Source of the DNA: Phycisphaerae bacterium
GTDB taxonomy: Bacteria; Planctomycetota; Phycisphaerae; Phycisphaerales; SM1A02
DNA: 64,000 nucleotides
Reading direction: 5' to 3'
Assembly (NCBI GenBank): GCA_002717655.1
Contig: PBAY01000030.1
Coordinates: forward strand, 1-64,000
Part shown: positions 1-64,000 of the stretch, one piece after another
How positions within the stretch are numbered: position 1 is the stretch's first letter
Layout of the letters: each line of letters opens with the position of its first letter
Translations under genes and position numbers: made by a program
Notes under the pieces: model-generated
Databases searched by the model: none
The model's input: the letters and a program-made list of their open reading frames with translations, nothing else
What the model was told of the DNA's origin: nothing

Positions 1-286
1 CCGCCAACTGCAGGTGATGCATGCCGACATGTGTGTGTCGCTGCAATCCACAGCGGTCCATCGCATCGCTCAGCGAACGCGTATCCAGATCACCAGCGCC
101 ACGGAACAACAGTTCCTCCAATATGGCCGATACGCCCACTGCATCTGATGGATCACATGATGATCCTGCAGGCACGAGCCACTTCAATGCACATGATGCA
201 ACACCATCGATTTGTTCAACAATCAGGTGCGCGCCGCAGGAAAGTTGGTGTGTGTGGATACTTTTTTTCACTTTTTCTACCTTCAT
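1..286 (-). CDS. M16-family peptidase homologue, N-terminal fragment, catalytic motif degenerate
   Basis: This open frame runs off the left edge, so only about 95 N-terminal residues are visible. Its core, AGSSCDPSDAVGVSAILEE followed by LLFRGAG, matches the M16 (insulinase / processing peptidase) N-terminal block, normally aGSrdEp..GvAHfLEHmlFkGT. The zinc motif HxxEH is replaced: the two His positions are Ala54 and Glu58 and only Glu57 remains. Known bacterial M16B systems pair an active HxxEH subunit with an inactive partner, so this looks like the inactive type. I chose the ATG at 286, which puts the M16 core at the usual distance from the N-terminus. Upstream GTG codons are open in the same frame and no clear Shine-Dalgarno sequence was seen. 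A partner gene would lie outside the window. Confidence 0.7.
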   Translation of the reverse strand, partial: MKVEKVKKSIHTHQLSCGAHLIVEQIDGVASCALKWLVPAGSSCDPSDAVGVSAILEELLFRGAGDLDTRSLSDAMDRCGLQRHTHVGMHHLQLA

Positions 287-698
287 TCGGATGATGCGAT
301 GAAGCAGCACGATACCGATTCGCCACACGTGATGTCCAACACGGAGTCTTGCGCTTCATGCAATGACATGCGACATCTTCAAACGATGCAAATGACATGA
401 AACCGTGTTTTTAATACCGTAAACCACGACAATCTGCATTGTGCAGCACAACACGACGCAACGTCTGTGTGAAGAAAGTTCGAGTCGACACACTATGAAC
501 AATGAACGATGCGGTCACTTCATCATCTGCATCGTCGCGCAGCGCACTCACGATCGCTGATTTATCGGACAATTTTTCTGTAAAGAGCCTTTTGCGTGTT
601 GCCCGATACGGGTACAACCTCTCGGAGAGAGTTCCGCCAGGGGGTATGTGCGCCCCCGCTATTCTCCGACACGCATGCGGACACAGGAGGTCAAACCA
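287..698. other. intergenic region with no convincing gene
   Basis: This 412-base stretch separates the leftward M16 gene from the rightward histone-like gene. Short open frames exist on both strands but none has a recognisable protein pattern. It presumably holds promoters for both flanking genes. A small GC hairpin (GGGGG at 640-644 against CCCCC at 653-657) lies in the leader of the histone-like gene, and a strong ribosome binding site AGGAGG sits at 685-690. Confidence 0.6.
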
Positions 699-875
699 AT
701 GGCCAAGAAACGCGCCAAGAAAAAGGCGACTCGCAAGAAGGCGACTCGCAAGAAGGCAACTCGTAAGAAGGCAACTCGCAAGAAGGCCACTCGTAAGAAG
801 GCCACTCGCAAGAAAGCCACTCGTAAGAAGGCGACTCGTAAGAAGGCCACTCGTAAGAAGGCCCGACGTCGCTGA
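699..875 (+). CDS. lysine/arginine-rich histone-H1-like protein with KKATR repeats
   Basis: The 58-residue protein starts MAKKRAK, continues with nine exact KKATR units and ends KKARRR. It therefore consists almost wholly of Lys, Arg, Ala and Thr. Such sequences resemble the C-terminal tail of eukaryotic histone H1 and bacterial H1-like proteins, which bind DNA through charge. The ATG at 699 is chosen because AGGAGG lies nine bases upstream at 685-690; an upstream GTG in frame lacks such a site. A perfect stem-loop terminator follows about 80 bases downstream, so the gene is probably its own transcription unit. There is no globular domain, so a structural or chromatin-compaction role is inferred from composition only. 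Confidence 0.8.
   Translation: MAKKRAKKKATRKKATRKKATRKKATRKKATRKKATRKKATRKKATRKKATRKKARRR
720..854 (+). repeat. nine tandem 15-bp units encoding KKATR
   Basis: Nine consecutive 15-base units, each reading AAG AAR GCN ACT CGY, encode KKATR. Variation is almost confined to the third base of the Ala and Arg codons, with one AAA for AAG. The peptide is constant while the DNA drifts at silent positions, which suggests selection on the protein rather than a very recent expansion. Confidence 0.9.
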
Positions 876-951
876 GCAAACGCTCTTCAGGACACGAGCT
901 CCAGGACCGTGGAACGCTCAGGAGCAATTGACAGTGTCCATCAGAACATGT

Positions 952-990
952 TCGAAGGCCGGCCTCAGGGTCGGCCTTCGAGCCTTTTTG
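952..990 (+). terminator. rho-independent terminator after the histone-like gene
   Basis: TCGAAGGCCG at 952-961 is the exact reverse complement of CGGCCTTCGA at 972-981. The loop is ten bases and CCTTTTTGG follows. Position and T-run fit a terminator for the KKATR-protein gene. Confidence 0.8.
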
Positions 991-1181
991 GACTCCACGG
1001 CTGGATGTCGAATCCGATCCTTGCTTGCCGATGAAACAATCCTGGCAACACTGGAAACCGGCCCCATAATCTCTGATCACACGTGCAACTCAGAGAAATA
1101 CAACATTTCGACTCGCTGAACGCTTTATCATGATTCAGGAAGGCAATTCGGCCGGCCAATGACTCATCTAAGTAGACGATC

Positions 1182-1448
1182 ATGACACACATCATTGCTG
1201 AACCTTGTATCGGGACAAAGGACACTGCTTGCGTGGATGTCTGCCCTGTTGATTGCATTCATCCCACCAAGGATGAAGGCACCTTCGAGGGGTTCGAGAT
1301 GTTGTATATCGATCCAGAAACCTGCATTGACTGCGGGTTATGTGTTGATGAATGTCCTGTGCAGGCGATCTTCCCAGAAGAAGATCTCCCTGAAGAATGG
1401 CAGAAGTACATTCAGATCAATGCTGACTGGTTTGCCGAAAACGGCTGA
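1182..1448 (+). CDS. fdxA: 7Fe ferredoxin (FdxA type)
   Basis: The 88-residue protein is a low-potential electron carrier of the 7Fe [3Fe-4S][4Fe-4S] type, cytoplasmic. Cysteines 9, 17 and 58 fit the three ligands of the 3Fe cluster, and 21, 48, 51 and 54 fit the 4Fe cluster, the latter in CIDCGLCVDECP. The position corresponding to the non-ligand Cys11 of Azotobacter FdI is Thr here, consistent with a 3Fe site. The acidic C-terminus (FPEEDLPEEW...) and overall length match FdxA proteins. No redox partner gene is adjacent and the Shine-Dalgarno sequence is weak. Family assignment is secure; the physiological partner is unknown. Confidence 0.92.
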   Translation: MTHIIAEPCIGTKDTACVDVCPVDCIHPTKDEGTFEGFEMLYIDPETCIDCGLCVDECPVQAIFPEEDLPEEWQKYIQINADWFAENG

Positions 1449-1461
1449 TTCCACCAGATGA

Positions 1462-1857
1462 TCAAGCTGCTTCTTCAGCTGCATGATCCACGCCGCTGGG
1501 TGCATCACTTCTTTCCGTCCAATCCTCGGCCTTGCTGCCAAGACGAAGTTCACTGGTTTGCGTCTTTCGATATCCAAGTCTGCGGACAACTTCCAGAACA
1601 TCCGTCCAGGTTGGAAAGGTCTTGCCGTTGACTCGTTTGAAAGCCTCGATGGCCTGAACAAACAGAAACTGCTCATTCGTCATCTCACCTTCCTCGGCTG
1701 AGCGAAGAAAATCGCTCCGTCGTCGGCCTGGCCCACGCCTTCGTTCCAGATTCGTATCTGCGGAGTGAGTCGCTCGATCCCGGCGGTCGATACCGCTTCG
1801 CCTGTCGACAACCTCAGAGGAGCAGAATTGGTCCATGTTCTCGCGTGAGTCTGTCAT
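1462..1857 (-). CDS. hypothetical protein with DRRSGIDRR motif
   Basis: A 131-residue soluble protein of unknown function. The N-terminal part carries the Arg-rich motif DRRSGIDRRDR and a second run RRRGPGRRRS. The C-terminal part (NEQFLFVQAIEAFKRVNGK, then TWTDVLEVVRRLGYRK) looks like a small helical domain. I placed the start at 1857 because AGG/GGAAAGG-like bases precede that ATG; the frame is open back to 1986, but those extra residues do not look conserved. It converges with the ferredoxin gene with 13 bases between stops. DRR-type motifs occur in several uncharacterised bacterial families, so no function is proposed. Confidence 0.65.
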   Translation of the reverse strand: MTDSRENMDQFCSSEVVDRRSGIDRRDRATHSADTNLERRRGPGRRRSDFLRSAEEGEMTNEQFLFVQAIEAFKRVNGKTFPTWTDVLEVVRRLGYRKTQTSELRLGSKAEDWTERSDAPSGVDHAAEEAA

Positions 1858-2028
1858 CCTGTACTGCCTTTCCATACTTTGGGGTAGGGGCAAAGTGATC
1901 CATATGGCTGCAATGCCCGCTACGATGCACTTCGGCTTGAGGTTTCTGCTTCTCCAGCCATATCTCCAGCATCGATCATCACCCATCGATGAACCGCTCC
2001 AGAAGCCCGTATAGTTGATACAACCGGC

Positions 2029-2481
2029 ATGACCCCATCCACGACTCCAAAGGCTGAAGCGGCTCCGAGATCATGCAAACCTGCTGCTGCGCTTATGGCA
2101 TGGATCTTTCCGGGTATGGGACACCTCTATCTCGGCCAGCGAAGACGCGGTTGGCTCATCATGTTCGGCATCCTGTTCCTCTTCATGAGTGGGCTCCTGG
2201 TCGGAGGTCTGGATGCGATTGATCTCAAAAATGACCGGCTGTGGTTCATCGCACAAGCCTTCAACGGGCCTATTGCATTCGTGGCAGACTTTCTGAATCA
2301 AGCGCTAGTGCAGAATCGACCAGAAGAAGAACGGCTGCATTTGATTGGTCTGGGACATGTCAATGCCATTGCGACGCTCTTCATCGCACTGGGCGGACTC
2401 ATCAATCTGGCTGTCATTCTGGATGCCCTGTATCCCATCAATCGATCTGACCATCCAAATCGGCGGAGCAATGACGCATGA
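2029..2481 (+). CDS. small multi-pass membrane protein (TM2/DUF6677-like)
   Basis: The 150-residue protein has hydrophobic segments at about residues 18-35, 43-65, 73-90 and 111-132. The block AWIFPGMGHLYLGQRRRG, with the pattern PG.GHLYLGQ...G, resembles the start of TM2-type and related planctomycete membrane proteins. I tentatively associate it with DUF6677 from memory. The stop overlaps the start of the next gene (ATGA at 2478-2481), so the two are translationally coupled. Function is unknown; a role with its small membrane neighbour is inferred only from the coupling. Confidence 0.75.
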   Translation: MTPSTTPKAEAAPRSCKPAAALMAWIFPGMGHLYLGQRRRGWLIMFGILFLFMSGLLVGGLDAIDLKNDRLWFIAQAFNGPIAFVADFLNQALVQNRPEEERLHLIGLGHVNAIATLFIALGGLINLAVILDALYPINRSDHPNRRSNDA

Positions 2482-2723
2482 ACTGGCTGGCATGGATCCC
2501 ATTTCTGGAACCCATCAACTGGTTTCATCGCTGGTGGTATCTCCTCCTGATTCCGTTGTCCTTCGGAATCTCGGTGGCCTACAAGGCGATCCGTGTACAC
2601 AGCCTCAAGGGGTATTGGTGGCAGGTTGGTCTCATGACCACTCAGATCGTGTTGGGGGTACTGGGATTGGGAATTCTTGTTGCACTTTTTGTCCAATTTG
2701 GAATTCCTGCGCTCTCAAACTAG
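2478..2723 (+). CDS. small hydrophobic membrane protein
   Basis: The 81-residue protein starts in a four-base overlap with the preceding gene. It has two predicted membrane segments, at about residues 20-38 and 52-76, joined by a short basic loop (YKAIRVHSLKGYW). Trp-rich N-terminal residues suggest an interfacial helix. No family was recognised. Coupling to the upstream TM2-like protein suggests that they act together in the inner membrane. Confidence 0.7.
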   Translation: MNWLAWIPFLEPINWFHRWWYLLLIPLSFGISVAYKAIRVHSLKGYWWQVGLMTTQIVLGVLGLGILVALFVQFGIPALSN

Positions 2724-2802
2724 ATCTTTGAGGCACCATGAAGATGTAATTGCCTTGAACCATGGCGTTTAACCCGCCAGCAGGCAATTTTCTTCGGCAT
2801 TG

Positions 2803-2910
2803 GTGAAATTTGATCTGGTTGCCGATGAGTATGAGTTGGGGACTGCCATGGATGGCACGCTGCCCCAGTTTTTGGAAGAGAGAACCTTGCCAGGGATGGT
2901 GTACGCATGA
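2803..2910 (+). CDS. possible small upstream ORF coupled to the sigma-factor gene
   Basis: From GTG 2803 a 35-codon frame reads through LVADEYELGTAMDG and ends in TGA at 2908-2910, overlapping the ATG of the sigma-factor gene. An internal ATG at 2848 would give a shorter peptide. The composition is protein-like but there is no known family and no strong ribosome binding site. It may be a coupled leader peptide or chance. Confidence 0.25.
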   Translation: MKFDLVADEYELGTAMDGTLPQFLEERTLPGMVYA

Positions 2911-3827
2911 AAACGGTTACGACTCGAGGGACACGACACCACAGGGTGTCTGGTTCCGATCGCCTTCAGCCAACGGCTTCGACCGATAATTCCAGTCGAC
3001 ATGGACGCGGGATTGATTCTTCACCACGATCGCGAAGATCCGAGCCTGAAGTCATTACGGAGACCTGGAAGCAATACAAATCCGAACCAACGCCTCAGTT
3101 GCGAGATCAACTCGTCAACTACTACATGGACAGGCATGTACGACTGATCGCGGAACGCTTCAGATCGACCCTGCCGCCATCTGTGGATGTTGACGACCTC
3201 ACACAACAAGGCTTTCTTGGGCTGCTGAGATCCATCGATCGCTTCCAGCTGGATCGTGGAACCCGATTTGAAACATTCAGTTCACTCCGAATCATCGGAG
3301 CCATGAGGGATTGGCTCCGAGAACAGGATCACATACCCCGGCAGGTCAGGCAGCGTGCCAGGGTTATTGGTGCAGCGGTTGAGCGGTTTCAGGTCATGTT
3401 CGGAAGGGCTCCTGATGCCATGGAACTTCTGGAAGTCGTTGATCTACCCATTGAAGATGCACTGATCACCCTTTCTGCCGCAAGACCGCCAGCAATGGTG
3501 ACGTTCAGTACTGTTACGTCCACGGCGGATCCAGAGGCTCAGGAGATGTCGGAGCTGGCAGGGCTGGCGAATGACAATCCCAGCTCCAGCCCCCTGCATG
3601 ATCTCACTCGAGACGATCTGCGGCGATGGGTGACTCGTGAACTGGATACACGTGACCAGCTCATTGTGGTGCTGTATTACTACGAGGACATGACCATGAG
3701 GGAAATCGGTCTGGCCCTTGGTTGCTCGGAGTCCAGAGTCTCACAACGTCTACATTCGATTCTGATGAGATTGCGAGCTAGATTTGCCTGTCCACATGCA
3801 GCCGCTCAGCTGGACACCATGGAGTAA
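2907..3827 (+). CDS. RNA polymerase sigma factor, FliA/WhiG type
   Basis: A 306-residue group-3 sigma-70 family protein. Region 2 is clear: PPSVDVDDLTQQGFLGLL, then the core-binding and -10 recognition segment FQLDRGTRFETFSSLRI and IRGAM-like IIGAMRDWLREQDH, typical of FliA, WhiG and SigB-like factors. Region 3 follows (PRQVRQRARVIGAAVERF), and region 4 ends in an HTH (DMTMREIGLALGCSESRVSQ). The N-terminal 45 residues are Ser/Arg-rich and disordered. In other bacteria such sigmas drive flagellar or developmental genes; no flagellar gene is in this window, so its regulon is unknown. A possible small ORF overlaps its start codon. Confidence 0.9.
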   Translation: MKTVTTRGTRHHRVSGSDRLQPTASTDNSSRHGRGIDSSPRSRRSEPEVITETWKQYKSEPTPQLRDQLVNYYMDRHVRLIAERFRSTLPPSVDVDDLTQQGFLGLLRSIDRFQLDRGTRFETFSSLRIIGAMRDWLREQDHIPRQVRQRARVIGAAVERFQVMFGRAPDAMELLEVVDLPIEDALITLSAARPPAMVTFSTVTSTADPEAQEMSELAGLANDNPSSSPLHDLTRDDLRRWVTRELDTRDQLIVVLYYYEDMTMREIGLALGCSESRVSQRLHSILMRLRARFACPHAAAQLDTME

Positions 3828-3863
3828 CTCAAGTCAGAGGCGAGGTCAGTTACACTTGGAGCA

Positions 3864-4151
3864 ATGACCGCCCTCAAGCGAGCCATACTGCTCCTGATTC
3901 TCCTCATAGCTGCCATTGGTCTTAATCTGGCCTTGACGCAGTGGGGCGTTGACGTCAATGGGGCGGCAATCCTGACCATCTGGCTTGAACCCAGTCTGGC
4001 GACCCCTCTTGGCGAAACAAGTCGAATGGGGCTCTTTGCAGCTCCATTCGTGGCGGATTCACCCTGGATCAGTCTGGTAGCAGGGCTGCTGGTGCCATTG
4101 ATGCTGATTGGCACCATGGTCTACCTTCTGGCACGGTCTGCAGATGCCTGA
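3864..4151 (+). CDS. small two-pass membrane protein
   Basis: The 95-residue protein has an N-terminal hydrophobic segment (residues 7-27, rich in Leu and Ile) and a second near the C-terminus (residues 70-90). Between them is an exported loop of about 40 residues. No family was recognised. It lies 36 bases after the sigma-factor gene on the same strand and could be co-transcribed with it. Confidence 0.65.
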   Translation: MTALKRAILLLILLIAAIGLNLALTQWGVDVNGAAILTIWLEPSLATPLGETSRMGLFAAPFVADSPWISLVAGLLVPLMLIGTMVYLLARSADA

Positions 4152-4161
4152 GAACACCAGA

Positions 4162-4195
4162 ACCCCTTTCAGGCCTTGATGCCTGTTGCCGGGGT
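4162..4195 (+). terminator. compound hairpin, possible terminator
   Basis: ACCCC (4162-4166) pairs with GGGGT (4191-4195). Inside it CAGGC (4170-4174) pairs with GCCTG (4181-4185). There is no T-run, so this could be an RNA structure or a weak terminator just after the membrane-protein gene. Confidence 0.35.
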
Positions 4196-4287
4196 CTGCT
4201 GGAACGGATAACCTTTCAGATTAACCAAGAGGTGGCAAGGCCTTCTGTGGACCCCACAGTTCAGCCAGCAGCCACAGGAGCCTGTTC

Positions 4288-5154
4288 ATGTCCAAGATGT
4301 TCTACACCCTTGAGGAAGTCTGCCAGAAGCTCGGAAAGACTCCTGATGAAATCACAGAGATGATTGCTACCAAGCAACTCGATGAAATACGGGATGGAGA
4401 AAATCTCGTCTTCAAAGCGAGTGTCATCGACATGATCTCTGAACCAGAAGACTCCAATGCAGTTGATCTTGAACTGGACCTTGGTGCTTCAAGCCTTGGC
4501 GAAGCATCTGACGGCGGAATGATGGGGCTCAGTGGTTCAGCTACTGGCATGTCACATGATTCGCCTTCTGCACCAATCTCACCCACCAGCGACAGTGGCA
4601 TGGCCTTTGATCTCAGTGGATCAGCAAGCGGTATTTCAGCCTTTGGTGGGGGCAGTGAAGATGCCGGCGAAACACAGCTGGGCGAGGAATTCGATGATGA
4701 CCTCACCCTTGAATCCGTAGGCTCCGGCAGTGGTCTACTGGATCTGACTCGAGATTCAGATGACACCTCTCTGGGTGCAGAGCTGATGGAAGAGGCCGTC
4801 TTCGGAGATGATGAATTCGAGCTTCCACCGAATTCCTCTGGTTTGTTTGAAAGCCCCGCCGAAGCTGCTGATGCTCCAGCCGCTGCGGCTGCACCAGTTG
4901 CAGGCGGTGCTCCGGTCATGATGATGGAAGAGGCTTATGACGGCGGCTCCTCCGGCTTGGGCGTAGGACTGCTGATTGGTGCGACGATCGCCATGATTAG
5001 CTTGCTGGTGATTCTTGCCTCTGAATTCCAGGGCGCATCATCCGTGCTGACACAGGCCATCGCTGGAAACCTCTGGATCTGGACTGGTGGGTTGCTCGCT
5101 GGAGCCATCATTGCCGGTGGCATCGGGCTCTTCATCGGCCGAGCCTCTGAATAG
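4288..5154 (+). CDS. membrane-anchored HTH (excisionase/MerR-like) protein
   Basis: A 288-residue three-part protein. Residues 4-50 form a MerR/excisionase-like HTH (FYTLEEVCQKLGKTPDEI, then VFKASVIDMI). Residues 50-215 are an acidic Ser/Gly/Asp-rich linker with repeated LDLGASS- and LSGSA-like pieces. Residues 225-285 hold two membrane helices. SD AGGAG at 4276-4280 supports the ATG. The fusion suggests a membrane-tethered DNA-binding or localisation protein of a kind common in planctomycetes; it may bind DNA or may use the HTH fold as a protein adaptor. Its TAG stop is in the same frame as the downstream psd sequence, with no canonical start between them. Confidence 0.8.
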   Translation: MSKMFYTLEEVCQKLGKTPDEITEMIATKQLDEIRDGENLVFKASVIDMISEPEDSNAVDLELDLGASSLGEASDGGMMGLSGSATGMSHDSPSAPISPTSDSGMAFDLSGSASGISAFGGGSEDAGETQLGEEFDDDLTLESVGSGSGLLDLTRDSDDTSLGAELMEEAVFGDDEFELPPNSSGLFESPAEAADAPAAAAAPVAGGAPVMMMEEAYDGGSSGLGVGLLIGATIAMISLLVILASEFQGASSVLTQAIAGNLWIWTGGLLAGAIIAGGIGLFIGRASE

Positions 5155-5178
5155 CCCCACCCACTCGGGATCTTCGCC

Positions 5179-5868
5179 ATCGAACTCACAGGTCACGGCA
5201 TACGCGAATGGGGAACCGCAACAGGCATTGTTGCTGCTGCGGTTGGTATCACGCTGTTCATTGACCCACCTCTGGTCGTCAAACTGTCGATCCTGATTCC
5301 CCTTGGCATCCTCCTGCTGGCGGTCTACGCCTTCTTCCGAAGTCCCTCACGGAGTCTTCCGAAGGATTGGACTGAAGACCAGATGATCAGCCCTGCTGAT
5401 GGAGTCATCTCCAGTATTGAAAGTCATGAACGTCATCCTGATCTCGATGCACCTGGCATCGTGATCCGTATCTTCCTCAGCGTGCTGGATGTTCATGTCA
5501 ATCGATGGCCCTGCCATGGCGAGGTCACACTCAACAGACATGTGCCTGGGAAACATCACGATGCCCGTTCGGATCGATGCCACATGGAAAACGAGCACAA
5601 TCTGGTCATGCTCAGACGATCTGATCAGAAGATGGTCGGCGTCCGACAGATCGCTGGTCTGATTGCTCGACGAATCGTGTGCCCGGTCAGTATTGCCGAC
5701 CAGGCAGAGGCCGGGCAGATCTACGGCATGATCAAATTCGGATCCAGCACCGAACTGATTCTTCCGGATCCGGAGCTGGTCGGTGTTCAGGTCGAAGTCG
5801 GACAGCGGGTCCGAGGTGGCGAAACCGTACTGGCCACACTTCCAATGAATGAGAAGACCGCTGGCTGA
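5179..5868 (+). CDS. psd: phosphatidylserine decarboxylase proenzyme; no canonical start codon
   Basis: The enzyme makes phosphatidylethanolamine in the inner membrane and self-cleaves to form a pyruvoyl group. Visible features are two N-terminal membrane helices, the motif YAFFRSPSR, SPADG, the pair DVHVNRWPCHG and NRHVPGKHHDAR, and the processing site FGSS at about residue 190. Homology clearly begins at ELTGHGIREWG, upstream of the first in-frame ATG (5383), which would remove both membrane helices. Between the upstream TAG (5152-5154) and 5383 there is no in-frame ATG, GTG or TTG. I put the start at ATC 5179 as the best non-canonical candidate; ATC 5170 is another. A conventional caller would give 5383-5868. 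Confidence 0.85.
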   Translation: MELTGHGIREWGTATGIVAAAVGITLFIDPPLVVKLSILIPLGILLLAVYAFFRSPSRSLPKDWTEDQMISPADGVISSIESHERHPDLDAPGIVIRIFLSVLDVHVNRWPCHGEVTLNRHVPGKHHDARSDRCHMENEHNLVMLRRSDQKMVGVRQIAGLIARRIVCPVSIADQAEAGQIYGMIKFGSSTELILPDPELVGVQVEVGQRVRGGETVLATLPMNEKTAG

Positions 5869-5885
5869 TTGCCAGACAGCTGGAC

Positions 5886-6152
5886 TCAAACTTTGAGATC
5901 AACCTTTCGAACCCCCAGCGGTCGACCATCAGGCTGACGTCGCTGGTTCTCCTGCCGAGATTGCTCTGAACGATTGTCAGGCAACTCCTGAATCGCTTCT
6001 GAGAGTTCAACGCCATCGACCCTAAGCTGTTCCTGAGGCGTTCCGGAGTCATCCTGAGTGGCCTGCTGGCGATTCCTGATGCGGCTGGCAACCTGCTGAG
6101 CTTGAGAAGCCAGAACAGCCGACGCCTGAATGAAGCCTGTCATCAAACCCAT
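5886..6152 (-). CDS. hypothetical small hydrophilic protein
   Basis: The 88-residue protein starts with a mildly hydrophobic helix (TGFIQASAVLASQAQQVA). A Gln/Arg/Glu-rich stretch with coiled-coil character follows (DGVELSEAIQELPDNRSE). No family was recognised and no clear ribosome binding site is present. It lies 38 bases downstream of metG on the same strand and could be the last gene of that transcript. The reading frame is the best on either strand here, but it could still be spurious. Confidence 0.5.
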   Translation of the reverse strand: MGLMTGFIQASAVLASQAQQVASRIRNRQQATQDDSGTPQEQLRVDGVELSEAIQELPDNRSEQSRQENQRRQPDGRPLGVRKVDLKV

Positions 6153-6190
6153 GTTGTTCTATCGGCGTGATCGCAGGTCCAGCGAGATTT

Positions 6191-7771
6191 CTAGGAAACG
6201 TCGACTCTGGGGAACAACGCCACCTTGTCAATGGCTGTTCCCGCTTCCAGGCGGCCCCAGTGACATTCCGTACGAAGGTCACCGGTCGCCTCACCCAGAT
6301 GCCAGGCATCACGGAGTTCCTGAATTTTCTGGGGCATGGTCGCCTCAAGAAGACAGGCTGCGATCCGAATCGCCTCAGCACATCGATACAGAATATTGCC
6401 GACTGTTGCCGATGCTGCGGGGTCCTTCGCAAGCTTGAAAGGCTCGGTGTCATTGATGAAGGCGTCCACACGTCGCACGATCGCCATCGCGGCGTTGATT
6501 GATCCAGCAAGATCGAACTGATCCATGGCGGCCATGGAAGTCTCTACCTGACTGGTTGTGAACTCAACCCATTCAACGCCACCGCCTGCACACTCACCTG
6601 TATCAGTGGGACAAAGGCCATCGCAGTACTTGCCGATCATGGCGGACGTCCGGCTGGCACAGTTGCCCAGCGTATTCACCAGATCGGTCGTATAGGTCTC
6701 ATGGAACTGGCTTTTGGAGAAGTCGGAATCCGTAGCGCCAAGAGGTCCTTGAGTAGACAGGAAGTAACGCAAGGCATCACTGCCATAGGTATCGGTGTAG
6801 TTCTGCAACTGCTCAAGATCAATGAAGTTCCCTAGTGACTTGGACATCTTCTGGCCTTCGCTGATCCAGAAGGAGTGTGCATAGATGCATGATGGCAAGG
6901 GAAGTTCCAGTGCCATCAGAATGGCAGGCCAGATGACCGCATGAAACCAGAGAATTTCCTTACCGAGAACCTGAATACTGGCTGGCCAGTATTCCTGACG
7001 TTCGGCATACCAGTCAGAATCCTTGTCTGCCAAACCAAGTGCCGTGATGTAATTCAGCAGCGCATCAATCCAGACATAGATCACATGTTCTGGTGCATCA
7101 GGAACGCCAATGCCCCATTTGAAGTTGGTTCGGCTGATCGGGACATCCATCAGTCCCTCTCGCAGTCTTCCGAGAACCTCATTCCGTCTGGCATCAGGTC
7201 GCACCAGATCCGGATTCTGATCAAACATCGACTTAAGTCGATCCTCGTAGGCGCTCAGCTTGAAGTAGTAGTTCTCCTCCGTTGCACGCTCAAGCGGCTT
7301 GCCGGAGATGGGGGAGCGATACTCGACCTCCCGAGCCTTGTTTTCGGTGTAGTACTCTTCCTGGCCTGCGTCATACCAACCCTCGAAGGTGCCCAGATAG
7401 ACATCGCCGGAATCCATCAGGCGTTTGACGACGGACTGCACCTGCTGTTCATGTCGAGGATCAGTGGTCCGGATGAATTCATCATTCGTGAGATTGAACA
7501 TGCCCATGATTCGGCGGAACTCGGCTGAGTTCTCGTCGGCCAGCGCCTGCGGTGTTACGCCACGGGCTTCAGCAGATTGTTCGACCTTCTGGCCATGTTC
7601 ATCCGTACCGGTCAGGAAGAACACGTCATGGCCTGCCAGACGTTGGAAGCGGGCCCAGACATCACAGATCGTCGTGGTGTACACATGGCCGATGTGTGGA
7701 CGATCGTTGACGTAGTAAATGGGGGTCGTGATGTATCGCTTTGAGGTAGTCACGGGGGCGAATGGTAACAA
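6191..7771 (-). CDS. metG: methionyl-tRNA synthetase
   Basis: A 526-residue class I aminoacyl-tRNA synthetase charging tRNA-Met. The HIGH motif is at residues 26-29 (VNDRPHIGHVYTTT), KMSKS is in GQKMSKSLGN, and the anticodon-binding helical domain follows. The insertion where zinc-binding members have CxxC reads GWYDAGQEEYYTE, so this looks like the form without the zinc knuckle. There is no C-terminal tRNA-binding extension. I chose TTG 7771 because GGAG precedes it by seven bases; GTG 7753 is an alternative, and the frame is open far upstream without homology. Confidence 0.95.
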   Translation of the reverse strand: MLPFAPVTTSKRYITTPIYYVNDRPHIGHVYTTTICDVWARFQRLAGHDVFFLTGTDEHGQKVEQSAEARGVTPQALADENSAEFRRIMGMFNLTNDEFIRTTDPRHEQQVQSVVKRLMDSGDVYLGTFEGWYDAGQEEYYTENKAREVEYRSPISGKPLERATEENYYFKLSAYEDRLKSMFDQNPDLVRPDARRNEVLGRLREGLMDVPISRTNFKWGIGVPDAPEHVIYVWIDALLNYITALGLADKDSDWYAERQEYWPASIQVLGKEILWFHAVIWPAILMALELPLPSCIYAHSFWISEGQKMSKSLGNFIDLEQLQNYTDTYGSDALRYFLSTQGPLGATDSDFSKSQFHETYTTDLVNTLGNCASRTSAMIGKYCDGLCPTDTGECAGGGVEWVEFTTSQVETSMAAMDQFDLAGSINAAMAIVRRVDAFINDTEPFKLAKDPAASATVGNILYRCAEAIRIAACLLEATMPQKIQELRDAWHLGEATGDLRTECHWGRLEAGTAIDKVALFPRVDVS

Positions 7772-7894
7772 GGAGGCTCTCCAATAAGCCTCGAAACCTC
7801 GATTCTCCTCAGTAAACGTGCTTCTGGACCCGATGAGAGGGATAGTATTAAGGCATTGAGCCGATCTGACTTGGCGGCAAATGGAGGTCTTGAC

Positions 7895-9841
7895 ATGAAG
7901 CGGTTGGCTCTGGCGGTGTTGATTCTCGGACTCCAGTCTGTCACTTCGGTCCATGCTCAGGATGCCCTGGGTGATGGCCATGCCCTTGATGGCGGACTCA
8001 ATGTGATGGGATCCAGAAACACAGCAGTCGGTACAACTCGACCAGGCCAGGCCAATGTTGATGCATTGACCAATCCAAACACCGCATTGACCCTGACTTC
8101 AAACGCTGATTTCCGGGCACAGAATCTGGCTACACCTCAAGCATTCATTGATTCAAGCAGCCTCTACAACAACCCCTGGTACTGGGCTCATGCCGGCTCT
8201 CTCGAAGCAGAAATGATGGCGGGTTCAGGTGGCATGGGCATGGGTGGGGGAGGTATCTCGCCGGTCTATTTTGCTGGTGACGAAAACGTCGGCACACCGT
8301 TCTGGCAAGACACCATGGCTGGGAATTCTTCCCGTGTTCAATATGGCGGAGAATTGTCAGCAATATCCCAGCTGAATCGTCCAACCGCCACATATATCCC
8401 GCCCGGTCAGGATGGCAACGTTCTGCAATCGCCTGGTGGTTCGACCCCCGAGGACTTTCGTACCCCATGGGAATACAGCATTGGTGGCCAGAGCCCATTT
8501 CTCAGAGATGTGCAACGAAACACCTTGATGAGAGACAACGTGACCAATCGAGAGATGATCGGACAACCTCGAAAGGTCGGTTCAGGGATCTCGCCCAACC
8601 AGCAGATGATCCATTACACCGCTTCAAATCTCAGAGGACTGGGACTTGTCTTCCCTGAAAAAGACAACTCACAGATGGGATTGACCCAGTACGACATCAT
8701 GCGGGCAACGGAAGACTGGAAATATGGCCGAACGAAGATGAATCCAGGCCGCCCGTATGAAACGCAGATCAGCCCTGATTTGATGACCAGTGATCGGATC
8801 TCACGAAGGATCACTCCTGATGAATTCGGGACCAGCTCGCCTCAGATCCAGACGGTCATGGAACAGATGGCCAAACGTTATCAAGAGTTGAATCCTGTAC
8901 GTGATCAGAACCCCGTAGATAAGTTCAGGCTTGATTATTCTCAGATGCAGCAGGACATCGCACAGTTTCAGGTTCAATCCAGATTGGACCAGATCGCGAA
9001 GATGGATGCCGCCTCGCGACCCAATCTTGATGGCAACAGGAATGACCAGACTTCATCAGGGCCGGACTCTCTGATCCAGAATCCTCAGGAGCCTTCAACA
9101 CCGGAAGATGTTGATGAAGATGGTTCGGTCAACACCAAGAGAGTGATCAACTATCAGGACATGGGCATGGTGCTTCGACATGGCCAACGGGTCAACTCGC
9201 TGTCAACCGGAGACAACACCCGATTCGAAGAACTGATGAAAGCAGGACAGACGCTTCTGGATGAAGGCAAGTACTTCTGGGCGGAGAAGAGATTTGCTCG
9301 CGCCCTTCGATTCATCCCCGGGCACCCGCTGGCGACGGCTGGCCTGGCACACAGTCAGATCGGCGCAGGCTTGAACCTGACCGCAGCCTTGACTCTGAAG
9401 AGTCTGCTTGGCTTTCAACCTGAGATGATCGATGTGGTCTATGACCCGACACTGCTTCCCGCAGAAGCGGATATCGAAAGATGTATCAACGATCTTCAAC
9501 GCCGAATGGCTCAGGATGAAAACATTGATGATTACGGGTTCCTTCTGGCCTATATCGGCCATCAACTCGACCGCCCGGAGCTCATCAAACAGGGGCTTGA
9601 TGCCATGAAAGAGGCCAGTCAGGATCTGGTCTTGACCGATCTGTTGCGGAGTGTGTGGTTGCCAGAGATGGATATCGAGCTTCCTGATTTGATGGAACTC
9701 GACTCTGTGGTTGAAGAAGAAGCAGCTTCCAATGACAACGCAACTGTTCCACTTCTGCCAGCGGATGAGAAAGTTGATGAGGCCCCTGCCACAGCACCTG
9801 TTGAACTTGAACCACTGATTGATCCTGAAAGCTCATTCTGA
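7895..9841 (+). CDS. secreted TPR-containing protein of unknown function
   Basis: A 648-residue exported protein. ATG 7895 is preceded by GGAGG at 7883-7887 and encodes a signal peptide (RLALAVLILGLQSVTSVHAQ). The middle is Gln/Asn/Pro-rich, with a Gly/Met-rich stretch near residue 110. Residues about 440-600 form TPR-like helices (GQTLLDEGKYFWAEKRFARA, FIPGHPLATAGLAHSQIGAG). The C-terminus is acidic. Similar architecture is common among planctomycete periplasmic proteins of unknown role. It is divergent from metG. Confidence 0.85.
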   Translation: MKRLALAVLILGLQSVTSVHAQDALGDGHALDGGLNVMGSRNTAVGTTRPGQANVDALTNPNTALTLTSNADFRAQNLATPQAFIDSSSLYNNPWYWAHAGSLEAEMMAGSGGMGMGGGGISPVYFAGDENVGTPFWQDTMAGNSSRVQYGGELSAISQLNRPTATYIPPGQDGNVLQSPGGSTPEDFRTPWEYSIGGQSPFLRDVQRNTLMRDNVTNREMIGQPRKVGSGISPNQQMIHYTASNLRGLGLVFPEKDNSQMGLTQYDIMRATEDWKYGRTKMNPGRPYETQISPDLMTSDRISRRITPDEFGTSSPQIQTVMEQMAKRYQELNPVRDQNPVDKFRLDYSQMQQDIAQFQVQSRLDQIAKMDAASRPNLDGNRNDQTSSGPDSLIQNPQEPSTPEDVDEDGSVNTKRVINYQDMGMVLRHGQRVNSLSTGDNTRFEELMKAGQTLLDEGKYFWAEKRFARALRFIPGHPLATAGLAHSQIGAGLNLTAALTLKSLLGFQPEMIDVVYDPTLLPAEADIERCINDLQRRMAQDENIDDYGFLLAYIGHQLDRPELIKQGLDAMKEASQDLVLTDLLRSVWLPEMDIELPDLMELDSVVEEEAASNDNATVPLLPADEKVDEAPATAPVELEPLIDPESSF

Positions 9842-9849
9842 ATTCAGAA

Positions 9850-10791
9850 TCAACTGTTGATCAGTCTCGCGGCAAACAACGGAGGGCCTGTTGCCTCCGG
9901 ATCTGGTGACAAGGGAATGTATCGCTGCATCGTCAGGCCCGCACCATCGGCAAGGGTCTCAAGCTCTTCTGCTGTAAATCCAAGATGCAGATGTCCCATC
10001 GTGTCTCGATAATCCGTCCGCTGATGGGACATCATGTCGATGACCAGAATCGGCCCTCGAGTAATTCTGCCTGCTTCCTTCAAGGCCAGGCCGGGTGATT
10101 CCAGATGATGCAGAATGAGTGAAAGGATGGATGCATCGAGTGCACCATCATCAAATGGAAGTTCACCGACATCGGCCTTGTGCAATCCGACATTATTCAC
10201 ATTGGACAGTCTCTTCCGAGCAGCTTTGAGCATGGCGGCCTCACGATCAATGGCCTCCACTCGATGCACCCATGAAGCAAGTTCCGCAGCCAGCTGGCCG
10301 GTACCACAGCCCAGATCACCAACCGTCCAATCAGGATCCAGCAGCCCAAGCAGTGGCTGAAGCCCGATGGCATGCCCGAACAGCTGATGCCTGAGTTCCG
10401 TCCATTCTCCGCCGATATCACCGAAGAACCGTCTGGAATCAACACTGCGGCGAGCAATCACCTCTCTGGCACGACGGTCATCCTCCACGCTGGATGGCAT
10501 CAGCTCCAATGAAGCCGATGCAAGTTCCCAGAGTGTTCTTGCCGTGTCATCAAGTGTGACCGTCGCCATCTGATACAAGGCAGCGGTTCCCTGAGTACGG
10601 CGGACGATCCAGCCTGCCTCCAGAAGACGTTTCAAGTGCCTTGAAACAGTTGATTGTGGAAGTTGAAGAACGCTTGCAAGCTCACCAACGCCCAATTCAC
10701 AGGTGCCCAGAACACGAAGCACTCGCAACCGGGCCAGATCATTGAGGGGCTCAATCCACTGAAGCAGTGGAGGAGGAGCAGTCGAACTCAT
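9850..10791 (-). CDS. ArsR-type HTH fused to SAM-dependent methyltransferase
   Basis: The 313-residue protein has an N-terminal winged-helix domain of ArsR type (residues 10-85: LARLRVLRVLGTCELGVGEL, LPQSTVSRHLKRLLEAGWIV). A class I methyltransferase domain follows, with motif I VGDLGCGTGQLA and later LPFDDGALDASILSLILHH. Such ArsR-methyltransferase fusions occur in many bacteria, sometimes near S-adenosyl-homocysteine metabolism, which is not seen here. No metal-binding Cys cluster of classical ArsR is evident. The start overlaps the stop of the upstream TPR lipoprotein gene by four bases, indicating coupling. The methyl acceptor is unknown. Confidence 0.9.
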   Translation of the reverse strand: MSSTAPPPLLQWIEPLNDLARLRVLRVLGTCELGVGELASVLQLPQSTVSRHLKRLLEAGWIVRRTQGTAALYQMATVTLDDTARTLWELASASLELMPSSVEDDRRAREVIARRSVDSRRFFGDIGGEWTELRHQLFGHAIGLQPLLGLLDPDWTVGDLGCGTGQLAAELASWVHRVEAIDREAAMLKAARKRLSNVNNVGLHKADVGELPFDDGALDASILSLILHHLESPGLALKEAGRITRGPILVIDMMSHQRTDYRDTMGHLHLGFTAEELETLADGAGLTMQRYIPLSPDPEATGPPLFAARLINS

Positions 10792-11462
10792 CCGCCCATC
10801 TCGGTCTGACCAAGCATCGTAGGACCAGGAACTTCGCCCAATCCACGAATCATGGCCTGTACTTGAATGTTGTCTGGATCAAGTGTCCATGCGATCTTGA
10901 GTGATTGCAGTGCACCGTCGATGTCGCCAAGACGTTCTGCCAATTCAGCAGCAATCAGGTACGGCTTGGGTGAATCAGTCGTATCCAGAACCAGTGCTTC
11001 CTGAATCGCAAGACGAGCCATGTCAGGATCGTCCAGATCAAGGCTGTAACGAGCAAGCAGAAGCCAGTCACCTGACTGCTGGGTCGACTCGGCACGATCC
11101 ACAAGGAAGGTGAACAAGGCGGTGCGATCATCCTGTCGGTACATCGTCTCAGCCAGATGCAAGGCAATGTCATGCTGCTGCGGACGAAGAGTCTCTGCAA
11201 TCTCAAGAGCACGGCGTGCCGTATCCAGATCATCGAGATTCAGACAGGCAACCCCGAGGCGATACTGGTAATTCCAGTTGTCAGGTGACCGATAGGTCAA
11301 CTCGGCGTATCCCTCTTTCGCTTCAGACCATTGGCTGGACCAGAAGGCAAAATGCGCCTCCTCGGCAACTCGTGCCGTAGGGACCTTCTGCTGGGTACAG
11401 GCCGTAGCCAGAAGAACAAATACGAAAAGACTGCTGACGAAGATGATGTTGAATCGACTCAT
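10788..11462 (-). CDS. TPR lipoprotein
   Basis: From ATG 11462 the protein has 224 residues. The lipoprotein signal (RFNIIFVSSLFVFVLLATAC) is followed by TPR helices across residues 35-215, such as YRLGVACLNLDDLDTARRAL and DIDGALQSLKIAWTLDPDN. An in-frame ATG at 11498 would lengthen the signal's N-region, so the shorter start is preferred. It overlaps the ArsR-methyltransferase gene by four bases. Likely a periplasmic scaffold; partner unknown. Confidence 0.85.
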   Translation of the reverse strand: MSRFNIIFVSSLFVFVLLATACTQQKVPTARVAEEAHFAFWSSQWSEAKEGYAELTYRSPDNWNYQYRLGVACLNLDDLDTARRALEIAETLRPQQHDIALHLAETMYRQDDRTALFTFLVDRAESTQQSGDWLLLARYSLDLDDPDMARLAIQEALVLDTTDSPKPYLIAAELAERLGDIDGALQSLKIAWTLDPDNIQVQAMIRGLGEVPGPTMLGQTEMGG

Positions 11463-11529
11463 ACCGGTCATCATACGATCTGCAACGTTCGTAGACATCA
11501 GGACACAGGAGCTGGTTCCGGATTACGAC

Positions 11530-11931
11530 ATGACCCCGACCCCTACAGTCCAACTTCGGCATGAACTACCAGATGGGACCTGGCATATCGACTGGATGCT
11601 GGATCGTGATCAGCATTCGGATTTGATCACTTTCAGACTGCCGGACCGCCTCGATCACCTTCTAAATGGGGCTTTCATGGATGCAGACAGCCTTGGTGGG
11701 CATCGACGTGAATACCTCGACTACGAAGGCCCCGTCAGCGGGAATCGTGGATCGGTCACACAAGTTGCAGTGGGAGAGATTCTGGACTGGGCATCGGATG
11801 GGGATGAATGGTGGATCACTGTCCACTGGGAATCAGGCCCTCGTCAGATCATCCGCATCGTCCCTCAAGAAGTGAAATCAGAATCGACACCTACATGCCG
11901 AATCTACTGTGAAGAATCATCCTTGAGTTGA
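11530..11931 (+). CDS. stand-alone LigD 3'-phosphoesterase-like protein
   Basis: The 133-residue protein matches the LigD N-terminal phosphoesterase domain. It begins with a Pro-rich strand and LRHELPDGTWHIDWMLD, whose HxxxxxxxxxHxD pattern resembles the metal-binding start of that domain. Next come REYLDYEGPVSGNRGSVTQV and, near the end, WWITVHWESG. In LigD this domain trims 3' ends during non-homologous end joining. Here it stands alone with no ligase or Ku gene nearby. I chose ATG 11530; the frame is open to 11443 but the upstream residues overlap the divergent lipoprotein gene. Its 3' end overlaps the convergent Bfd-like gene by 28 bases. Confidence 0.75.
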   Translation: MTPTPTVQLRHELPDGTWHIDWMLDRDQHSDLITFRLPDRLDHLLNGAFMDADSLGGHRREYLDYEGPVSGNRGSVTQVAVGEILDWASDGDEWWITVHWESGPRQIIRIVPQEVKSESTPTCRIYCEESSLS

Positions 11932-12191
11932 TCGGTTGACTCCTGCCTTTCGCGATATGCCGCTCGACGCTTGGCGTAGGACTCCGGCGAAACAGGCAGC
12001 TCTGGTTCTTCTCCCGCCTCCCATTGCCGATGCAGTTTCTTCAGAAATGGAACGCACCATTGGCAGCCTGTTCCTGCTCCAAGGCATTCGGTCAACTGTG
12101 AGGGAACCTTGGGCTTTTCGCGTTTGATATACGCGCGTAGCTTGCGTAGCGATACATGAAAGCAGAGGCAGACATGGTCATCTGGATCCAT
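11904..12191 (-). CDS. Bfd-like [2Fe-2S] protein
   Basis: The 95-residue protein carries the four-Cys pattern of bacterioferritin-associated ferredoxins: Cys9 and Cys11 (HVCLCFHV), then Cys42 and Cys45 in GAGTGCQWCVPFLKKL, plus an extra Cys36. The helical BFD fold is expected in between. Such domains bind a [2Fe-2S] cluster and act in iron release or as modules of larger redox proteins. No bacterioferritin gene is in the window. The C-terminal 45 residues are charged and probably disordered. An SD-like AGGGAAA precedes the ATG. Confidence 0.85.
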   Translation of the reverse strand: MDPDDHVCLCFHVSLRKLRAYIKREKPKVPSQLTECLGAGTGCQWCVPFLKKLHRQWEAGEEPELPVSPESYAKRRAAYRERQESTDQLKDDSSQ

Positions 12192-12227
12192 GGTTCAATT
12201 TCCCTGATTCTGGCAGTACCTGACTTA

Positions 12228-12962
12228 CTAGGCTGACCGACGACGAGCTGCGCGACGCAGTTCCACTCGCCGGACGAATTCCGCGAGTTCCGGAGCAGAT
12301 TCCAACAACACGACACCGAGCATGTGACGTTCGCCCTGGCTTTCACGCCTTACATTCATGACACGAACAGGCTGGTCCAGTCTGCCGGCAGGTTGTGGCA
12401 GATCAGCATCCAGCCACAGCAGATCACCAGCCAGAATTCCAGCGTCGGCTTCACGACTTCGCAGTTGCATGCCTTCTGCGCTGATATCAAGAATGTCCGC
12501 CTGCCAGGTCCGTCCCGATTCCGGGTCACGGAGATCCGCGGTGGGGGCCAGATCAAAGCCCACAGGTACCCGATGGCTCTGGCGACGTTCGCCACCTTCC
12601 AGACGCGAAGGCAGACTGAGTCGGAGTGTTGGCAGTGGCCGGAGGCCCCCGCTTGGAAACTGGCCCTGACCAAGACATCGAACTCGTCCTCGGAAACGAC
12701 CACCACCGCCTTGAACAACGATCTCAAGCGGGTCACCTGGTCGTATCAAACTTGCCTCTGGCCGGGAAATCACGACAGCCGAACGCTCGACACTCATGAG
12801 TGTCGTTTGAAGGGTCTCTGAAGCTCCATCGTCTCTCCATCGAACAAGCTGGATGTCCGACCGGACTGCCTGACGAAGAATTCTCAGAACTGCACCAGTG
12901 GGAGCGGGAGGCATCCCACGACCGCCACGAACCAATTGCTTCAACCAGATTGCCATACCCAT
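12228..12962 (-). CDS. YcgR-like PilZ domain protein
   Basis: A 244-residue cytoplasmic protein. Residues 25-125 form a YcgR-N-like beta domain and residues 125-235 a PilZ domain. Both c-di-GMP-binding motifs are present: RRQSHR (RxxxR) and DISAEG (D/NxSxxG). It is therefore a likely c-di-GMP receptor. Its target is not encoded next to it. An ATG at 12956 is an alternative start; AGGA precedes 12962 at a somewhat long distance. Confidence 0.88.
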   Translation of the reverse strand: MGMAIWLKQLVRGGRGMPPAPTGAVLRILRQAVRSDIQLVRWRDDGASETLQTTLMSVERSAVVISRPEASLIRPGDPLEIVVQGGGGRFRGRVRCLGQGQFPSGGLRPLPTLRLSLPSRLEGGERRQSHRVPVGFDLAPTADLRDPESGRTWQADILDISAEGMQLRSREADAGILAGDLLWLDADLPQPAGRLDQPVRVMNVRRESQGERHMLGVVLLESAPELAEFVRRVELRRAARRRSA

Positions 12963-13023
12963 GCAATCGGCATCCTGAGCGCTTGCATTACAGAAAGGGA
13001 GCCGGACGCCGCTTCAGCAGCCC

Positions 13024-13575
13024 TCAGAGGGACTCAAGCGTGATTGAATCATTTGTATAGACGCAAATACCAGCAGCAACCTCCAGAGAGGTCTGGCAGA
13101 TCTCCTTGGCAGAGAGGTCGGTCTTGGCCATCAGGGCACGGGCTGCTGCAAGGGCTGGCGTGCCTCCAGACCCGATCGAACAGATCCCATCGACCGGCTC
13201 AATCACATCTCCCTGGCCCGACAGCATCAAGGTGCTGGAGCGATCTGCGACGATCAGAAGCGCTTCCAGACGCCTCAAGGCTCGATCAGTACGCCACTGG
13301 CGGGCCAACTCGATCGCTGCCTTCATCAGATTGGTAGGGGTTGCTTCCAACGTTGCTTCAAAGCGTTCCAGAAGCGCGAACGCATCGGCTGCACCACCAG
13401 CGAATCCAGTCAGGACTCCTGCACCATCTGCCCCAAGATCCGGAATTTTCCGCACCTTGGTCGCGTTGGCCTTGGCAATGGTGTCCCCAAGACTGACCTG
13501 ACCATCACCTGCCATCGCCACTTGATCACCACGACGAACAGAGAGAATGGTTGTGGCGTGAAGCAAGGCTGACAT
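13024..13575 (-). CDS. hslV: ATP-dependent protease subunit HslV
   Basis: The 183-residue protein is the proteasome-like peptidase that works with the HslU ATPase. The catalytic N-terminal Thr lies in [13 protein letters not shown], so a propeptide of about seven residues must be removed to expose Thr8. The block [14 protein letters not shown] and the GSGG motif match the family. I chose ATG 13575 because AGGA precedes it by eight to nine bases; a GTG at 13590 is also open. hslU is not adjacent. The Ser/Thr kinase gene lies immediately upstream on the same strand. Confidence 0.95.
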
Positions 13576-13596
13576 GCGAAATTCCTGCACAAGGGC

Positions 13597-14469
13597 CTAG
13601 GAGGACGCTGCCGCCTGTCGAGGTGACTTTGACGTCAGGACCTGATGAATCATCTCAAGACGATTAGCCACGATATCCATGGATTCCGGTCGATTCCTGG
13701 GCTCGACCTGAATGCAATCCATCACCTGTTGTGACAGAAGTGGGTGGATCCGAGGATTGGTCTCGTGTGGTGGTGGTGGAAGCTCGATCTCATGAGATTC
13801 AAGTGCCGCCGCCGCATCGGCTGCCTCACCTGCTGAAGGGGGGAGGGCCGTTGGCATGACTTCCCGGACCAGCGTCCAATACATCATGGCGCCGAGATTG
13901 TAGATATCGGTCTGAGGTGTGATCTCGCGGCGATTCGCCTGTTCAGGTGCGATATACCCTGGCGTGCCCTGAATTCTGGGTTTCACCGTTCCAATCGGGC
14001 AGGCTTGCCCCAGATCGATGATTCGAACAGTCTGATCCTCGAGAATCAGCACATTGGTTGGCTTCATGTCAGCATGGACAAAGCCGCGACCGTGCATGTG
14101 CATCAGCCCCATGGCAACCTGATGGAAGATATGAACCATCTGGCCATAGTCCCGTGGAATCCGCTTATCCAGCGTGGTGCCATCAACCAGTTCCATCAAC
14201 AGGGATATCGAGGTGACCCGGAGCATCTTTCGATTCCGGATCAACTTGCCCACGCGACGAAGCGTCGGGTGATCCAGTTTGGATCCAATGGCATATTCCC
14301 GTTCCGTCTGCTCAATGAAGCGATCATCCTTTTCGCTCTCACGAAGAACATGCTTGAGCGCCCAGACCTGCTTTGTCTTGGGATCCTGAACGGCATAGAT
14401 ACTGGATCTCGCGCCATCACCAAGATGAGCCAGAACGTTGTATTTGCTGATTGTTCGAGGAGTGGTCAT
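13597..14469 (-). CDS. Hanks-type serine/threonine protein kinase
   Basis: A 290-residue soluble kinase. The Gly-rich loop is LGDGARSSIYAV, the ATP-binding Lys is in WALKHV, and the conserved Glu is in the following helix. The catalytic loop reads FVHADMKPTN (HAD in place of HRD), the metal-binding motif is IDLG in place of DFG, and the activation segment ends GTPGYIAPEQ. There is no membrane segment or extra domain. The HAD change makes it a non-RD-like kinase that may not need activation-loop phosphorylation; the key Asp and Asn are kept, so it is probably active. It lies 21 bases upstream of hslV on the same strand. Confidence 0.92.
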   Translation of the reverse strand: MTTPRTISKYNVLAHLGDGARSSIYAVQDPKTKQVWALKHVLRESEKDDRFIEQTEREYAIGSKLDHPTLRRVGKLIRNRKMLRVTSISLLMELVDGTTLDKRIPRDYGQMVHIFHQVAMGLMHMHGRGFVHADMKPTNVLILEDQTVRIIDLGQACPIGTVKPRIQGTPGYIAPEQANRREITPQTDIYNLGAMMYWTLVREVMPTALPPSAGEAADAAAALESHEIELPPPPHETNPRIHPLLSQQVMDCIQVEPRNRPESMDIVANRLEMIHQVLTSKSPRQAAASS

Positions 14470-14730
14470 TGCAACTTCAGAAGGAATCGCACCGAATTTC
14501 GGTGGAACATCAATACTATCGGGTCAATCGGAATGCCAGCACCTGAGATAGATATGGCCCCTCATGGGGTGCAGGTTGAGGCTTGATGACTACAGATAGA
14601 ACAGCGTACCCCACGACGTGTAGTCACTCAAACGAGAATGTTCATATGACATGATCTGAGGGCACCTAGAACCATCCATGAAATGAGCCATGGAGGCAAA
14701 AACGGCCTTAATCAGGTCCTGAAGAGCGAT

Positions 14731-15393
14731 CTAAGGTGCAAGATCAAGCAGTTGTTCACGGAACTCGGCAACCGGGAAATGTCGACCGGGACTGAGTTGG
14801 CCAGAAGCCACGGAACTGTGCAGATGAATCTGCGATGCAGGTATGTCGAGTTCCTGCTGAAGTCGCTGAACAAGCCTCACCAGATGCTTCATCTGCCGAT
14901 CAGTGAAGGCTCGACGCTGACCATTACCCACCAGACAGATCCCGATGGAGTGCTCGTTGTGGTGTGCCCCTGCCGAGCCAACGACATGAGCTCCTGGCAA
15001 TTGCTGGTTCCATCGATATCCGACGTGTACCTCACCATCCCCCAGACCATTCCCATTGCCCAGCAGGAAGTGATAGCCCAATCCCTGATATCCCCAGCCC
15101 AGATGTCGCCGGTGAATGGATTCCGCGGTACCAAATGGCTCGCCGAGGTGATGGATCACGATCCCGGTCCAACGATCTCGATCAATTTCCCGCTCAAGCA
15201 TGAAGACTGGATCATCTGCAGGGCGTTCCTGAAGATTTCCCAGATTGGTCAACGGGAAGCCTGTGGCTTCAGTCGGGGTGTTGAGGTCCAGAAGCACGAT
15301 CACAGCTGTCATGGCCGCAAAGAAACTGCCCAGCACAACCTGCGTGCGTCGAGAGATTGAAGCCCTGGGAATGTCGCGTCCGTGCTCGGTCAC
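14731..15393 (-). CDS. membrane-anchored N-acetylmuramoyl-L-alanine amidase-like (Amidase_2) protein
   Basis: The protein has an N-terminal membrane helix (QVVLGSFFAAMTAVIVLLDL) and an Amidase_2/PGRP-like domain. The first zinc His is in GIVIHHLGEP. The fold motifs GYHFLLGNGNG and HSIGICLVGNG follow. The last block reads LHSSVASGQLSPGRHFP, where the usual third zinc ligand (Asp or Cys before PG) is Ser. It may therefore bind rather than cut peptidoglycan. The start is uncertain: GTG 15393 gives 220 residues with the helix near the N-terminus; the frame is open to a TTG at 15510. Confidence 0.75.
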   Translation of the reverse strand: MTEHGRDIPRASISRRTQVVLGSFFAAMTAVIVLLDLNTPTEATGFPLTNLGNLQERPADDPVFMLEREIDRDRWTGIVIHHLGEPFGTAESIHRRHLGWGYQGLGYHFLLGNGNGLGDGEVHVGYRWNQQLPGAHVVGSAGAHHNEHSIGICLVGNGQRRAFTDRQMKHLVRLVQRLQQELDIPASQIHLHSSVASGQLSPGRHFPVAEFREQLLDLAP

Positions 15394-15617
15394 TTGGGGA
15401 TGGTTTCCACTGAGTAGGGTGGGTGGCGTGTGCAAGGTCTGCTGGTCATGAGGCAGATTGCCACGCCAGCAAGGTTCTATCGGTGCGCACCCCCCGGTCA
15501 ACTTGAGCAAAGCCCTTGAGGAGCGGCATTTCCATCAATTTCTCTATCGGACGTTCCGGACTGATCCAATCCTGACGACCAGAGAATTGACTGGTGGCTG
15601 ACCGCCAGCCACATCAG

Positions 15618-15818
15618 TTACTCCTTCATGAGCCGCTGACGCAAGGCAGGTTGCGGCGTGCCGAAGGCATCGGTCTCTTCCATGGGAGTGGAACCGCCTC
15701 TGGCCTGATCATGCTGCGCAAACTGGTTGCGAGGCAGGTTTTCATCAAACAAAGGGCGGTAACAGCCCGTCAGCGGAGTCACTGCGAGCAAGATCGCGAT
15801 CCATTTCACCTTCAACAT
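15618..15818 (-). CDS. small lipoprotein
   Basis: The 66-residue protein has a clear lipoprotein signal (KWIAILLAVTPLTGC) with Cys19 as the lipidation site. A short hydrophilic tail follows, containing YRPLFDENLPRNQF. No family was recognised. The mature part is under 50 residues, as in many small outer-membrane lipoproteins. It lies 36 bases downstream of another lipoprotein gene on the same strand. Confidence 0.75.
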   Translation of the reverse strand: MLKVKWIAILLAVTPLTGCYRPLFDENLPRNQFAQHDQARGGSTPMEETDAFGTPQPALRQRLMKE

Positions 15819-15854
15819 GTGTGCATGTTACCCCGAGAACGGCCAAGGTAGCTT

Positions 15855-16493
15855 TCAACGAATGTCCACCTTGGCTCCACATTGAAATTCTGCGCCTGTC
15901 CGAAGGTCCTTGTAGAAGACATCAACATCCAGCGACTCGGTTCCCGACAGCAAGTCCTCCTGTGCCAAGGGGATGGTGACCAGCCAGCTTGGACTGCCCA
16001 CGATCCCGGCTCGCCAGGAGTCTCGAACCTCCTCAGGGCTCAGGTTGATCACTGCCAGTTCCCGAGGGGGTTGATTTTCATCGATACGCGTGACCTTCAC
16101 CAACATGCTGCCGGCCAGTTGAACCGGTCGGCCTCGACCATCTCGAGACTGTATGTAGACCTCCAGGCTCTGCTCATCGGTTTCCACATCGCTTTTTCGA
16201 CCACTGAGTGGGTCAATGGCAATCGTGGTAACCACGGGGACAGCAGGATGCAGCTCATACGAACTCGCTGTCATCTGACTGGAGGAGGTGTTCACAGAAG
16301 CTTCAAGCTTCTTCTCCAGCTCCAGACACTGCTGTTGCAGGGATTCATTCTGCTGCTCCAACACATGAATCTGATCGCGTAGTTTGGCATTGACGGCCCG
16401 GCTTCTATCGCTGCATCCAGCCAACAGCAGGAACGAGAGGCTCAGCACCCCGGCAACAGCCATCCGGTGATGTCGGCGTGCAGCATCACTCAT
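15855..16493 (-). CDS. lipoprotein with coiled coil
   Basis: From ATG 16493 the protein has 212 residues. The signal MAVAGVLSLSFLLLAGC is followed by a heptad-rich coiled coil (residues about 33-60, LRDQIHVLEQQNESLQQQ). The C-terminal 120 residues look like a beta-rich domain (LEVYIQSRDGRGRPVQLAGS, VKVTRIDENQPPRELA). GGAAAG precedes 16493; an ATG at 16535 overlapping the clpP stop is an alternative. No known family. It follows clpP and is probably in the same transcript. Confidence 0.8.
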   Translation of the reverse strand: MSDAARRHHRMAVAGVLSLSFLLLAGCSDRSRAVNAKLRDQIHVLEQQNESLQQQCLELEKKLEASVNTSSSQMTASSYELHPAVPVVTTIAIDPLSGRKSDVETDEQSLEVYIQSRDGRGRPVQLAGSMLVKVTRIDENQPPRELAVINLSPEEVRDSWRAGIVGSPSWLVTIPLAQEDLLSGTESLDVDVFYKDLRTGAEFQCGAKVDIR

Positions 16494-16534
16494 GCGGCAA
16501 TCTTTCCGAACCCACTTCGCAAGCGGGCTCTTCA

Positions 16535-17188
16535 TCAACTGGACTTAGGCAATTCGTGGATGACTTTGTCGATCAAGCCATACTCGACCATCTGCTCGGC
16601 ACCCAGCCATGTATTGCGTTCACAGTCTTCGCCAATCTGCTCAAGAGAACGGCCGGTCTGTGTGGAATAGATGCCATACAGAACGTCGCGTATGCGGAGC
16701 ATCTCTCTTGCTTCGATTTCAAGATCAGTCGCCTGACCTTCAAGAACACCACCAAGCAATGGTTGATGCATCAGATTCTTCGCGTTGGGAAGGCTGGCTC
16801 GCTTGCCTTTTGCACCTGAGCATCCAATCAGGGAACCCATCGACGCAGCCTGTCCGATGATGCAGGTGGCAATGTCGCAGTTGACATAATTCATCGTGTC
16901 AATGATGCCGAGGCCTGCTGTCACGGAGCCTCCGGGAGAATTCACGTACATCGAGATGTCCGCGTCCCCATCCTCATTCGCAAGAAACAGCAACTGTGCC
17001 ACAACCAGATTGGCCATCTCATCGGAGACAGGCCCCGATACGAAGATGATTCGATCTCGAAGAAGACGGGAGAAGATGTCATAGGACCGCTCACCGCGTC
17101 CTTCTTTCTCAATAACGATTGGGATCAAATGGGACATTGCCGTGCCGTTCTCAGTGCTGTTTGATTCGTTTGCTTGAAGCTGGGACAT
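16535..17188 (-). CDS. clpP: ClpP-family protease subunit with Ser-His-Asn triad
   Basis: A 217-residue ClpP subunit, part of the barrel that degrades proteins fed by a Clp ATPase. The fold motifs [12 protein letters not shown] and [11 protein letters not shown] are standard. Catalytic Ser116 and His141 ([10 protein letters not shown]) are present. The residue aligned with the catalytic Asp (usually in TxRDxF) is Asn192, in [13 protein letters not shown]. Listeria ClpP1 has the same Asn and is active mainly when mixed with a second ClpP, which suggests that this protein works with the clpP eight bases upstream. Neither clpX nor clpA is adjacent. Confidence 0.95.
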
Positions 17189-17196
17189 GGATTGGT

Positions 17197-17868
17197 CTAC
17201 TTGTCGTCTTTGGCCGGATACTCGCAGACTTCATCAACAAGACCATAGGCCTTGGCTTCAGTAGCTGTGAAATAGTTATCTCGCTCGCTGTCACGCGCAA
17301 CAGTTTCGATTGGCTGGCCGGTGTGCCTTGCCAGAATCTCGTTGAGCGCCGTCTTGGACTTGATGATCTGTTCGGCCTGAATCTTGACGTCACTGGCCTG
17401 ACCGGTCACACCGCCATATGGCTGATGGATCATGACCTTGGCATGGGGGAGCATCTGACGAGTGTCTCCAGCTGCCAGAAGAATGGCTGCACCTGAATAG
17501 GCGCGACCAATGCAGGTCGTCGTCACATCACTTGAGATGAACTGCATCGTGTCATAGATCGCCAATGTGTCATCAACTGCACCACCATGGGAATTGATGT
17601 ACAGATTGATCGACTGTCCTCGCTTCTGGTTTTCCAGGTAGAGCATCTGCATCATCACTCTGGAAGCCGTCGAGTAGTTGATCTCGCCGATCAGAAAGAT
17701 GATGCGATTCTCGAGGAGAAGCTCATCAAGTGTCATTTCACGTGTGCGCTGCATCGAGGGACTGGCAGCACGACTGTTGTAGATTTCACCCGGATTCAAA
17801 TCCATGTTGATGTCGATTCCGGGGGGGAAGGGGAGCTGCGGTGCGTCATATTCCATCATGGTCCTCAT
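17197..17868 (-). CDS. clpP: ClpP-family protease subunit with N-terminal extension
   Basis: The second ClpP of a tandem pair, 223 residues. It carries an N-terminal extension of about 45 residues before the ClpP core ([19 protein letters not shown]). The triad is Ser125 ([13 protein letters not shown]), His148 (VMIHQPYGG) and Asp197 ([11 protein letters not shown]). The oxyanion segment is [10 protein letters not shown] in place of the usual NSPGGSVxAG, and the Ser context AYSGA differs from AASMG. The two subunits may form mixed rings. Internal ATGs at 17859 and 17856 are possible alternative starts. Confidence 0.93.
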
Positions 17869-17960
17869 GCCGTCTCATCGGACGACGTCCTCCTTGGCGG
17901 GTCGCATCATAGGACTCTTCGACGATTAACGCACAATCAAGGGGTCAGCGAACCTCTGGA

Positions 17961-19646
17961 TCAATCATCGAATTCCTGTTCAGTCCGTGGAGATGAGGCG
18001 GCCCGGGGCGTATCCGTATCTCCAGGATCCCCGTCACGGGCCATTGGAAGACGCAGCAGGAATGTCGCACCTGGGCCTGAGGCGGAGTCGAGCTCCAGAG
18101 TGCCTCCATGATCCAAGGCGATCTTGCGTGTCACGGCAAGGCCCAGTCCGGTTCCTCGCTGCCCCTTCGTGGAGGTGAACGGCTGGAAGATCTCGGATTT
18201 TCGGGAGGGATCGACACCCTCGCCATTGTCAGCAACCGAACATGACAGCCACTGACAGTGTTCGTCCGTGCTCAGGGTGACCTTGATCAGGCCTGTCTTG
18301 GAAGGAACCGCCTCAATCGCATTGGTCAGCAGATTCATGATGGCCTGATGCAAAGCGGAAGAATCAACCGGAACAGGTGGCAGGTCGCCCTCTCCTTCAA
18401 GGATGACTTTCACCTTGCGGTGACGACATTGAGTTTCCAGCAGATCTATCGCTTCCTGAACGATGGGGCCGACCTGAATCATCTCCAGTTCCAGTGCGCC
18501 TGATCTTGACCAGGCCAGCATGTTGAACGTCAGGTCATGAATACGATCCAGATTCCTTGCCAGAATCGGCCAGGCTTCATTGGCCAGATCAAGATCTCCT
18601 CGACTCAACGCCAGCTCCAGTGCTCCGGCACCACCGCGAAGCCCCTGCATGATGTTCTTCACGGCATGTGAAATGGTGGCAACCGTTTCTCCCATGCTGG
18701 CCAGACGGGTCTGTCTCAACTGATCGGCGGCGACATTGGCATTGACAATCGCCAGAGAAACCTGCTTTGAAACAGCACTCAGCAATCGAATGTCTGATTC
18801 ATCCCAGGCATGAGTCTGGTCCTGATCCTCAAGAAGTATCACACCGAACACCTGCCCAGCGATCTGCAGGGGGGCTCCCATGACTGATCCTGTTCCGAGT
18901 TCCTCCACATCCTCCCGATCCGCAAATCGGAGGTCAGCCATGACATCCACGGTAAGCAAAGGTCGAGCGGTCTTCTGAACCCGATCAGCGACCGCCTGAT
19001 TCCAGCTTCTGACTCCACCTCGGCGAGTAACACAGTCCAGAGATGAATCTCCCTTACTTGTCATCAACATCACGGCTGTCTTTGGGGAAAACTCCTTCAC
19101 GAGAAGTTCAATCGCGTGTTCCATCAATTCTGTCGAACTGCTTGTGGAAACAGCCAGCGACGACAAGGTCTCCAGCATACGCAGCCGTTGCTGTGCCGCC
19201 TCAAGGGTTTCCGGCGCCTCTGAAGATCGATCAGACAAGGCGACCGTGCCCAGAGGTGGCACTTCCGGTGCCTGTGCGGCGGCGGCCGACGGGCCACTGA
19301 TGAGGCGGTCGGCCCAGTTCAGTCGCAATGTTGTTTCGCCACAGGTGACTTCATCACCCTGACGCAATTCAACTCGCCCATCCACGCGACGGCCATTGAC
19401 CCAGGTGCCATTGGCTGACTGCAGATCACGCAACCACCATCGATCTCCATCGGGTGTCAACTCAGCATGACGGCGACTGACCGACTGATCACTCAGCGGC
19501 AGAGACTCCGATGAGCGACCAATCAACTGTGGTTCACCCATGGGCAAGGGGAAAACCTGCCCCTGATCAACGCCGTCAATGACTTCGAGAACCAGCATGC
19601 TCTGATGGTAGTCTGGGAAAGGCAGCCCCGGCGAATACCCATGCAT
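17961..19646 (-). CDS. FHA-GAF sensor histidine kinase
   Basis: A cytoplasmic histidine kinase of up to 561 residues with no membrane segment. An FHA domain occupies about residues 40-110 (LIGRSSESLPLSDQSVSRRH, SANGTWVNGRRV), a GAF domain about 150-305, and a dimerisation/phosphoacceptor segment follows (ETVATISHAVKN, His in SHAVKN). The ATPase has the N box MNLLTNAIEA, G1 DNGEGVD and G2 GTGLGLAV. The FHA domain suggests recruitment by phosphothreonine, possibly from a Hanks kinase such as the one at 13.6 kb. No response regulator is adjacent. ATG 19598, at MLVLEVIDG, is an equally plausible start. Confidence 0.9.
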   Translation of the reverse strand: MHGYSPGLPFPDYHQSMLVLEVIDGVDQGQVFPLPMGEPQLIGRSSESLPLSDQSVSRRHAELTPDGDRWWLRDLQSANGTWVNGRRVDGRVELRQGDEVTCGETTLRLNWADRLISGPSAAAAQAPEVPPLGTVALSDRSSEAPETLEAAQQRLRMLETLSSLAVSTSSSTELMEHAIELLVKEFSPKTAVMLMTSKGDSSLDCVTRRGGVRSWNQAVADRVQKTARPLLTVDVMADLRFADREDVEELGTGSVMGAPLQIAGQVFGVILLEDQDQTHAWDESDIRLLSAVSKQVSLAIVNANVAADQLRQTRLASMGETVATISHAVKNIMQGLRGGAGALELALSRGDLDLANEAWPILARNLDRIHDLTFNMLAWSRSGALELEMIQVGPIVQEAIDLLETQCRHRKVKVILEGEGDLPPVPVDSSALHQAIMNLLTNAIEAVPSKTGLIKVTLSTDEHCQWLSCSVADNGEGVDPSRKSEIFQPFTSTKGQRGTGLGLAVTRKIALDHGGTLELDSASGPGATFLLRLPMARDGDPGDTDTPRAASSPRTEQEFDD

Positions 19647-19719
19647 TCAAGGTCGGGCTGGATGCTCTGCGGGCTCTGAGGGCCAATCCAGAATGAGGTG
19701 GTGCTGGTATTCTTCAATC

Positions 19720-20784
19720 ATGGCACCGCCACGCTCAACTCGTACCAAGAAGCCCGCCAAGTTCCAATTCGATGGATCAGCCCGGGCACTGGTGCTGGTG
19801 TGCAAGGATTCATTTCTTCGTTCGCACTACACGAATGAAGTCGTGCAGCAACTCGAATCAATACATGGTGAGATCGATCGGTTCGACTTTGATGGTGAGG
19901 ATGCTTCGCCTGGTGACGTTCTGGAAGAACTTCAGGCTGTTGGCCTGTTGCACACCCACAAACTGATCATCGTCGACAAGGCTGACCGTTTCATGACTGG
20001 GTCGCCACAGAGCAAAGGCCCCAGTGCTGCTCGTCAATTGCTTGAGAAGTACGTACAGGCCCCTTCAGAAGGCGCAACGCTTCTGATGCGAGCAGAAACC
20101 TGGCATGCAGGCAAGCTAGACAAGCTGATCGATGTCTTCAAGGTCAGTGTCGAGCATGAAGATGCTGCTTCCAACTGGTGTCAACAACGAGCTACCAAGG
20201 CCTATGATGTTCCAATTGAACCGGCCGCCGCGGATCTGCTCGTCCGAAGAGTCGGGCTTGACCTTGGCCGACTGGATGGTGAGTTGAACAAGTTGGCGGC
20301 GATCGTCGGCGACCGCAACTCCATCACTGAAAAGGATGTCCGGGAAGCCGTGGGCGCCTCGCGTGAAGAAGAAGCCTGGGCGATCAAGGCCGCCATTGTT
20401 CTGGACGGTCCTGAACAGAGCCTCCAGACCATTCGTGAGATCTTTGATCTGTCCTCCTCGACACGCAAGGATGTTCCTGCCTTCTGGGCGATCATCGATC
20501 TGCTCCGGGGTCTCCATGCCGCCTCGTGCCTCTTGAAACAGGGTCTCAGAGGATGGGATGCACAACAGGCTGCCGGCATCTTCGACCGCCGTTCCGACCG
20601 GAAAACAGCACAACAGATCATGGCCTTTGCACAGGCCATTGATCCTGATGAAGCGGCCTTGCTGCTGCGACAGGCGCTTGAACTGCAAGCCAATCTCCGA
20701 CGAGGAATTGGAGATCCCCGCCACGCTCTTGAAGGCTTGACCGTGGTATTGGCCGATAGACTTCAGTCACTTCGTGCTGCCTGA
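19720..20784 (+). CDS. holA: DNA polymerase III delta subunit
   Basis: The 354-residue protein is the clamp-loader delta subunit, which opens the beta clamp. It has the delta pattern: an early strand ARALVLVCKDSFLRSHYTNE, the segment VLEELQAVGLLHTHKLIIVD, a central DLGRLDGELNKLAAIVGD, and a helical C-terminal collar domain. The P-loop is degenerate, as is normal for delta. I chose ATG 19720; the frame is open to 19693. The clamp gene dnaN is about 10 kb downstream. Confidence 0.9.
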   Translation: MAPPRSTRTKKPAKFQFDGSARALVLVCKDSFLRSHYTNEVVQQLESIHGEIDRFDFDGEDASPGDVLEELQAVGLLHTHKLIIVDKADRFMTGSPQSKGPSAARQLLEKYVQAPSEGATLLMRAETWHAGKLDKLIDVFKVSVEHEDAASNWCQQRATKAYDVPIEPAAADLLVRRVGLDLGRLDGELNKLAAIVGDRNSITEKDVREAVGASREEEAWAIKAAIVLDGPEQSLQTIREIFDLSSSTRKDVPAFWAIIDLLRGLHAASCLLKQGLRGWDAQQAAGIFDRRSDRKTAQQIMAFAQAIDPDEAALLLRQALELQANLRRGIGDPRHALEGLTVVLADRLQSLRAA

Positions 20785-20843
20785 TACGGCGCAGGAAGAC
20801 CACATAGAGGCCAAGGATGGCCCTTGAAGTGTCAGGAGGACAC

Positions 20844-21974
20844 ATGTTCGACCGAAGATTCCTGTCCAACACCCTCTCGCTTTCCCTCATTCTTGCTGTG
20901 GTAAGCGGATGCCAGTCACAATCCAATGAGACCGCCATGGAAACTTCCATGGCAACCGTGCCACCTCCTGTGATGAATCAGCAGGATGGCATCTCTGTGG
21001 CTCAGTCAGATGAAGCAACCAACTCCGCCGATGAGATAGCAGCACGAGCACGACGCGACCTTCTTGAAAGCATCTCACTTGACTCCGAGACGGCGGAACG
21101 AGGGAATCGATCCTTGATCGCAAGTCCTGTTGAGGAAATCATCACTTGGGAGGGTGTCAACACGGCTGATCGCAACGTCCCCACATCGCCCTCAGCAGCA
21201 AGCCGGACCTTGACACCCGAAGTGCAACCGGAGAATGAAACACCGGATATCGAGACCTTGTGCAACCAACTCGCTCAAGCACTCTATGAAAGAAGTCAGC
21301 AGGGAAATGGTCAGATGAGAGATCTGACGGTCCTTGCGGCGTTGGCACTCCTTGACCGGGATCGAGCGCTGCAGGCCAGCGCCATGGAATCTCTGAGTGC
21401 TGAACAACGGATCGCATTGGAGTCCATTCAGAATCTGTTTCTGGCCATGGAAGGACGGCTTGATGATGAGCAGGCCGTTCTGGTCAATCTCTCTGAAGCC
21501 GCCATTGGATTTCAGGCTTCATTGAGAAAATCGCCTGAGTTCGGACTGATGAACACCTCTCTTGCCACCCGAGTAGGGGGCTATGGTGATATTGATGAGT
21601 GGAAACTTCGCAGTGAAGCGGATGACTACAACTTCATCGCCCACTCCAGTCAGGAAGTGATCCTGTATCTGGAACTTGAAGGATTCGACAGTCGAATGGA
21701 TGGCGATGGGCAATGGTCCACGTCCACAAGCCAGCAGTTGACGATCTACTCGGATCGAGATGGCATCCCCGTGTGGCGTGAACCATGGCAGACCGCGAAT
21801 GATCAGTCAAACAGTCGTCGCAATGACTACTTCACCGTGCAGAAGGTGAAGTTTCCTACCAATCTGTCGGTAGGCAAATATCAATTGAAGGTGCGAGTTC
21901 GTGATGAACAGTCTCGAGCTGAATCCGAAACCATCATTCCATTCGTCATGACCGCTGCCGCGTTGAACCCCTGA
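20844..21974 (+). CDS. lipoprotein of unknown function
   Basis: ATG 20844 is preceded by AGGAGG. The 376-residue protein has a lipoprotein signal (LSLSLILAVVSGC). A long Ser/Glu-rich linker leads to a helical middle (LCNQLAQALYERSQQGNGQ, MESLSAEQRIALESIQN). The C-terminal beta-rich domain of about 120 residues (DYNFIAHSSQEVILYLELEG, VGKYQLKVRVRDEQSRAE) resembles an Ig-like or carbohydrate-binding fold. No family was recognised. It follows holA by 59 bases. Confidence 0.82.
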   Translation: MFDRRFLSNTLSLSLILAVVSGCQSQSNETAMETSMATVPPPVMNQQDGISVAQSDEATNSADEIAARARRDLLESISLDSETAERGNRSLIASPVEEIITWEGVNTADRNVPTSPSAASRTLTPEVQPENETPDIETLCNQLAQALYERSQQGNGQMRDLTVLAALALLDRDRALQASAMESLSAEQRIALESIQNLFLAMEGRLDDEQAVLVNLSEAAIGFQASLRKSPEFGLMNTSLATRVGGYGDIDEWKLRSEADDYNFIAHSSQEVILYLELEGFDSRMDGDGQWSTSTSQQLTIYSDRDGIPVWREPWQTANDQSNSRRNDYFTVQKVKFPTNLSVGKYQLKVRVRDEQSRAESETIIPFVMTAAALNP

Positions 21975-21989
21975 ATCGGATTGCGGGTT

Positions 21990-22355
21990 TCACTCGCATC
22001 CTTCGCCAGCTGGCACATGGTCAGTCGGATGCGAACTTCGGGCTGCTTTCACGAATACTTCACAACAGGCGAATGACTTGCCTGGCTGGTTGAAAACGAC
22101 CTTGCCAGGCGTCATGACCTGACTGCTCATACCGCCATCATGAGTCACGTTGATCCAGACCATGGCCGTGTTATTTTCGATCTTCCAACGATCGATTGAA
22201 GCAGACCATCCTGAACTGGGAAACATGAATGAAACATCTGCCGTGTCATCTGCAACCACGACATCAACAGCTGGACCGTCATAACCCGGTATCGACTTGA
22301 CGCAACCAGCAATCGTCAGCGGCAGCAGCAATAGGCATCCACAGAGCCGGATCAT
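21990..22355 (-). CDS. small lipoprotein downstream of sucD
   Basis: The 121-residue lipoprotein has the signal [18 protein letters not shown]. The mature part contains [20 protein letters not shown], a beta-rich pattern. Its start overlaps the sucD stop by four bases, so translation is coupled. The family is unknown. It converges with the 20.8 kb lipoprotein gene. Confidence 0.75.
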
Positions 22356-23317
22356 GATGCCACGGCCTCAGAATGCTCCAGACCAAGCGCCTGGGCCATA
22401 TGGATGCCAAGCTTGGCTGGTGAATCGCTGACTGTGATGCCACAGGAACGAAGTGCTTCCATCTTGGCCTGAGCCGTATCGTCCGCACCTCCAATGATGG
22501 CGCCCGCATGTCCCATGCGTTTACCCTTGGGGGCCGTCATGCCCGCAATGAAGGCTGTGACAGGCTTGCTCATGTTGGCCTTGATCCACTCGCCTGCTTC
22601 GGCTTCATCAGTGCCGCCGATCTCACCGATCATGACGACGCCATCAGTCGCCTCATCCGCATCGAAATGCTCAAGCAGATCAATGAAGCCCATGCCGCGG
22701 ATCGGGTCACCACCGATGCCGATGCAGGTGGTCTGCCCCAGCCCCATGGCTGAAGTCTGCCACACGGCTTCATAGGTCAAGGTGCCGCTTCGACTGATCA
22801 CACCGATTGACTTGCCGGTCGGGGCATCTTCAGGGGCAACATTGATGTAGCCGGGCATGATGCCGATCTTGCAACCGTTCTCGAACTTCGCTGATGGTCC
22901 TTCACCGGAAATCTTCACGCCAGGCGTGATGATGCCGGGGCAGTTGGGTCCAATCAGGCAGCAATCAGGGATCTCCTGCAGGATGTGCTTGGTGCGGACC
23001 ATGTCCTGGACAGGAATACCTTCAGTGATGCAACACACGACCTTCAAACCAGCGTAAGCAGCTTCAAGAATTGCATCTGCCGCGAACGGTGGGGGAACGA
23101 AGATCATGGTCGCAGTCGCACCTGTGGCCTCGACTGCTTCCTTGACGGTGTCAAAGATCGGCAGACCGTTTACATCTTTCGTCCCACCTTTGCCGGGCGT
23201 AGTACCGCCGACGATCTTGGTGCCGTAATCCAGACAACCTTTGGTGTGAAAGGCGCCGGACGTGCCAGTGATTCCCTGACAGATAACCTTGGTCGAACCA
23301 TCGACGAGGATGGACAT
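22352..23317 (-). CDS. sucD: succinyl-CoA synthetase alpha subunit
   Basis: The 321-residue alpha subunit of the TCA-cycle enzyme that couples succinyl-CoA hydrolysis to nucleotide triphosphate formation. The CoA-binding Rossmann domain begins at [18 protein letters not shown]. The phosphorylated His lies in GHAGAIIGG near the C-terminus. ATG 23317 follows AGGAG; the frame stays open upstream but that portion is antisense to the LamG gene. The beta subunit sucC is not in the visible neighbourhood. Confidence 0.95.
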
Positions 23318-23411
23318 GGCGTGCTCCTGCTTAGACTCTGCAACTGTCCGAAGTGGACAATTTCGCATTCTAGCAGGGCAGGAGCGGAGGCCGCGGGCAA
23401 GCCGGGATGAT

Positions 23412-25649
23412 CTACGAGTTATAGGCAGCCAGAAGCAGAAGCAGATCATCGACATCAACGTCGCCGTCGCCATCCAGATCCTCGTCACAGCCACCAGCAC
23501 AGTTGCCGTAGGCCGCCAACAGCGCCAGCAGGTCGTCGACATCGACATCGCCATCGCAGTCGACGTCACCCTGTGGGCACTCGCTGGCCTGGGTTTCATA
23601 AGTGGATTCGCCGCCCTTGGAGCCAAGGCCCTGATCTGGATCGATCTTGCCCGGATCCTCGTACATGACGATGTCCGTCAACTTGCCCTTGGTGGATTCA
23701 TCGGCACGCTGGAACGTCCATGCTGCATCGACCGTCACGAGACTGGAATCGTTCGCGGGGATGTCGATCAGGCCCAGGACGGGATCACCCGGCTCCTCCT
23801 GATTCAATCGCAGCAGTTCATTGGGTTGCCCGGTTACCGCATCAACGGCACCGATCTTCCACATCAGGCTGTAGAGACTGGAACTTCGATTGTGTACGAG
23901 AAACTCGAAAGGAGTGACCTGACCGATGGGAATCGGCTGCACACCGATTGGAACACCAAGAGGTTCGACACAGATGGCGTCACTCTGAACAACGAATCCA
24001 CGCCGCACCTGAAGCAGCTCGACACGAGCAGCATCCGCAAGTTTGGCACGCCAGCATCCGGTTTCACCATCCACATTCATGCTTTGTGGACGATCGATCG
24101 TGACAATCACTTCCCTACGGCCCATGCCGTCGATCACGATTGGATTGGGTGTATCGGCATCGAAGACAACAGGGCCATCAATCTGGCAGTCGTTGCCATT
24201 TGCAGGTACTCCGTCGAATTCCAGATCGAAGGCGATCGTTTCAGGGCGGTCGTTGAAAATGGTGATGGCCGCCGTGGTCTGGGCATCGCCATCACAGAAG
24301 GGTGTAAAGCGAGTCACATGCAGACGCTGCTTGCAGATGCCACCACAACCTGCCGCAGCAATTCTCTGGATGACATCTGACGGCAGGACATGATCAATCA
24401 TCATGAGCTCATCAAGACCGCCATCAAACACATTGGCAATCCCTGCACCTTCATCCCATGCTCCAAGGAACAACGGTTCGTCATTGGCCAGGCTGCCCAT
24501 TGCAGGTGTCGGATCGCCCGTACCTGCCAAGTTGCCGTTGATGTACAACTTGACACCTGATGAAGAGTCCCGGTCGACCATCGCAGCCACATGGACCCAT
24601 CGCTGGGCTGGAATCGGGAAATTGGAAACCACGGAAACATCTGTCGCGAATTCATCACGCATCAGAAGGACCAGATCATTGCTGTCATCAATCCCCAGCG
24701 CCCAACCACGGTTCAGAACGTAGGCATCCGGCTTCCCGAAGATGATCCTGTTCCCAGAACCACCATCGATCCTGATCCAGCCCATCAGTCCAAAGTCCTG
24801 ATCAGCTCGAAAATCAAGCACGGGATCATCCAGCACAGCAAGATGGGACTCCGTGCCATCGCATTGAACAGCCTTGTTGACGATTCCAGGAACACCGACG
24901 GTGAGTCCAGCACGATGGGATGCATTGTTGTTGTTGACCACATCAACAGCAGCTGTCGTGCCAGGCGACTCGTCCATCATCCACCAGGCCAGCAGTCCTT
25001 CCGGCGCTCGAATGCATTCAGGACACAGTGATTCATCACATTCCGGCTCACAGAGAACATTGATGTAGTAGGGGAGACCTCCACCGACACAGGGGAAGCC
25101 ATCATTGATCGGTCCTGAACCCATGAAACCCGGACCAAGACGAAGCAGAACTTCCGTCAGATTCGGGGCACAGACCTTGATGTCCATCTGCCATTCGGCG
25201 GTGGCAGGATCGAATTCACAATCCTGAATATGAACCGGGGGATCAAAGCAATCCTGAAAGACCTCGGCCAGCAATGGTACGGAGGATCGAATCTGGAAGA
25301 TGATCCCATCGGTTCCGCTGCCGTCCAGATCTTCGACATCCAGGCGATACCAATCGATGTCACGACCGCCGTTGTTGGCCCAGGTGGCCGAGCAGACCAG
25401 ATCGCCGCAATTGATGTTGGTGAACGCGGGAGGATTCGTCTGACAACCGAGATTGTTCTGGTCACCACAGGGTTCCCCTTCGACCACGTCAGGAAAACCC
25501 GGACAATCGCCTGGAGGTGTCTGCGAGAAGACCAGAGCAGTGGATTGGAACATCAGCATGTTCACGACCACCGCAGCCATCAGGGTGGAACGACGGGAAA
25601 ACGCCGACCAACCGCGTACTGTTGCGCCAGGGATCATCTTTGGCAGCAT
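23412..25649 (-). CDS. secreted LamG-domain protein with dockerin-like C-terminal tag
   Basis: A 745-residue exported protein. The signal peptide runs to about residue 43. A Cys-rich N-terminal region follows, then a LamG/concanavalin-like domain at about residues 215-430 ([47 protein letters not shown]). The C-terminus has two calcium-loop repeats, [20 protein letters not shown] and [20 protein letters not shown], of type I dockerin pattern, used in many planctomycetes as a terminal tag on secreted proteins. AGGAGG precedes the ATG. It probably acts outside the cell on glycans, but that is inference. Confidence 0.9.
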
Positions 25650-25876
25650 GTCTGCAGCCTCCTAAGTTCTTGACCCTTGAATCAAGGAACAAATCAAGGG
25701 TCTCATCCCAGGTGCGGTCGCCACCCCACCCATCTCTCCGCAAACCTCAGAATCTCCCGAAAATCAGCTCAGAGCAAGGATTTCCCGCCCTAACTGATAG
25801 AGGAATATTTCCAGAGGGGCGTCACAGCCGCCTCAGGAGGCATCCAAGGCTCGCTGCCAGCGAATACACTGGCTCG

Positions 25877-27004
25877 ATGCCTTCGAATTCTGATGCACAA
25901 AACGCCGAAACCCGCGGGCTCACCTACGCCGACTCAGGTGTTGATATCGATGCTGGAGATCGTGCAGTTGCCATGATGCAAGCTGCCGTCCGCCGTACCC
26001 ATGGACCTCGAGTCATGGGAGAACTCGGTGGATTCGCGGGGATGTTCAGGCTCGACTTCAATGAAAAGATCTTCAAGCGAAACTATCGCGATCCCGTTCT
26101 GGTGAGTTGTACTGATGGTGTTGGCACCAAGGTGAAACTCGGCGCCGATCTTGGTCGGATTGATGGGCTGGGCATTGACTGTGTTGCAATGAACGTCAAT
26201 GACCTTGTGGTCCAGGGTGCTGAACCACTTTTCTTCCTTGATTACCTTGGTCTGCACAGACAGGATCCGGAAACCACAGCAAGAATCGTGGCTGGCATTG
26301 CACATGGTTGCGAGATTGCTGGTTGCGCCTTGCTTGGTGGCGAATGTGCCGAGATGCCCGACATCTATGCCGAAGGCGACTTTGATATCGCAGGATTCGC
26401 TGTCGGAGTCGTTGAACTCGACCGTGCAACAGATCCACTTCGAGTCCAGCCGGAAGATGTGCTCATCGGGCTCTCAAGCAGCGGTGTTCACAGCAATGGT
26501 TTCTCACTCGTGCGTCGGATCATCGATCATGCACGGCTTGACCTTTCCCGCTGCTATCCCGAGCTTCATGATCCAGAAGGACGGTCTTTAGGTGAAGTGC
26601 TGCTTGAGCCAACCAGAATCTACAGTCAGACAATCGTCAACGTGCTGCGTCACTACCGTGTGAAGAAGGTCGTCTCGACCATGGCCCATATCACGGGTGG
26701 CGGCATCGAAGGCAATCTCTGCCGTGGCCTTCCAGATGATGTTGATGCCATCGTTGATACTGACAGCTGGACCGTTCCACCGATTTTTGAATTCCTCCAG
26801 CATCATGGCGCTGTGGAAACTGGTGAGATGTACCGGGTATTCAACATGGGCATCGGCTATGTCATGGCCGTCAGGCCCGCCTTTGTCGACTCGGTAATCA
26901 AACAGGTGCGCAAGCTGGGCGAACGAGCCACGATCATCGGTGAAATCGTTGCTGGCTCCGGACAGATCGAACTCACGACAGGCACTCGTGCCAGTCGAGG
27001 CTGA
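25877..27004 (+). CDS. purM: phosphoribosylformylglycinamidine cyclo-ligase (AIR synthetase)
   Basis: The 375-residue enzyme closes the imidazole ring in purine synthesis. Family motifs are TYADSGVDIDAGDRAV, a GGFAGMFRL block, the ATP-binding stretch LVSCTDGVGTKVKLG, AMNVNDLVVQGAEPLFFLDY, GLSSSGVHSNGFSLVR and MAHITGGGIEGNL. I chose ATG 25877 because the family N-terminus starts there, though the frame is open to 25517. It is divergent from the LamG gene, and its start lies 15 bases downstream of a CAAGG/CTCG-rich segment with no strong SD. Confidence 0.96.
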   Translation: MPSNSDAQNAETRGLTYADSGVDIDAGDRAVAMMQAAVRRTHGPRVMGELGGFAGMFRLDFNEKIFKRNYRDPVLVSCTDGVGTKVKLGADLGRIDGLGIDCVAMNVNDLVVQGAEPLFFLDYLGLHRQDPETTARIVAGIAHGCEIAGCALLGGECAEMPDIYAEGDFDIAGFAVGVVELDRATDPLRVQPEDVLIGLSSSGVHSNGFSLVRRIIDHARLDLSRCYPELHDPEGRSLGEVLLEPTRIYSQTIVNVLRHYRVKKVVSTMAHITGGGIEGNLCRGLPDDVDAIVDTDSWTVPPIFEFLQHHGAVETGEMYRVFNMGIGYVMAVRPAFVDSVIKQVRKLGERATIIGEIVAGSGQIELTTGTRASRG

Positions 27005-27018
27005 AAGGACAACTTCAC

Positions 27019-27870
27019 ATGATCGAGTGCTTCCTGACTCTGGCGATGGGTGTCAATGCCCAACTGCAACAGGACACCACACCTGCATCCGCTGTGGATC
27101 AGGGACCTGTTCTGTCGGAATCCGATTCCGAACTCACCTTTGACTTCACACCCGGTGTCTGGCTGCTTCGTGTCCGGGGCAAGGCTTCCAATGGCCCGGG
27201 CAATCAGCCTGATCTTCGCCTTGACACTCAATTGGGTCTGACTGATCTGATCACGGCCTTTCGTGGTGAAGCGGTCATCAGCAAGGGTGACTGGTCCGTC
27301 AGAATTGCAGGTTCCACATTTGATTCCTCTGGTTCCACCACGGCTGAGGAGTTCATGGAATGGGGGAACATTGCGCTTTCGCCTGGCGATGACTTCACCT
27401 CCACATTCGACATGTCCTTCATGGCTGCTGAACTTCAATGGGAACTCTGGAATCCACTGGGGAAGAAGACGCTGACGGATGAGCATCCACTGCGACTCGG
27501 CATGGGGCCCCACGTCGGGATCTCCTGGATTGACATTGATCAGACCCTGACTTCGGGTCTTCAGACGGTGAGCAATGGAAGTGCATGGTGGTCGATCTGG
27601 GGTGGAGCGAATCTGGAGTTTGAATTCGACATGAAGCGGTTCGTCTCCTGGATCGACTCGATCCGTGTTCAAGCCATGGCTGGGCTTGGCGCTACGCCGA
27701 TCGATGGAGGATTGATGTGGCATGCCGGAGGAGGTGCTCAGATCTTCTTCACACCGAACTTCTCCGCCTCAATCGAGTATCGGTATGAGAAGTACACCCT
27801 GGAAGATGGTGACTGGAACCTGACGCCGAACTTTCAGGGTCTCTTTCTGGGTGGAACCATACGTTTCTGA
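27019..27870 (+). CDS. probable outer-membrane beta-barrel protein
   Basis: The 283-residue protein has a short signal (MIECFLTLAMGVNAQ) and alternating amphipathic strands ending in aromatic residues. It terminates in GLFLGGTIRF, whose final Phe is typical of BAM-inserted barrels. Strand-like segments include WLLRVRGKASNG, PLRLGMGPHVGISWIDID and NFSASIEYRYEKYTLEDG. This pattern suggests an 8- to 12-stranded barrel. The specific function is unknown. It starts 14 bases after purM. Confidence 0.75.
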   Translation: MIECFLTLAMGVNAQLQQDTTPASAVDQGPVLSESDSELTFDFTPGVWLLRVRGKASNGPGNQPDLRLDTQLGLTDLITAFRGEAVISKGDWSVRIAGSTFDSSGSTTAEEFMEWGNIALSPGDDFTSTFDMSFMAAELQWELWNPLGKKTLTDEHPLRLGMGPHVGISWIDIDQTLTSGLQTVSNGSAWWSIWGGANLEFEFDMKRFVSWIDSIRVQAMAGLGATPIDGGLMWHAGGGAQIFFTPNFSASIEYRYEKYTLEDGDWNLTPNFQGLFLGGTIRF

Positions 27871-27887
27871 ACATCGCTTCAAGGTGC

Positions 27888-28784
27888 ATGAGCAACAATC
27901 CTGCAGATTCCGATCAGCCAATCAAGCCGAGGCGAAGTCTCAAGTTTCGCAAGGCCAAGATGCGTCATGTCGTCTTCACGGTAGGCGCCAACCGGCTGAC
28001 TGGAGGCTGGCTGGGCCGAAGACATCAGAATGAGCGACCACTGACCAGACACATCGAAATCTCCACGCCAGCCTGGCCGGAAGAACACGATGGACTCCGA
28101 ATCGGACATGTCAGCGACTTCCACTTCGGGGATCTGATGTCGCTGGACAAAGCCATGCTCACCGTGGAGGCGCTGAAGAACGAGGCACCGGACCTCATCT
28201 GCAATACCGGAGATCTTGTAGATCTTGAATGGTCCGGTGTTGAACCCCTGGTGCAGGCCTTTGCAGAACTGGCACCGCCACTGGGTAATTTCATGGTTCT
28301 CGGCAATCACGATGAACTCGATTCCGCGGAAGAAGTCGCACGTGTCGCCTCGGAGGCTGGATTGCATGTCCTGCGAGACCAGTCCATGTCGATTGATCAC
28401 CAAGGATCGACCCTGCGCATCGGTGGCGTGGACTGGGCCCGAACACCAGGTCAATGCAGGGATCGCATCAACGCCATGAACCGTGATGGAAGACCCGACC
28501 TGCTTCTGTGTCACAATCCAAAAGGGTTTGATCAAGCCGCATCACTCGGCATCCCCTTGACTCTGTCAGGGCATACGCATGGTGGTCAGATTGCCAGACG
28601 AAACAAGCCTCATGCGAACATGGCATTTGCCCATAAACGAAGTGCCGGACTCTATGAGATCAACGATTGCCGGCTCTTCGTGACCGTAGGAGTCGGGGCC
28701 TGGTTCCCATTGAGAATGAACTGTCCTGCAGAGGTGGTGATCATCACCATGCGTCATGGGCCCGCCAGCGCAAGCCATGATTAG
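27888..28784 (+). CDS. calcineurin-like metallophosphoesterase (YkuE type)
   Basis: The 298-residue protein has all metallophosphoesterase motifs: DFHFGD, NTGDLVD, LGNHDE, CHNPKGFD and SGHTHGGQI. The arrangement matches YkuE-like enzymes related to lipid A modification or UDP-sugar hydrolysis. An N-terminal membrane anchor, common in that group, is absent; the N-terminus is basic. It begins 17 bases after the barrel protein gene. Its substrate cannot be read from the sequence. Confidence 0.9.
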   Translation: MSNNPADSDQPIKPRRSLKFRKAKMRHVVFTVGANRLTGGWLGRRHQNERPLTRHIEISTPAWPEEHDGLRIGHVSDFHFGDLMSLDKAMLTVEALKNEAPDLICNTGDLVDLEWSGVEPLVQAFAELAPPLGNFMVLGNHDELDSAEEVARVASEAGLHVLRDQSMSIDHQGSTLRIGGVDWARTPGQCRDRINAMNRDGRPDLLLCHNPKGFDQAASLGIPLTLSGHTHGGQIARRNKPHANMAFAHKRSAGLYEINDCRLFVTVGVGAWFPLRMNCPAEVVIITMRHGPASASHD

Positions 28785-29396
28785 TCATTGATCCAACGAA
28801 GCTATCGAACTGACCAGAAGCCGAACCGCCTGTCCACGATGCGACCGGGCGTTCTTCATCTCCGGTGACAACTCGGCACTCGTGCACTGCTGATCTGGAA
28901 TGAACAGGAGCGGGTCATAGCCGAATCCGTTGGTTCCTCTGTAATCCGTCGTGATCAAACCCTCGAAGGTACCTCGGGTTTCAGCCACAATCGTCCCATC
29001 AGGATCTGCCAGGCACATTGCACAGACGAACCTCGCCGCGCGGTCTGCATCCGGAACTCTGGCAATGGCTTCAAGCAGCTTCGCATTGTTCGCGGCATCC
29101 CTTGCTGCACGATCGCCCTGAGCACCGGCATAACGTGCAGAGTGAACGCCAGGTTCACCATTCAAAGCATCGACTTCGAGACCAGAGTCGTCAGCAAGAC
29201 AACGTTCACCCGTGGCTTTGGCGTAGGCTCTGGCCTTGATTCGCGCATTGCCGGCAAAGGTGTCTGCATCCTCGACAGGCTCCGGCGGAAGATCACCGAC
29301 ATCAGCCAGTGAACGAACCTTGATGCCTTCGGGAGCCAGAATGGCCACGACTTCCTCGACCTTGTGCGGGTTGGATGTCGCAAACAGAATGTTCAC
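28785..29396 (-). CDS. rdgB: dITP/XTP pyrophosphatase (RdgB/HAM1 family)
   Basis: The 203-residue house-cleaning enzyme removes deaminated purine nucleotides such as dITP and XTP. Motifs are ILFATSNPHKVEEV at the N-terminus, DADTFAGNARIKARAYA, CLADDSGLEVDALNG, GVHSARYAG and GTNGFGYDPLF. The start is GTG 29396, which overlaps the queF stop as GTGA, so the two are coupled; the frame upstream is inside queF. The stop is immediately adjacent to that of the convergent phosphoesterase gene. Confidence 0.95.
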   Translation of the reverse strand: MNILFATSNPHKVEEVVAILAPEGIKVRSLADVGDLPPEPVEDADTFAGNARIKARAYAKATGERCLADDSGLEVDALNGEPGVHSARYAGAQGDRAARDAANNAKLLEAIARVPDADRAARFVCAMCLADPDGTIVAETRGTFEGLITTDYRGTNGFGYDPLLFIPDQQCTSAELSPEMKNARSHRGQAVRLLVSSIASLDQ

Positions 29397-29743
29397 AGTT
29401 CTTCGCCAGCTGTAGCCGTAATTCGACTTGAGATCCCGCCTCGACCTTTCCACTCGGTCACGATCTCCATCCAGCGAGGCTTCATGCAATCTCGCAGATC
29501 ATCGCGGATCTGATTGGTGACCGCCTCGTAGAAGGCGCCTTCGTTGCGGAACGACTGGTAATAGAGCTTGAGACTCTTCAATTCAATGCATTGCTCATTC
29601 GGCTCATACCGCAGGATGACCCGACCAAAGTCAGGGTGTCCGGTGAGCGGACACACAGAAGTGAATTCCTCATGGACATGTTCGATCAGGAACGGGTCGG
29701 AATTCGGAGTCTCAAAGGTCTCCAATATTGATGCATCAGGCAT
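29393..29743 (-). CDS. queF: NADPH-dependent 7-cyano-7-deazaguanine reductase (QueF)
   Basis: The 116-residue protein reduces preQ0 to preQ1 in queuosine synthesis. It is the short, unimodular QueF type. The catalytic Cys is in FTSVCPLTGHPDFG, and the substrate-binding Glu and QueF motif are in CIELKSLKLYYQSFRNEG. The C-terminal strands fit the tunnelling fold. No other queuosine gene is in the window. It is the first gene of a two-gene unit with rdgB. Confidence 0.95.
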   Translation of the reverse strand: MPDASILETFETPNSDPFLIEHVHEEFTSVCPLTGHPDFGRVILRYEPNEQCIELKSLKLYYQSFRNEGAFYEAVTNQIRDDLRDCMKPRWMEIVTEWKGRGGISSRITATAGEEL

Positions 29744-29767
29744 GACGACTTGTCTCCGGGTCGGCTC

Positions 29768-30760
29768 CTAGAGCCGATACTTCAGCATGAGTTCCAGAAC
29801 CTTGGGTTGATCACCATTCACTCGCAGGGATTCGCGAAAGGCAGATCCTGATTCGGCAAAGGCTTCCTGATTCTGCTGTTCACTCAGCAACCAGGCATTC
29901 AGACGATTGACCCCGACTCCGTTCCATGCCTGCCAGAACTCAGGTTGAACCTTGCAGGCTTCACGATACGCGTTCAGTGATTTGTCATAGTCACCCAGAC
30001 GGAACCAGGCCCAGCCTGCTCGCTCCCAGGCATCCGCATCGGGCCCGAATCGCTGAAGAGTCTGGCTGGTTGATATCACTTCTCGGTATCGCTTCTGTTT
30101 CACCAGCATGCGAAGCATGTTGCGCATCAACTCCGGTGTCGGTTCCATCCGCTCCGAAGCTGCCACATAGGCATCGGTCGCGAGTTTCCAGTTCTCAATG
30201 CCCTCATAAGCTGCCCCAAGAGTGACCCATGGAGGACCCGATTCGGCCGCCAACTGGGTTGCACGCTCTGCAAATGGCAATGCATTCTTGGGTTCCTCGA
30301 GCCGAAGATAGGAAACAGCGAGATTTCGATTCGCCTCCACGCTGTCTGGATCAATGGTCAAGGCGCGGTGATACGCCTGAATGGCGTCAAGAAATCGATC
30401 CAGCATCTGCAGCGCCAGCCCATGCTGGAATTGAGCCTTGTAGTTTCGTGGCTCCAATTTGGCCGCCCGACCCAATGCCGGTTCAGCCCGCTGATAGTCC
30501 TGCTGTTCCAGATAGATGTCGCCAATCCCCAGATAGGCTTCGCCTGAGGTGGGATTGTCCTCAAGAATCCGATGAAACAGGTCAAGCGCCTGCTTGTAGT
30601 CACCTTCATCGGACTTGGCCGTCGCCTCAGCAAGCATCTGCTCCTCGAGCTGGATGACCTCTTCTGAAGCGTTCACTTCCGCACGATTGCGATCGCAGCT
30701 CATGAGCCAGAGGTTGGCCGCCAAGAGGGTGAGGATCAGGTTTCTGGTCAGGTTCATCAT
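29768..30760 (-). CDS. TPR lipoprotein
   Basis: From ATG 30760 the protein has 330 residues. A lipoprotein signal (NLILTLLAANLWLMSC) is followed by tandem TPR repeats covering most of the protein: SDEGDYKQALDLFHRILEDN, LGIGDIYLEQQDYQRAEPAL, GLALQMLDRFLDAIQAYHRA, NLAVSYLRLEEPKNALPF and AGWAWFRLGDYDKSLNAYR. It is a typical periplasmic scaffold. It is 24 bases upstream of queF on the same strand and may share the transcript. Confidence 0.88.
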   Translation of the reverse strand: MMNLTRNLILTLLAANLWLMSCDRNRAEVNASEEVIQLEEQMLAEATAKSDEGDYKQALDLFHRILEDNPTSGEAYLGIGDIYLEQQDYQRAEPALGRAAKLEPRNYKAQFQHGLALQMLDRFLDAIQAYHRALTIDPDSVEANRNLAVSYLRLEEPKNALPFAERATQLAAESGPPWVTLGAAYEGIENWKLATDAYVAASERMEPTPELMRNMLRMLVKQKRYREVISTSQTLQRFGPDADAWERAGWAWFRLGDYDKSLNAYREACKVQPEFWQAWNGVGVNRLNAWLLSEQQNQEAFAESGSAFRESLRVNGDQPKVLELMLKYRL

Positions 30761-30938
30761 CGTCAAGCAGCCACCTCGGGCAGGAAGTGGGGACATGATA
30801 CGCGCCGAAGCCGGACAGGAACTGGCTTCCAGGCCCCAACCTGCTCCATGACCGCTCCAGTGAGGCGGCCAGAGGGCCTGATTCCGGGCCGGATGCTACA
30901 CTCAGCAGATCTGCATCTGTGAGAGGAATTGCACAAGT

Positions 30939-32054
30939 ATGAAGGTCATCTGTGATCAAGCGGCTTTGTCCGATGCATTGGGAATCGTGGTTGGCGTGGT
31001 GGCCAGGCGAACGCCTACACCTGTCCTGACTTGTGTCCGATTGACTGCCTCCAATGGCCAACTGGCCATGAGTGCAACTGACACCGAAGCCTCGCTTCGC
31101 CATGTCATGGATCAGGTCGAGGTTGAAAAGGATGGCGACCTGCTCATCCCTGCAGCCAAACTGCTTCAAGTGATTCGAGCCTGCGATGCGCCAACAGTCA
31201 CTCTGAATGCCAAGGGCCACCATCTCCAGATCAAGGCAAAGGGGTCCCAGTTCAAGCTCAACGGGTATGACCCTGCCGAGTCACCAGAGATCCCTGAGTT
31301 CAATACTGATGCCATTGACTGCAAGATTGATGGCTTCACGCTTTCTTCCCTGATCAGCCGCAGTCTGTTTGCGGCAGCTGATGAACACAGTCGCTACGCC
31401 ATCAATGGCGTGCTCTTTGATCGGGATGAAAAGAAACTTCGAATGGTCGCTACCGATGGACGACGTCTGGCGGTTGCGGCCGGAGATTGCTCCGGTGGCA
31501 CTGGCGAGAAGCAGTGCATCGTCCCCAGCAAGGCGCTTGGACTGGTCCGGCAACTGGTTCGTTCGGCAGATTCCAACGTCTCCATCGCCATTGATGACAA
31601 TCATGTCACCTTCCATGTTGATGAAGCTTCAGGTCCCTCGACTCTGACCAGCACGCTTGTCGAAGGCAAGTTCCCGCCTTTCGAAGATGTGATTCCGAAG
31701 GATCAGGACAAGCGGTGCACGATTGATCGAGAAGTCCTCCGAACAGCCATTGGACGAGCAGCCCTGCTTACCAGTGAGGAATCCCGAAGCGTCCGCATGC
31801 GATTTGAAACTGATTCAAAACGATTGACCTTGACCAGTCATGTCCCTGAAATGGGTGAAGCCGTCATCGAGCTTCCGCTGGCCGACTGGGAAGGTGATGA
31901 TCTTGAAATCAACTTCAACCCGAATCTGCTTGGAGATGCCTTGAAGGTCATCGATACCGAGCAGGTACTGCTCGAGTTCAAGTCATCAAACAAACCTGGT
32001 GTCCTTCGCACCGGTCGTGATTTCACCTATGTACTGGTTCCATTGAACCTCTAG
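30939..32054 (+). CDS. dnaN: DNA polymerase III beta sliding clamp
   Basis: The 371-residue clamp has three repeats of the clamp fold. Visible blocks are ARRTPTPVLTCVRLTASNG, LFAAADEHSRYAINGVLFD, VATDGRRLAV and the C-terminal GRDFTYVLVPLNL. The length is normal. dnaA, recF and gyrB are not next to it, so it is not in the classical origin cluster, and no run of DnaA boxes was noticed around it. A GAGAGGA site precedes the ATG. Confidence 0.96.
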   Translation: MKVICDQAALSDALGIVVGVVARRTPTPVLTCVRLTASNGQLAMSATDTEASLRHVMDQVEVEKDGDLLIPAAKLLQVIRACDAPTVTLNAKGHHLQIKAKGSQFKLNGYDPAESPEIPEFNTDAIDCKIDGFTLSSLISRSLFAAADEHSRYAINGVLFDRDEKKLRMVATDGRRLAVAAGDCSGGTGEKQCIVPSKALGLVRQLVRSADSNVSIAIDDNHVTFHVDEASGPSTLTSTLVEGKFPPFEDVIPKDQDKRCTIDREVLRTAIGRAALLTSEESRSVRMRFETDSKRLTLTSHVPEMGEAVIELPLADWEGDDLEINFNPNLLGDALKVIDTEQVLLEFKSSNKPGVLRTGRDFTYVLVPLNL

Positions 32055-32077
32055 ATGAATCGAACATGACAAATAAG

Positions 32078-32106
32078 AAGCGGCCGCCGGATTCCGGCGG
32101 CCGCTT
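32078..32106. terminator. 13-bp perfect hairpin between dnaN and the peroxiredoxin-like gene
   Basis: AAGCGGCCGCCGG (32078-32090) pairs perfectly with CCGGCGGCCGCTT (32094-32106) across a three-base loop. It lies between two convergent genes, so it can stop transcription from both sides, although no long T-run follows on either strand. Confidence 0.65.
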
Positions 32107-32154
32107 ATGTATTGCTGTATTCAAGAGTCCAGAAATCAGACTCGTCTATTCAGT

Positions 32155-32877
32155 TCAGCGAGGGTACTTCACGCCACAGCCCCATGGACGGGTGCTTGCA
32201 GGTGAGCAGGCTTCTCCACTCTGTGCAGCAGCCATGGCGTTGACGACGTAGTTCTTTTCTTCGCCGCCTTTGCCACCGCGACGGTCATCGGTGTAGGCGC
32301 CCTCGTAGATCAGCACGCCATCGCCATTGATGACGAACATGTGCGGAGTGGTCTTGGCTGCGTACATGCGGCCGACAGCTCCGCCGTAATCCACCAGAAT
32401 CGGGCTGGTGAGCTTCCACTCATCGCGTGACTCGATGGAGCGCTTCATCACAGCTTCCTTTGGGGCATTGGAGGTGCTGTTCACCAGAAGGTAGACAACT
32501 TCCTTGTCCATCTTCTTGGCAGCATCATGCGTGCGGGAAACAGTGCCACGCTTGTGGACACTCTGTCCGGATGCCTTGCCGGAGAATGGGCAGTCAGGGT
32601 TGTACCACTCGAGGACGACGATCTTTCCAGCGTAATCAGCGAGCTTGTGCTTCTTGCCATCGATATCCATCAGCTCGAAGGCAGGCGCCTTCATGCCGAC
32701 TGTTGCCTTGGTTGGTGCAGCTTTCTTCGCAGCATCCTTGGCGGCATCCTTGGCTGGTGCAGTGCTGCCTGGAGCAGCCTTCGTCTGACAGCCACACTTG
32801 TCGCAGGCCATGGCGGAACTGCCAAGCGCCAGGACACCGGCGGTCGCAAGACTCAGAATCAGAGTATTGATCTTCAT
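32155..32877 (-). CDS. secreted thioredoxin-like / peroxiredoxin-like protein
   Basis: The 240-residue protein has a signal peptide (ILSLATAGVLALGSSAMA) followed by CDKCGC. A Lys/Ala-rich linker then leads to an AhpC/TSA-Redoxin domain (GMKAPAFELMDIDGKKHKLA, VLEWYNPDCPFSGK, MFVINGDGVLIYEGAYTDD). Only one Cys is present at the active-site position, as in peroxiredoxin-like rather than CxxC thioredoxin proteins. ATG 32877 is chosen for its AGGA site. It follows the DsbD-alpha-like gene by five bases, so the two probably serve one periplasmic redox pathway. Confidence 0.88.
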   Translation of the reverse strand: MKINTLILSLATAGVLALGSSAMACDKCGCQTKAAPGSTAPAKDAAKDAAKKAAPTKATVGMKAPAFELMDIDGKKHKLADYAGKIVVLEWYNPDCPFSGKASGQSVHKRGTVSRTHDAAKKMDKEVVYLLVNSTSNAPKEAVMKRSIESRDEWKLTSPILVDYGGAVGRMYAAKTTPHMFVINGDGVLIYEGAYTDDRRGGKGGEEKNYVVNAMAAAQSGEACSPASTRPWGCGVKYPR

Positions 32878-32882
32878 GGTTC

Positions 32883-33767
32883 TCATTCCTTCTCGTTTAT
32901 GACGGATGAATCATTTGTTGATGAAACATTGATCGGTACGGATACATCAAAGACAGGCATCGTAGCCTTGTCACCAAAGGTCAGGAGTCCCCGGGCCAAT
33001 GGTGGTTGGCCCAAGGTATCTGCAAGGCGAACTCGAAAGGGCACCGAAAGTACAAATCGGCCATCATTGATGGTGTGCACAGGCTCGCCGAACGTCACCC
33101 CAGGGGTTGGATCAGGTAAAAATCCGGCTTTGCCGACCTGTGAGACACGCCCTTCAATGATCAGTCTCGAATCAACGATTTTCGCCGTTGTTTCAGGACG
33201 TCGTTTCAACGGACGTGGCCAGTAGGCCTCTGCCAGAAGTGTGGTAGCCCATGGTTTCAGAGGAGGAGGTTCAGCCCCCTGTTCGGCTGGTACCAACCAT
33301 GGAATCCTGATGGTCGTCTCTGCTTCGCCGAAGAAACAGGCACCACGGCAGACCAGCCAGTCAGCTGAAACCTTGAATTCAACCTCAGGCTGATCAGGCC
33401 AGGTCGCTGGTGGATGGATCGGGACAAGAAGGGTGACTTCTTTCTCGTAGCCATAAGTGATACCACCGGAATCGGGGATCACCTGAGGTCTTGGGTAGAC
33501 CACGGGCTTGATCACGAACCCATCAGGGCCTTCAACCCTGATCTCCGTGGGGACACCTGATATGCCTGGATTCTTCCAGTAGATGTGCCACTTGTCCGGA
33601 ATGTTGAAGGTGCAGGCGAGAACCAACCACGTATCAGGGCCCACGACTTCAGTGCAGGAGAGGACCTTCATCGAGACTTCAGGGCGGATATCAGGCGAGC
33701 TTGAGGCCTCTTCAGGGGCGCTCAGGTTGGCAAACGGCAGCAGCAGCAGCAGTAACCATCCCGTCAT
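32883..33767 (-). CDS. periplasmic DsbD alpha-domain-like protein
   Basis: From ATG 33767 (AGGA seven bases upstream) the protein has 294 residues. A signal peptide (WLLLLLLPFANLSA) leads into a DsbD N-terminal-like beta domain: WHIYWKNPGISGVPTEI, YGYEKEVTLLVPI and the Cys pair ADWLVCRGACFFGEA. In full-length DsbD this domain passes electrons to periplasmic partners; here the transmembrane and C-terminal domains are absent. The downstream peroxiredoxin-like gene is a likely partner. Confidence 0.85.
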   Translation of the reverse strand: MTGWLLLLLLPFANLSAPEEASSSPDIRPEVSMKVLSCTEVVGPDTWLVLACTFNIPDKWHIYWKNPGISGVPTEIRVEGPDGFVIKPVVYPRPQVIPDSGGITYGYEKEVTLLVPIHPPATWPDQPEVEFKVSADWLVCRGACFFGEAETTIRIPWLVPAEQGAEPPPLKPWATTLLAEAYWPRPLKRRPETTAKIVDSRLIIEGRVSQVGKAGFLPDPTPGVTFGEPVHTINDGRFVLSVPFRVRLADTLGQPPLARGLLTFGDKATMPVFDVSVPINVSSTNDSSVINEKE

Positions 33768-33814
33768 GGACATTTCCTCTCAATTGGGCCGACCATCGTA
33801 CACTGCTCATCAAC

Positions 33815-34333
33815 ATGAAACGACGAAGCAAGACCATTGGATTCCGAACCAGGCCGCAATGGCTTGGCATAGCCATGTTAGGCAGCCTGATGCTGGTCGT
33901 CGGATGCAAGCCCCAGATCAGTGACAAAGACATCGTCAAACTGGATGTTGCCCAAGCCAAGGAATACCGTCTCAACCCACCGACATCATCCATCTTCGAT
34001 TCGCCTGTAGGCGGGGTGTGGATCGATCCTCGCAGAGAGACTGACTATGTTCTGGGCCATATCCCAGGAGCGGTGAATATTCCCTTTGCCAACGTCAGTT
34101 CCGACTGGTTCTACCTTGAGAACTACGGGCCGAAGATCGTCTATGGCAATGGCTACAACGATCCTCTGGCAGATGCCATGAGCAAGACACTGATGGAATA
34201 CGGACTGAAGGACATCTACACCCTTCGCGGTGGACTGGAGGCCTGGGTGGAAGCAGGTCAGGAACTGGCCAAGGGTGCACCACCATCACTGGAAGATCAG
34301 AAACCCCCAAGAAGACGTCCTATCAGGCATTGA
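33815..34333 (+). CDS. rhodanese-like lipoprotein lacking the active-site cysteine
   Basis: The 172-residue protein has a lipoprotein signal (LGIAMLGSLMLVVGC) and a rhodanese domain: WIDPRRETDYVLGHIPGAVN, IPFANVSSDW and TLRGGLEAWVEAGQEL. Where the family has a catalytic Cys loop (YC.sG.r), this protein reads VYGNGYNDPLADAM, with Gly for Cys, so sulfur transfer is unlikely. The C-terminus is Pro/Arg-rich. It is divergent from the DsbD-like gene. Its TGA is followed in the same frame by the MBL-fold gene. Confidence 0.85.
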   Translation: MKRRSKTIGFRTRPQWLGIAMLGSLMLVVGCKPQISDKDIVKLDVAQAKEYRLNPPTSSIFDSPVGGVWIDPRRETDYVLGHIPGAVNIPFANVSSDWFYLENYGPKIVYGNGYNDPLADAMSKTLMEYGLKDIYTLRGGLEAWVEAGQELAKGAPPSLEDQKPPRRRPIRH

Positions 34334-34345
34334 GTTCCCATCGCC

Positions 34346-35263
34346 ATCACCCTGCACGAAATCGATCTTCACTACCTCGGCTTGCGCGGAGCAATTTCCT
34401 CCTGGGCGATCCATGGTCCTGATGGCTGGGTACTCGTTGAATCCGGACCGGAAAGCTGTTGGCCCCGCCTTGAATCAGGGCTTCAATCTCTTGGTATCAA
34501 ACCTGAGGATCTGAAAGCGCTCCTTCTCACACATATCCATCTGGATCATGCTGGCGGAGCCTGGCGGCTGGCTGAGCGAGGTGTCCCGGTGCATGTGCAT
34601 GAATTCGGTGCACGTCATCTGATCGATCCCTCAAAACTTGTCGCCAGCGCCACTCGCATCTACGGCGACAGCATGTCGCGACTCTGGGGTCAGATCAATC
34701 CATGTGATGGAGAACTCGTGCATGGTTGTGGCGATGGCTGTGTCATCAATGCTGCAGGATTGCAGCTTCGCGCTGTAGAAACACCTGGACATGCGGCTCA
34801 TCATCATGCCTGGAGTCTGGAAGATGAAGAAACCGCCATCTGCTTCTCAGGTGATGCGGCTGCCATGCTGATTCCAGAGACGCCTTGGATCTCGATCCCG
34901 ATGCCGCCTCCGGAATTCGACCTTGAAGCCTGGCATGCGACCATCGATCGACTGGAAGCCGGCAACTGGAATCGCATGTGTCTCACGCATGGGGGTTCTC
35001 TTGACTCGGAGGATGAGATTGAGGATCACCTGAAGAGACTTCGAGAAGGGCTCGATCAACAGGTCGAGGTGATTCAGATGATCTGCCAGCAAGAAGGGGA
35101 TCCGACCCAGCAACAGGCGGCCTATCGAGCATGGCTCCTGAAGACGGCCGAGGCCGCGGGGATCGAGGAAAGCCAGTTTGACGGCTTTGTTTCGACCGGC
35201 CTTCTGGGGATGAATCTGATGGGGGTCAGACGTTATCTGGACCAGAAAGCGGCTCAGGGGTGA
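34346..35263 (+). CDS. metallo-beta-lactamase-fold hydrolase; no canonical start codon
   Basis: An MBL-fold hydrolase of about 305 residues with the zinc motif LLLTHIHLDHAGGAW (HxHxDH), a later His in ETPGHAAHHH, SGDAA, and a terminal His in CLTHGGS. It resembles glyoxalase II-like hydrolases. Homology starts at about TLHEIDLHYLGLRGAISSW. After the TGA of the preceding gene (34331-34333), with which it shares a frame, no ATG, GTG or TTG occurs until TTG 34382, which would remove the first beta strand. I placed the start at ATC 34346; CTG 34352 is another candidate. Conventional annotation would give 34382-35263. Confidence 0.85.
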   Translation: MTLHEIDLHYLGLRGAISSWAIHGPDGWVLVESGPESCWPRLESGLQSLGIKPEDLKALLLTHIHLDHAGGAWRLAERGVPVHVHEFGARHLIDPSKLVASATRIYGDSMSRLWGQINPCDGELVHGCGDGCVINAAGLQLRAVETPGHAAHHHAWSLEDEETAICFSGDAAAMLIPETPWISIPMPPPEFDLEAWHATIDRLEAGNWNRMCLTHGGSLDSEDEIEDHLKRLREGLDQQVEVIQMICQQEGDPTQQQAAYRAWLLKTAEAAGIEESQFDGFVSTGLLGMNLMGVRRYLDQKAAQG

Positions 35264-35300
35264 CATTTGCCGCTTAATTCGGCTTTAAGCGATCAAATGT
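35263..35300 (+). terminator. two-level stem-loop directly after the MBL gene
   Basis: ACATTTG (35263-35269) pairs with CAAATGT (35294-35300). Inside it CGCTTAA (35271-35277) pairs with TTAAGCG (35285-35291). It begins in the stop codon of the MBL gene, which suggests a transcript 3' end, though there is no T-run. Confidence 0.45.
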
Positions 35301-35428
35301 GGTTGGAAGACCGCCAAAACCCGTTGTAATAGCCCCAAAATCGACCTACGGTAAATGGTCTGGCTGTCCCTGCCGATTGGGAGGAACAGATCAGTGCCTT
35401 GTTTACGAACAATACGCTGTGGAGATTC

Positions 35429-35497
35429 CCCCGCTACAGCGGGGCAAACTGGCTCCGAATCAAGAGCCGAAGGAATGATGGGCTGGATTGAACAGCC
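35429..35497 (+). promoter_or_regulatory. structured 5' leader of the GSDH-type gene (three hairpins)
   Basis: Three stem-loops stand in a row just before the start codon at 35517: CCCCGCT/AGCGGGG (35429-35444), GGCTC/GAGCC (35451-35468) and GGCTG/CAGCC (35481-35497). I could not match them to a known riboswitch. They may control translation or stabilise the mRNA. Confidence 0.4.
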
Positions 35498-35516
35498 TTA
35501 AGAGAGGATCAACGAG

Positions 35517-37388
35517 ATGTTGAAGAGAGTAATTGCCGGGGCTGCCATCGCAGGACTTTGCATCGCAGCAACCAGCCAGATCACACCTCCTCAGAAGCGG
35601 GCCAGCGAGGTCAACCTCGATACCGATTCCATGCCTGGTGAAATGCGATCTGGTGCCACTGACCTTTCCACGACTCGGCTGATCACCGGCCTGACTCGTC
35701 CTGTGTATGTCACCCATGATGGTGTGAATCCTGACTGGATCTACGTGGTCGAGCAACGCTCTGGATCAACTGGTCGCATCAAGATCTACAACCGGGAAAA
35801 CGGTTCACTGATCTCGACCTTCCTCTCCGTCTCAAGTCTCAACACTGGATCAGAGCAGGGCCTGCTTGGTCTGGCCTTCGCACCGGATTATGAAACCAGT
35901 GGTCATTTCTATGTGAACTACACGCAGAACAATCGCACCTATGTGACACGCTATACCCGTTCAAGTTCCAACCCACAGGTTGCAAACCCCTCATCAGCCG
36001 AGGTTGTCTACTTCATCTCCCAACCCTATTCCAATCACAATGGTGGCTGGATCGAGTTCGGACCGGACGGCTACCTCTACATCAGCAATGGTGATGGGGG
36101 ATCAGGCGGTGACCCTGGCAATCGTGCCCAGAACTTGAACAACCAACTTGGCAAGATGCTCCGTATCGACGTGAGCTCACTGCCCTATACCAACCCCGCA
36201 AGCAATCCATTCGGTGACGAAATCTGGTCGTATGGCATCCGCAATGCATGGCGTTGTTCCTTCGACCGGGACACCGGCGATCTCTGGATGGGTGATGTGG
36301 GACAGAATGCCTGGGAGGAAATCGACTTCCAGCCTGCCAACAGTCCTGGTGGTGAAAACTGGGGTTGGCGTTGTTATGAAGGTGACAACTCCTACAACAC
36401 CAGTGGATGTGACAGTGCTGCGACGATGGAATTCCCGATCTGGGAATACAGCCATGGTGGCTCACCCTTCCGCTGCTCGATCACCGGTGGTTATGTCTAC
36501 CGTGGCAATGCCATCCCATCGCTCGATGGAACCTATTTCTTCGCCGACTACTGCTCCAACAACATCTGGTCCTTCCGCTATGACGGATCCAATGTCACCG
36601 AGTACACGGACCGCACTTCGGAACTTTCTCCGGATGCCGGCTCCATCGGTGCCATCTCGAGCTTCGGCGAAGACTACTACGGCGAACTCTACATCTGTGA
36701 TCTGAATGGTGAAGTCTTCAAGCTGATTCCTGATTCTCCAACCGGAGCGTGCTGCTTCAACGAACAGTGCATCACCAGTACTGCAGCACAGTGTTCCGCA
36801 GTCGGCGGCAAGTATCTTGGTGACGCCGTTCCATGCGACAGTGACATTTGTCTGACGCCGCCAGAAAACGATGAATGTGCCTCTGCATCCGTCGCCGGCG
36901 AGGGCCCCACCAGCTACGACACTGAGAATGCAACTGAATCCAGTTACAGCGATACCTGCGCATTCGGCAATGACATCTGGCTGAGTTTCACACCTCTCTA
37001 TGACGGAACAATGCTCGTCACCAATACAGGCACCTTGTTCACGCCGATGACCGGCCTCTACACCTCTTGCCCCACGGGCAACAACCAGGCCGTGATCTGC
37101 ACCGAGTCATCATTCATCTGGGAAGTATCCGAGAATACGACCTACTACTTCCGAATCGGAAACGATGATGGCGATACCGGTATCGGTCAGCTTACGATCA
37201 GTGTGATTCCTGCCGAGGAGGATTGCGAGGGCGACTGTGATGGCAATGGCACGCGAGACGTGAACGATCTGCTTGCCCTGATCGCCGCCTTCGGTAATGA
37301 CGATGAGTGCGATACGAATGATGACAACATCATCGATGTCAATGACATCCTCAACATCATCAGCGTCTTTGGAACCCCCTGCGAATAG
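35517..37388 (+). CDS. secreted PQQ-type sugar dehydrogenase-like (GSDH) protein with dockerin-like tag
   Basis: A 623-residue exported protein. The signal peptide is VIAGAAIAGLCIAATS. Residues about 50-400 form a glucose/sorbosone dehydrogenase beta-propeller (GLTRPVYVTHDGVN, EQGLLGLAFAPDYETSGHFY, NHNGGWIEFGPDGYLYISNG, GIRNAWRCSFDRDTGDLWMG). A Cys-rich linker (TGACCFNEQC) and a PPC-like beta domain follow. Two dockerin-like calcium loops, DCDGNGTRDVNDLLALIAAF and DTNDDNIIDVNDILNIISVF, end the protein. It probably oxidises sugars outside the cytoplasm, but cofactor use is inferred from the fold. A structured leader and a strong terminator flank it. Confidence 0.9.
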   Translation: MLKRVIAGAAIAGLCIAATSQITPPQKRASEVNLDTDSMPGEMRSGATDLSTTRLITGLTRPVYVTHDGVNPDWIYVVEQRSGSTGRIKIYNRENGSLISTFLSVSSLNTGSEQGLLGLAFAPDYETSGHFYVNYTQNNRTYVTRYTRSSSNPQVANPSSAEVVYFISQPYSNHNGGWIEFGPDGYLYISNGDGGSGGDPGNRAQNLNNQLGKMLRIDVSSLPYTNPASNPFGDEIWSYGIRNAWRCSFDRDTGDLWMGDVGQNAWEEIDFQPANSPGGENWGWRCYEGDNSYNTSGCDSAATMEFPIWEYSHGGSPFRCSITGGYVYRGNAIPSLDGTYFFADYCSNNIWSFRYDGSNVTEYTDRTSELSPDAGSIGAISSFGEDYYGELYICDLNGEVFKLIPDSPTGACCFNEQCITSTAAQCSAVGGKYLGDAVPCDSDICLTPPENDECASASVAGEGPTSYDTENATESSYSDTCAFGNDIWLSFTPLYDGTMLVTNTGTLFTPMTGLYTSCPTGNNQAVICTESSFIWEVSENTTYYFRIGNDDGDTGIGQLTISVIPAEEDCEGDCDGNGTRDVNDLLALIAAFGNDDECDTNDDNIIDVNDILNIISVFGTPCE

Positions 37389-37410
37389 CCAAAGTCCCAG
37401 ATACCCACTC

Positions 37411-37445
37411 AAGGGATCGGAGCAGACTGCTCCGATCCCTTGTTT
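37411..37445 (+). terminator. strong terminator after the GSDH-type gene
   Basis: AAGGGATCGGAGCAG (37411-37425) and CTGCTCCGATCCCTT (37427-37441) form a 15-bp perfect inverted repeat followed by GTTTATT. It separates the dehydrogenase gene from tRNA-Ile. Confidence 0.85.
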
Positions 37446-37473
37446 ATTGGCACCTTTCCAATTTCCCTAGGGG

Positions 37474-37501
37474 TTGAGCAGGTGCAAAGATCTGTTATCC
37501 T
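37474..37501 (+). promoter_or_regulatory. sigma-70-like promoter of tRNA-Ile
   Basis: TTGAGC (37474-37479) and TATCCT (37496-37501) are separated by 16 bases. The -10 box is 13 bases before the mature tRNA 5' end, the spacing expected for a stable-RNA promoter. Confidence 0.6.
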
Positions 37502-37514
37502 GTCACGTTCGTCC

Positions 37515-37588
37515 GGGCTAGTAGCTCAGCTGGCTAGAGCGCACCCCTGATAAGGGTGAGGTCGGAGGTTCGAGTCCTCTCTGGCCCA
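37515..37588 (+). tRNA. tRNA-Ile (anticodon GAT)
   Basis: A 74-base cloverleaf. The acceptor stem GGGCTAG pairs with CTGGCCC, with A73 as discriminator. The D arm contains AGCTCAGCTGG, the anticodon loop CTGATAA carries GAT, and the T arm GAGG-TTCGAGT-CCTC is canonical. The 3' CCA is not encoded, so it must be added after transcription. There is no linked rRNA or tRNA-Ala, the usual neighbours of tRNA-Ile(GAT) in rRNA operons. Confidence 0.97.
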
Positions 37589-37593
37589 TTTGA

Positions 37594-37627
37594 TGGCGGA
37601 TACCCTCGTGGTATCCGCCACTTCTTT
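37594..37627 (+). terminator. rho-independent terminator of tRNA-Ile
   Basis: TGGCGGATACC (37594-37604) pairs with GGTATCCGCCA (37610-37620) and is followed by CTTCTTTTTT. It lies six bases after the tRNA. It could be mistaken for a crcB-associated fluoride riboswitch but lacks that motif. Confidence 0.88.
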
Positions 37628-37666
37628 TTTGCACGCTGCAGATGCCCCAGAGGAACCTTTGACAAG

Positions 37667-38041
37667 ATGGATCTGGCTCTCATTCTGTTGCTGATCTTTG
37701 CTGGCGGCGCTACTGGGGCAATCGCCCGATTTCATCTGGTGCGTGCACTGGAAATGCAGGTGAGATTCCCGGCCTGGTTCGGGATCATGTGCGTCAACAT
37801 CATCGGCTGCCTTGGCATAGGCATTCTTGCCGCGGTACTCGGCAAGGATCATCCCGCCGCCTCGGCACTGCTCCTGACTGGTTTGCTGGGTGGATTCACC
37901 ACCTTCTCGACCGCAATGCTTGATGCCTGGATTCTTCGACTGAACTGCAGTCTTGGAGGTTTCTTCCTCGTACTGTTTGGAACACCATTGTTCGGGATAC
38001 CCGCAGCAGCCTTCGGTCTATGGATTGGAGGGGGAGCATGA
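37667..38041 (+). CDS. crcB: fluoride channel subunit CrcB/FluC, first of a pair
   Basis: A 124-residue four-helix membrane protein that exports fluoride. Family motifs are AGGATGAIARFHLV at the N-terminus, the polar-track NIIGCLGIG and GLLGGFTTFSTAMLDAW. Bacteria use either homodimers or two different subunits; here two crcB genes overlap, which suggests a heterodimer. ATG 37667 has an AGAGGA site. The start lies about 40 bases after the tRNA terminator. Confidence 0.92.
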   Translation: MDLALILLLIFAGGATGAIARFHLVRALEMQVRFPAWFGIMCVNIIGCLGIGILAAVLGKDHPAASALLLTGLLGGFTTFSTAMLDAWILRLNCSLGGFFLVLFGTPLFGIPAAAFGLWIGGGA

Positions 38042-38520
38042 CCAGCCAGAAGCGACCGGAGGTCGGGCTGTTGCTGACCACCATCATGACTGGTTTAGGA
38101 GGAGGGCTTGGAGCCATGGCCCGATGGGGTGTTGAATCCATCGCCATTCAGGGCCTTGGTGCATCGGCCTGGATCGCCACCTTTATCGTGAATATCATCG
38201 GGGCATTCATGATCGGCTTGTTCTTCACCTGGTTGGATCCAAGGTTCCCTCGATTGAATCATGTCGAACTCCAGCTTGCTGAATTGCCTGAATTCCGGCA
38301 TTGGCTCAGCCCCATCGCGATCACAGGCGGACTTGGAGCCTTCACGACCTACAGCAGCTTCAGCCTCGATACCGTCAAGCTGATCGAGGACGGCATGATT
38401 GGTACAGCCATCGCTTCTGTAGGCCTGTCTCTGGCTGTCGGGCTGTTGGCGGTCGCAGGCGGAATGCGATTCGGCATGCATATCTGGCATGAGTTCCCTG
38501 ATCAGGACAAATCAGCCTGA
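38038..38520 (+). CDS. crcB: fluoride channel subunit CrcB/FluC, second of a pair
   Basis: A 160-residue CrcB paralogue starting in a four-base overlap with the first crcB gene. Motifs are GGGLGAMARWGVES, FIVNIIGAFMIGLFF and ITGGLGAFTTYSSFSLD. It has a longer loop between helices 2 and 3 (about residues 65-90, TWLDPRFPRLNHVELQLAEL) than the first subunit. Together the two probably form an antiparallel heterodimeric channel. Confidence 0.92.
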   Translation: MTSQKRPEVGLLLTTIMTGLGGGLGAMARWGVESIAIQGLGASAWIATFIVNIIGAFMIGLFFTWLDPRFPRLNHVELQLAELPEFRHWLSPIAITGGLGAFTTYSSFSLDTVKLIEDGMIGTAIASVGLSLAVGLLAVAGGMRFGMHIWHEFPDQDKSA

Positions 38521-38600
38521 CACATCGGATTCCGGTCCAGCTATCATGCGGAATTCCCGCTGAAAATACACCCTCGAGCATTACGGAAGAGAGACACTTC

Positions 38601-39551
38601 ATGAGTCGCCCCAAGATCAGCGTCATCGGAGCAGGAAACGTTGGAGCCACCTGTGCCCATTGGGCTGCAGCCAAGGAACTCGGCGATATCGTTCTGGTTG
38701 ATATCCCCGACAAGGTTGGTGTTGCACAGGGCAAGGCACTGGATCTTGCATGCTGTGGTCCTATTGAAAGATTTGATTCAAAGATCACTGGTACCAGTGA
38801 CTATGAGGATGTTGCCGGCTCTGATGTCGTGATCATTACTGCAGGCCTCCCTCGCAAACCCGGCATGAGCCGAGACGATCTCATTGCGACAAATGTCAAG
38901 ATCGTCAAGAGCGTTTCCGAACAGGTTGCCAAGCATGCACCGGATTCAGTCGTGATCGTGGTGGCGAATCCACTGGATGCCATGGTCTATACCGCCTGGA
39001 AAACCACTGGGTTCCCAACCAATCGCATCCTTGGGCAAGCAGGCTGTCTTGATGTGGCTCGGTTCCGGACCTTCATCGCAATGGAAATCGGGTGCAGTGT
39101 CGAAGATGTCACCGCATTGCTGATGGGTGGCCATGGAGACGACATGGTCCCACTTCCACGGTACACCAGCGTGCATGGCATTCCGGTTCAACAGCTTCTT
39201 TCCGACGAAACCATTACCGCCTGTGTTGAACGTGCCAAGGTAGGTGGCGGAGAAATCGTGAAGCTCATGGGCACCAGTGCCTACTACGCGCCTGCAAGTG
39301 GTTCCGTACAGATGGCAGAAGCCATCATCAAGGACAAGAAGAGAATTCTCCCCTGTGCCGCCTATTGCGATGCCGAGTACGGTGTCGGTGGCTACTTCGT
39401 AGGCGTTCCTTGCATTCTGGGCGCAGGCGGTATGGAACAGGTCATCGAAATTGATCTGGACAATGAGGAACAGGGACTGATGGATGAATCCGTCAGTCAC
39501 GTCAAGGATCTCGTCGGGGTCGTCCGTGAGACCTTCCCTGAACTGGTCTAG
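38601..39551 (+). CDS. mdh: malate dehydrogenase
   Basis: A 316-residue NAD-dependent enzyme of the lactate/malate dehydrogenase family. The Rossmann motif is VIGAGNVGATCAHW, Asp of VLVDIPD contacts NAD ribose, the substrate-specificity loop LPRKPGMSRDD has the malate-type Arg, and the catalytic His is in GGHGDDMVPLPRY. The type is that of Chlorobium/Bacillus tetrameric MDH. It is a single gene with its own terminator. Confidence 0.95.
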   Translation: MSRPKISVIGAGNVGATCAHWAAAKELGDIVLVDIPDKVGVAQGKALDLACCGPIERFDSKITGTSDYEDVAGSDVVIITAGLPRKPGMSRDDLIATNVKIVKSVSEQVAKHAPDSVVIVVANPLDAMVYTAWKTTGFPTNRILGQAGCLDVARFRTFIAMEIGCSVEDVTALLMGGHGDDMVPLPRYTSVHGIPVQQLLSDETITACVERAKVGGGEIVKLMGTSAYYAPASGSVQMAEAIIKDKKRILPCAAYCDAEYGVGGYFVGVPCILGAGGMEQVIEIDLDNEEQGLMDESVSHVKDLVGVVRETFPELV

Positions 39552-39577
39552 TCGACCTGCCCTCAATCAAATCTCCC

Positions 39578-39610
39578 CAGCCCCGATGGAGTTCCATCGG
39601 GGCTGTTTTC
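39578..39610 (+). terminator. rho-independent terminator after mdh
   Basis: CAGCCCCGATGGA (39578-39590) pairs with TCCATCGGGGCTG (39593-39605), followed by TTTTC. A 13-bp perfect stem just 27 bases after the mdh stop. Confidence 0.88.
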
Positions 39611-39686
39611 ATCATGACTCTTCTGGATCCTCTGATGCGAGATTCTGCAACCCAGCGAACTGCAAGAGAGCCGTTAAGCTGTTCAC

Positions 39687-40172
39687 ATGTCGGATGGCAG
39701 ACTTCTTGAAATCTGGATTGCTCCTGAAGCAGGAGCCGAAATGATCTCCTGTGATTCTGTGAACGCCATTGCAGGATCAGGTCTGGAAGGCGATCGATAT
39801 CGACAATCCGGAAGCTGGTCTGAGCAAGGCGGCAAACCTGATCAGGAACTGACCTTGATTGAACAGGAGCAGTTGATCTGGTTTGAAGAGACTCAGGGAA
39901 TCGCATTTCCAAGTTCTCAGACCCGCCGAAATCTGCTCACCAGTGGGATCTCTCTGAATGAACTGGTCGGCCGAAGACTCATGGTTGGAAACATCGAACT
40001 GGAGGGGCTGAGGCTCTGTGAGCCCTGTGCCACACTTCAGAAACGTACTGGTCTGCCGGTTCTTCCTGCCATGGTGGGTCGAAGTGGATTGAACTGTCGA
40101 ATTCTCCAGGGTGGGGAGATTCGTGTTGGTGATGAAATCAAGGCCTCTGCGGCCAGAGCGGAATCGCAATGA
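39687..40172 (+). CDS. MOSC domain protein
   Basis: The 161-residue protein is a stand-alone MOSC domain, a fold that handles sulfur or molybdopterin. Visible blocks are SGLEGDRY near residue 31, LTLIEQEQL, TRRNLLTSG, LNELVGRRLMVG and the conserved Cys in LRLCEPCATLQK. No molybdenum cofactor gene is adjacent. Its stop overlaps the next start by four bases. It might add sulfur to an unknown target. Confidence 0.88.
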   Translation: MSDGRLLEIWIAPEAGAEMISCDSVNAIAGSGLEGDRYRQSGSWSEQGGKPDQELTLIEQEQLIWFEETQGIAFPSSQTRRNLLTSGISLNELVGRRLMVGNIELEGLRLCEPCATLQKRTGLPVLPAMVGRSGLNCRILQGGEIRVGDEIKASAARAESQ

Positions 40173-40975
40173 ACATAACCAAGCAAGAAATCGATTTCAT
40201 CTCTCGACATCAACCCAAGGCTTATGACCTTTTTCTTGCTGTCATTGCCATCGTTGCACTTGGTCTTGCAGCGTGGCAGTTGTTTCTGCCTCCTGAAGGT
40301 GAACTGCGGAAGCTGCTGATCATCTTTGATTACGTCTTCTGCCTGCTCTTCTTCATCGACTACATTCATCAGATCGTCATTGCTGATCGCAAATGGAAAT
40401 ACATCTTCACCTGGGGCCTGTTCGACCTTGCGTCTTCCATCCCGTTGGTAGGGCCATTCCGAGTGCTGAGATTCGCAAGAATCTTCAGAGTACTTCGGGC
40501 GATCAGGTCATTGCGAATCCTATCTCAGGTACTCGTACGCGACAGGCTCGCATCCGCAGTCAGCATGTTGATGATGGTCGGCACCCTCATCATCATTGGT
40601 TCCTGTGTCGGTGTGCTTCAGTATGAATCACAGGCACCGGACTCCACCATCAAGACTGCCCAAGATGTAGCCTGGTGGGCGGTCGTCACGACCTCGACCG
40701 TTGGATATGGAGACATGTATCCGATCACACCGGAAGGTCGTCTGCTGGCTGTTCTGATCATGTCGGTCGGCATCGGATTGTTCGCTACATTTGCCGGTGC
40801 CCTTGCAGGCATGTTCATGCGAAAACCAAAACATGCTGATACGCCTGCTCCGATTTCGCCGCAGGAGCGATTTGACGCACTGCATGAACAGAACAAAGCC
40901 ATTCTGGATCGACTGAGATCATTGGAAGACGAGCTGAAAAAGTTGCGGGATGAAACCCCTCCTGAGGCCTCCTAA
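40169..40975 (+). CDS. voltage-gated potassium channel (six-helix Kv type)
   Basis: A 268-residue inner-membrane channel. Four voltage-sensor helices include an S4 with regularly spaced Arg (FRVLRFARIFRVLRAIRSLR, residues 97-116). The pore loop carries TVGYGD at 177-182, the potassium selectivity filter. The C-terminal 50 residues form a coiled coil (NKAILDRLRSLEDELKKL) that probably holds the tetramer. It is coupled to the MOSC gene by ATGA. Confidence 0.93.
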   Translation: MNITKQEIDFISRHQPKAYDLFLAVIAIVALGLAAWQLFLPPEGELRKLLIIFDYVFCLLFFIDYIHQIVIADRKWKYIFTWGLFDLASSIPLVGPFRVLRFARIFRVLRAIRSLRILSQVLVRDRLASAVSMLMMVGTLIIIGSCVGVLQYESQAPDSTIKTAQDVAWWAVVTTSTVGYGDMYPITPEGRLLAVLIMSVGIGLFATFAGALAGMFMRKPKHADTPAPISPQERFDALHEQNKAILDRLRSLEDELKKLRDETPPEAS

Positions 40976-41113
40976 TCAGGTCTTTGAACCGTGCTTGTCA
41001 CGCAGTCGGGGATCATGCTTGAGCCATGACCGGCAAGCGGTACGATGGCATCTTGATCGGTATGGCCTGTCTGACTGTGGAAGTCACAAGGCGAACCTGT
41101 GGAGAAGGAAACC

Positions 41114-42172
41114 ATGCTCACTCGCACCATTGCCATGATTACGCTGATGCTTGTCACGACCTCCGTGGTTGACGCTGCTGATACCTGGGACGTTCCAGGT
41201 GATTTTGCAACGATCCAAGAAGCCATCAATGCAGCAGGCAACTATGACACCATCAACGTGGGTCCCGGCGTCTACTACGAAGCCATCTCCTATGAAGGCA
41301 AGGTGCTGCAGATCATCGGAACAGATGGGCCTGAAAGCACGATTCTCGATGGGTCTGGACATACGTCTTCAATCGTGAATCTCACCTGGCAGCTTGCTGC
41401 GACAACCAGACTGCAGGGATTCACGCTGCGAGGCGCCAATGGCGGCACTCCTGTCGGACAGGATCCTGTGAGCATCATTGGTGGGGCCATCTGCATCATG
41501 GGTGGTGGACCAACAATCGAGGACTGCATCTTTGAAGACAACCACTCTGGATATGGTGGGGCGATTCATTCTGATGGTGCGATGACGACGATCAGAAACT
41601 GCGTCTTCCGTGACAATTCGGCTTCTGCCAATGCAGGAGCGGTCCTGGCCATCAATGGTTCTGTCACCATTGAGAATTGTGACTTCGACAACAATCACGC
41701 GACACTCTGGGGCGGTGCACTCCACATCGTCCAGGGTTCACCTTCTCTGACCAACTGCAACATCACCAACAACAGCTCGATCCATGCCGGTGGTTTCTAC
41801 TGGCATCAGGCTGCCGCAGGCAGTTCGCTGCCGGTGACGGGATGCACCATCACCAACAACTATGCGAAGAATACAGGTGGTGGAATTCAGAGTCTGATCG
41901 GCAGACCTCCGATCGTCTTCACTGATTCGACCTTGTGCGACAATGAACCTCAGCAGATCGTGGGACCATTCATCGATAATGGCGGCAATACGCTGTGCGT
42001 CTGCCCAGCGGATATCAATGACAATCAATCCGTGGACATCAACGATATTCTCGTGATCGTGGCCCAATGGGGAACTGATGGACCACAAGGTGACATCAAC
42101 ATGGATGGAACCGTGGACATTGCCGACCTGCTCGAAGCAATCGATGCATTCGGCCCTTGTGCCAATCCCTGA
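41114..42172 (+). CDS. secreted right-handed beta-helix protein with dockerin-like tag
   Basis: The 352-residue protein has a signal peptide (TIAMITLMLVTTSVVDA). A pectin-lyase-like beta-helix follows, beginning GDFATIQEAINAAGNYDTIN and continuing with rungs such as IENCDFDNNHATLWGGAL. The C-terminus has two dockerin-like loops, DINDNQSVDINDILVIVAQW and DINMDGTVDIADLLEAIDAF. ATG 41114 follows GGAGAAGGA. No catalytic residues were identified, so it may bind rather than cleave polysaccharide. Confidence 0.9.
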   Translation: MLTRTIAMITLMLVTTSVVDAADTWDVPGDFATIQEAINAAGNYDTINVGPGVYYEAISYEGKVLQIIGTDGPESTILDGSGHTSSIVNLTWQLAATTRLQGFTLRGANGGTPVGQDPVSIIGGAICIMGGGPTIEDCIFEDNHSGYGGAIHSDGAMTTIRNCVFRDNSASANAGAVLAINGSVTIENCDFDNNHATLWGGALHIVQGSPSLTNCNITNNSSIHAGGFYWHQAAAGSSLPVTGCTITNNYAKNTGGGIQSLIGRPPIVFTDSTLCDNEPQQIVGPFIDNGGNTLCVCPADINDNQSVDINDILVIVAQWGTDGPQGDINMDGTVDIADLLEAIDAFGPCANP

Positions 42173-42175
42173 GAT

Positions 42176-43189
42176 TCAGTCCTGAGCTGCGATCATCTGA
42201 AGCATGTCAAGGCACCGGTTTGCATAGCCAGCTTCATTGTCATACCAGCTGACAACCTTGAAGAAGTTGTCATTCAGTTCCATGCCTGCGGTGGCATCGA
42301 AGATGCTGCTATGTGGATCTCCCAGAAAGTCACTGGAGACGACCGGATCTTCGGTGTAACCCAGAACGCCGCTCATGGGTCCTTCGGCTGCCGCTTTCAT
42401 GGCTGCATTGATTTCTGCAAGAGTGGTTGAACGTGTCGAACGGAACGTGAGGTCTACGGCTGAGACATCCGCAGTCGGAACGCGGAAAGCCATGCCGCTG
42501 AGCTTGCCTTTCACTTCCGGGAGACACAACGCCACAGCCTTCGCTGCACCGGTGCTTGCAGGAATGATGTTCATGTAGGCATTACGGCCTCCGCGCATAT
42601 CCTTCTTGGAGGGTCCATCCTGAGTTGGCTGAGTTGCGGTTGCGGCATGGATGGTGGTCATCAATCCATCTTCAAGACCACAGGTATCCAGAATGACCTT
42701 CGTAATTGGTGCCAGGCAATTCGTGGTGCAGGATGCATTGGAGATGATCGTATGTCTTGCAGGGTCATATCCGTCACAGTTGACCTTGTGCACGAAGGTG
42801 GGGATCTCGTCCGGACTCTTCGTCGGAGCAGAGATCAGAACACGCTTGGCACCTGCGGCAAGGTGCTTGCCCGCATCTCCGGCGGAAGTGAAGAGGCCAG
42901 TGGCTTCAATCACGTAATCCACGCCCAGATCACCCCAACCCAAAGCCGCGGGATCTCGTTCGCTCAGGCAGCGGGTAGTCGATCCACCACAACTGAGATC
43001 GCCATCCTGCGCCTCGACGTGATGCTCGAAGCGGCCATGCATGGTGTCATAATTGAGTAGATAGGCCAGATTGTCAGCTGGAACCAGATCATTGATCGCC
43101 ACGATCTCGAATCCGCCGCGGCGGATTGCCTCCCGGTAGGCCAAGCGTCCAATACGTCCAAAGCCATTGATACCGATTCGAATCGTCAT
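42176..43189 (-). CDS. gap: glyceraldehyde-3-phosphate dehydrogenase
   Basis: The 337-residue glycolytic enzyme has the NAD fold ([17 protein letters not shown]), the catalytic Cys in [13 protein letters not shown] and the later [12 protein letters not shown]. The length is normal. It converges with the beta-helix gene with only three bases between stops. AGGAGCAC precedes the ATG at 43189. Confidence 0.96.
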
Positions 43190-43326
43190 GCTGTGCTCCT
43201 GGCACCCCAGTAAGAAGATCTGAAAGATGGACTTCCCGTAGGAAACGGGGCAGGGTACGGTTCTCAGGCCGGGGGTTCAACCAGCAGCCCCAAATGGGGC
43301 TTCTTGCCCCAGTCAGGAGGGCCCAC

Positions 43327-44463
43327 GTGAAGATCTGCAGCAATCTGGGTTGGATCCGCATGCTATTGGCCGTTTGGTGCGGTCTAGCTGTCAATACAGG
43401 GTGTGAAGACAGCGATTCTGATCCTGCCAGAAAGATCTACTCGGACAAGATCAGACGTCAGATTGAACAGACATTCAGATCCAATCTCGCAATGCATCCG
43501 GCGAATACAACGACTGCGGTTGGTATCGGGCAGCCGCTGAGGCACACACCCACCAGAAGCCAGTGGGGCCTCCACAACCAGCTTCAGCCAGAAATTTCGA
43601 TTCAATGGCAACTGAATCTGGTGGACCAGGCCGAGCCCGTTCGAATTGCAATCATTGATGAAAGTTTCGATGTTGATGCGTTGGGCTTGAAACATGCCTT
43701 CGATGAGGACGCCGGTGTCAATCTACTCCACCCGGGGGCACCGCTCTGGACTGCTCATCGAAACGGATTTCATCATGGGAATCTTGTTGCTTCGATCATT
43801 GCCAATCGACCTGTAGGTGAACGATCCCCGATGGGTGTTCTCGGCCCCAGTGATGTTGAATTGATTCCCATCGTCGCTGCTGGAGGAGATGGACCGTCAT
43901 GGCGAACGCCGCGTGCAACACCTTCAATGATTCTTGAAGCACTTCGTCATGCAGTTGAGCAAGGAGCGGAGATCATCAACATCAGTGCAGGCATGGATGT
44001 CTCATCTGATGAACTGAACGAACTAGCTGCTGATCCCGTATGGAATGTGCTCGAGGAAAATGGTATTCCGGTCGTTTGCGCTGCTGGAAACGAAGGCCGG
44101 AATATCGATGAACAACCGTTGTTCCCGGCCAGCATCGATCGACCCAATGTCATCGCGGTGATGGGTGTCGGTCCGGAGGGACGACTGGCGATTCGAAGAG
44201 ACGAGGTAACCGGCAACTATCTCCCTGCCTCCAACTGGGGTCCCAATACAGTCGATTGCGCAGCGCCTGGTGAGATCGTCGAAGTGGAAGCGCGAGTAGA
44301 TCAGCCACAACTGGTTGACGGAACCTCCGCCGCCGCCGCCTTTGTTACCGCAGTCATGGCCGTGCAGCCATCACCAGGCAGACAGATCCTCCCCGAAATC
44401 AGCAGCCTTGATCCAAAGGCTGCCTTGATCAGGTTCTCCGAGCCATCTGCATCTGAAGACTGA
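43327..44463 (+). CDS. subtilisin-like (S8) lipoprotein
   Basis: GTG 43327 follows AGGAGG by six bases. The 378-residue protein has a lipobox ending at Cys26 (WCGLAVNTGC). The S8 triad residues are all present: Asp111 in RIAIIDESFD (DTG becomes DES), His150 in FHHGNLVASI (HGT becomes HGN) and Ser334 in DGTSAAAAFVTA (GTSMAAP changed). Oxyanion Asn255 is in CAAGNEG. It is probably a membrane-anchored periplasmic protease with divergent motif surroundings. It lies just upstream of the 44.5-56.2 kb envelope cluster on the same strand. Confidence 0.88.
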   Translation: MKICSNLGWIRMLLAVWCGLAVNTGCEDSDSDPARKIYSDKIRRQIEQTFRSNLAMHPANTTTAVGIGQPLRHTPTRSQWGLHNQLQPEISIQWQLNLVDQAEPVRIAIIDESFDVDALGLKHAFDEDAGVNLLHPGAPLWTAHRNGFHHGNLVASIIANRPVGERSPMGVLGPSDVELIPIVAAGGDGPSWRTPRATPSMILEALRHAVEQGAEIINISAGMDVSSDELNELAADPVWNVLEENGIPVVCAAGNEGRNIDEQPLFPASIDRPNVIAVMGVGPEGRLAIRRDEVTGNYLPASNWGPNTVDCAAPGEIVEVEARVDQPQLVDGTSAAAAFVTAVMAVQPSPGRQILPEISSLDPKAALIRFSEPSASED

Positions 44464-44581
44464 TTCGAATCCGACAGGGATTCTCAGGAAAGAAAATTTA
44501 TTCCTGCAAGAAGGATTCCGACATACGTCATCAAAGTTGACGGGATGTGTTGTCCCAGGCCCTTTGGATGAGGAGAATCTC

Positions 44582-44950
44582 ATGCCACGCTTGTCCTGTG
44601 CGCTGATACCACTGACGTTGGTCATGGTTTTGACTGGTTGTCAGTCCAATGAAGCTTTTCAGGCTTCACTTCGAAGCGCTAGTAACGATATTTCAAATGG
44701 TCGACTCGATTCGGCCCGCTTGACACTGAATGAAGCCAACTCGCTGGCTTCAGGCGCTGTTGAACATCAGAAGGTCGCCGACCTGAATGCAGTGATCAAT
44801 GGAGCTGAAGCCATGATCGATGGCCGTCCCGAAGCCGCCGCTTCGGCCTGGTCCAGTGTCAAGGACTCACGTCTACGTCAACAGATTGAACATGAAGCCG
44901 AGGTGATGGGAATCAACTTGAAATCCAACCATCAGGAGGACGCACGATGA
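44582..44950 (+). CDS. small lipoprotein, first copy of a duplicated family
   Basis: The 122-residue lipoprotein (signal ALIPLTLVMVLTGC) opens the envelope cluster. The mature part is helical and TPR-like: SNGRLDSARLTLNEANSLAS, KVADLNAVINGAEA and GRPEAAASAW. The same layout and residues recur in the lipoprotein at 55.4 kb, so the two are paralogues. GAGGAG precedes the ATG. It overlaps the next gene by four bases. No known family. Confidence 0.85.
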   Translation: MPRLSCALIPLTLVMVLTGCQSNEAFQASLRSASNDISNGRLDSARLTLNEANSLASGAVEHQKVADLNAVINGAEAMIDGRPEAAASAWSSVKDSRLRQQIEHEAEVMGINLKSNHQEDAR

Positions 44951-46038
44951 ACTTATTCAAACTCTCTCACGCACGACGTTGTGTCCCCATGCTTGTTCCG
45001 CTTGCCTTCTCGGCCGCGGCTCTTGCACAGGACGCTTCTGTCAACAGCGATATCCAAATCATTCCCGCTGGTTCAAGCGGTGTGATTCAACCCGTCAAGC
45101 CAACAACGGCATCGGCAACTTCCCGTCCATCGAAGACGCCTTCGCCATTTGATGGCTACGACTTTGAACATGTCGTCGATACGCTTCAATCCTCTGTTGA
45201 CCCTCTGGCCAATGAGATGAATGCCAGCTTCGTCGTATTCGTCGAAGAGGTGGACCGAGCCGTGGTCCTCATGGAAGAAGGCAGAACTCGTGAAGCAGTG
45301 GAGGCCAGCGTGGTCGCCATCGATGGGGTTCTTGAAGTACGTGACATCGTTCTTGAACCGATGTGGGAAGCACAGAGCGAACTGACCGCACAGATCGCCG
45401 ATGTCCGCTCACGCCTGGCACGAGCGATTGCACGAAGTGGCAATCAGCCAGCCGCATCAGAAGCAGGATTTTCACCCACTACGGAACGTCTCCTTGATGG
45501 TGTAGCCGCCAGAATCTCGGAAACAGAAGATCCAATCCGCAAGAAGCGTCTGATTGCTCATTACCGCACGATTCGAAGTCTTGCGAAGGTCAAGCATGCG
45601 GCTGAACGAATGTCTCCGGACCAGCGACGGCTGTGGACAAATATTCTGACCGTGCTCGAGCAGGCTGCGCTGGCACATCAACAGGTTCTGATGGGATCCG
45701 AAATTCTGTTTGCCCAGTTTGAATCAACTGCTGGACAGCTGAATGAATATCTCGCGCTGATGCAGACCATTGATGGAGTCAATGATCTTCTGGGAGCCGT
45801 CAATGGCGCTGGAGTCGACTCTTCAGGCATGGCTAATTTCGTACAAGGCATGCAGGGACTGCAGGAACAACTCGCCGGCTTCAACGGCATTGTCGAAGAA
45901 GCGCTCAATGAGAGCATGTACGAGCTTGAAGCCAATGTCGATGCCATCCAGCCTGTGGAAGGTGATGACATGCAGGGTGTCGTCTCTACCAGTATCGACG
46001 ATGAACTGGCTGCTCGAATCGGCCGGGTAAAGAACTGA
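44947..46038 (+). CDS. secreted helical protein of the envelope cluster
   Basis: A 363-residue exported protein (signal ending AFSAAALAQ). The mature part is strongly helical, with Ala/Glu-rich amphipathic stretches (VVFVEEVDRAVVLMEEGRTR, FSPTTERLLDGVAARISE, MQGLQEQLAGFNGIVEEA). No family was recognised. ATGA overlap with the first lipoprotein gene indicates co-translation. It separates the lipoprotein from the coiled-coil gene, an insertion that the second copy of this pair (55.4-56.2 kb) lacks. Confidence 0.82.
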   Translation: MNLFKLSHARRCVPMLVPLAFSAAALAQDASVNSDIQIIPAGSSGVIQPVKPTTASATSRPSKTPSPFDGYDFEHVVDTLQSSVDPLANEMNASFVVFVEEVDRAVVLMEEGRTREAVEASVVAIDGVLEVRDIVLEPMWEAQSELTAQIADVRSRLARAIARSGNQPAASEAGFSPTTERLLDGVAARISETEDPIRKKRLIAHYRTIRSLAKVKHAAERMSPDQRRLWTNILTVLEQAALAHQQVLMGSEILFAQFESTAGQLNEYLALMQTIDGVNDLLGAVNGAGVDSSGMANFVQGMQGLQEQLAGFNGIVEEALNESMYELEANVDAIQPVEGDDMQGVVSTSIDDELAARIGRVKN

Positions 46039-46069
46039 TCCGAACTCAACCTCCTACAGGAGTACTCAC

Positions 46070-46540
46070 ATGAAGAACCTCATGACAACATTGATTTCAA
46101 GTCTCTTTCTCGCCGTCGCGGTGGTGCCTGCACCATCCGCGACGGCGGGGGAAACAGGCCCATCTCCAGCTATCAAGGCTGAATTCAAGAAGCTTGTTTC
46201 ACAGCGGACCCGTCTGGTGCGTGATCTTGCCAAACTGGATAACAAGGCAGCTGATGCAGTTGCAGCCGGTAAGGATCCAGTCGAGATCAACGCCAGTCAG
46301 GCGGCAGCTCAGGATGAACTGGATCTGATCCAGCTCCGACTCGAATCCATGGCGATTCGACATGATCTCGCGCTACCGGCAGTTGTAGCACCTGGGGATG
46401 TCGACATCGAAGACAAGGGTACGGAAGCAAGAGCAAGAGCCATGTTCCGAGCTGGTGAAGAGCGTACCAACCGAATCGTTGCAAGACGAACGATGCGACT
46501 GCTTGCTCGTCTCGACTTCTCATCGATCACTTCCCATTAG
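46070..46540 (+). CDS. secreted coiled-coil protein, first copy of a duplicated family
   Basis: The 156-residue protein has a signal peptide (LFLAVAVVPAPSATA) and a helical mature part with KDPVEINASQAAAQDELDL and IQLRLESMAIR. The protein at 55.8 kb has the same block (EDPVELYAEQTGLQEQIDI, IQMRLESLAMR) and the same length, so they are paralogues. AGGAG precedes the ATG. Family unknown; it may be a periplasmic adaptor. Confidence 0.83.
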   Translation: MKNLMTTLISSLFLAVAVVPAPSATAGETGPSPAIKAEFKKLVSQRTRLVRDLAKLDNKAADAVAAGKDPVEINASQAAAQDELDLIQLRLESMAIRHDLALPAVVAPGDVDIEDKGTEARARAMFRAGEERTNRIVARRTMRLLARLDFSSITSH

Positions 46541-46545
46541 GAGAC

Positions 46546-46962
46546 ATGCAGATGCTCTGGCCCTGGTTTGAAGCTGGTGGAATAATGATGTGGCCTCTAC
46601 TGGTCTGTTCAATCCTGCTGACCGGTGTACTGATTGAACGACTCTGGACGATTGGCATACTCCATCTGCTGATCGGATGGAAGATGACTTCTGAGCAACT
46701 CAAGGCGCATCAACGTGTCCTGCCTTTCTTTGCTGAAGTTCCACCTGCCCTCGGGTTGCTTGGAACAGTCCTTGGTGTCGTTCAGAGCTTTCATCTGCTG
46801 GACGGAAAAATCAATGCTGATGCAATTGGAAGCGGACTGGCAGTCGCCTGTACCACGACCATCTATGGGATCGGTATTGCAGTGGTCGCAGCAGTTGCAG
46901 GACATGTACTGAACTGGCTGACAAATCAGGAAGCACCTGCTGCTGGAGTGGTCGCCTCATGA
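46546..46962 (+). CDS. MotA/TolQ/ExbB-type proton channel protein (short)
   Basis: A 138-residue membrane protein with three helices at about residues 12-35, 62-85 and 98-125. It contains the TolQ/ExbB signatures VPPALGLLGTVLGVVQSFHL and AVACTTTIYGIGIAVVA. In known systems this subunit forms a pentamer conducting protons around a TolR/ExbD dimer. The length is shorter than classical TolQ, with a reduced cytoplasmic loop. It overlaps the ExbD-like gene by four bases. Confidence 0.9.
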   Translation: MQMLWPWFEAGGIMMWPLLVCSILLTGVLIERLWTIGILHLLIGWKMTSEQLKAHQRVLPFFAEVPPALGLLGTVLGVVQSFHLLDGKINADAIGSGLAVACTTTIYGIGIAVVAAVAGHVLNWLTNQEAPAAGVVAS

Positions 46963-47321
46963 TCTGCCGTGGTTTCGTTGATCTCCTGTTCATTCTTCTG
47001 TGCAGCACCATTGTTCTGCTGGCTCAATCGGTTCCGCTTCGAGGGCTGTTGGCAGAACCAGCCGAAGCTGGAGTTGGTGGAACACGAGCACTGCACGGAG
47101 ATGAGCTTGCATTGATATCCGTCACTGAAACAGGTGTGGCTTCTGATGCCGGGACTGGCGAAACATTGGCAGAGCTTGAGTGGCCCCAGAAGCCTGGCAC
47201 ACTCATCATCGTTCCTTCCAGCGAGGCCATCACGCATCACCGGATCATGCAGGTCTGGAGAGAAGCACAGAAGGCAGGATTTGAAGTTGAACTTGGCGTA
47301 CAGCCTGAAGGGAAATCCTGA
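46959..47321 (+). CDS. ExbD/TolR-like protein
   Basis: A 120-residue protein with one N-terminal membrane helix (GFVDLLFILLCSTIVLLAQ). Asp8 sits at the start of the helix, where ExbD and TolR carry the proton-binding Asp. The periplasmic part ends with a TolR-like fold (GTLIIVPSSEAITHHRIMQV, REAQKAGFEVELGV). Placement directly after the ExbB-like gene supports the call. It overlaps the next gene by one base. Confidence 0.85.
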   Translation: MICRGFVDLLFILLCSTIVLLAQSVPLRGLLAEPAEAGVGGTRALHGDELALISVTETGVASDAGTGETLAELEWPQKPGTLIIVPSSEAITHHRIMQVWREAQKAGFEVELGVQPEGKS

Positions 47322-48118
47322 TGTCTAGAACAGTCATGATCATTGGACTCTTTGTTGCTTCGCTGGCTCACTGGATGTTCCTGTCACCATCCATCAAACA
47401 TGTTTCACAGGAGAATCCGATTGAATCTGCTGCTGTAGCCATGCGGGAGATTGCCAGAGAGATGCTGCCCACACCTGAGCGTGAGGAGGCAGCGGAAACT
47501 CCCCTGAAAGATCCCGTTCAGGCTCAACCAACGCCTCCTCCTGTTGAACCTCCTGCTGAACAGCCTGCTGTGGAGCCGGAAAGGATGGTTGAAAAACCTG
47601 TTCCTCCAGCTCCGAATCTGAGCAGAACAGCTGAATCACGTCGCGCTTCACTGGATCGCCGTGGTGATTTCAGTGGCGACCGTAATGGAAATCAGCGGCC
47701 AGTTCTCAGGATCGACTGGGGACAACCTGATCAGGCCATGTCTATCGTCAAGGCTGGAGACATGCGTCTGGTCATGCTTACCTCTTCTGGTGGTATCGCA
47801 GGTGAGATCCAACCGACTGAACATGGCTGGACGAGAATTGACAGTCAGGCGCCGGATCTTTCCGGCTACTCGAATCGTGTGAGAATCGTCGATTCCACAA
47901 CAGCATTTTCCCAGGCATCATCCTTGTGCAAAAACGGCGAACGTCTTGCCGTTCTGCTCCCACTGACTCTAGAACACAAATTACGGACCCAACAAATTCG
48001 AGTTGCCACTGAAGCTGGCGTCGAATCATCAGCAATTCTGGCTTTCTATGGCCGGTTTCGAATTGATGGTGGATCGGTCGCCTTTGATATCAGTGGATAT
48101 GAACGGAGAACATCATGA
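47321..48118 (+). CDS. TonB-like proline-rich periplasmic-spanning protein
   Basis: A 265-residue protein anchored by one N-terminal helix (VMIIGLFVASLAHWMFL), with Ser14 and His17 recalling the SxxxH motif of TonB. Residues 60-95 form a Pro/Glu-rich linker (PTPPPVEPPAEQPAVEPER) able to cross the periplasm. The C-terminal 150 residues make a beta-rich domain (VLRIDWGQPDQAMSIVKAG, LVMLTSSGGIAGE) that does not resemble TonB or TolA C-termini. The ExbB-ExbD-TonB order suggests the mechanical output arm of the motor, with a novel target-binding domain. Confidence 0.72.
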   Translation: MSRTVMIIGLFVASLAHWMFLSPSIKHVSQENPIESAAVAMREIAREMLPTPEREEAAETPLKDPVQAQPTPPPVEPPAEQPAVEPERMVEKPVPPAPNLSRTAESRRASLDRRGDFSGDRNGNQRPVLRIDWGQPDQAMSIVKAGDMRLVMLTSSGGIAGEIQPTEHGWTRIDSQAPDLSGYSNRVRIVDSTTAFSQASSLCKNGERLAVLLPLTLEHKLRTQQIRVATEAGVESSAILAFYGRFRIDGGSVAFDISGYERRTS

Positions 48119-48609
48119 AAAGATTCATTCTTGGAACACTGGCTGGAATCCTGATCGTCGCCGCTATTGTCACGATGGTGCCGGAACGCGCCCATTCACT
48201 GATTGATCAGGCGGGTGACGTTCGGAACATGCTGAACGATGTCGTCGCACGACTTGAGCAGATGGAGGAAAGAAACTCAAGGGAAGTGATCCAGATCGAT
48301 GAGCTTGATCCTCGAGATGATGATCAGCATGCGGAGTCAGAGACCATTGAAATCGTGCTTGAAGAGCAACGTGAATCGATCTCTGATCCGGTAGCGGAAT
48401 TCAATGAGCCAAGAGAGACTCCTGCTCCTGAGACGGTCGTCATTCCCGAATCCGTGGAACGGCAAACCGTCAATTTCGACAATCTGGCAGCCGGTCTGGC
48501 ACGCGTGAGCGGGGCACTTGAACGACTGAATCGAACCATGAAACCAGGAACCAGGTCAAAGCCTCGATCAGAACCAGACGCATCGAATATCGATGGAAAT
48601 GCCTCATGA
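48115..48609 (+). CDS. single-pass membrane protein with acidic coiled-coil tail
   Basis: The 164-residue protein has one N-terminal helix (FILGTLAGILIVAAIVTMV), then coiled coil (RNMLNDVVARLEQMEERN) and an acidic Pro-rich middle, and a final helix (LAAGLARVSGALERLNR). No family was recognised. It overlaps the TonB-like gene by four bases. Its own stop overlaps the ATG of a short open frame at 48606 that leads into the sigma-factor gene. Confidence 0.75.
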   Translation: MKRFILGTLAGILIVAAIVTMVPERAHSLIDQAGDVRNMLNDVVARLEQMEERNSREVIQIDELDPRDDDQHAESETIEIVLEEQRESISDPVAEFNEPRETPAPETVVIPESVERQTVNFDNLAAGLARVSGALERLNRTMKPGTRSKPRSEPDASNIDGNAS

Positions 48610-48730
48610 AAAACGGACTTGAGCTCGATCACGCCGGCATTCATACCCAAACCGGTCCTCCTGCAATTCGGTGCCAGAGCATAGACTGGTATTCGTTCAC
48701 AGGCAGTGCTGTGTCGGGAGATGATGTCGC

Positions 48731-49552
48731 GTGGTCGCAGATCAAGTCCGCCAACTCTGGGATGTCGCTCAAGCCGCATGGCCTGGTGTGTCATGGCCTT
48801 TGGAGATGTTTCAATCGCATCTGGGACGGGATGTGCCAAGCCACGTCGAAGATCTCTATGTCGCAGGTGCAGCAGGGCATCGAATGTCCGAGGCCTGGGC
48901 TGCAATCGATGAGGCGTATCGAATCATGGTGATTCGGCGACTGCAACGATCAGCAAGAGCTGATCTGGAAGCAGAAGATCTCTGGTCGGAATCTCTTGCT
49001 CGAATGATGCGTGATGATCCTGAATCAGGAACCAATGAATCAGGTGAACCCCTGATGCACATTGTGAGATACCGTGGCATCACTCGACTTCCATGGCATT
49101 TTCTGGCTGCCGCACGAACCATCGCCATTGATCGCCATCGCCGTCAGTCACGGAGGCCACAGGAAGTGGCTTCCGAAGCTGTGCTGGAACTTGCCAAGGG
49201 AGATGATCCTGCAGTGATTGCGGGTCAGCATGAGCTAGCGGACACGCTTGCCAATGCTGTTGTGCAGGCATTCCGAGGATTAAAAGCAGAGCACCAGTTT
49301 CTTCTTGCAGCCATCTATCGTGATGGCAACGCCAAGGCGGATGCTGGTCGGATCGCGGGCCTTTCGCCCTGGCAGACTTCAAGAGAGCTTCGCAAGGCGG
49401 AGGATCAGTTGCGTCTCCAGGTGCAACATGCGATTCCCGGGCAGTGGAGTCCGGAAACAAAGGCAGCATGGGATGAAGGGTGGCGTCACTGCTGGAAGCA
49501 ACTGGCTCACCTTCATTCAGGCGATGATTCTCTTTCGGAAGGCGCAGCATGA
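48731..49552 (+). CDS. ECF-like sigma-70 family protein of the envelope cluster
   Basis: A 273-residue protein starting at GTG 48731. Residues 40-150 contain a region-2-like helical block (ADLEAEDLWSESLARM, FLAAARTIAIDRHRRQSRRP). Residues 170-230 have a region-4-like HTH (FRGLKAEHQFLLAAIYRDGN, AGLSPWQTSRELRKAEDQLR). Sequences are divergent from classical ECF factors but like the sigma-70 relatives seen in myxobacteria and planctomycetes. The next gene, overlapping by four bases, encodes a membrane protein of anti-sigma type, so it likely controls this cluster. Confidence 0.75.
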   Translation: MVADQVRQLWDVAQAAWPGVSWPLEMFQSHLGRDVPSHVEDLYVAGAAGHRMSEAWAAIDEAYRIMVIRRLQRSARADLEAEDLWSESLARMMRDDPESGTNESGEPLMHIVRYRGITRLPWHFLAAARTIAIDRHRRQSRRPQEVASEAVLELAKGDDPAVIAGQHELADTLANAVVQAFRGLKAEHQFLLAAIYRDGNAKADAGRIAGLSPWQTSRELRKAEDQLRLQVQHAIPGQWSPETKAAWDEGWRHCWKQLAHLHSGDDSLSEGAA

Positions 49553-50088
49553 ATACCGCAGCACCTCTTGATCAACTTGGTAACGAACAACTTGCTGAAG
49601 CATTGCAGGCTGCAATGAAAGAACATGCAGGAAGTGACTGGAGCGAGCTCAATCCCGAATCGATCGCCGCGCTGGCACAGGGTCGAGGTGATGAGCTGCC
49701 TGCTCAGGAACGTACTGATCTACTGCGACGAATCGCCTCCGACCCCGATCTGGGGATCTTGATCCGGGAACTTCAGGAAGATCTTAGAGATTCACTCGCC
49801 CGTCCGCGTTTCATGTCGACACGATCCATCATCCGTACGGCATGGGCCGCCTGTCTCATTGGCCTGCTGACCCTTACGTCGATTCGCCTCACCCGGGGAA
49901 CTGACACACGATCCATTGAAGTACTGGATGCTGAATCAGGGGGTCCTGAATTCCTCAATGATCTCGGCAACGCCGGCACTCAGGTTCCATCAGCCCTTTT
50001 CTATGATCCGATTTTCGTCGGCCTGTTCCTGCTGGTCGTCATACTCGGGGCTTGTTCCTTCTGGCCACAGCGGAGTTCTCGTACATGA
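49549..50088 (+). CDS. membrane protein, probable anti-sigma factor
   Basis: A 179-residue protein. The cytoplasmic N-terminal 95 residues (LDQLGNEQLAEALQAAMKEH, ESIAALAQGRGDELPAQER, RRIASDPDLGILIRELQED) resemble the N-terminal helices of anti-sigma factors, but no zinc-binding HxxxCxxC is present. Two membrane helices follow, at about residues 103-118 and 152-172. Four-base overlaps on both sides tie it to the sigma-like gene and to the next secreted protein. The anti-sigma role is inferred from context. Confidence 0.68.
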   Translation: MNTAAPLDQLGNEQLAEALQAAMKEHAGSDWSELNPESIAALAQGRGDELPAQERTDLLRRIASDPDLGILIRELQEDLRDSLARPRFMSTRSIIRTAWAACLIGLLTLTSIRLTRGTDTRSIEVLDAESGGPEFLNDLGNAGTQVPSALFYDPIFVGLFLLVVILGACSFWPQRSSRT

Positions 50089-51056
50089 TGAATGTTCTGT
50101 TCGGCAGCCTCACCGTCTTCTGGCTGTTGATCGGTTCAGCTTCCGCTGAGGTCGCTGGTGATCAGAAGCCATCAATAGCTGCCGAAATCGCTGATCTTCT
50201 GGCTGATGGAACTTCCGTTGAAGCCATTACAAATTTGATTGACACCTGTGGTCAGCCCCAGATCATCATCATCCCGCCACGACCGGGTGAACCGCTGCAG
50301 GAAACGGTTGTTTCACGCGTTGGTGATTCACTTGCAAGTCTTGGAATCAACAGTCTCGATGGTGAACGGGTGAATGCGGAGCAGGAAAGGGAGGCGGATC
50401 TCGCCTATTCCCAATCCAATGATGCTGCTGCCGCTACACGAATTCTTCTGGCACGCGCGGGTGACTATGAATTGAACTGGTCAATGGATGTCGCCATGGA
50501 AGGTCCCATGGAGATCTATGGTGTCGAGACCTGGGAAGCAAAAGTCGATCTTCATGCAACACTTGTTGATCTTGTCACTGGAGAGGAAATCGAGTCGATC
50601 ACTGCGACACAGGCTGCTCGACAACAGACACGTGAACGTGCATTGGATCAAGCAATCGAGACTGTTGTTGGCGTACTGGCTCAAGAGGCTGCATTACCGA
50701 TACTTTCCAGCTGGTATGGAATGGCATCAGGAGACGGATTTGTTCAAGTCCGTATCTCAGCCAGTTCAGCTGGTGTGGATCAAATTCAGCAACAACTGGC
50801 CGGGGTGGAAGGTGTGCAATCTGTGATGAGAAGTCTGCCCGCTGAGCCGCCTCGCCTGATGGTTCATGGCAGCTTGAATGCGCAGGAGTTGAGCATTCGA
50901 ATCGGTCAGGGAGAACCGATTTCCTGTAGAGAACTGCTCATTGTTTCGGTAACTCGTTCGTCATGGATACTCTGGGCTGGAATCGGCTCCTTGGCCATTC
51001 TGGTCATTGCCAGTCGGCTTGTCAGTCGAAATCGACGTCCCTCTGCCGCCCTATGA
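50085..51056 (+). CDS. secreted FlgT/LPP20-like protein with C-terminal membrane anchor
   Basis: From ATG 50085 the protein has 323 residues. It has a signal peptide (GSLTVFWLLIGSASA), a beta/alpha middle typical of proteins that assemble outer-membrane rings or lipoprotein complexes (ARAGDYELNWSMDVAMEG, KVDLHATLVDLVTGEEIES, RERALDQAIETVVGVLA) and a C-terminal membrane helix (WILWAGIGSLAILVIA). The closest resemblance I see is to FlgT-type N-terminal domains; this is a judgement by eye. It starts in an overlap with the anti-sigma-like gene. Confidence 0.7.
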   Translation: MMNVLFGSLTVFWLLIGSASAEVAGDQKPSIAAEIADLLADGTSVEAITNLIDTCGQPQIIIIPPRPGEPLQETVVSRVGDSLASLGINSLDGERVNAEQEREADLAYSQSNDAAAATRILLARAGDYELNWSMDVAMEGPMEIYGVETWEAKVDLHATLVDLVTGEEIESITATQAARQQTRERALDQAIETVVGVLAQEAALPILSSWYGMASGDGFVQVRISASSAGVDQIQQQLAGVEGVQSVMRSLPAEPPRLMVHGSLNAQELSIRIGQGEPISCRELLIVSVTRSSWILWAGIGSLAILVIASRLVSRNRRPSAAL

Positions 51057-51193
51057 CGCGAATAAACAGGATGTCAGCCGCAGATTCGCCTGCTTTGGAC
51101 ACATCCGACCCCTGTCGAGGACAATACAGGACCAGTATCTGGCTCGCCCATACTGGCTCAATTGACTGCAAGAAACCCGCCGACAAGCGTCTC

Positions 51194-51207
51194 CGTTCAT
51201 ATGAACG
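51194..51207. promoter_or_regulatory. 14-bp perfect palindrome upstream of the YcfL-like gene
   Basis: CGTTCATATGAACG is a perfect palindrome in the 196-base gap before the next gene block. It lies 46 bases before the start codon and could be an operator or a short hairpin. Confidence 0.35.
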
Positions 51208-51252
51208 CTTCAGGCACTGATTCAGGAATGAAGCTTTCTCAGGAGTTTGAAC

Positions 51253-51654
51253 ATGTACAGAATTCTTCCTCTCATGACACTCGTCTGCCTGATGCTCACT
51301 GCTTGCGGCAGTGTCAACACAGTCACCACGAACGATCCGCGCCGAACAAATGTTGACTATTCCAAGATCGACATGAATCCCGTATTGAAAAGCCAGATTC
51401 GTGTTGAAGGTGTGATGGCACGTGACATCAATGGCGTTCTTCAAGGTCAGGTCACCCTGCAGAACCGATCATCATCCGCAAAGGATATTCAAACACGATT
51501 TGAATGGTTCTCTGCTGAAGGCATGCAGGTAGATGAATCGAGTACCGTCTGGAACACCTATACCATTCAAGCCGGCGAAATCCGTTCCATAACTGGGACG
51601 GCAGGGAGTGCCGTGGCAAAAGACTTCAGATTTGGCATCAAACCGCTCCGCTAA
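51253..51654 (+). CDS. YcfL-like (DUF1425) lipoprotein
   Basis: ATG 51253 follows AGGAG. The 133-residue lipoprotein (signal PLMTLVCLMLTAC) resembles E. coli YcfL: a beta-rich domain with IRVEGVMARDINGVLQGQVT, the Asn/Arg turn LQNRSSSAKDIQTRFEWF and TVWNTYTIQAGEIRSITG. In E. coli, ycfL is next to lpoB, the outer-membrane activator of PBP1B. Here the next gene likewise encodes an LpoB/CsgG-like protein, which supports the assignment. Confidence 0.8.
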   Translation: MYRILPLMTLVCLMLTACGSVNTVTTNDPRRTNVDYSKIDMNPVLKSQIRVEGVMARDINGVLQGQVTLQNRSSSAKDIQTRFEWFSAEGMQVDESSTVWNTYTIQAGEIRSITGTAGSAVAKDFRFGIKPLR

Positions 51655-51684
51655 TACGCATGTAGAGGTGAAGGAGTGGCTCTG

Positions 51685-53871
51685 ATGTCTCCACGACCCG
51701 CGATACTCGCACTTGTGATGATGGCGCCTCTCGCGATCATTCCGGCCACCATGACACATGCTGATCTGGGCATCGAGTTCATGGTGCCGGTTCTGGCAGA
51801 TGACGACGAACAACAGGATGCACTTCAGGTACAACAGCCTGAAGAGGTTCGATCCAGTCGACCTGATGGATTTGTTCATGATGTAACAGTTGCACGCACT
51901 CCGCAGGATGCAATCAATTCCGTCGCCCAGCGACTTCGAAATGAAGGTGATGATGGTGCTTCCTGGATCGAAATCAACGGTCAGATGGCCGTCGTCAGTT
52001 CTGGTTCAGGATCATGGGATACGAGCATTGCCAATCCAAACCTGCAGTTGATCGAACAACGTCTTGCGTGGATGCAGGCAGCAATGGGGGCCAAGTCCGC
52101 CATGGCACGCTTCATCCAAGGCGCATCGGTGGCCAGTAAGGAACGAATCAATGAAGAACTGTCGACTCGAGACACCGACACACTGAGCCGGATCAATTCC
52201 CGGCGTGAACTTCAGGAAGACATCACTTCGAGTACCAGCGCATTTCTTCGTGGCGCGATGCTGTATGAACTTGTTGAGGACACTGAAGCTGGATCAGTCT
52301 CAGTCACACTTGTTTCAACACCGGGCAGTCAACAACTTCTGCAGGTGCGTGGAAGTGGTGTAAGCGGTGCCAGAGATCTCAAGCAGGGGCTCCAGGCCTT
52401 GACCGCAGAAATACGTGCCGGTGTCGTTCCACCGACCGGTGGTCGATTTCTTGAGAACCCCTCAACTGGTGCATGGACCTGGGTGGCATTCGGTGCCGAA
52501 CCTGTTGACCCAACAAGAACAGGTCGCGTTCGCCAACTTGCTGTTGAGAACGCGCAACGTACCGCTCGACTCCGTGCTGAAAGAGCGATGTTGGCATTGC
52601 TGCGAGGTGAATCGCTCGTTGAAGAAGATGTGCTGGATGCCCGTTATCAGGAGATACTCTCTCAGACCGATGATCTCCTGACGCGTACCAGTGATCTTGA
52701 TGTTGAAAAACTGTCTGATCAGGCCACCAGTTCCACACGCAGCGCCGTGGCCTCTGGTCAACTTCCGGCAGGGCTTCGCAGCTTCAAGATGCAAGGTGCC
52801 GCGGGCATCTGGCAGTACTGCGTGTTGACCTATGAACCGCAATCCTGGCAGACCCCGACAGATCCAACTGAATCTGCCCCTCAACAAGTTCCTGATCAAC
52901 AGAAGCCTGATGCTGATGTATTCAAGGTTTCATCTGATTCGGAAGGTATTCAGATTCTGGCTGCCGGTACCGGCACAACACGTGAAGCAGCTATCAAAAG
53001 TGCGCTGCTTGAAGCCATTTCCATGGTGAATGGGGCGCTTGTCGAGGGACAGACAGAGACAAGGCAGATTTATGAAACCGCCATCAAGGAATTTGAAGGC
53101 CGCCTTGGCCGGAACGTGTCCTCGCAATCAATCTCCAGTGAATCGATTGAGACGACGTCAAATGGTCTGGTAACTCGGTATCGAATTCTTGATGAAGGCG
53201 AACTTCCACCAGAGGCGCCTGAACGTGCTGCCGGTGACAACTTTCAGGTTTCCATTCAGGCTGAAGTCGCCGTATTCGATCCTGACAATCCCCGCCCCAC
53301 TGGACGCCCGACCATAGCCGTACTGCCGATGCAGATCGTGAGTTTCATGCAACCTCCGGATCGGAATCCCATGACTCCATCCGAGGTCCGCACCTATTTG
53401 ACCGACAACATCACGCGTGATCTTGTACGGCGCAATGAATTCAAGGTTCTTGACGAACGATATGTTCAGGAGCTCGAGGCGCAACGGAAGCAGATCATGG
53501 ATCAGGTACGCGAGGGTAATGCGGACATGCGTGAAGTCCTCAAGCTTGGACAGGAATTGACGGCTGATTACCTCATCATGGGAACTGTTGAAAGTCTGAA
53601 CAACCAGAAATGGCGGCAGCTGGTGAAGATCCGGGACAGCTATGAAACCCGTGAAATGCTTAATGTCAATATCCAGATGCAGTTGGTCAATGTCTCAACT
53701 GGTGAAATCGTCTGGACCGACCATTACCGCAACTCATGGGACACGATCGAACTTGCCAGTCGCGACAAGGAAGATCGAGCGCTTCCGTCTGTGATTTTCG
53801 GTATGAACGTCGCAAGTGAAGCGATACAGAACTCCCTTCAGGACTATCTGGATTCCCGCAAGAAGGAATGA
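51685..53871 (+). CDS. large periplasmic FlgT/CsgG/LpoB-like protein
   Basis: A 728-residue exported protein (signal ILALVMMAPLAIIPATMTHA). Residues 50-390 are a long N-terminal region of two helical-beta units. Residues about 415-530 match a FlgT-N-type domain (GIQILAAGTGTTREAAIKSA, LLEAISMVNGALVEG). The last 190 residues look like a CsgG/LpoB-type domain (RPTIAVLPMQIVSF, TRDLVRRNEFKVLDERYVQE, LGQELTADYLIMGTVESLN). ATG 51685 is chosen for AAGGAG at nine bases. It follows the YcfL-like gene by 30 bases and probably forms an outer-membrane-associated assembly. Confidence 0.8.
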   Translation: MSPRPAILALVMMAPLAIIPATMTHADLGIEFMVPVLADDDEQQDALQVQQPEEVRSSRPDGFVHDVTVARTPQDAINSVAQRLRNEGDDGASWIEINGQMAVVSSGSGSWDTSIANPNLQLIEQRLAWMQAAMGAKSAMARFIQGASVASKERINEELSTRDTDTLSRINSRRELQEDITSSTSAFLRGAMLYELVEDTEAGSVSVTLVSTPGSQQLLQVRGSGVSGARDLKQGLQALTAEIRAGVVPPTGGRFLENPSTGAWTWVAFGAEPVDPTRTGRVRQLAVENAQRTARLRAERAMLALLRGESLVEEDVLDARYQEILSQTDDLLTRTSDLDVEKLSDQATSSTRSAVASGQLPAGLRSFKMQGAAGIWQYCVLTYEPQSWQTPTDPTESAPQQVPDQQKPDADVFKVSSDSEGIQILAAGTGTTREAAIKSALLEAISMVNGALVEGQTETRQIYETAIKEFEGRLGRNVSSQSISSESIETTSNGLVTRYRILDEGELPPEAPERAAGDNFQVSIQAEVAVFDPDNPRPTGRPTIAVLPMQIVSFMQPPDRNPMTPSEVRTYLTDNITRDLVRRNEFKVLDERYVQELEAQRKQIMDQVREGNADMREVLKLGQELTADYLIMGTVESLNNQKWRQLVKIRDSYETREMLNVNIQMQLVNVSTGEIVWTDHYRNSWDTIELASRDKEDRALPSVIFGMNVASEAIQNSLQDYLDSRKKE

Positions 53872-53873
53872 AC

Positions 53874-55250
53874 ATGATCTCCTCCATTATTCTGGCGATT
53901 CTGGCGATGTTTCAGCCCGAGGCAATTGATCGGGCTGTTGAACGCGCTTCGTCGAGCAGTTTGATCGGCTCAAGTGGAGCCTTGATCGAGGAAGAGGAAG
54001 CCATCGCATGGGCATCTGAACCAATCTCCAATCAGACCGTTACTCAGAAAGGCTGGGAGTCGCGCCTGCGATTGAAGGCTGAACGGAAACTTGTGACTCA
54101 GGTTGCCATGAAACTCGCGATGTCCATGCCGGGCCATACCATCGAAGAAGAACAGGTTCTGGAGAGGATTTCACCGACGATTCAACAGCGTGGGGGCATG
54201 AGTCTTGATCGTCGGTGGGTTGCACTGAGCTGCCCGATCCCTTCACGGGTTCACCGTGTCAAGATCAAAGGCGATCAGGCGGTTCAAGATCAGGAGAAGC
54301 TGACACTCGCCGTTCTTCCGTTCAAGGAAATCGGGCCTGATCCCCAGACTGGAATTGGGAAACTGGCCGCGGCTTCAATGCTCTCAGCCATTGATTCTCC
54401 AAATATCACACTTATTGAACGTGATGAGATTGCTCGAATTCTGGATGCCCGTGAGTTTTCCAAGCTCGATGTAACTGAAGATGGAACAGGAATGTTCATC
54501 GGAAGACTGATGAATGCTCGTTATCTCCTGATGGGAACAATCGGCAGAGGTGGGCCAGGCGAATGGATTCTGACCGGGCGAATCATCGATACCACCACTG
54601 GTGAAATCGTCGAAGGGCATCGCGCTGCTATTTCAATCTTCAGTTCAGGTCAGTCGATGGTGGATGGAACTCGCGCCTTGGCCCTTGAAATGGGTCTACG
54701 ATCTCCAGAAGGTGAAAAGCCCGAACCGGTTGAACTGCATGAACCAGCCGAATCCGGAACCGTGGAGTCAATGGTGCGAGCCGTGCCTCGAGGTGGACCA
54801 AATCCATTGACACTTCAAATGAATCCTGTTCAGGCAGCCTATGAAGAAGGTCAGTCGGTCCACTTTCAGATACACACCAAGAAAGCCGGCTATCTGACGA
54901 TGCTGATGATCGGTGCTGATGGGAAGATCGTGACACTCGTGCCCAATCCAGAAGCCCGCTCGGTCTATCTGGAAGCAGGGGAATCCTTGAGTATTCCGAC
55001 ACTCGCGATGAGGTTCTACTTTCTCATCCAACCGCCACATGGTCTGGCAAGAATCAAGGCCTTCATCACTGATGAGCCATTGGTGATTCCAGGATCATTT
55101 GATGATCATCGAAAGGATCTCCTTCAGTTAGTCCGGACCGGACGAATCGGCGGAGAGGGCGACAGCCCGCTGAACACTTCCGAGTGGACCAGTGCGGAAA
55201 TCCAGTTTCTGACCCGCGAAGCGGCCCCTGAGAAGCCAGTAAACCGTTGA
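53874..55250 (+). CDS. secreted FlgO/CsgG-like protein with DUF4384-like domain
   Basis: From ATG 53874 (AAGGA six bases upstream) the protein has 458 residues. A short signal (ISSIILAILAMFQPEA) precedes a CsgG/FlgO-like domain at about residues 130-275 (LTLAVLPFKEIGPDPQTGIG, NITLIERDEIARILDAREFS, ARYLLMGTIGRGGPGEWILT). Residues about 305-430 match DUF4384 (LQMNPVQAAYEEGQSVHFQ, KKAGYLTMLMIGADGKIVTL, VPNPEARSVYLEAGESLSI). This pairing suggests an outer-membrane receptor or scaffold. It starts two bases after the preceding gene's stop. Confidence 0.82.
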   Translation: MISSIILAILAMFQPEAIDRAVERASSSSLIGSSGALIEEEEAIAWASEPISNQTVTQKGWESRLRLKAERKLVTQVAMKLAMSMPGHTIEEEQVLERISPTIQQRGGMSLDRRWVALSCPIPSRVHRVKIKGDQAVQDQEKLTLAVLPFKEIGPDPQTGIGKLAAASMLSAIDSPNITLIERDEIARILDAREFSKLDVTEDGTGMFIGRLMNARYLLMGTIGRGGPGEWILTGRIIDTTTGEIVEGHRAAISIFSSGQSMVDGTRALALEMGLRSPEGEKPEPVELHEPAESGTVESMVRAVPRGGPNPLTLQMNPVQAAYEEGQSVHFQIHTKKAGYLTMLMIGADGKIVTLVPNPEARSVYLEAGESLSIPTLAMRFYFLIQPPHGLARIKAFITDEPLVIPGSFDDHRKDLLQLVRTGRIGGEGDSPLNTSEWTSAEIQFLTREAAPEKPVNR

Positions 55251-55364
55251 TTCATTGATTTCGTGAATCAGTCGCAAGTGCGAAGAGATCCTGCGTCTCC
55301 ATGAATACAGAAGGAATTCCTGGCACTTGAGGTGTCCGGGAACCGCCTCAACGGAGACCTCATC

Positions 55365-55772
55365 ATGCTTCACCATTGGATCGTTCTGACCCTGTGTGCC
55401 GCTGGCACGCTATGTGGATGCGCAAGTGTTACGCAAGTAGAAGCGGGAAGACACGATCGCTTCCGGAATGCATTGGTTGAATCCTGTCGCTCCATCAAGG
55501 CCAGTGATTTCCAGGCTGCCCGTGGGCACCTCCGTCAGGCCAGTACGCTGGCGAATGGACATGAGCAGACGGCGAAGGTCGCCGACCTGCGACTGGTCTG
55601 CCATGGCGCCGAAGCACTCAATGCGGGACGCCCCAGAGAGGCGGCCAGTTCATGGCTTGCCATTCAGGATCGCTCATTGAAGAACCAGCTGGTAGGACTG
55701 GCACATGAAGAAGGCATCGACCTGATGATGCTTACGTCCAATCGTCAGGCTGGCGAAGGAGTCAACCCATGA
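55365..55772 (+). CDS. small lipoprotein, second copy of the duplicated family
   Basis: The 135-residue lipoprotein (signal IVLTLCAAGTLCGC) is a paralogue of the one at 44.6 kb. The shared pattern is an ARxxLxxAxxLA helix, a KVADL segment, a GAEA/GRPxEAAxSW block and EEGI(D/N)L near the end. GGAG precedes the ATG by eight bases. It overlaps the coiled-coil gene by four bases, so the second copy of the pair is directly coupled. It closes the cluster. Confidence 0.85.
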   Translation: MLHHWIVLTLCAAGTLCGCASVTQVEAGRHDRFRNALVESCRSIKASDFQAARGHLRQASTLANGHEQTAKVADLRLVCHGAEALNAGRPREAASSWLAIQDRSLKNQLVGLAHEEGIDLMMLTSNRQAGEGVNP

Positions 55773-56218
55773 AACATCGCAGATGCCAGATTCTGATTTC
55801 AGTTGTGACACTGCTTGCCAGTGGATCACTGGCCTGGAGCCTTGCCCCAATTCCCTCAAGAGCCCAGTCCCTGCTTCGTGAAAGAGATCAGCTGCAACAG
55901 GATCTACTGAGAGCTGACCAGGCCGCTTCCGAAGCGATGCTTCGTGGTGAAGATCCCGTCGAACTTTATGCCGAACAGACCGGTTTGCAGGAACAGATTG
56001 ACATCATCCAGATGCGACTGGAGTCACTGGCGATGCGACTGGAATTCGACATTCCCGCTCTGCCCGAAAGTATTCGTGAATTCGATCCCAGTCAGGTTCT
56101 TGATGAAAGTGTTGGGATCGGTCGAAGAAGAGCCGAAGCGGCAATGGCACATCAATGCGAAGTCGCCTGTGGCGCCATTGTGAGTGACATGAATTTCACA
56201 TCGTTTCTGGCCTTCTAG
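55769..56218 (+). CDS. secreted coiled-coil protein, second copy of the duplicated family
   Basis: The 149-residue exported protein is the paralogue of the one at 46.1 kb. It has a signal peptide (VVTLLASGSLAWSLA), a coiled coil (LLRERDQLQQDLLRADQAA) and the shared EDPVELYAEQ ... IQMRLESLAMR block. It converges with the cobalamin adenosyltransferase gene with a four-base overlap. No known family. Confidence 0.83.
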   Translation: MKHRRCQILISVVTLLASGSLAWSLAPIPSRAQSLLRERDQLQQDLLRADQAASEAMLRGEDPVELYAEQTGLQEQIDIIQMRLESLAMRLEFDIPALPESIREFDPSQVLDESVGIGRRRAEAAMAHQCEVACGAIVSDMNFTSFLAF

Positions 56219-56772
56219 TCCGAAGGTGTCCAGGGCACATCAGGCAATCCCTGAAGACGATTGGCCGCTCTGGCCATGGCGAAGAGTAGATCGCTGATCC
56301 GGTTCATCCAGAGCAGTTTGGCCATGTCTCCGCCCTCGGACTCGAGCATCCGTGTGACCTGACGTTCACACCGTCGTGAAATAGCTCGTGCAAGATGGAG
56401 TCGTGATGCCAGTTCGCATCCACCTGGAAGGATGAAGGTCTTGAGTGCTTCATTGTCGCCATCAATCTCATCAATGAAACCTTCGAGTTCCTTCACATCC
56501 GACATCTGAATGCGAGCAACCTTGTCTTCATGGGGGCCACCTGGAATGGTCGCCAGATCAGCACCCAATACAAAGGTGCGATCCTGAAGTCGAAGCAGAA
56601 TTTCATGAAGGCGTTCATCAGTCGGGCCGCAGGCCGTCACTGCCAGACCAAGTGATGCATTCATCTCATCTGCAGCACCATAGGCATCCACCCTCAAGTG
56701 GTGCTTGGGTACGCGATCGCCACCAAAGAGATCGGTATTGCCGTCGTCGCCTCGACCGGTATAGAGCCGCAC
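56215..56772 (-). CDS. cob(I)alamin adenosyltransferase (PduO/MMAB type)
   Basis: The 185-residue enzyme transfers adenosyl from ATP to cob(I)alamin. The ATP-binding N-terminus LYTGRGDDGNTDLFGGDRV, DAYGAADEMNASLGLA and the later ARAISRRCERQVTRM and LWMNRISDLLFAMARAAN are family hallmarks. The start is GTG 56772 with AGGAG upstream. No other cobalamin gene is in the window; it may supply a mutase such as methylmalonyl-CoA mutase. It lies 29 bases downstream of atpG. Confidence 0.95.
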   Translation of the reverse strand: MRLYTGRGDDGNTDLFGGDRVPKHHLRVDAYGAADEMNASLGLAVTACGPTDERLHEILLRLQDRTFVLGADLATIPGGPHEDKVARIQMSDVKELEGFIDEIDGDNEALKTFILPGGCELASRLHLARAISRRCERQVTRMLESEGGDMAKLLWMNRISDLLFAMARAANRLQGLPDVPWTPSD

Positions 56773-56801
56773 GTGAGCCTACTCCTGTGAAGTTCCCAGT
56801 A

Positions 56802-57683
56802 CTACTCAAGCGCCGCAGCACCAGAAACGATCTCAGTCAGCTCCGTGGTGATCTGGCCCTGACGAGCACGGTTGAAGAGGCGACGCAAGGTACTGCCAAA
56901 CTCCTTGGCATTCTCCGTAGCCGCTTTCATGGCCACCATTCTCATGATCTGCTCACTGACAACCGCTTCATTGAAAGCCTGAAGCAAGGCTGTCTTGATG
57001 GTCAGTGGAAGCAGTTCGTCAAGCAGATCGCTTGAAGAAGGTGTGAAGTCGTAGACCGGCTTGACCTGAATTGCATCATCTGCATCGGACTCGGTTGGAG
57101 CCTGAGTCATTGGAAGCAACTGCTTGCTCTCTGGCATCTGACGTGAGGTCGATAGGAAACGCATGGAGATGATGCGGATCGTGTCATACTTCCCGGACAT
57201 GAATCGTTCGATGTAATCGGCAGCGATGGCCCCGACTTCCTCGTATGAAGGCTTGTCGCCGATGTCATGACGAACATCAACCGGCATCTTCTGGAACTTG
57301 AAGAACCCGACGGCCTTCTTGCCAGCAACTTCAAGATCGAAATCAATGCCCTGTTCCCTGAGAGAACGCAGGTGGTTCAAGGCGGTGCGCAGTACCGTTC
57401 CGTTGTAGGCACCACACAGACCACGATCCGAGCAGATGACCAATACGAGTTCCTTGCCGACCTTCTGGTCGGGACCTGTGATCAGGCGGGACTCGTATTC
57501 CTCTGCTGCCGAAGCCGCCTGACGGACCATGTCATCAATGCATGCCGCATAAGGCTTGGAAGACTCCGCCCGTTGCAGGGCTGAGGTGAACTTCGCCGTA
57601 GCGATCATCTGCATCGTCTTGGTGATGCGGGCAATCGTCTGGACGGCGCCGATACGCTTCTTGATTTCTCGAATCTGGGCCAT
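56802..57683 (-). CDS. atpG: ATP synthase gamma subunit
   Basis: The 293-residue rotor-shaft subunit of F1. Signatures are the N-terminal IREIKKRIGAVQTIARITKT, the Rossmann-like SDRGLCGAYNG, and the C-terminal AMKAATENA and FNRARQGQITTELTEIVSGA. ATG 57683 is chosen; the frame is open to 57764. Unlike in typical F-type operons, atpA and atpD do not flank it: upstream is the PhnP-like gene and downstream the cobalamin adenosyltransferase gene. Confidence 0.95.
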   Translation of the reverse strand: MAQIREIKKRIGAVQTIARITKTMQMIATAKFTSALQRAESSKPYAACIDDMVRQAASAAEEYESRLITGPDQKVGKELVLVICSDRGLCGAYNGTVLRTALNHLRSLREQGIDFDLEVAGKKAVGFFKFQKMPVDVRHDIGDKPSYEEVGAIAADYIERFMSGKYDTIRIISMRFLSTSRQMPESKQLLPMTQAPTESDADDAIQVKPVYDFTPSSSDLLDELLPLTIKTALLQAFNEAVVSEQIMRMVAMKAATENAKEFGSTLRRLFNRARQGQITTELTEIVSGAAALE

Positions 57684-57699
57684 AGGACCGCAGAGTGTA

Positions 57700-58578
57700 T
57701 CAGGAGCGGGATTCCGTCGCCTCGCTGGAACTGGAGGAAGACCGAGAAGGGCCCCCTGATCCAATCAGCTGCCCGTCCCACGCCAGCCCGACACCTGCTG
57801 GAAGGCGTGAATCCAGCTCCTGATGGCTGATGTCATGGGCCATATGGATGAACCAGGATTGGGCGGCAGCGATCCGGTCCGCCATATCCAGTGCCTGATC
57901 CAGATTCAGGTGGGTTGGATGATGCCGCTCCCGCAGCATGTCCAGAAACAGGGTCTGAAGGCTCTCCAGACGGCCCCATGACTCTGGAGGGACGGATGAG
58001 ACATCCGTACACCAGGCCAGAGGCAGTGGATTGGGAACTTCCAGACCCGGCGCCTCGATCCGATACCCCAGAATCGGCAGGCGTCCGTGAAGCAGGCGAA
58101 TGGGTTCGATTTGAAGTCCGAAGAGATCCAGCGTCACACCTGGCTGGATCTCATGAGGGATCAAGGTAGCCACGAATGAATCATTCACATTTCTTTCTCG
58201 CTGAAAGATGTGTTGATACACCCGGTTCAGATGGTCCAGGGTATGTGGCTCGGCATAGATGTCGATCGGAGCCTTCATGGTGACATTGAAACGACGGACT
58301 TCATCCAGTCCAAACGTGTGGTCAACATGGTTGTGGGTAAAGAGGATCGCATCACATCGATCAATACCAGAACGAAGCACCTGTTGACGTAGATCGGGTG
58401 ACGCGTCAATCAGGATCGTACGTGGTTGATCCTGAGCATCGATGAATCTGATCGCGGCGGAAGTCCGTAATCGCTTGTCACGGGGATCATCACTGCGGCA
58501 GACGGCACAATCACATCCAATGGTCGGAATACCTGCTGATGTACCTGATCCAAGAACCAGAAATTCAAGATCACGCAT
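57700..58578 (-). CDS. PhnP-like metallo-beta-lactamase hydrolase
   Basis: The 292-residue MBL-fold protein starts with the PhnP-type motif LGSGTSAGIPTIGCDCAVC, whose Cys residues bind a structural zinc in PhnP. HNHVDHTFGLDEVRRF carries the HxHxDH metal ligands, and a C-terminal His is in IHMAHD. PhnP is a cyclic phosphodiesterase; the substrate here may differ. The C-terminus is Ser-rich and overlaps nothing. Its start overlaps the thiE stop by eight bases. Confidence 0.9.
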   Translation of the reverse strand: MRDLEFLVLGSGTSAGIPTIGCDCAVCRSDDPRDKRLRTSAAIRFIDAQDQPRTILIDASPDLRQQVLRSGIDRCDAILFTHNHVDHTFGLDEVRRFNVTMKAPIDIYAEPHTLDHLNRVYQHIFQRERNVNDSFVATLIPHEIQPGVTLDLFGLQIEPIRLLHGRLPILGYRIEAPGLEVPNPLPLAWCTDVSSVPPESWGRLESLQTLFLDMLRERHHPTHLNLDQALDMADRIAAAQSWFIHMAHDISHQELDSRLPAGVGLAWDGQLIGSGGPSRSSSSSSEATESRS

Positions 58579-59635
58579 CCTGAACAACCTGTTCCATCGA
58601 GTTTGCACGATCCATCGCTTCGACCATCGCTTGGGTTGCCGCTTTGGGGTCCTCTGATCCACAGATTGCGCCGCAGACTGCAATACCACGGCCTCCTGCA
58701 GACACCACATCTGAGACATTGGCTTGTTCTATTCCACCGATCGCCAGATGGGGCAGTGAACCAACGGCAGGAAGGAGGTCGCGAAGCCGATCCAATCCAG
58801 CTGCTGCAAGATCAGGCTTTGTAGCCGAGGAATACATGGGTCCGATTCCACAGTAGGTGGCGCCATCACGCCGCACTTCCTGAACATCATTGATGCTGCG
58901 GACGGTTGCTCCAACCAACAGACGATCTCCAGCCATTGCTCGAACCTGTGCAACAGAGAGATCTTCCTGGCCAACGTGAACACCATCTGCATCAGCCGCA
59001 AGTGCGACATCCACCCGGTCATTGACTACAACAGCCGTGCCCCGGGGGCGGGCCAGTTCAATCAGATGAGTGGCGCGAGCAACGAGCTCACTGGTACTCA
59101 ATGACTTCTCCCGCAATTGAAGACAGTCGGCTCCTCCGGCGATCGCCGCTTCTGCGACCTGCATCCAGCCATGACGACACAGCGATTCCGTCAGGAGAAC
59201 ACACAGTTTCCATTGCGGCCACGGTCGTGCGGGCAGACGCTGTTGCACCGAAGCCGTCAGGTCATAGAGCCCGTATCGAATCGACTGAAGATCAGAAGCC
59301 AGTGGCGGTGACTCCAGTTTGGCCAGTTCCTCCAGCGTACGCACCGCTTCCGTGGCACGATGACCAGCCGCGGCCGCAATCGCCTGCAGATCCTGGCGAG
59401 CCTCTTCTGATGAAGTTGAAATTGAAGTCCCGACATCTCCCTGCGTATCTCGAGCGGTCTCCACCGGAGGACCGGGCCATTGAGCGGCAATTCCAGTGAG
59501 TTGATGTCGTGACTGCTTCAGATGAGCTGCGATTTCTGCATCATCAAGGATGAAACGAGCCAGATCCTCAAGGACTCGAAGACCTTCACGGGCTCGGTTG
59601 AAAGCAGCATCAGCCATTCTTGCGGAGGTGGACAT
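58571..59635 (-). CDS. thiE: thiamine phosphate synthase fused to ThiD2-like domain
   Basis: From ATG 59635 the protein has 354 residues. The N-terminal 150 residues (DAAFNRAREGLRVLEDLARF, GHRATEAVRTLEELAKLESP, QSIRYGLYDLTASVQQRL) match the ThiD2-like domain found fused to ThiE in cyanobacteria and planctomycetes. The C-terminal ThiE barrel shows GGADCLQLREKSL, VVVNDRVDVALAADADGVHV, GATVRSIND and IGPMYSSATKPD. It joins thiazole and pyrimidine phosphates to thiamine phosphate. ATGs at 59644 and 59617 are alternatives. It overlaps the divergent pepA frame region only upstream of pepA's GTG start. Confidence 0.9.
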   Translation of the reverse strand: MSTSARMADAAFNRAREGLRVLEDLARFILDDAEIAAHLKQSRHQLTGIAAQWPGPPVETARDTQGDVGTSISTSSEEARQDLQAIAAAAGHRATEAVRTLEELAKLESPPLASDLQSIRYGLYDLTASVQQRLPARPWPQWKLCVLLTESLCRHGWMQVAEAAIAGGADCLQLREKSLSTSELVARATHLIELARPRGTAVVVNDRVDVALAADADGVHVGQEDLSVAQVRAMAGDRLLVGATVRSINDVQEVRRDGATYCGIGPMYSSATKPDLAAAGLDRLRDLLPAVGSLPHLAIGGIEQANVSDVVSAGGRGIAVCGAICGSEDPKAATQAMVEAMDRANSMEQVVQDA

Positions 59636-59737
59636 TCCGCCCATGTTAGCTCGCACTGCAGCCAAGTCGCCGCCCGTGTCGATGATCAGCAGCGGCAAGG
59701 CAATCACGCCCGCCCTTCATGGCGACAGGAGCAGCCC

Positions 59738-61213
59738 GTGTATCGCAGCATTCGCACTGGATCCCCTCGTAAACCCGCAATTCTGGTGGGCCTTCCAACC
59801 CAGATCTCACGACTGCCCAAAGCCCTTCAGGAGCTTGATGAGGCCCATGGAGGCCGGATTTCAGCAGCCAGACGATCCCGAATGTTCAACGGAAAGGCTG
59901 GTGACCTGATCATCGAAGGTGATGACGTGATTCTGGTGGGTCTTGGAGATCGGGAACAGCTGGATCAGAATGCCATCAGATCACTGGGAGGCCGACTCGC
60001 AGGTCGACTCCATCAGGCGGATCTGCATGCCGTGGACGTTCAGCTCCATCGCACGGTCCCGGAGCAGGTGGCTGATGGGGATGCGCTTGGACAGGCTTTG
60101 GCTGAGGGAATCGGATTGTCAAACTGGCGTGTCGATTTCTTTGATGGCAAGGCCTCGAAAAACGCTGCTGCCAGCGGCTCACTCACACTGACCTCCTCTG
60201 ATCAGGAGGTGCGAGGTGGAATGCGGAGGGGGTTGATTCTTGCAGAGTCAACCAATGAGGCTCGACGAATCTCGGCTACGCCACCCAACATCTGCATCCC
60301 ATCCTGGGTCGCACAACAAGCACGAGCGGCAGCAAAGAAGACCGGGCTTCAATGCAAGGTCATTTCATTTGCTGAAGCTGTCAAACAGGGAATGGGCGGC
60401 CTTGTCAATGTTGGAAAGGGATCTGCACACAAGCCGTGCATGATCATTCTTGAACATCGACCTTCCAGACCCAGAGCAGGACATCGGCTGGTGCTGGTCG
60501 GCAAGACCATGACCTACGACAGTGGTGGTTATTCCCTGAAGATCAACAACAGCATGAAGGGGATGAAATACGACATGAACGGGGGATCCGCCGTTCTTGG
60601 CGCCATCCTGGCCATTGCCCGGCTGAAGGTGCCTGTCAATGTGACCGCGGTGCTGCCTTGTGCTGAAAATCTGGTCAGTGGAGAAGCCTATCGGCCAGAC
60701 GACATCATCACGATGCACAATGGCGTCACGGTTGAAGTGACGAATACCGATGCTGAAGGACGATTGATCCTTGGCGATGCCTTGTCCTGGTCGTGTCGAA
60801 AACTCAAACCCACGGCGATCATCGATGTAGCCACCCTGACTGGCGGGGTGGTGGTCGGTCTCGGGCATTTCTGCGCTGGAATGTGGTGTGAGGACGATGG
60901 GCTGCGTGAACAAGTGGAAGCCGCTGCTGTTTCAACCGGGGAACGTGTCTGGCAGATGCCGCTCTGGGAAGAGCATCGACAGTTCATGCAGGCCAAACAT
61001 GCTGACATCTGGAACTCGGGGCCAAGCCGCAACGCTCACCCGATTCAGGGTGCCGCGTTCCTGAGCTATTTCGTCGACAAGGGTATTCCCTGGACACATC
61101 TGGACATTGCAGGTGTCAGTGCGGTCGAGAAGCCGGATGATCTTCATGTCGTCGGGCCAACTGGCTTTGGGGTACGCCTTCTGGCTGAAGTTGCCGCTCG
61201 AACGGGAAGCTGA
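59738..61213 (+). CDS. pepA: leucyl aminopeptidase (M17, PepA)
   Basis: A 491-residue cytosolic aminopeptidase. The C-terminal catalytic domain has NTDAEGRLILGDAL (the M17 signature with metal and catalytic residues), the Lys-containing VGKTMTYDSGGYSLK and GLGHFCAGMW. The N-terminal macro-like domain is shorter but present. The start is GTG 59738 with AGGAG at 59727-59731; the frame is open upstream to 59522 but that stretch is antisense to thiE. Confidence 0.93.
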   Translation: MYRSIRTGSPRKPAILVGLPTQISRLPKALQELDEAHGGRISAARRSRMFNGKAGDLIIEGDDVILVGLGDREQLDQNAIRSLGGRLAGRLHQADLHAVDVQLHRTVPEQVADGDALGQALAEGIGLSNWRVDFFDGKASKNAAASGSLTLTSSDQEVRGGMRRGLILAESTNEARRISATPPNICIPSWVAQQARAAAKKTGLQCKVISFAEAVKQGMGGLVNVGKGSAHKPCMIILEHRPSRPRAGHRLVLVGKTMTYDSGGYSLKINNSMKGMKYDMNGGSAVLGAILAIARLKVPVNVTAVLPCAENLVSGEAYRPDDIITMHNGVTVEVTNTDAEGRLILGDALSWSCRKLKPTAIIDVATLTGGVVVGLGHFCAGMWCEDDGLREQVEAAAVSTGERVWQMPLWEEHRQFMQAKHADIWNSGPSRNAHPIQGAAFLSYFVDKGIPWTHLDIAGVSAVEKPDDLHVVGPTGFGVRLLAEVAARTGS

Positions 61214-61220
61214 GCGCACC

Positions 61221-61661
61221 TCACTTCTGGGTGACGATTGATTCAATTCGTTCTGGAATAACCTGCTTCATCCGCTCGGCAACCGCGTCATATCGATCCT
61301 GACCCTGACCAATTGGATCAGGGATGTCCCCATCAAGATCAAGCACCTGAATCTTCTCAGCCAATTCAGGGTCATCAGAGACCAGACGTCTCGCGGCATC
61401 TCGGTGCTGGGCGGTCATGCAGAGGATCAAGTCAGCTCCTCGGACCATCTCCGGCGTCAGTCGTGTTGATCGACCGTCATATTCGATTCCCATGGACTCC
61501 AGGGCAGTAATCGATTCGCTTGAGGTCGGGGCACCATCAAAGGCCGAAACCCCGGCAGAAGCCACAAAAACCTCGGAATCATCCACAAGTGATCGAGCAA
61601 TGGCCTCAGCCATCGGGCTTCGACAGGTATTTCCGGTACAGACAAATAGGACGGTACGCAC
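61221..61661 (-). CDS. low-molecular-weight phosphatase (protein-tyrosine or arginine type)
   Basis: A 146-residue LMWPTP-fold enzyme. The P-loop LFVCTGNTCRSPMAEA has the C(X)5R(S/T) signature; the Thr in CTGNTCR is the residue that in YwlE favours phosphoarginine. The general-acid Asp is in DIPDPIGQ. I chose GTG 61661, eight residues before the P-loop Cys; an upstream GTG at 61700 is also open. It lies opposite pepA with seven bases between stops. Confidence 0.9.
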   Translation of the reverse strand: MRTVLFVCTGNTCRSPMAEAIARSLVDDSEVFVASAGVSAFDGAPTSSESITALESMGIEYDGRSTRLTPEMVRGADLILCMTAQHRDAARRLVSDDPELAEKIQVLDLDGDIPDPIGQGQDRYDAVAERMKQVIPERIESIVTQK

Positions 61662-61825
61662 GATCAGCCCCTGCTCATTGGTTTGTGGACCACGGGTCAC
61701 AACTGCCGATAGTAGCCGAACCGGAGATCCGGAGACAGCAGCGATTTTGACCGGCTGCTTGCGTTAATGGGAATCATCCGTTTAGATAATCCCACTGAAT
61801 TGATCTGTTCAATGGAGAACCTGAG

Positions 61826-62395
61826 GTGGAGTTCATAAAAGTCGACGAAGCCAACGAGCTGCTTTCGCAGCATGGAATCGAACGACAATCACCTGATGAC
61901 GATCACACCTTCCTGAGGATGGTGGATGAATCACTTCCGCAACGGCATCTTTCCGTACCCAACGGAGAAACCGAACCACTTGCCGGCGCTGAAGTGATCG
62001 AGATCAGTGCTGAGCGCATGCCGGAAGTCATTGATGACATTCTGCACAAGCTGCACCACAACCAGATCATCCTCTTCCCGGTCGGGCGATGGCGCAGTAT
62101 CTTTGATGTTGTAGCTTTCTCACTGGCTGGAAACGAAGAATGGCAGCAGGTAGACGCGGCGGCAACAGTCGAACTCAACACTCGTGATCCACTGCTTTCC
62201 GAAGCTGGCGACCTTCATCTTGTCTGTGATCTGGTCAAGGCGTTGTTCCATGACTCGGAATCACCTGATCAGGGTTTGATTCTGATCACGGCTGGTCTTC
62301 CATTGGTGATGGAAATCGTTCCAAATGGCGGGGTGCGTCTCTCGTTCGGCAACGAAGCGGTTGCTGAAGAAATTTCCGAGGCGATCACGACCTGA
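61826..62395 (+). CDS. hypothetical protein
   Basis: A 189-residue soluble protein starting at GTG 61826 with GGAG eight bases upstream. It has an acidic N-terminus, an alpha/beta middle (VIEISAERMPEVIDDILHKL, IILFPVGRWRSIFDVVAFSL) and a second segment (LITAGLPLVMEIVPNGGVRL). No family was recognised. It heads a run of co-directional unrecognised genes to the right edge. Confidence 0.75.
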   Translation: MEFIKVDEANELLSQHGIERQSPDDDHTFLRMVDESLPQRHLSVPNGETEPLAGAEVIEISAERMPEVIDDILHKLHHNQIILFPVGRWRSIFDVVAFSLAGNEEWQQVDAAATVELNTRDPLLSEAGDLHLVCDLVKALFHDSESPDQGLILITAGLPLVMEIVPNGGVRLSFGNEAVAEEISEAITT

Positions 62396-62439
62396 TCCCG
62401 CTGCTCACGGAAACCAACGACAACACCTGTCTGCACCAG

Positions 62440-62880
62440 ATGATCCGCCCTGTAAACCAACCCGAGCCCCAAGGATCGGAATCTGCTCCGCTGGAACTGC
62501 TTCAGGTTGCTCGATCAGGTCTCGCCATGGTTCCCAATACCCTTGAAGAGGTCCTGGAGGCGATCTCTGAAGAAGATCTGGATGAGGTGCAGCCATCGCT
62601 GGCAACCGCCATGCGAAATCTGCTGGAGGCAGCCCGGATCATTTCCGATGTGGCCAGCGAACTCATTGATCAGATGCAGCCGCCGCTCATGGATGAACTC
62701 AAGGACGCGGAACGGATCCTGTCGAAGCGATTACTGGATTTTCGTCGGGCCATGGGGACCGGTTCGGCCGATACCATTCGACAGTCACTCCGAGACGATC
62801 TGATGCAATCAGCCAGTCACTGGAGTCGACTGCTTGATGGTGTGACGGATCGAATCGAGTCGACGAGAAAGGACCACTGA
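62440..62880 (+). CDS. hypothetical helical protein
   Basis: A 146-residue protein that is almost wholly helical (LEEVLEAISEEDLDEVQPSL, SELIDQMQPPLMDELKDAER, ILSKRLLDFRRAMG). It has no signal peptide or membrane segment. No family was recognised. It lies 44 bases after the preceding gene and 25 before the next, in the same direction. Confidence 0.7.
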   Translation: MIRPVNQPEPQGSESAPLELLQVARSGLAMVPNTLEEVLEAISEEDLDEVQPSLATAMRNLLEAARIISDVASELIDQMQPPLMDELKDAERILSKRLLDFRRAMGTGSADTIRQSLRDDLMQSASHWSRLLDGVTDRIESTRKDH

Positions 62881-62905
62881 ACATGTCACGGCACGAGGTG
62901 AGAAT

Positions 62906-63547
62906 GTGACTCGGACCAAGCAGATCCAAAGTCAGATTGATCGCGCACTGGAGGCGACCCGTGAAGAGTCATGGTTCGTAGCCGAGGTGAATTTTCTGAA
63001 AGCCATGGCCGCCAGTCGAGGTCGCAATGACTGGGAGGGCATGGTGGAAATCGTGGAGGGCCTTCGAATCGCCCGCCGTGGTATTCGCCGCAAGGCACTG
63101 GTTCGAGGATCCGTCCGGATTCTCGATGAATCCATCACCGAAACAATGGAATTCTCCCCCGGTCGATATCTGGTTCAGCCTCCGTTGGTCGGTGCTGATG
63201 CAAGAAGACTGATTCAATTCACCCGGGAACGAAGCATTCCGGTCGCCGTGGTGTGCCGGGAGCCACGTACACGAGCTGGTTTGATCCCCATCGTGGCCAT
63301 TGCCCCGGGAACCACCATTCGCGATCAGATCGAGCCTCCAACCAATGAAGCCAGGCCCACGGTTGCCTGGTTCAAGGGCGCATTGGAAGCCATTGGAGAG
63401 GCCGCGCTGGAGACGATTGACCCAGCGGAAGAGGTCACCCGACGTGTCGACCGCATCATCGGATGTCTGGACGCGATCCCTGATAACGACGCTCTGCACG
63501 TCAAACTCGCCGAAACCTGTGAAGAAGCCGCACGAAACGCTGTTTGA
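62906..63547 (+). CDS. hypothetical protein
   Basis: A 213-residue protein from GTG 62906 with GAGG upstream. The N-terminal helix (IQSQIDRALEATREESWFVA) is followed by an alpha/beta region (GSVRILDESITETMEFSPGR, VAVVCREPRTRAGLIPIVAI) and a C-terminal helical segment. No family was recognised. Confidence 0.75.
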   Translation: MTRTKQIQSQIDRALEATREESWFVAEVNFLKAMAASRGRNDWEGMVEIVEGLRIARRGIRRKALVRGSVRILDESITETMEFSPGRYLVQPPLVGADARRLIQFTRERSIPVAVVCREPRTRAGLIPIVAIAPGTTIRDQIEPPTNEARPTVAWFKGALEAIGEAALETIDPAEEVTRRVDRIIGCLDAIPDNDALHVKLAETCEEAARNAV

Positions 63548-63607
63548 CAGCCCGACAGGCGGATTTCAGCTGTGCCGGGTTACCATGTGGCTGGAAGATG
63601 ATCATCG

Positions 63608-64000
63608 ATGACTGATACCAGCAACACCACTGAACTCACCCCAACACTTCAAGCAGCAGTTGCTCCGAGCTATACGCTCAGGGTCGTGTTGACTGGTCTC
63701 ATGTGTCTGGTCCTCGGAGTCTGGGGAATCTATGACTATGTATGGGCAATCCCTGCGACGGAAGAGGGCTATCTCCGCGCGGAAATCTGTCGCAATGTCC
63801 GCGCGAGCCTTGATGGAATCGCCAATGGTGATGAGGAATTGACGACCCCGACAATCATTCTGATTGATGAGAGCCTCGCCTCGCCCCTCGAACTTCCTGA
63901 AGATGGAGGCACGACTTCCTGGCAGGATGTGCTTGGGACATTTCGAGATGCAATCGAACCACCGAACACCTTGTCGCCAACAGATGTTCCACAGCTTCGC
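63608..64000 (+). CDS. membrane protein, N-terminal part cut by the right edge
   Basis: From ATG 63608 an open frame runs past the end of the window, giving 131 residues. A membrane helix occupies about residues 24-44 (LRVVLTGLMCLVLGVWGIYD), followed by an exported or cytoplasmic region with acidic loops (GDEELTTPTIILIDESLASP). No family was recognised. It continues beyond the window. Confidence 0.75.
   Translation, partial: MTDTSNTTELTPTLQAAVAPSYTLRVVLTGLMCLVLGVWGIYDYVWAIPATEEGYLRAEICRNVRASLDGIANGDEELTTPTIILIDESLASPLELPEDGGTTSWQDVLGTFRDAIEPPNTLSPTDVPQLR

Follow-up and report, generated by a model that had tools for sequence, protein, structure and literature searches.

To our knowledge, few kinds of machine carry energy from the bacterial inner membrane to the outer membrane. 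In the Ton system, His20 of TonB contacts ExbB, and in Escherichia coli a tryptophan in the first transmembrane segment (TM1) of ExbB contacts TonB (PMC12215075); the position of the TonB D-box has also been located (PMC10907165). A different kind of outer-membrane structure, the flagellar H-ring, contains FlgO, FlgP and FlgT (PMC6375700). The locus described here was found in the window, a 64,000-nucleotide stretch of a Phycisphaerae bacterium genome (contig PBAY01000030.1), and is best read, at a probability of roughly 60%, as a dedicated Ton/Tol-type force-transmitting motor with its own ECF sigma regulon; no description of this gene set was found in the open-access literature.

The fifteen open reading frames (g01 to g15, 44582-56218; Table 1) all lie on the forward strand, as the initial annotation had stated. 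The tight spacing that it noted for most of the genes holds at 11 of the 14 junctions, which measure 31 bases or less; the other three exceed 100 bases (in order from g01 to g15: -4, 31, 5, -4, -1, -4, 121, -4, -4, 190, 21, -4, 111 and -4 bases), and two of these three long junctions carry a predicted promoter. Most but not all products appear to be exported or membrane-bound by a hydropathy and lipobox scan: signal-like N-termini were found in g03, g12 and g15, whereas g08 is soluble and g02 and g13 fail the scan, the N-terminus of g02 resembling a signal peptide by eye. The start of g14 lies one codon later than the first translated one. The entire block is collinear in three congeners at identities of roughly 35-85%, flanked there by the S8 protease gene and a cobalamin adenosyltransferase gene. 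The S8 gene beside g01 is kept in the same congeners and in one further genome (L057), and in three others (L036, L054 and L112) CsgG-DUF4384 and an S8 domain form a single fused protein; the protease gene is probably part of the system.

Table 1. Predicted genes and promoters of the locus, with positions in the window and the evidence for each.
Feature	Coordinates	Strand	Basis
S8 subtilase-like protease gene, adjoins g01	43294..44463	+	Pfam S8 1.2e-19
Predicted ECF promoter TGCAAG-N15-CGTC before g01	44506..44529	+	kept in 3 congeners
g01, small lipoprotein, core	44582..44950	+	lipobox at C20; g14 paralogue
g02, probably secreted all-helical protein, core marker	44947..46038	+	sequence; low-confidence helical model
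g03, small secreted helical protein, core	46070..46540	+	g15 paralogue
g04, short ExbB/TolQ-type proton channel subunit	46546..46962	+	Pfam MotA_ExbB 1.4e-16
g05, ExbD/TolR-type subunit, invariant membrane Asp8	46959..47321	+	family profile; one N-terminal TM
g06, TonB-like arm	47321..48118	+	N-terminal TM with His17, then a strand-like segment, a Pro-rich linker and a C-terminal domain of 140 residues
g07, single-TM protein	48115..48609	+	one N-terminal TM (hydropathy)
g08, ECF-like sigma factor	48731..49552	+	TIGR02937 3.6e-6, below cut-off; soluble
Possible internal promoter before g09/g10, inside g08 3' end	49392..49415	+	motif match
g09, anti-sigma-like membrane protein	49549..50088	+	two hydrophobic segments; directly after g08
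g10, envelope protein	50085..51056	+	signal-like N-terminus, C-terminal TM
Predicted ECF promoter TGCAAG-N15-CGTC before g11	51168..51191	+	kept in 3 congeners
g11, YcfL-like (DUF1425) lipoprotein	51247..51654	+	Pfam 3e-17; lipobox at C20
g12, exported, LPP20-like and LpoB/CsgG/FlgT_M-like domains	51676..53871	+	Pfam
g13, CsgG-like and DUF4384 protein	53868..55250	+	Pfam DUF4384 9e-17
Predicted ECF promoter CGCAAG-N15-CGTCT before g14	55274..55297	+	kept in 3 congeners, one with a spacer of 16
g14, lipoprotein, g01 paralogue	55365..55772	+	lipobox LCGC
g15, secreted helical protein, g03 paralogue	55769..56218	+	signal-like N-terminus

The assignment of g04 as an ExbB/TolQ-like channel holds (PF01618, 60.9 bits against a cut-off of 22.9); its profile matches TolQ, PomA and ExbB structures, a GLLGT motif is invariant throughout the family, and by hydropathy the protein consists of three hydrophobic segments with little cytoplasmic domain. 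A counterpart of the ExbB TM1 tryptophan was not read in the alignment at the equivalent spacing. The ExbD/TolR-like identity of g05 is supported by its family: Asp8 is invariant in 15 of 15 members, and 12 of the 15 match the ExbD Pfam model (best 1e-6), the window's own g05 giving no Pfam match; the g05 profile aligns, weakly, over full TolR and ExbD chains (E 0.13-0.94), with TolR scoring above ExbD. The proline-rich, TonB-like arm proposed for g06 is borne out at its inner end. His17 within the transmembrane (TM) helix is invariant in 14 of 14 homologues and is, on sequence grounds, the counterpart of TonB His20; outside the genus a serine mostly stands four residues before it. A short strand-like segment after the helix occupies the place of the D-box, and a proline-rich linker is evident in the alignment, short and weak in the congener L026. 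The best PDB matches of the g06 profile are low-complexity, proline-rich sequences, with TonB at 6e-4. The slot of g07 is filled by short TM proteins in other loci.

With ExbB, ExbD and a TonB-like helix bearing the essential histidine all present, the cluster could be taken for a specialised TonB system in which the motor energises a TonB-dependent nutrient receptor and the remaining genes are accessory. The small size of g04 is compatible with this explanation, as known Ton systems include some with short ExbB proteins, and the exbB2 model (138 positions) matched g04 weakly. At the outer end of g06, however, none of the 14 homologues matched TonB_C in Pfam at E values up to 0.1, and no receptor was recognised by Pfam in the window's block or in those neighbours of the other loci that were scanned; a nutrient-uptake system is therefore unlikely. 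The 140-residue C-terminal domain of g06 gave no Pfam match, and its structural model found nothing convincing in the PDB (Foldseek best E 0.15; VIA-align 2 best Z 2.3). As a caveat, the searched model included the disordered arm, so that no new fold is claimed for this domain.

The gene set stays together in part: all fifteen genes do so in three congeners and g01 to g06 do so in other families of the order, but the fifteen are not one conserved unit. The six-gene core (g01, g02, g03, g04, g05 and g06) recurs in other families of the Phycisphaerales and was not found outside this order. Of 251 genomes of the order, 12 encode the g06 C-terminal domain and 14 have g02; all 12 are among those 14 (Fisher 9e-19), and in these loci g01 to g06 are contiguous, save at contig breaks. 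Wherever the motor is encoded, the set g01-g02-g03 accompanies it; the set is also found where the motor is missing. The slowest-evolving member is g02 (identity 76-82% within the genus and 36-51% elsewhere); its predicted structure is a low-confidence helical bundle with generic matches only, and its sequence yielded chance-level matches in the PDB. When used alone as genome markers, g10 or g12 gave genus-only or mixed matches. The duplicated lipoprotein/coiled-coil pairs noticed in the initial annotation are homologous (g01/g14 and g03/g15). By these comparisons, the widely conserved system is g01 to g06 with a TM protein occupying the position of g07; the sigma factor, anti-sigma and g10 join this core in some lineages, and g11 to g15 were seen in the window's arrangement in this genus only. 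Five genomes carry the module without the sigma factor and without a recognised LPP20/CsgG-type gene nearby (L055, L056, L059, L061 and L062), so neither is essential to the core.

Where the sigma factor is present, its predicted promoter accompanies the core. The g08 protein scores 26.7 bits against the sigma70-ECF model TIGR02937 (cut-off 42.9) and has strong orthologues in ten module-carrying genomes. In four congener clusters the N15-spaced motif occurs 15 times, whereas other spacer lengths give 0.7 on average. Derived in this genus and then applied to distant genomes, it precedes g01 in 5 of 5 distant sigma-carrying genomes in which g01 has an upstream region on the contig. Overall, 9 of the 9 genomes with the sigma factor have the motif at g01, against 0 of the 7 that lack the factor; since congeners are not independent, these counts collapse by lineage to 6/6 versus 0/5 (p 0.002). 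Random 250-base stretches reach that motif score in at most 2.8% of cases, and in at most 0.5% outside sigma-carrying loci. The motif also precedes LPP20 and CsgG-DUF4384 genes in other genomes, and in two genomes with an unlinked g08 it still stands before g01, CsgG-DUF4384 and g09. Within the cluster, the possible internal site at the end of g08 also encodes conserved residues; L110 and L111 have an equivalent site approximately 35-60 bases before g09, and the motif was looked for upstream of g08 itself and not found. Genome-wide, 4 of 18 matches fall in the 12-kb cluster, yet the pattern is not enriched in this genome (18 versus 28 for the reversed control), so a large regulon is not claimed. 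The match between sigma factor and predicted promoter is a correlation, the motif being present with g08 and absent without it. Because the motif tracks g08 and precedes their genes, the core and the outer-membrane accessory proteins (YcfL, LpoB/LPP20 and CsgG-DUF4384) are probably one regulon. At least three or four transcription units are predicted in the cluster, not a single one. The initial annotation had named several unrelated transcripts as evidence against its proposal; the plurality of units agrees with part of that, but they appear to be co-regulated through the shared promoter and not unrelated.

A sigma/anti-sigma pair lying inside the motor cluster (in the genus and in L036, L053, L058 and L060), a membrane-bound g09 and a matching promoter before the cluster could also indicate surface signalling of the FecI-FecR-FecA kind, in which the ExbBD-type motor and arm pass an envelope signal to g09 and so release g08. 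The core occurs without the sigma/anti-sigma pair in at least five genomes, the same five that lack the sigma factor, so its basic function cannot lie in signalling to g09; moreover, g09 contains no FecR-type domain recognised by Pfam, and this explanation, too, appears improbable.

Among the accessory genes, the YcfL-like character of g11, the LpoB/CsgG-like character of g12 and the CsgG-like character of g13 were confirmed. The g12 protein matches LpoB (2e-11; PF13036, 44.4 bits against a cut-off of 22.3), CsgG (5.7e-9), FlgT_M (1e-5) and LPP20 (0.004), and a distant g10 relative (L110) contains a FlgT_N domain (PF16548, 1.1e-6). Module genomes that have DUF4384 carry a single copy, which in three lineages adjoins the module. 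At a second LpoB-YcfL locus of this genome, DUF1425 is fused with an LpoB-type protein, and in the congeners an additional LpoB gene lies between g11 and g12; with these and the S8 gene, the system probably extends beyond the fifteen genes. In E. coli the gene order is ycfL-lpoB. The LpoB domains in g12 and in the second locus, with YcfL alongside as in E. coli, would suit a motor-assisted Lpo-type activator of peptidoglycan synthesis at the outer membrane. This role is argued against by the lack of a class A PBP: this genome, 91% complete, gave no GT51 match, nor did 24 of 25 other tested genomes (10 of 14 control genomes were positive), in agreement with a report that PVC bacteria are without class A PBPs (PMC8406291), and the activator explanation is very unlikely. 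Least probable of all are parts of a flagellar outer-membrane ring (the FlgO/FlgP/FlgT H-ring) with an extra stator: LPP20, FlgT_N, FlgT_M and FlgO-type domains do recur in the predicted regulon and the genome has a MotA-like gene, but the motor is ExbBD/TonB-like rather than MotAB, no flagellar genes were recognised by Pfam in the block, and the module is found in only 12 of 251 genomes of the order.

The dedicated Ton/Tol-type motor remains the preferred reading. The initial annotation had proposed a proton-driven trans-envelope system of unusual composition; conserved motor residues, synteny and the shared predicted promoter favour this proposal, whereas a peptidoglycan-synthase role for its LpoB-like proteins is unlikely without GT51. 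By homology, g04 and g05 would drive the movement of g06 with the proton gradient, and the C-terminal domain of g06 would transmit the force by gripping a load in the periplasm or at the outer membrane. As this load, the lipoprotein/helical set g01-g02-g03 is the leading candidate: no other set accompanies the motor in every case, and this one is found without the motor as well. The g08/g09 pair is predicted to activate the motor operon and, with it, outer-membrane proteins of LPP20/CsgG/LpoB/FlgT type; these, g10 to g13 and the products of the second LpoB-YcfL locus, probably build or dock the complex at the outer membrane. The purpose, the weakest step of this scheme, is probably upkeep or remodelling of an outer-membrane or surface structure. 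The unfamiliar gripping end, the unusual outer-membrane partners and an own sigma factor with predicted promoters before the operons point to an undescribed force-moving envelope machine. More tentatively, and with the odds against it, the cluster could stand next to Ton, Tol and Mot as a new class of trans-envelope machine driven by protons, combining an ExbBD-type motor, an arm with a new domain, and an LPP20/FlgT/CsgG/LpoB ring or disc at the outer membrane in one sigma-driven regulon. Its interest lies in an arm like that of TonB but with another gripping domain, and linked through predicted promoters to LpoB, YcfL, CsgG and LPP20 proteins in bacteria without the usual LpoB target. These outer-membrane proteins are widespread and poorly understood; if the reading is true, it would give them a role outside peptidoglycan synthesis and flagella that can be tested, and the predicted promoter makes the regulon testable by ordinary RNA-seq.

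Compared with described systems, the cluster shares with Ton the ExbB and ExbD homologues, the TM helix with its invariant histidine, the strand-like segment and the proline-rich arm; it differs in the very short cytoplasmic loop of its ExbB, in a 140-residue C-terminal domain without a TonB_C match, and in being encoded with g01 to g03 and, in some lineages, with an ECF sigma factor of its own. With Tol-Pal it would share a proton-driven inner-membrane motor acting across the envelope, as deduced here from homology, although Pfam recognised no TolB, Pal/OmpA domain or TolA in the fifteen-gene block. The Vibrio H-ring (FlgO/FlgP/FlgT) offers a parallel in the LPP20, FlgT_N, FlgT_M/CsgG and FlgO-type domains of g10, g12, g13 or their relatives, which here stand in a non-flagellar context with an ExbBD-type partner motor. 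Finally, DUF1425 adjoins LpoB-type proteins as in the YcfL-LpoB arrangement of E. coli, and is fused to one in the second locus; in contrast to E. coli, no class A PBP was found here, and control by a cluster-encoded sigma factor is predicted.

The open reading frames, directions and spacing of the fifteen genes g01 to g15 proved to be as the initial annotation gave them when ORFs and junctions were checked in the 3.07 Mb genome (55 contigs; window on contig C30); 11 of the 14 junctions measure 31 bases or less, and gaps of 121, 190 and 111 bases lie upstream of the ECF-like sigma factor gene g08, the YcfL-like lipoprotein gene g11 and g14, a paralogue of g01. The set stays together within the genus, where g01 to g15 are collinear in three congeners with identical flanking genes. 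The helical secreted protein g02 is among the most conserved of the fifteen (76-82% in the congeners) and the envelope protein g10 is the least conserved (35-44%); neither g10 nor the LPP20/LpoB/CsgG-like g12 had a match in two further congeners (G002, G004). Congeners (L024, L025, L026) carry an additional LpoB gene that is missing from the window, and one of them (L026) also has a gene for a 505-residue lipoprotein upstream of g11; g13 is shortened in L025, which may be due to the start codon chosen, to a frameshift or to a genuine loss.

Coordinates of the gene block and of related features at other loci
Feature	Locus	Coordinates
Gene block g01-g15, + strand	Window	44582-56218
Site lacking the extra LpoB gene	Window	51655-51675
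Extra LpoB gene between g11 and g12	L024	8695-9324
Extra LpoB gene between g11 and g12	L025	11072-11641
Extra LpoB gene between g11 and g12	L026	9513-10133
g13 ORF, first ~90 residues missing	L025	13849-14949
LpoB-YcfL (DUF1425) fusion gene, outside the window	L116 (contig C32)	6023-6988
Caspase-domain (C14) protein beside module	L036	4529-6460
Caspase-domain (C14) protein beside module	L077	240-2465

Profile searches with g02 turned up relatives in three families of the order, in 14 of its 251 sampled genomes, and none outside it (two matches among 294 sampled genomes, both within the order); the named relatives retrieved are Phycisphaerales or Phycisphaerae MAGs, which places the window in a planctomycete of the Phycisphaerales. 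Around them the order g01-g02-g03-g04-g05-g06 recurs, usually followed in the g07 slot by a short single-TM protein, and contig ends divide the module in two of the genomes. A separate search placed the C-terminal domain of the TonB-like arm g06 in 12 genomes, all among the 14 with g02; the other two are exactly the related genomes (L063, L064) that encode g01-g02-g03 alone. Since the gene order recurs and the g06-domain genomes all fall among the g02 genomes, the core is a six-to-seven-gene module of a motor, a lipoprotein and two helical proteins. In one genome, G229, the motor module is present twice, as diverged copies on separate contigs (L057, L060).

Homology of the motor and conservation of its residues are seen at the level of sequence. 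g04 is clearly homologous to MotA/TolQ/ExbB, and its loop from TM1 to TM2 is short; an Asp in the TM helix of g05 is invariant (FVDLLFILL in the window), and the ExbD family is matched by 12 of 15 g05 relatives. The N-terminal TM of g06 contains an invariant His, preceded in most of the distant relatives by a Ser four residues earlier, a spacing like that of TonB Ser16 and His20, whose contacts with ExbB were seen by cryo-EM (PMC12215075). A short strand-like segment after this TM resembles, by eye, the TonB D-box in position (PMC10907165); it is followed by a Pro-rich stretch, which most relatives have in a long form, and the last 140 residues are confidently predicted as a mixed alpha/beta domain (pLDDT about 80-93) without a TonB_C match in a Pfam domain search. 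Another ExbB-ExbD pair of this genome (L003, contig C51) adjoins a protein of 319 residues that has an N-terminal TM and, in place of TonB_C, matches VWA weakly.

By this homology, g04 and g05 would use the proton gradient, g06 would convey force across the periplasm, and its C-terminal domain would grip the load, most likely g01-g02-g03, since these accompany the motor in every case and are at times encoded in its absence. Proteins of LPP20, CsgG, LpoB and FlgT type probably serve for docking or as ring components at the outer membrane, an addition made by some lineages. g12 combines LPP20-like with LpoB/CsgG/FlgT_M-like regions, g13 carries DUF4384 and is CsgG-like, and one g10 relative has FlgT_N. 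Elsewhere the module has as neighbours an LPP20 protein on its own and a CsgG-DUF4384 protein joined to an S8 protease; in the window genus the protease has its own gene, immediately upstream of g01. Few genomes of the order have DUF4384 (8 of 251 over the cut-off); four of the eight are module genomes (Fisher 4e-4), where it is single-copy, adjoining the module in three lineages, with contigs ending too soon to tell in the fourth genome (G171). The YcfL-LpoB cluster was probably recruited to the system, because it occurs widely in the order where the module is missing; on contig C32 the LpoB-YcfL fusion gene is followed by another LpoB-type gene. The caspase-domain proteins come from two distant genomes; one also has an FGE-sulfatase domain, the other WD40 repeats.

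There is good correlational evidence, from motif distribution, that g08 drives expression of the module and of the accessory genes for outer-membrane proteins. Aligned intergenic gaps of four congeners share GCAAG and CGTC blocks at equal spacing upstream of g01, g11 and g14; with a 15-base spacer the pattern occurs 15 times in the four clusters, with other spacers 0-3 times. Derived within the genus as TGCAAG-N15-CGTC and then tried on loci outside the derivation set, it was found, exact or with one change, upstream of g01 in L036, L053, L054, L043, L057 and L060, and also upstream of the module-side LPP20 and CsgG-DUF4384 genes in L036 and L054; it was absent upstream of g01 in L055, L056, L059 and L061 to L064. 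A separate search found strong g08 orthologues in the pattern-positive genomes and in G202, whose contig does not include the region upstream of g01; the genomes of the seven pattern-negative loci had none. In two genomes with g08, the anti-sigma-like g09 and g10 on a separate contig, the pattern still occurs at the module, at CsgG-DUF4384 and directly upstream of g09. Upstream of the C32 fusion gene lies TGCAAC-N15-CGTCT; the corresponding place in two congeners has CGCAAG-N15-CGTC and TGCAAC-N15-CGTC.

That the LpoB-like proteins serve peptidoglycan synthesis in the manner of LpoB is unlikely, because neither this genome nor 24 of the 25 others tested showed a GT51 domain, in agreement with reports of missing class A PBPs in PVC bacteria (PMC8406291). 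LpoB probably has another role here, since YcfL-LpoB clusters are common in the order and this genome gave no class A PBP match. The sole GT51 match among the 26 came from G551, the genome of L036, which may be only distantly related to the others or contain some contamination.

The open-access literature searched yielded no description of this gene system. Its motor is of a known kind, Ton/Tol, from which it is set apart by the end domain of g06, its unvarying partners g01-g03, the set of accessory proteins and a predicted dedicated sigma regulon.
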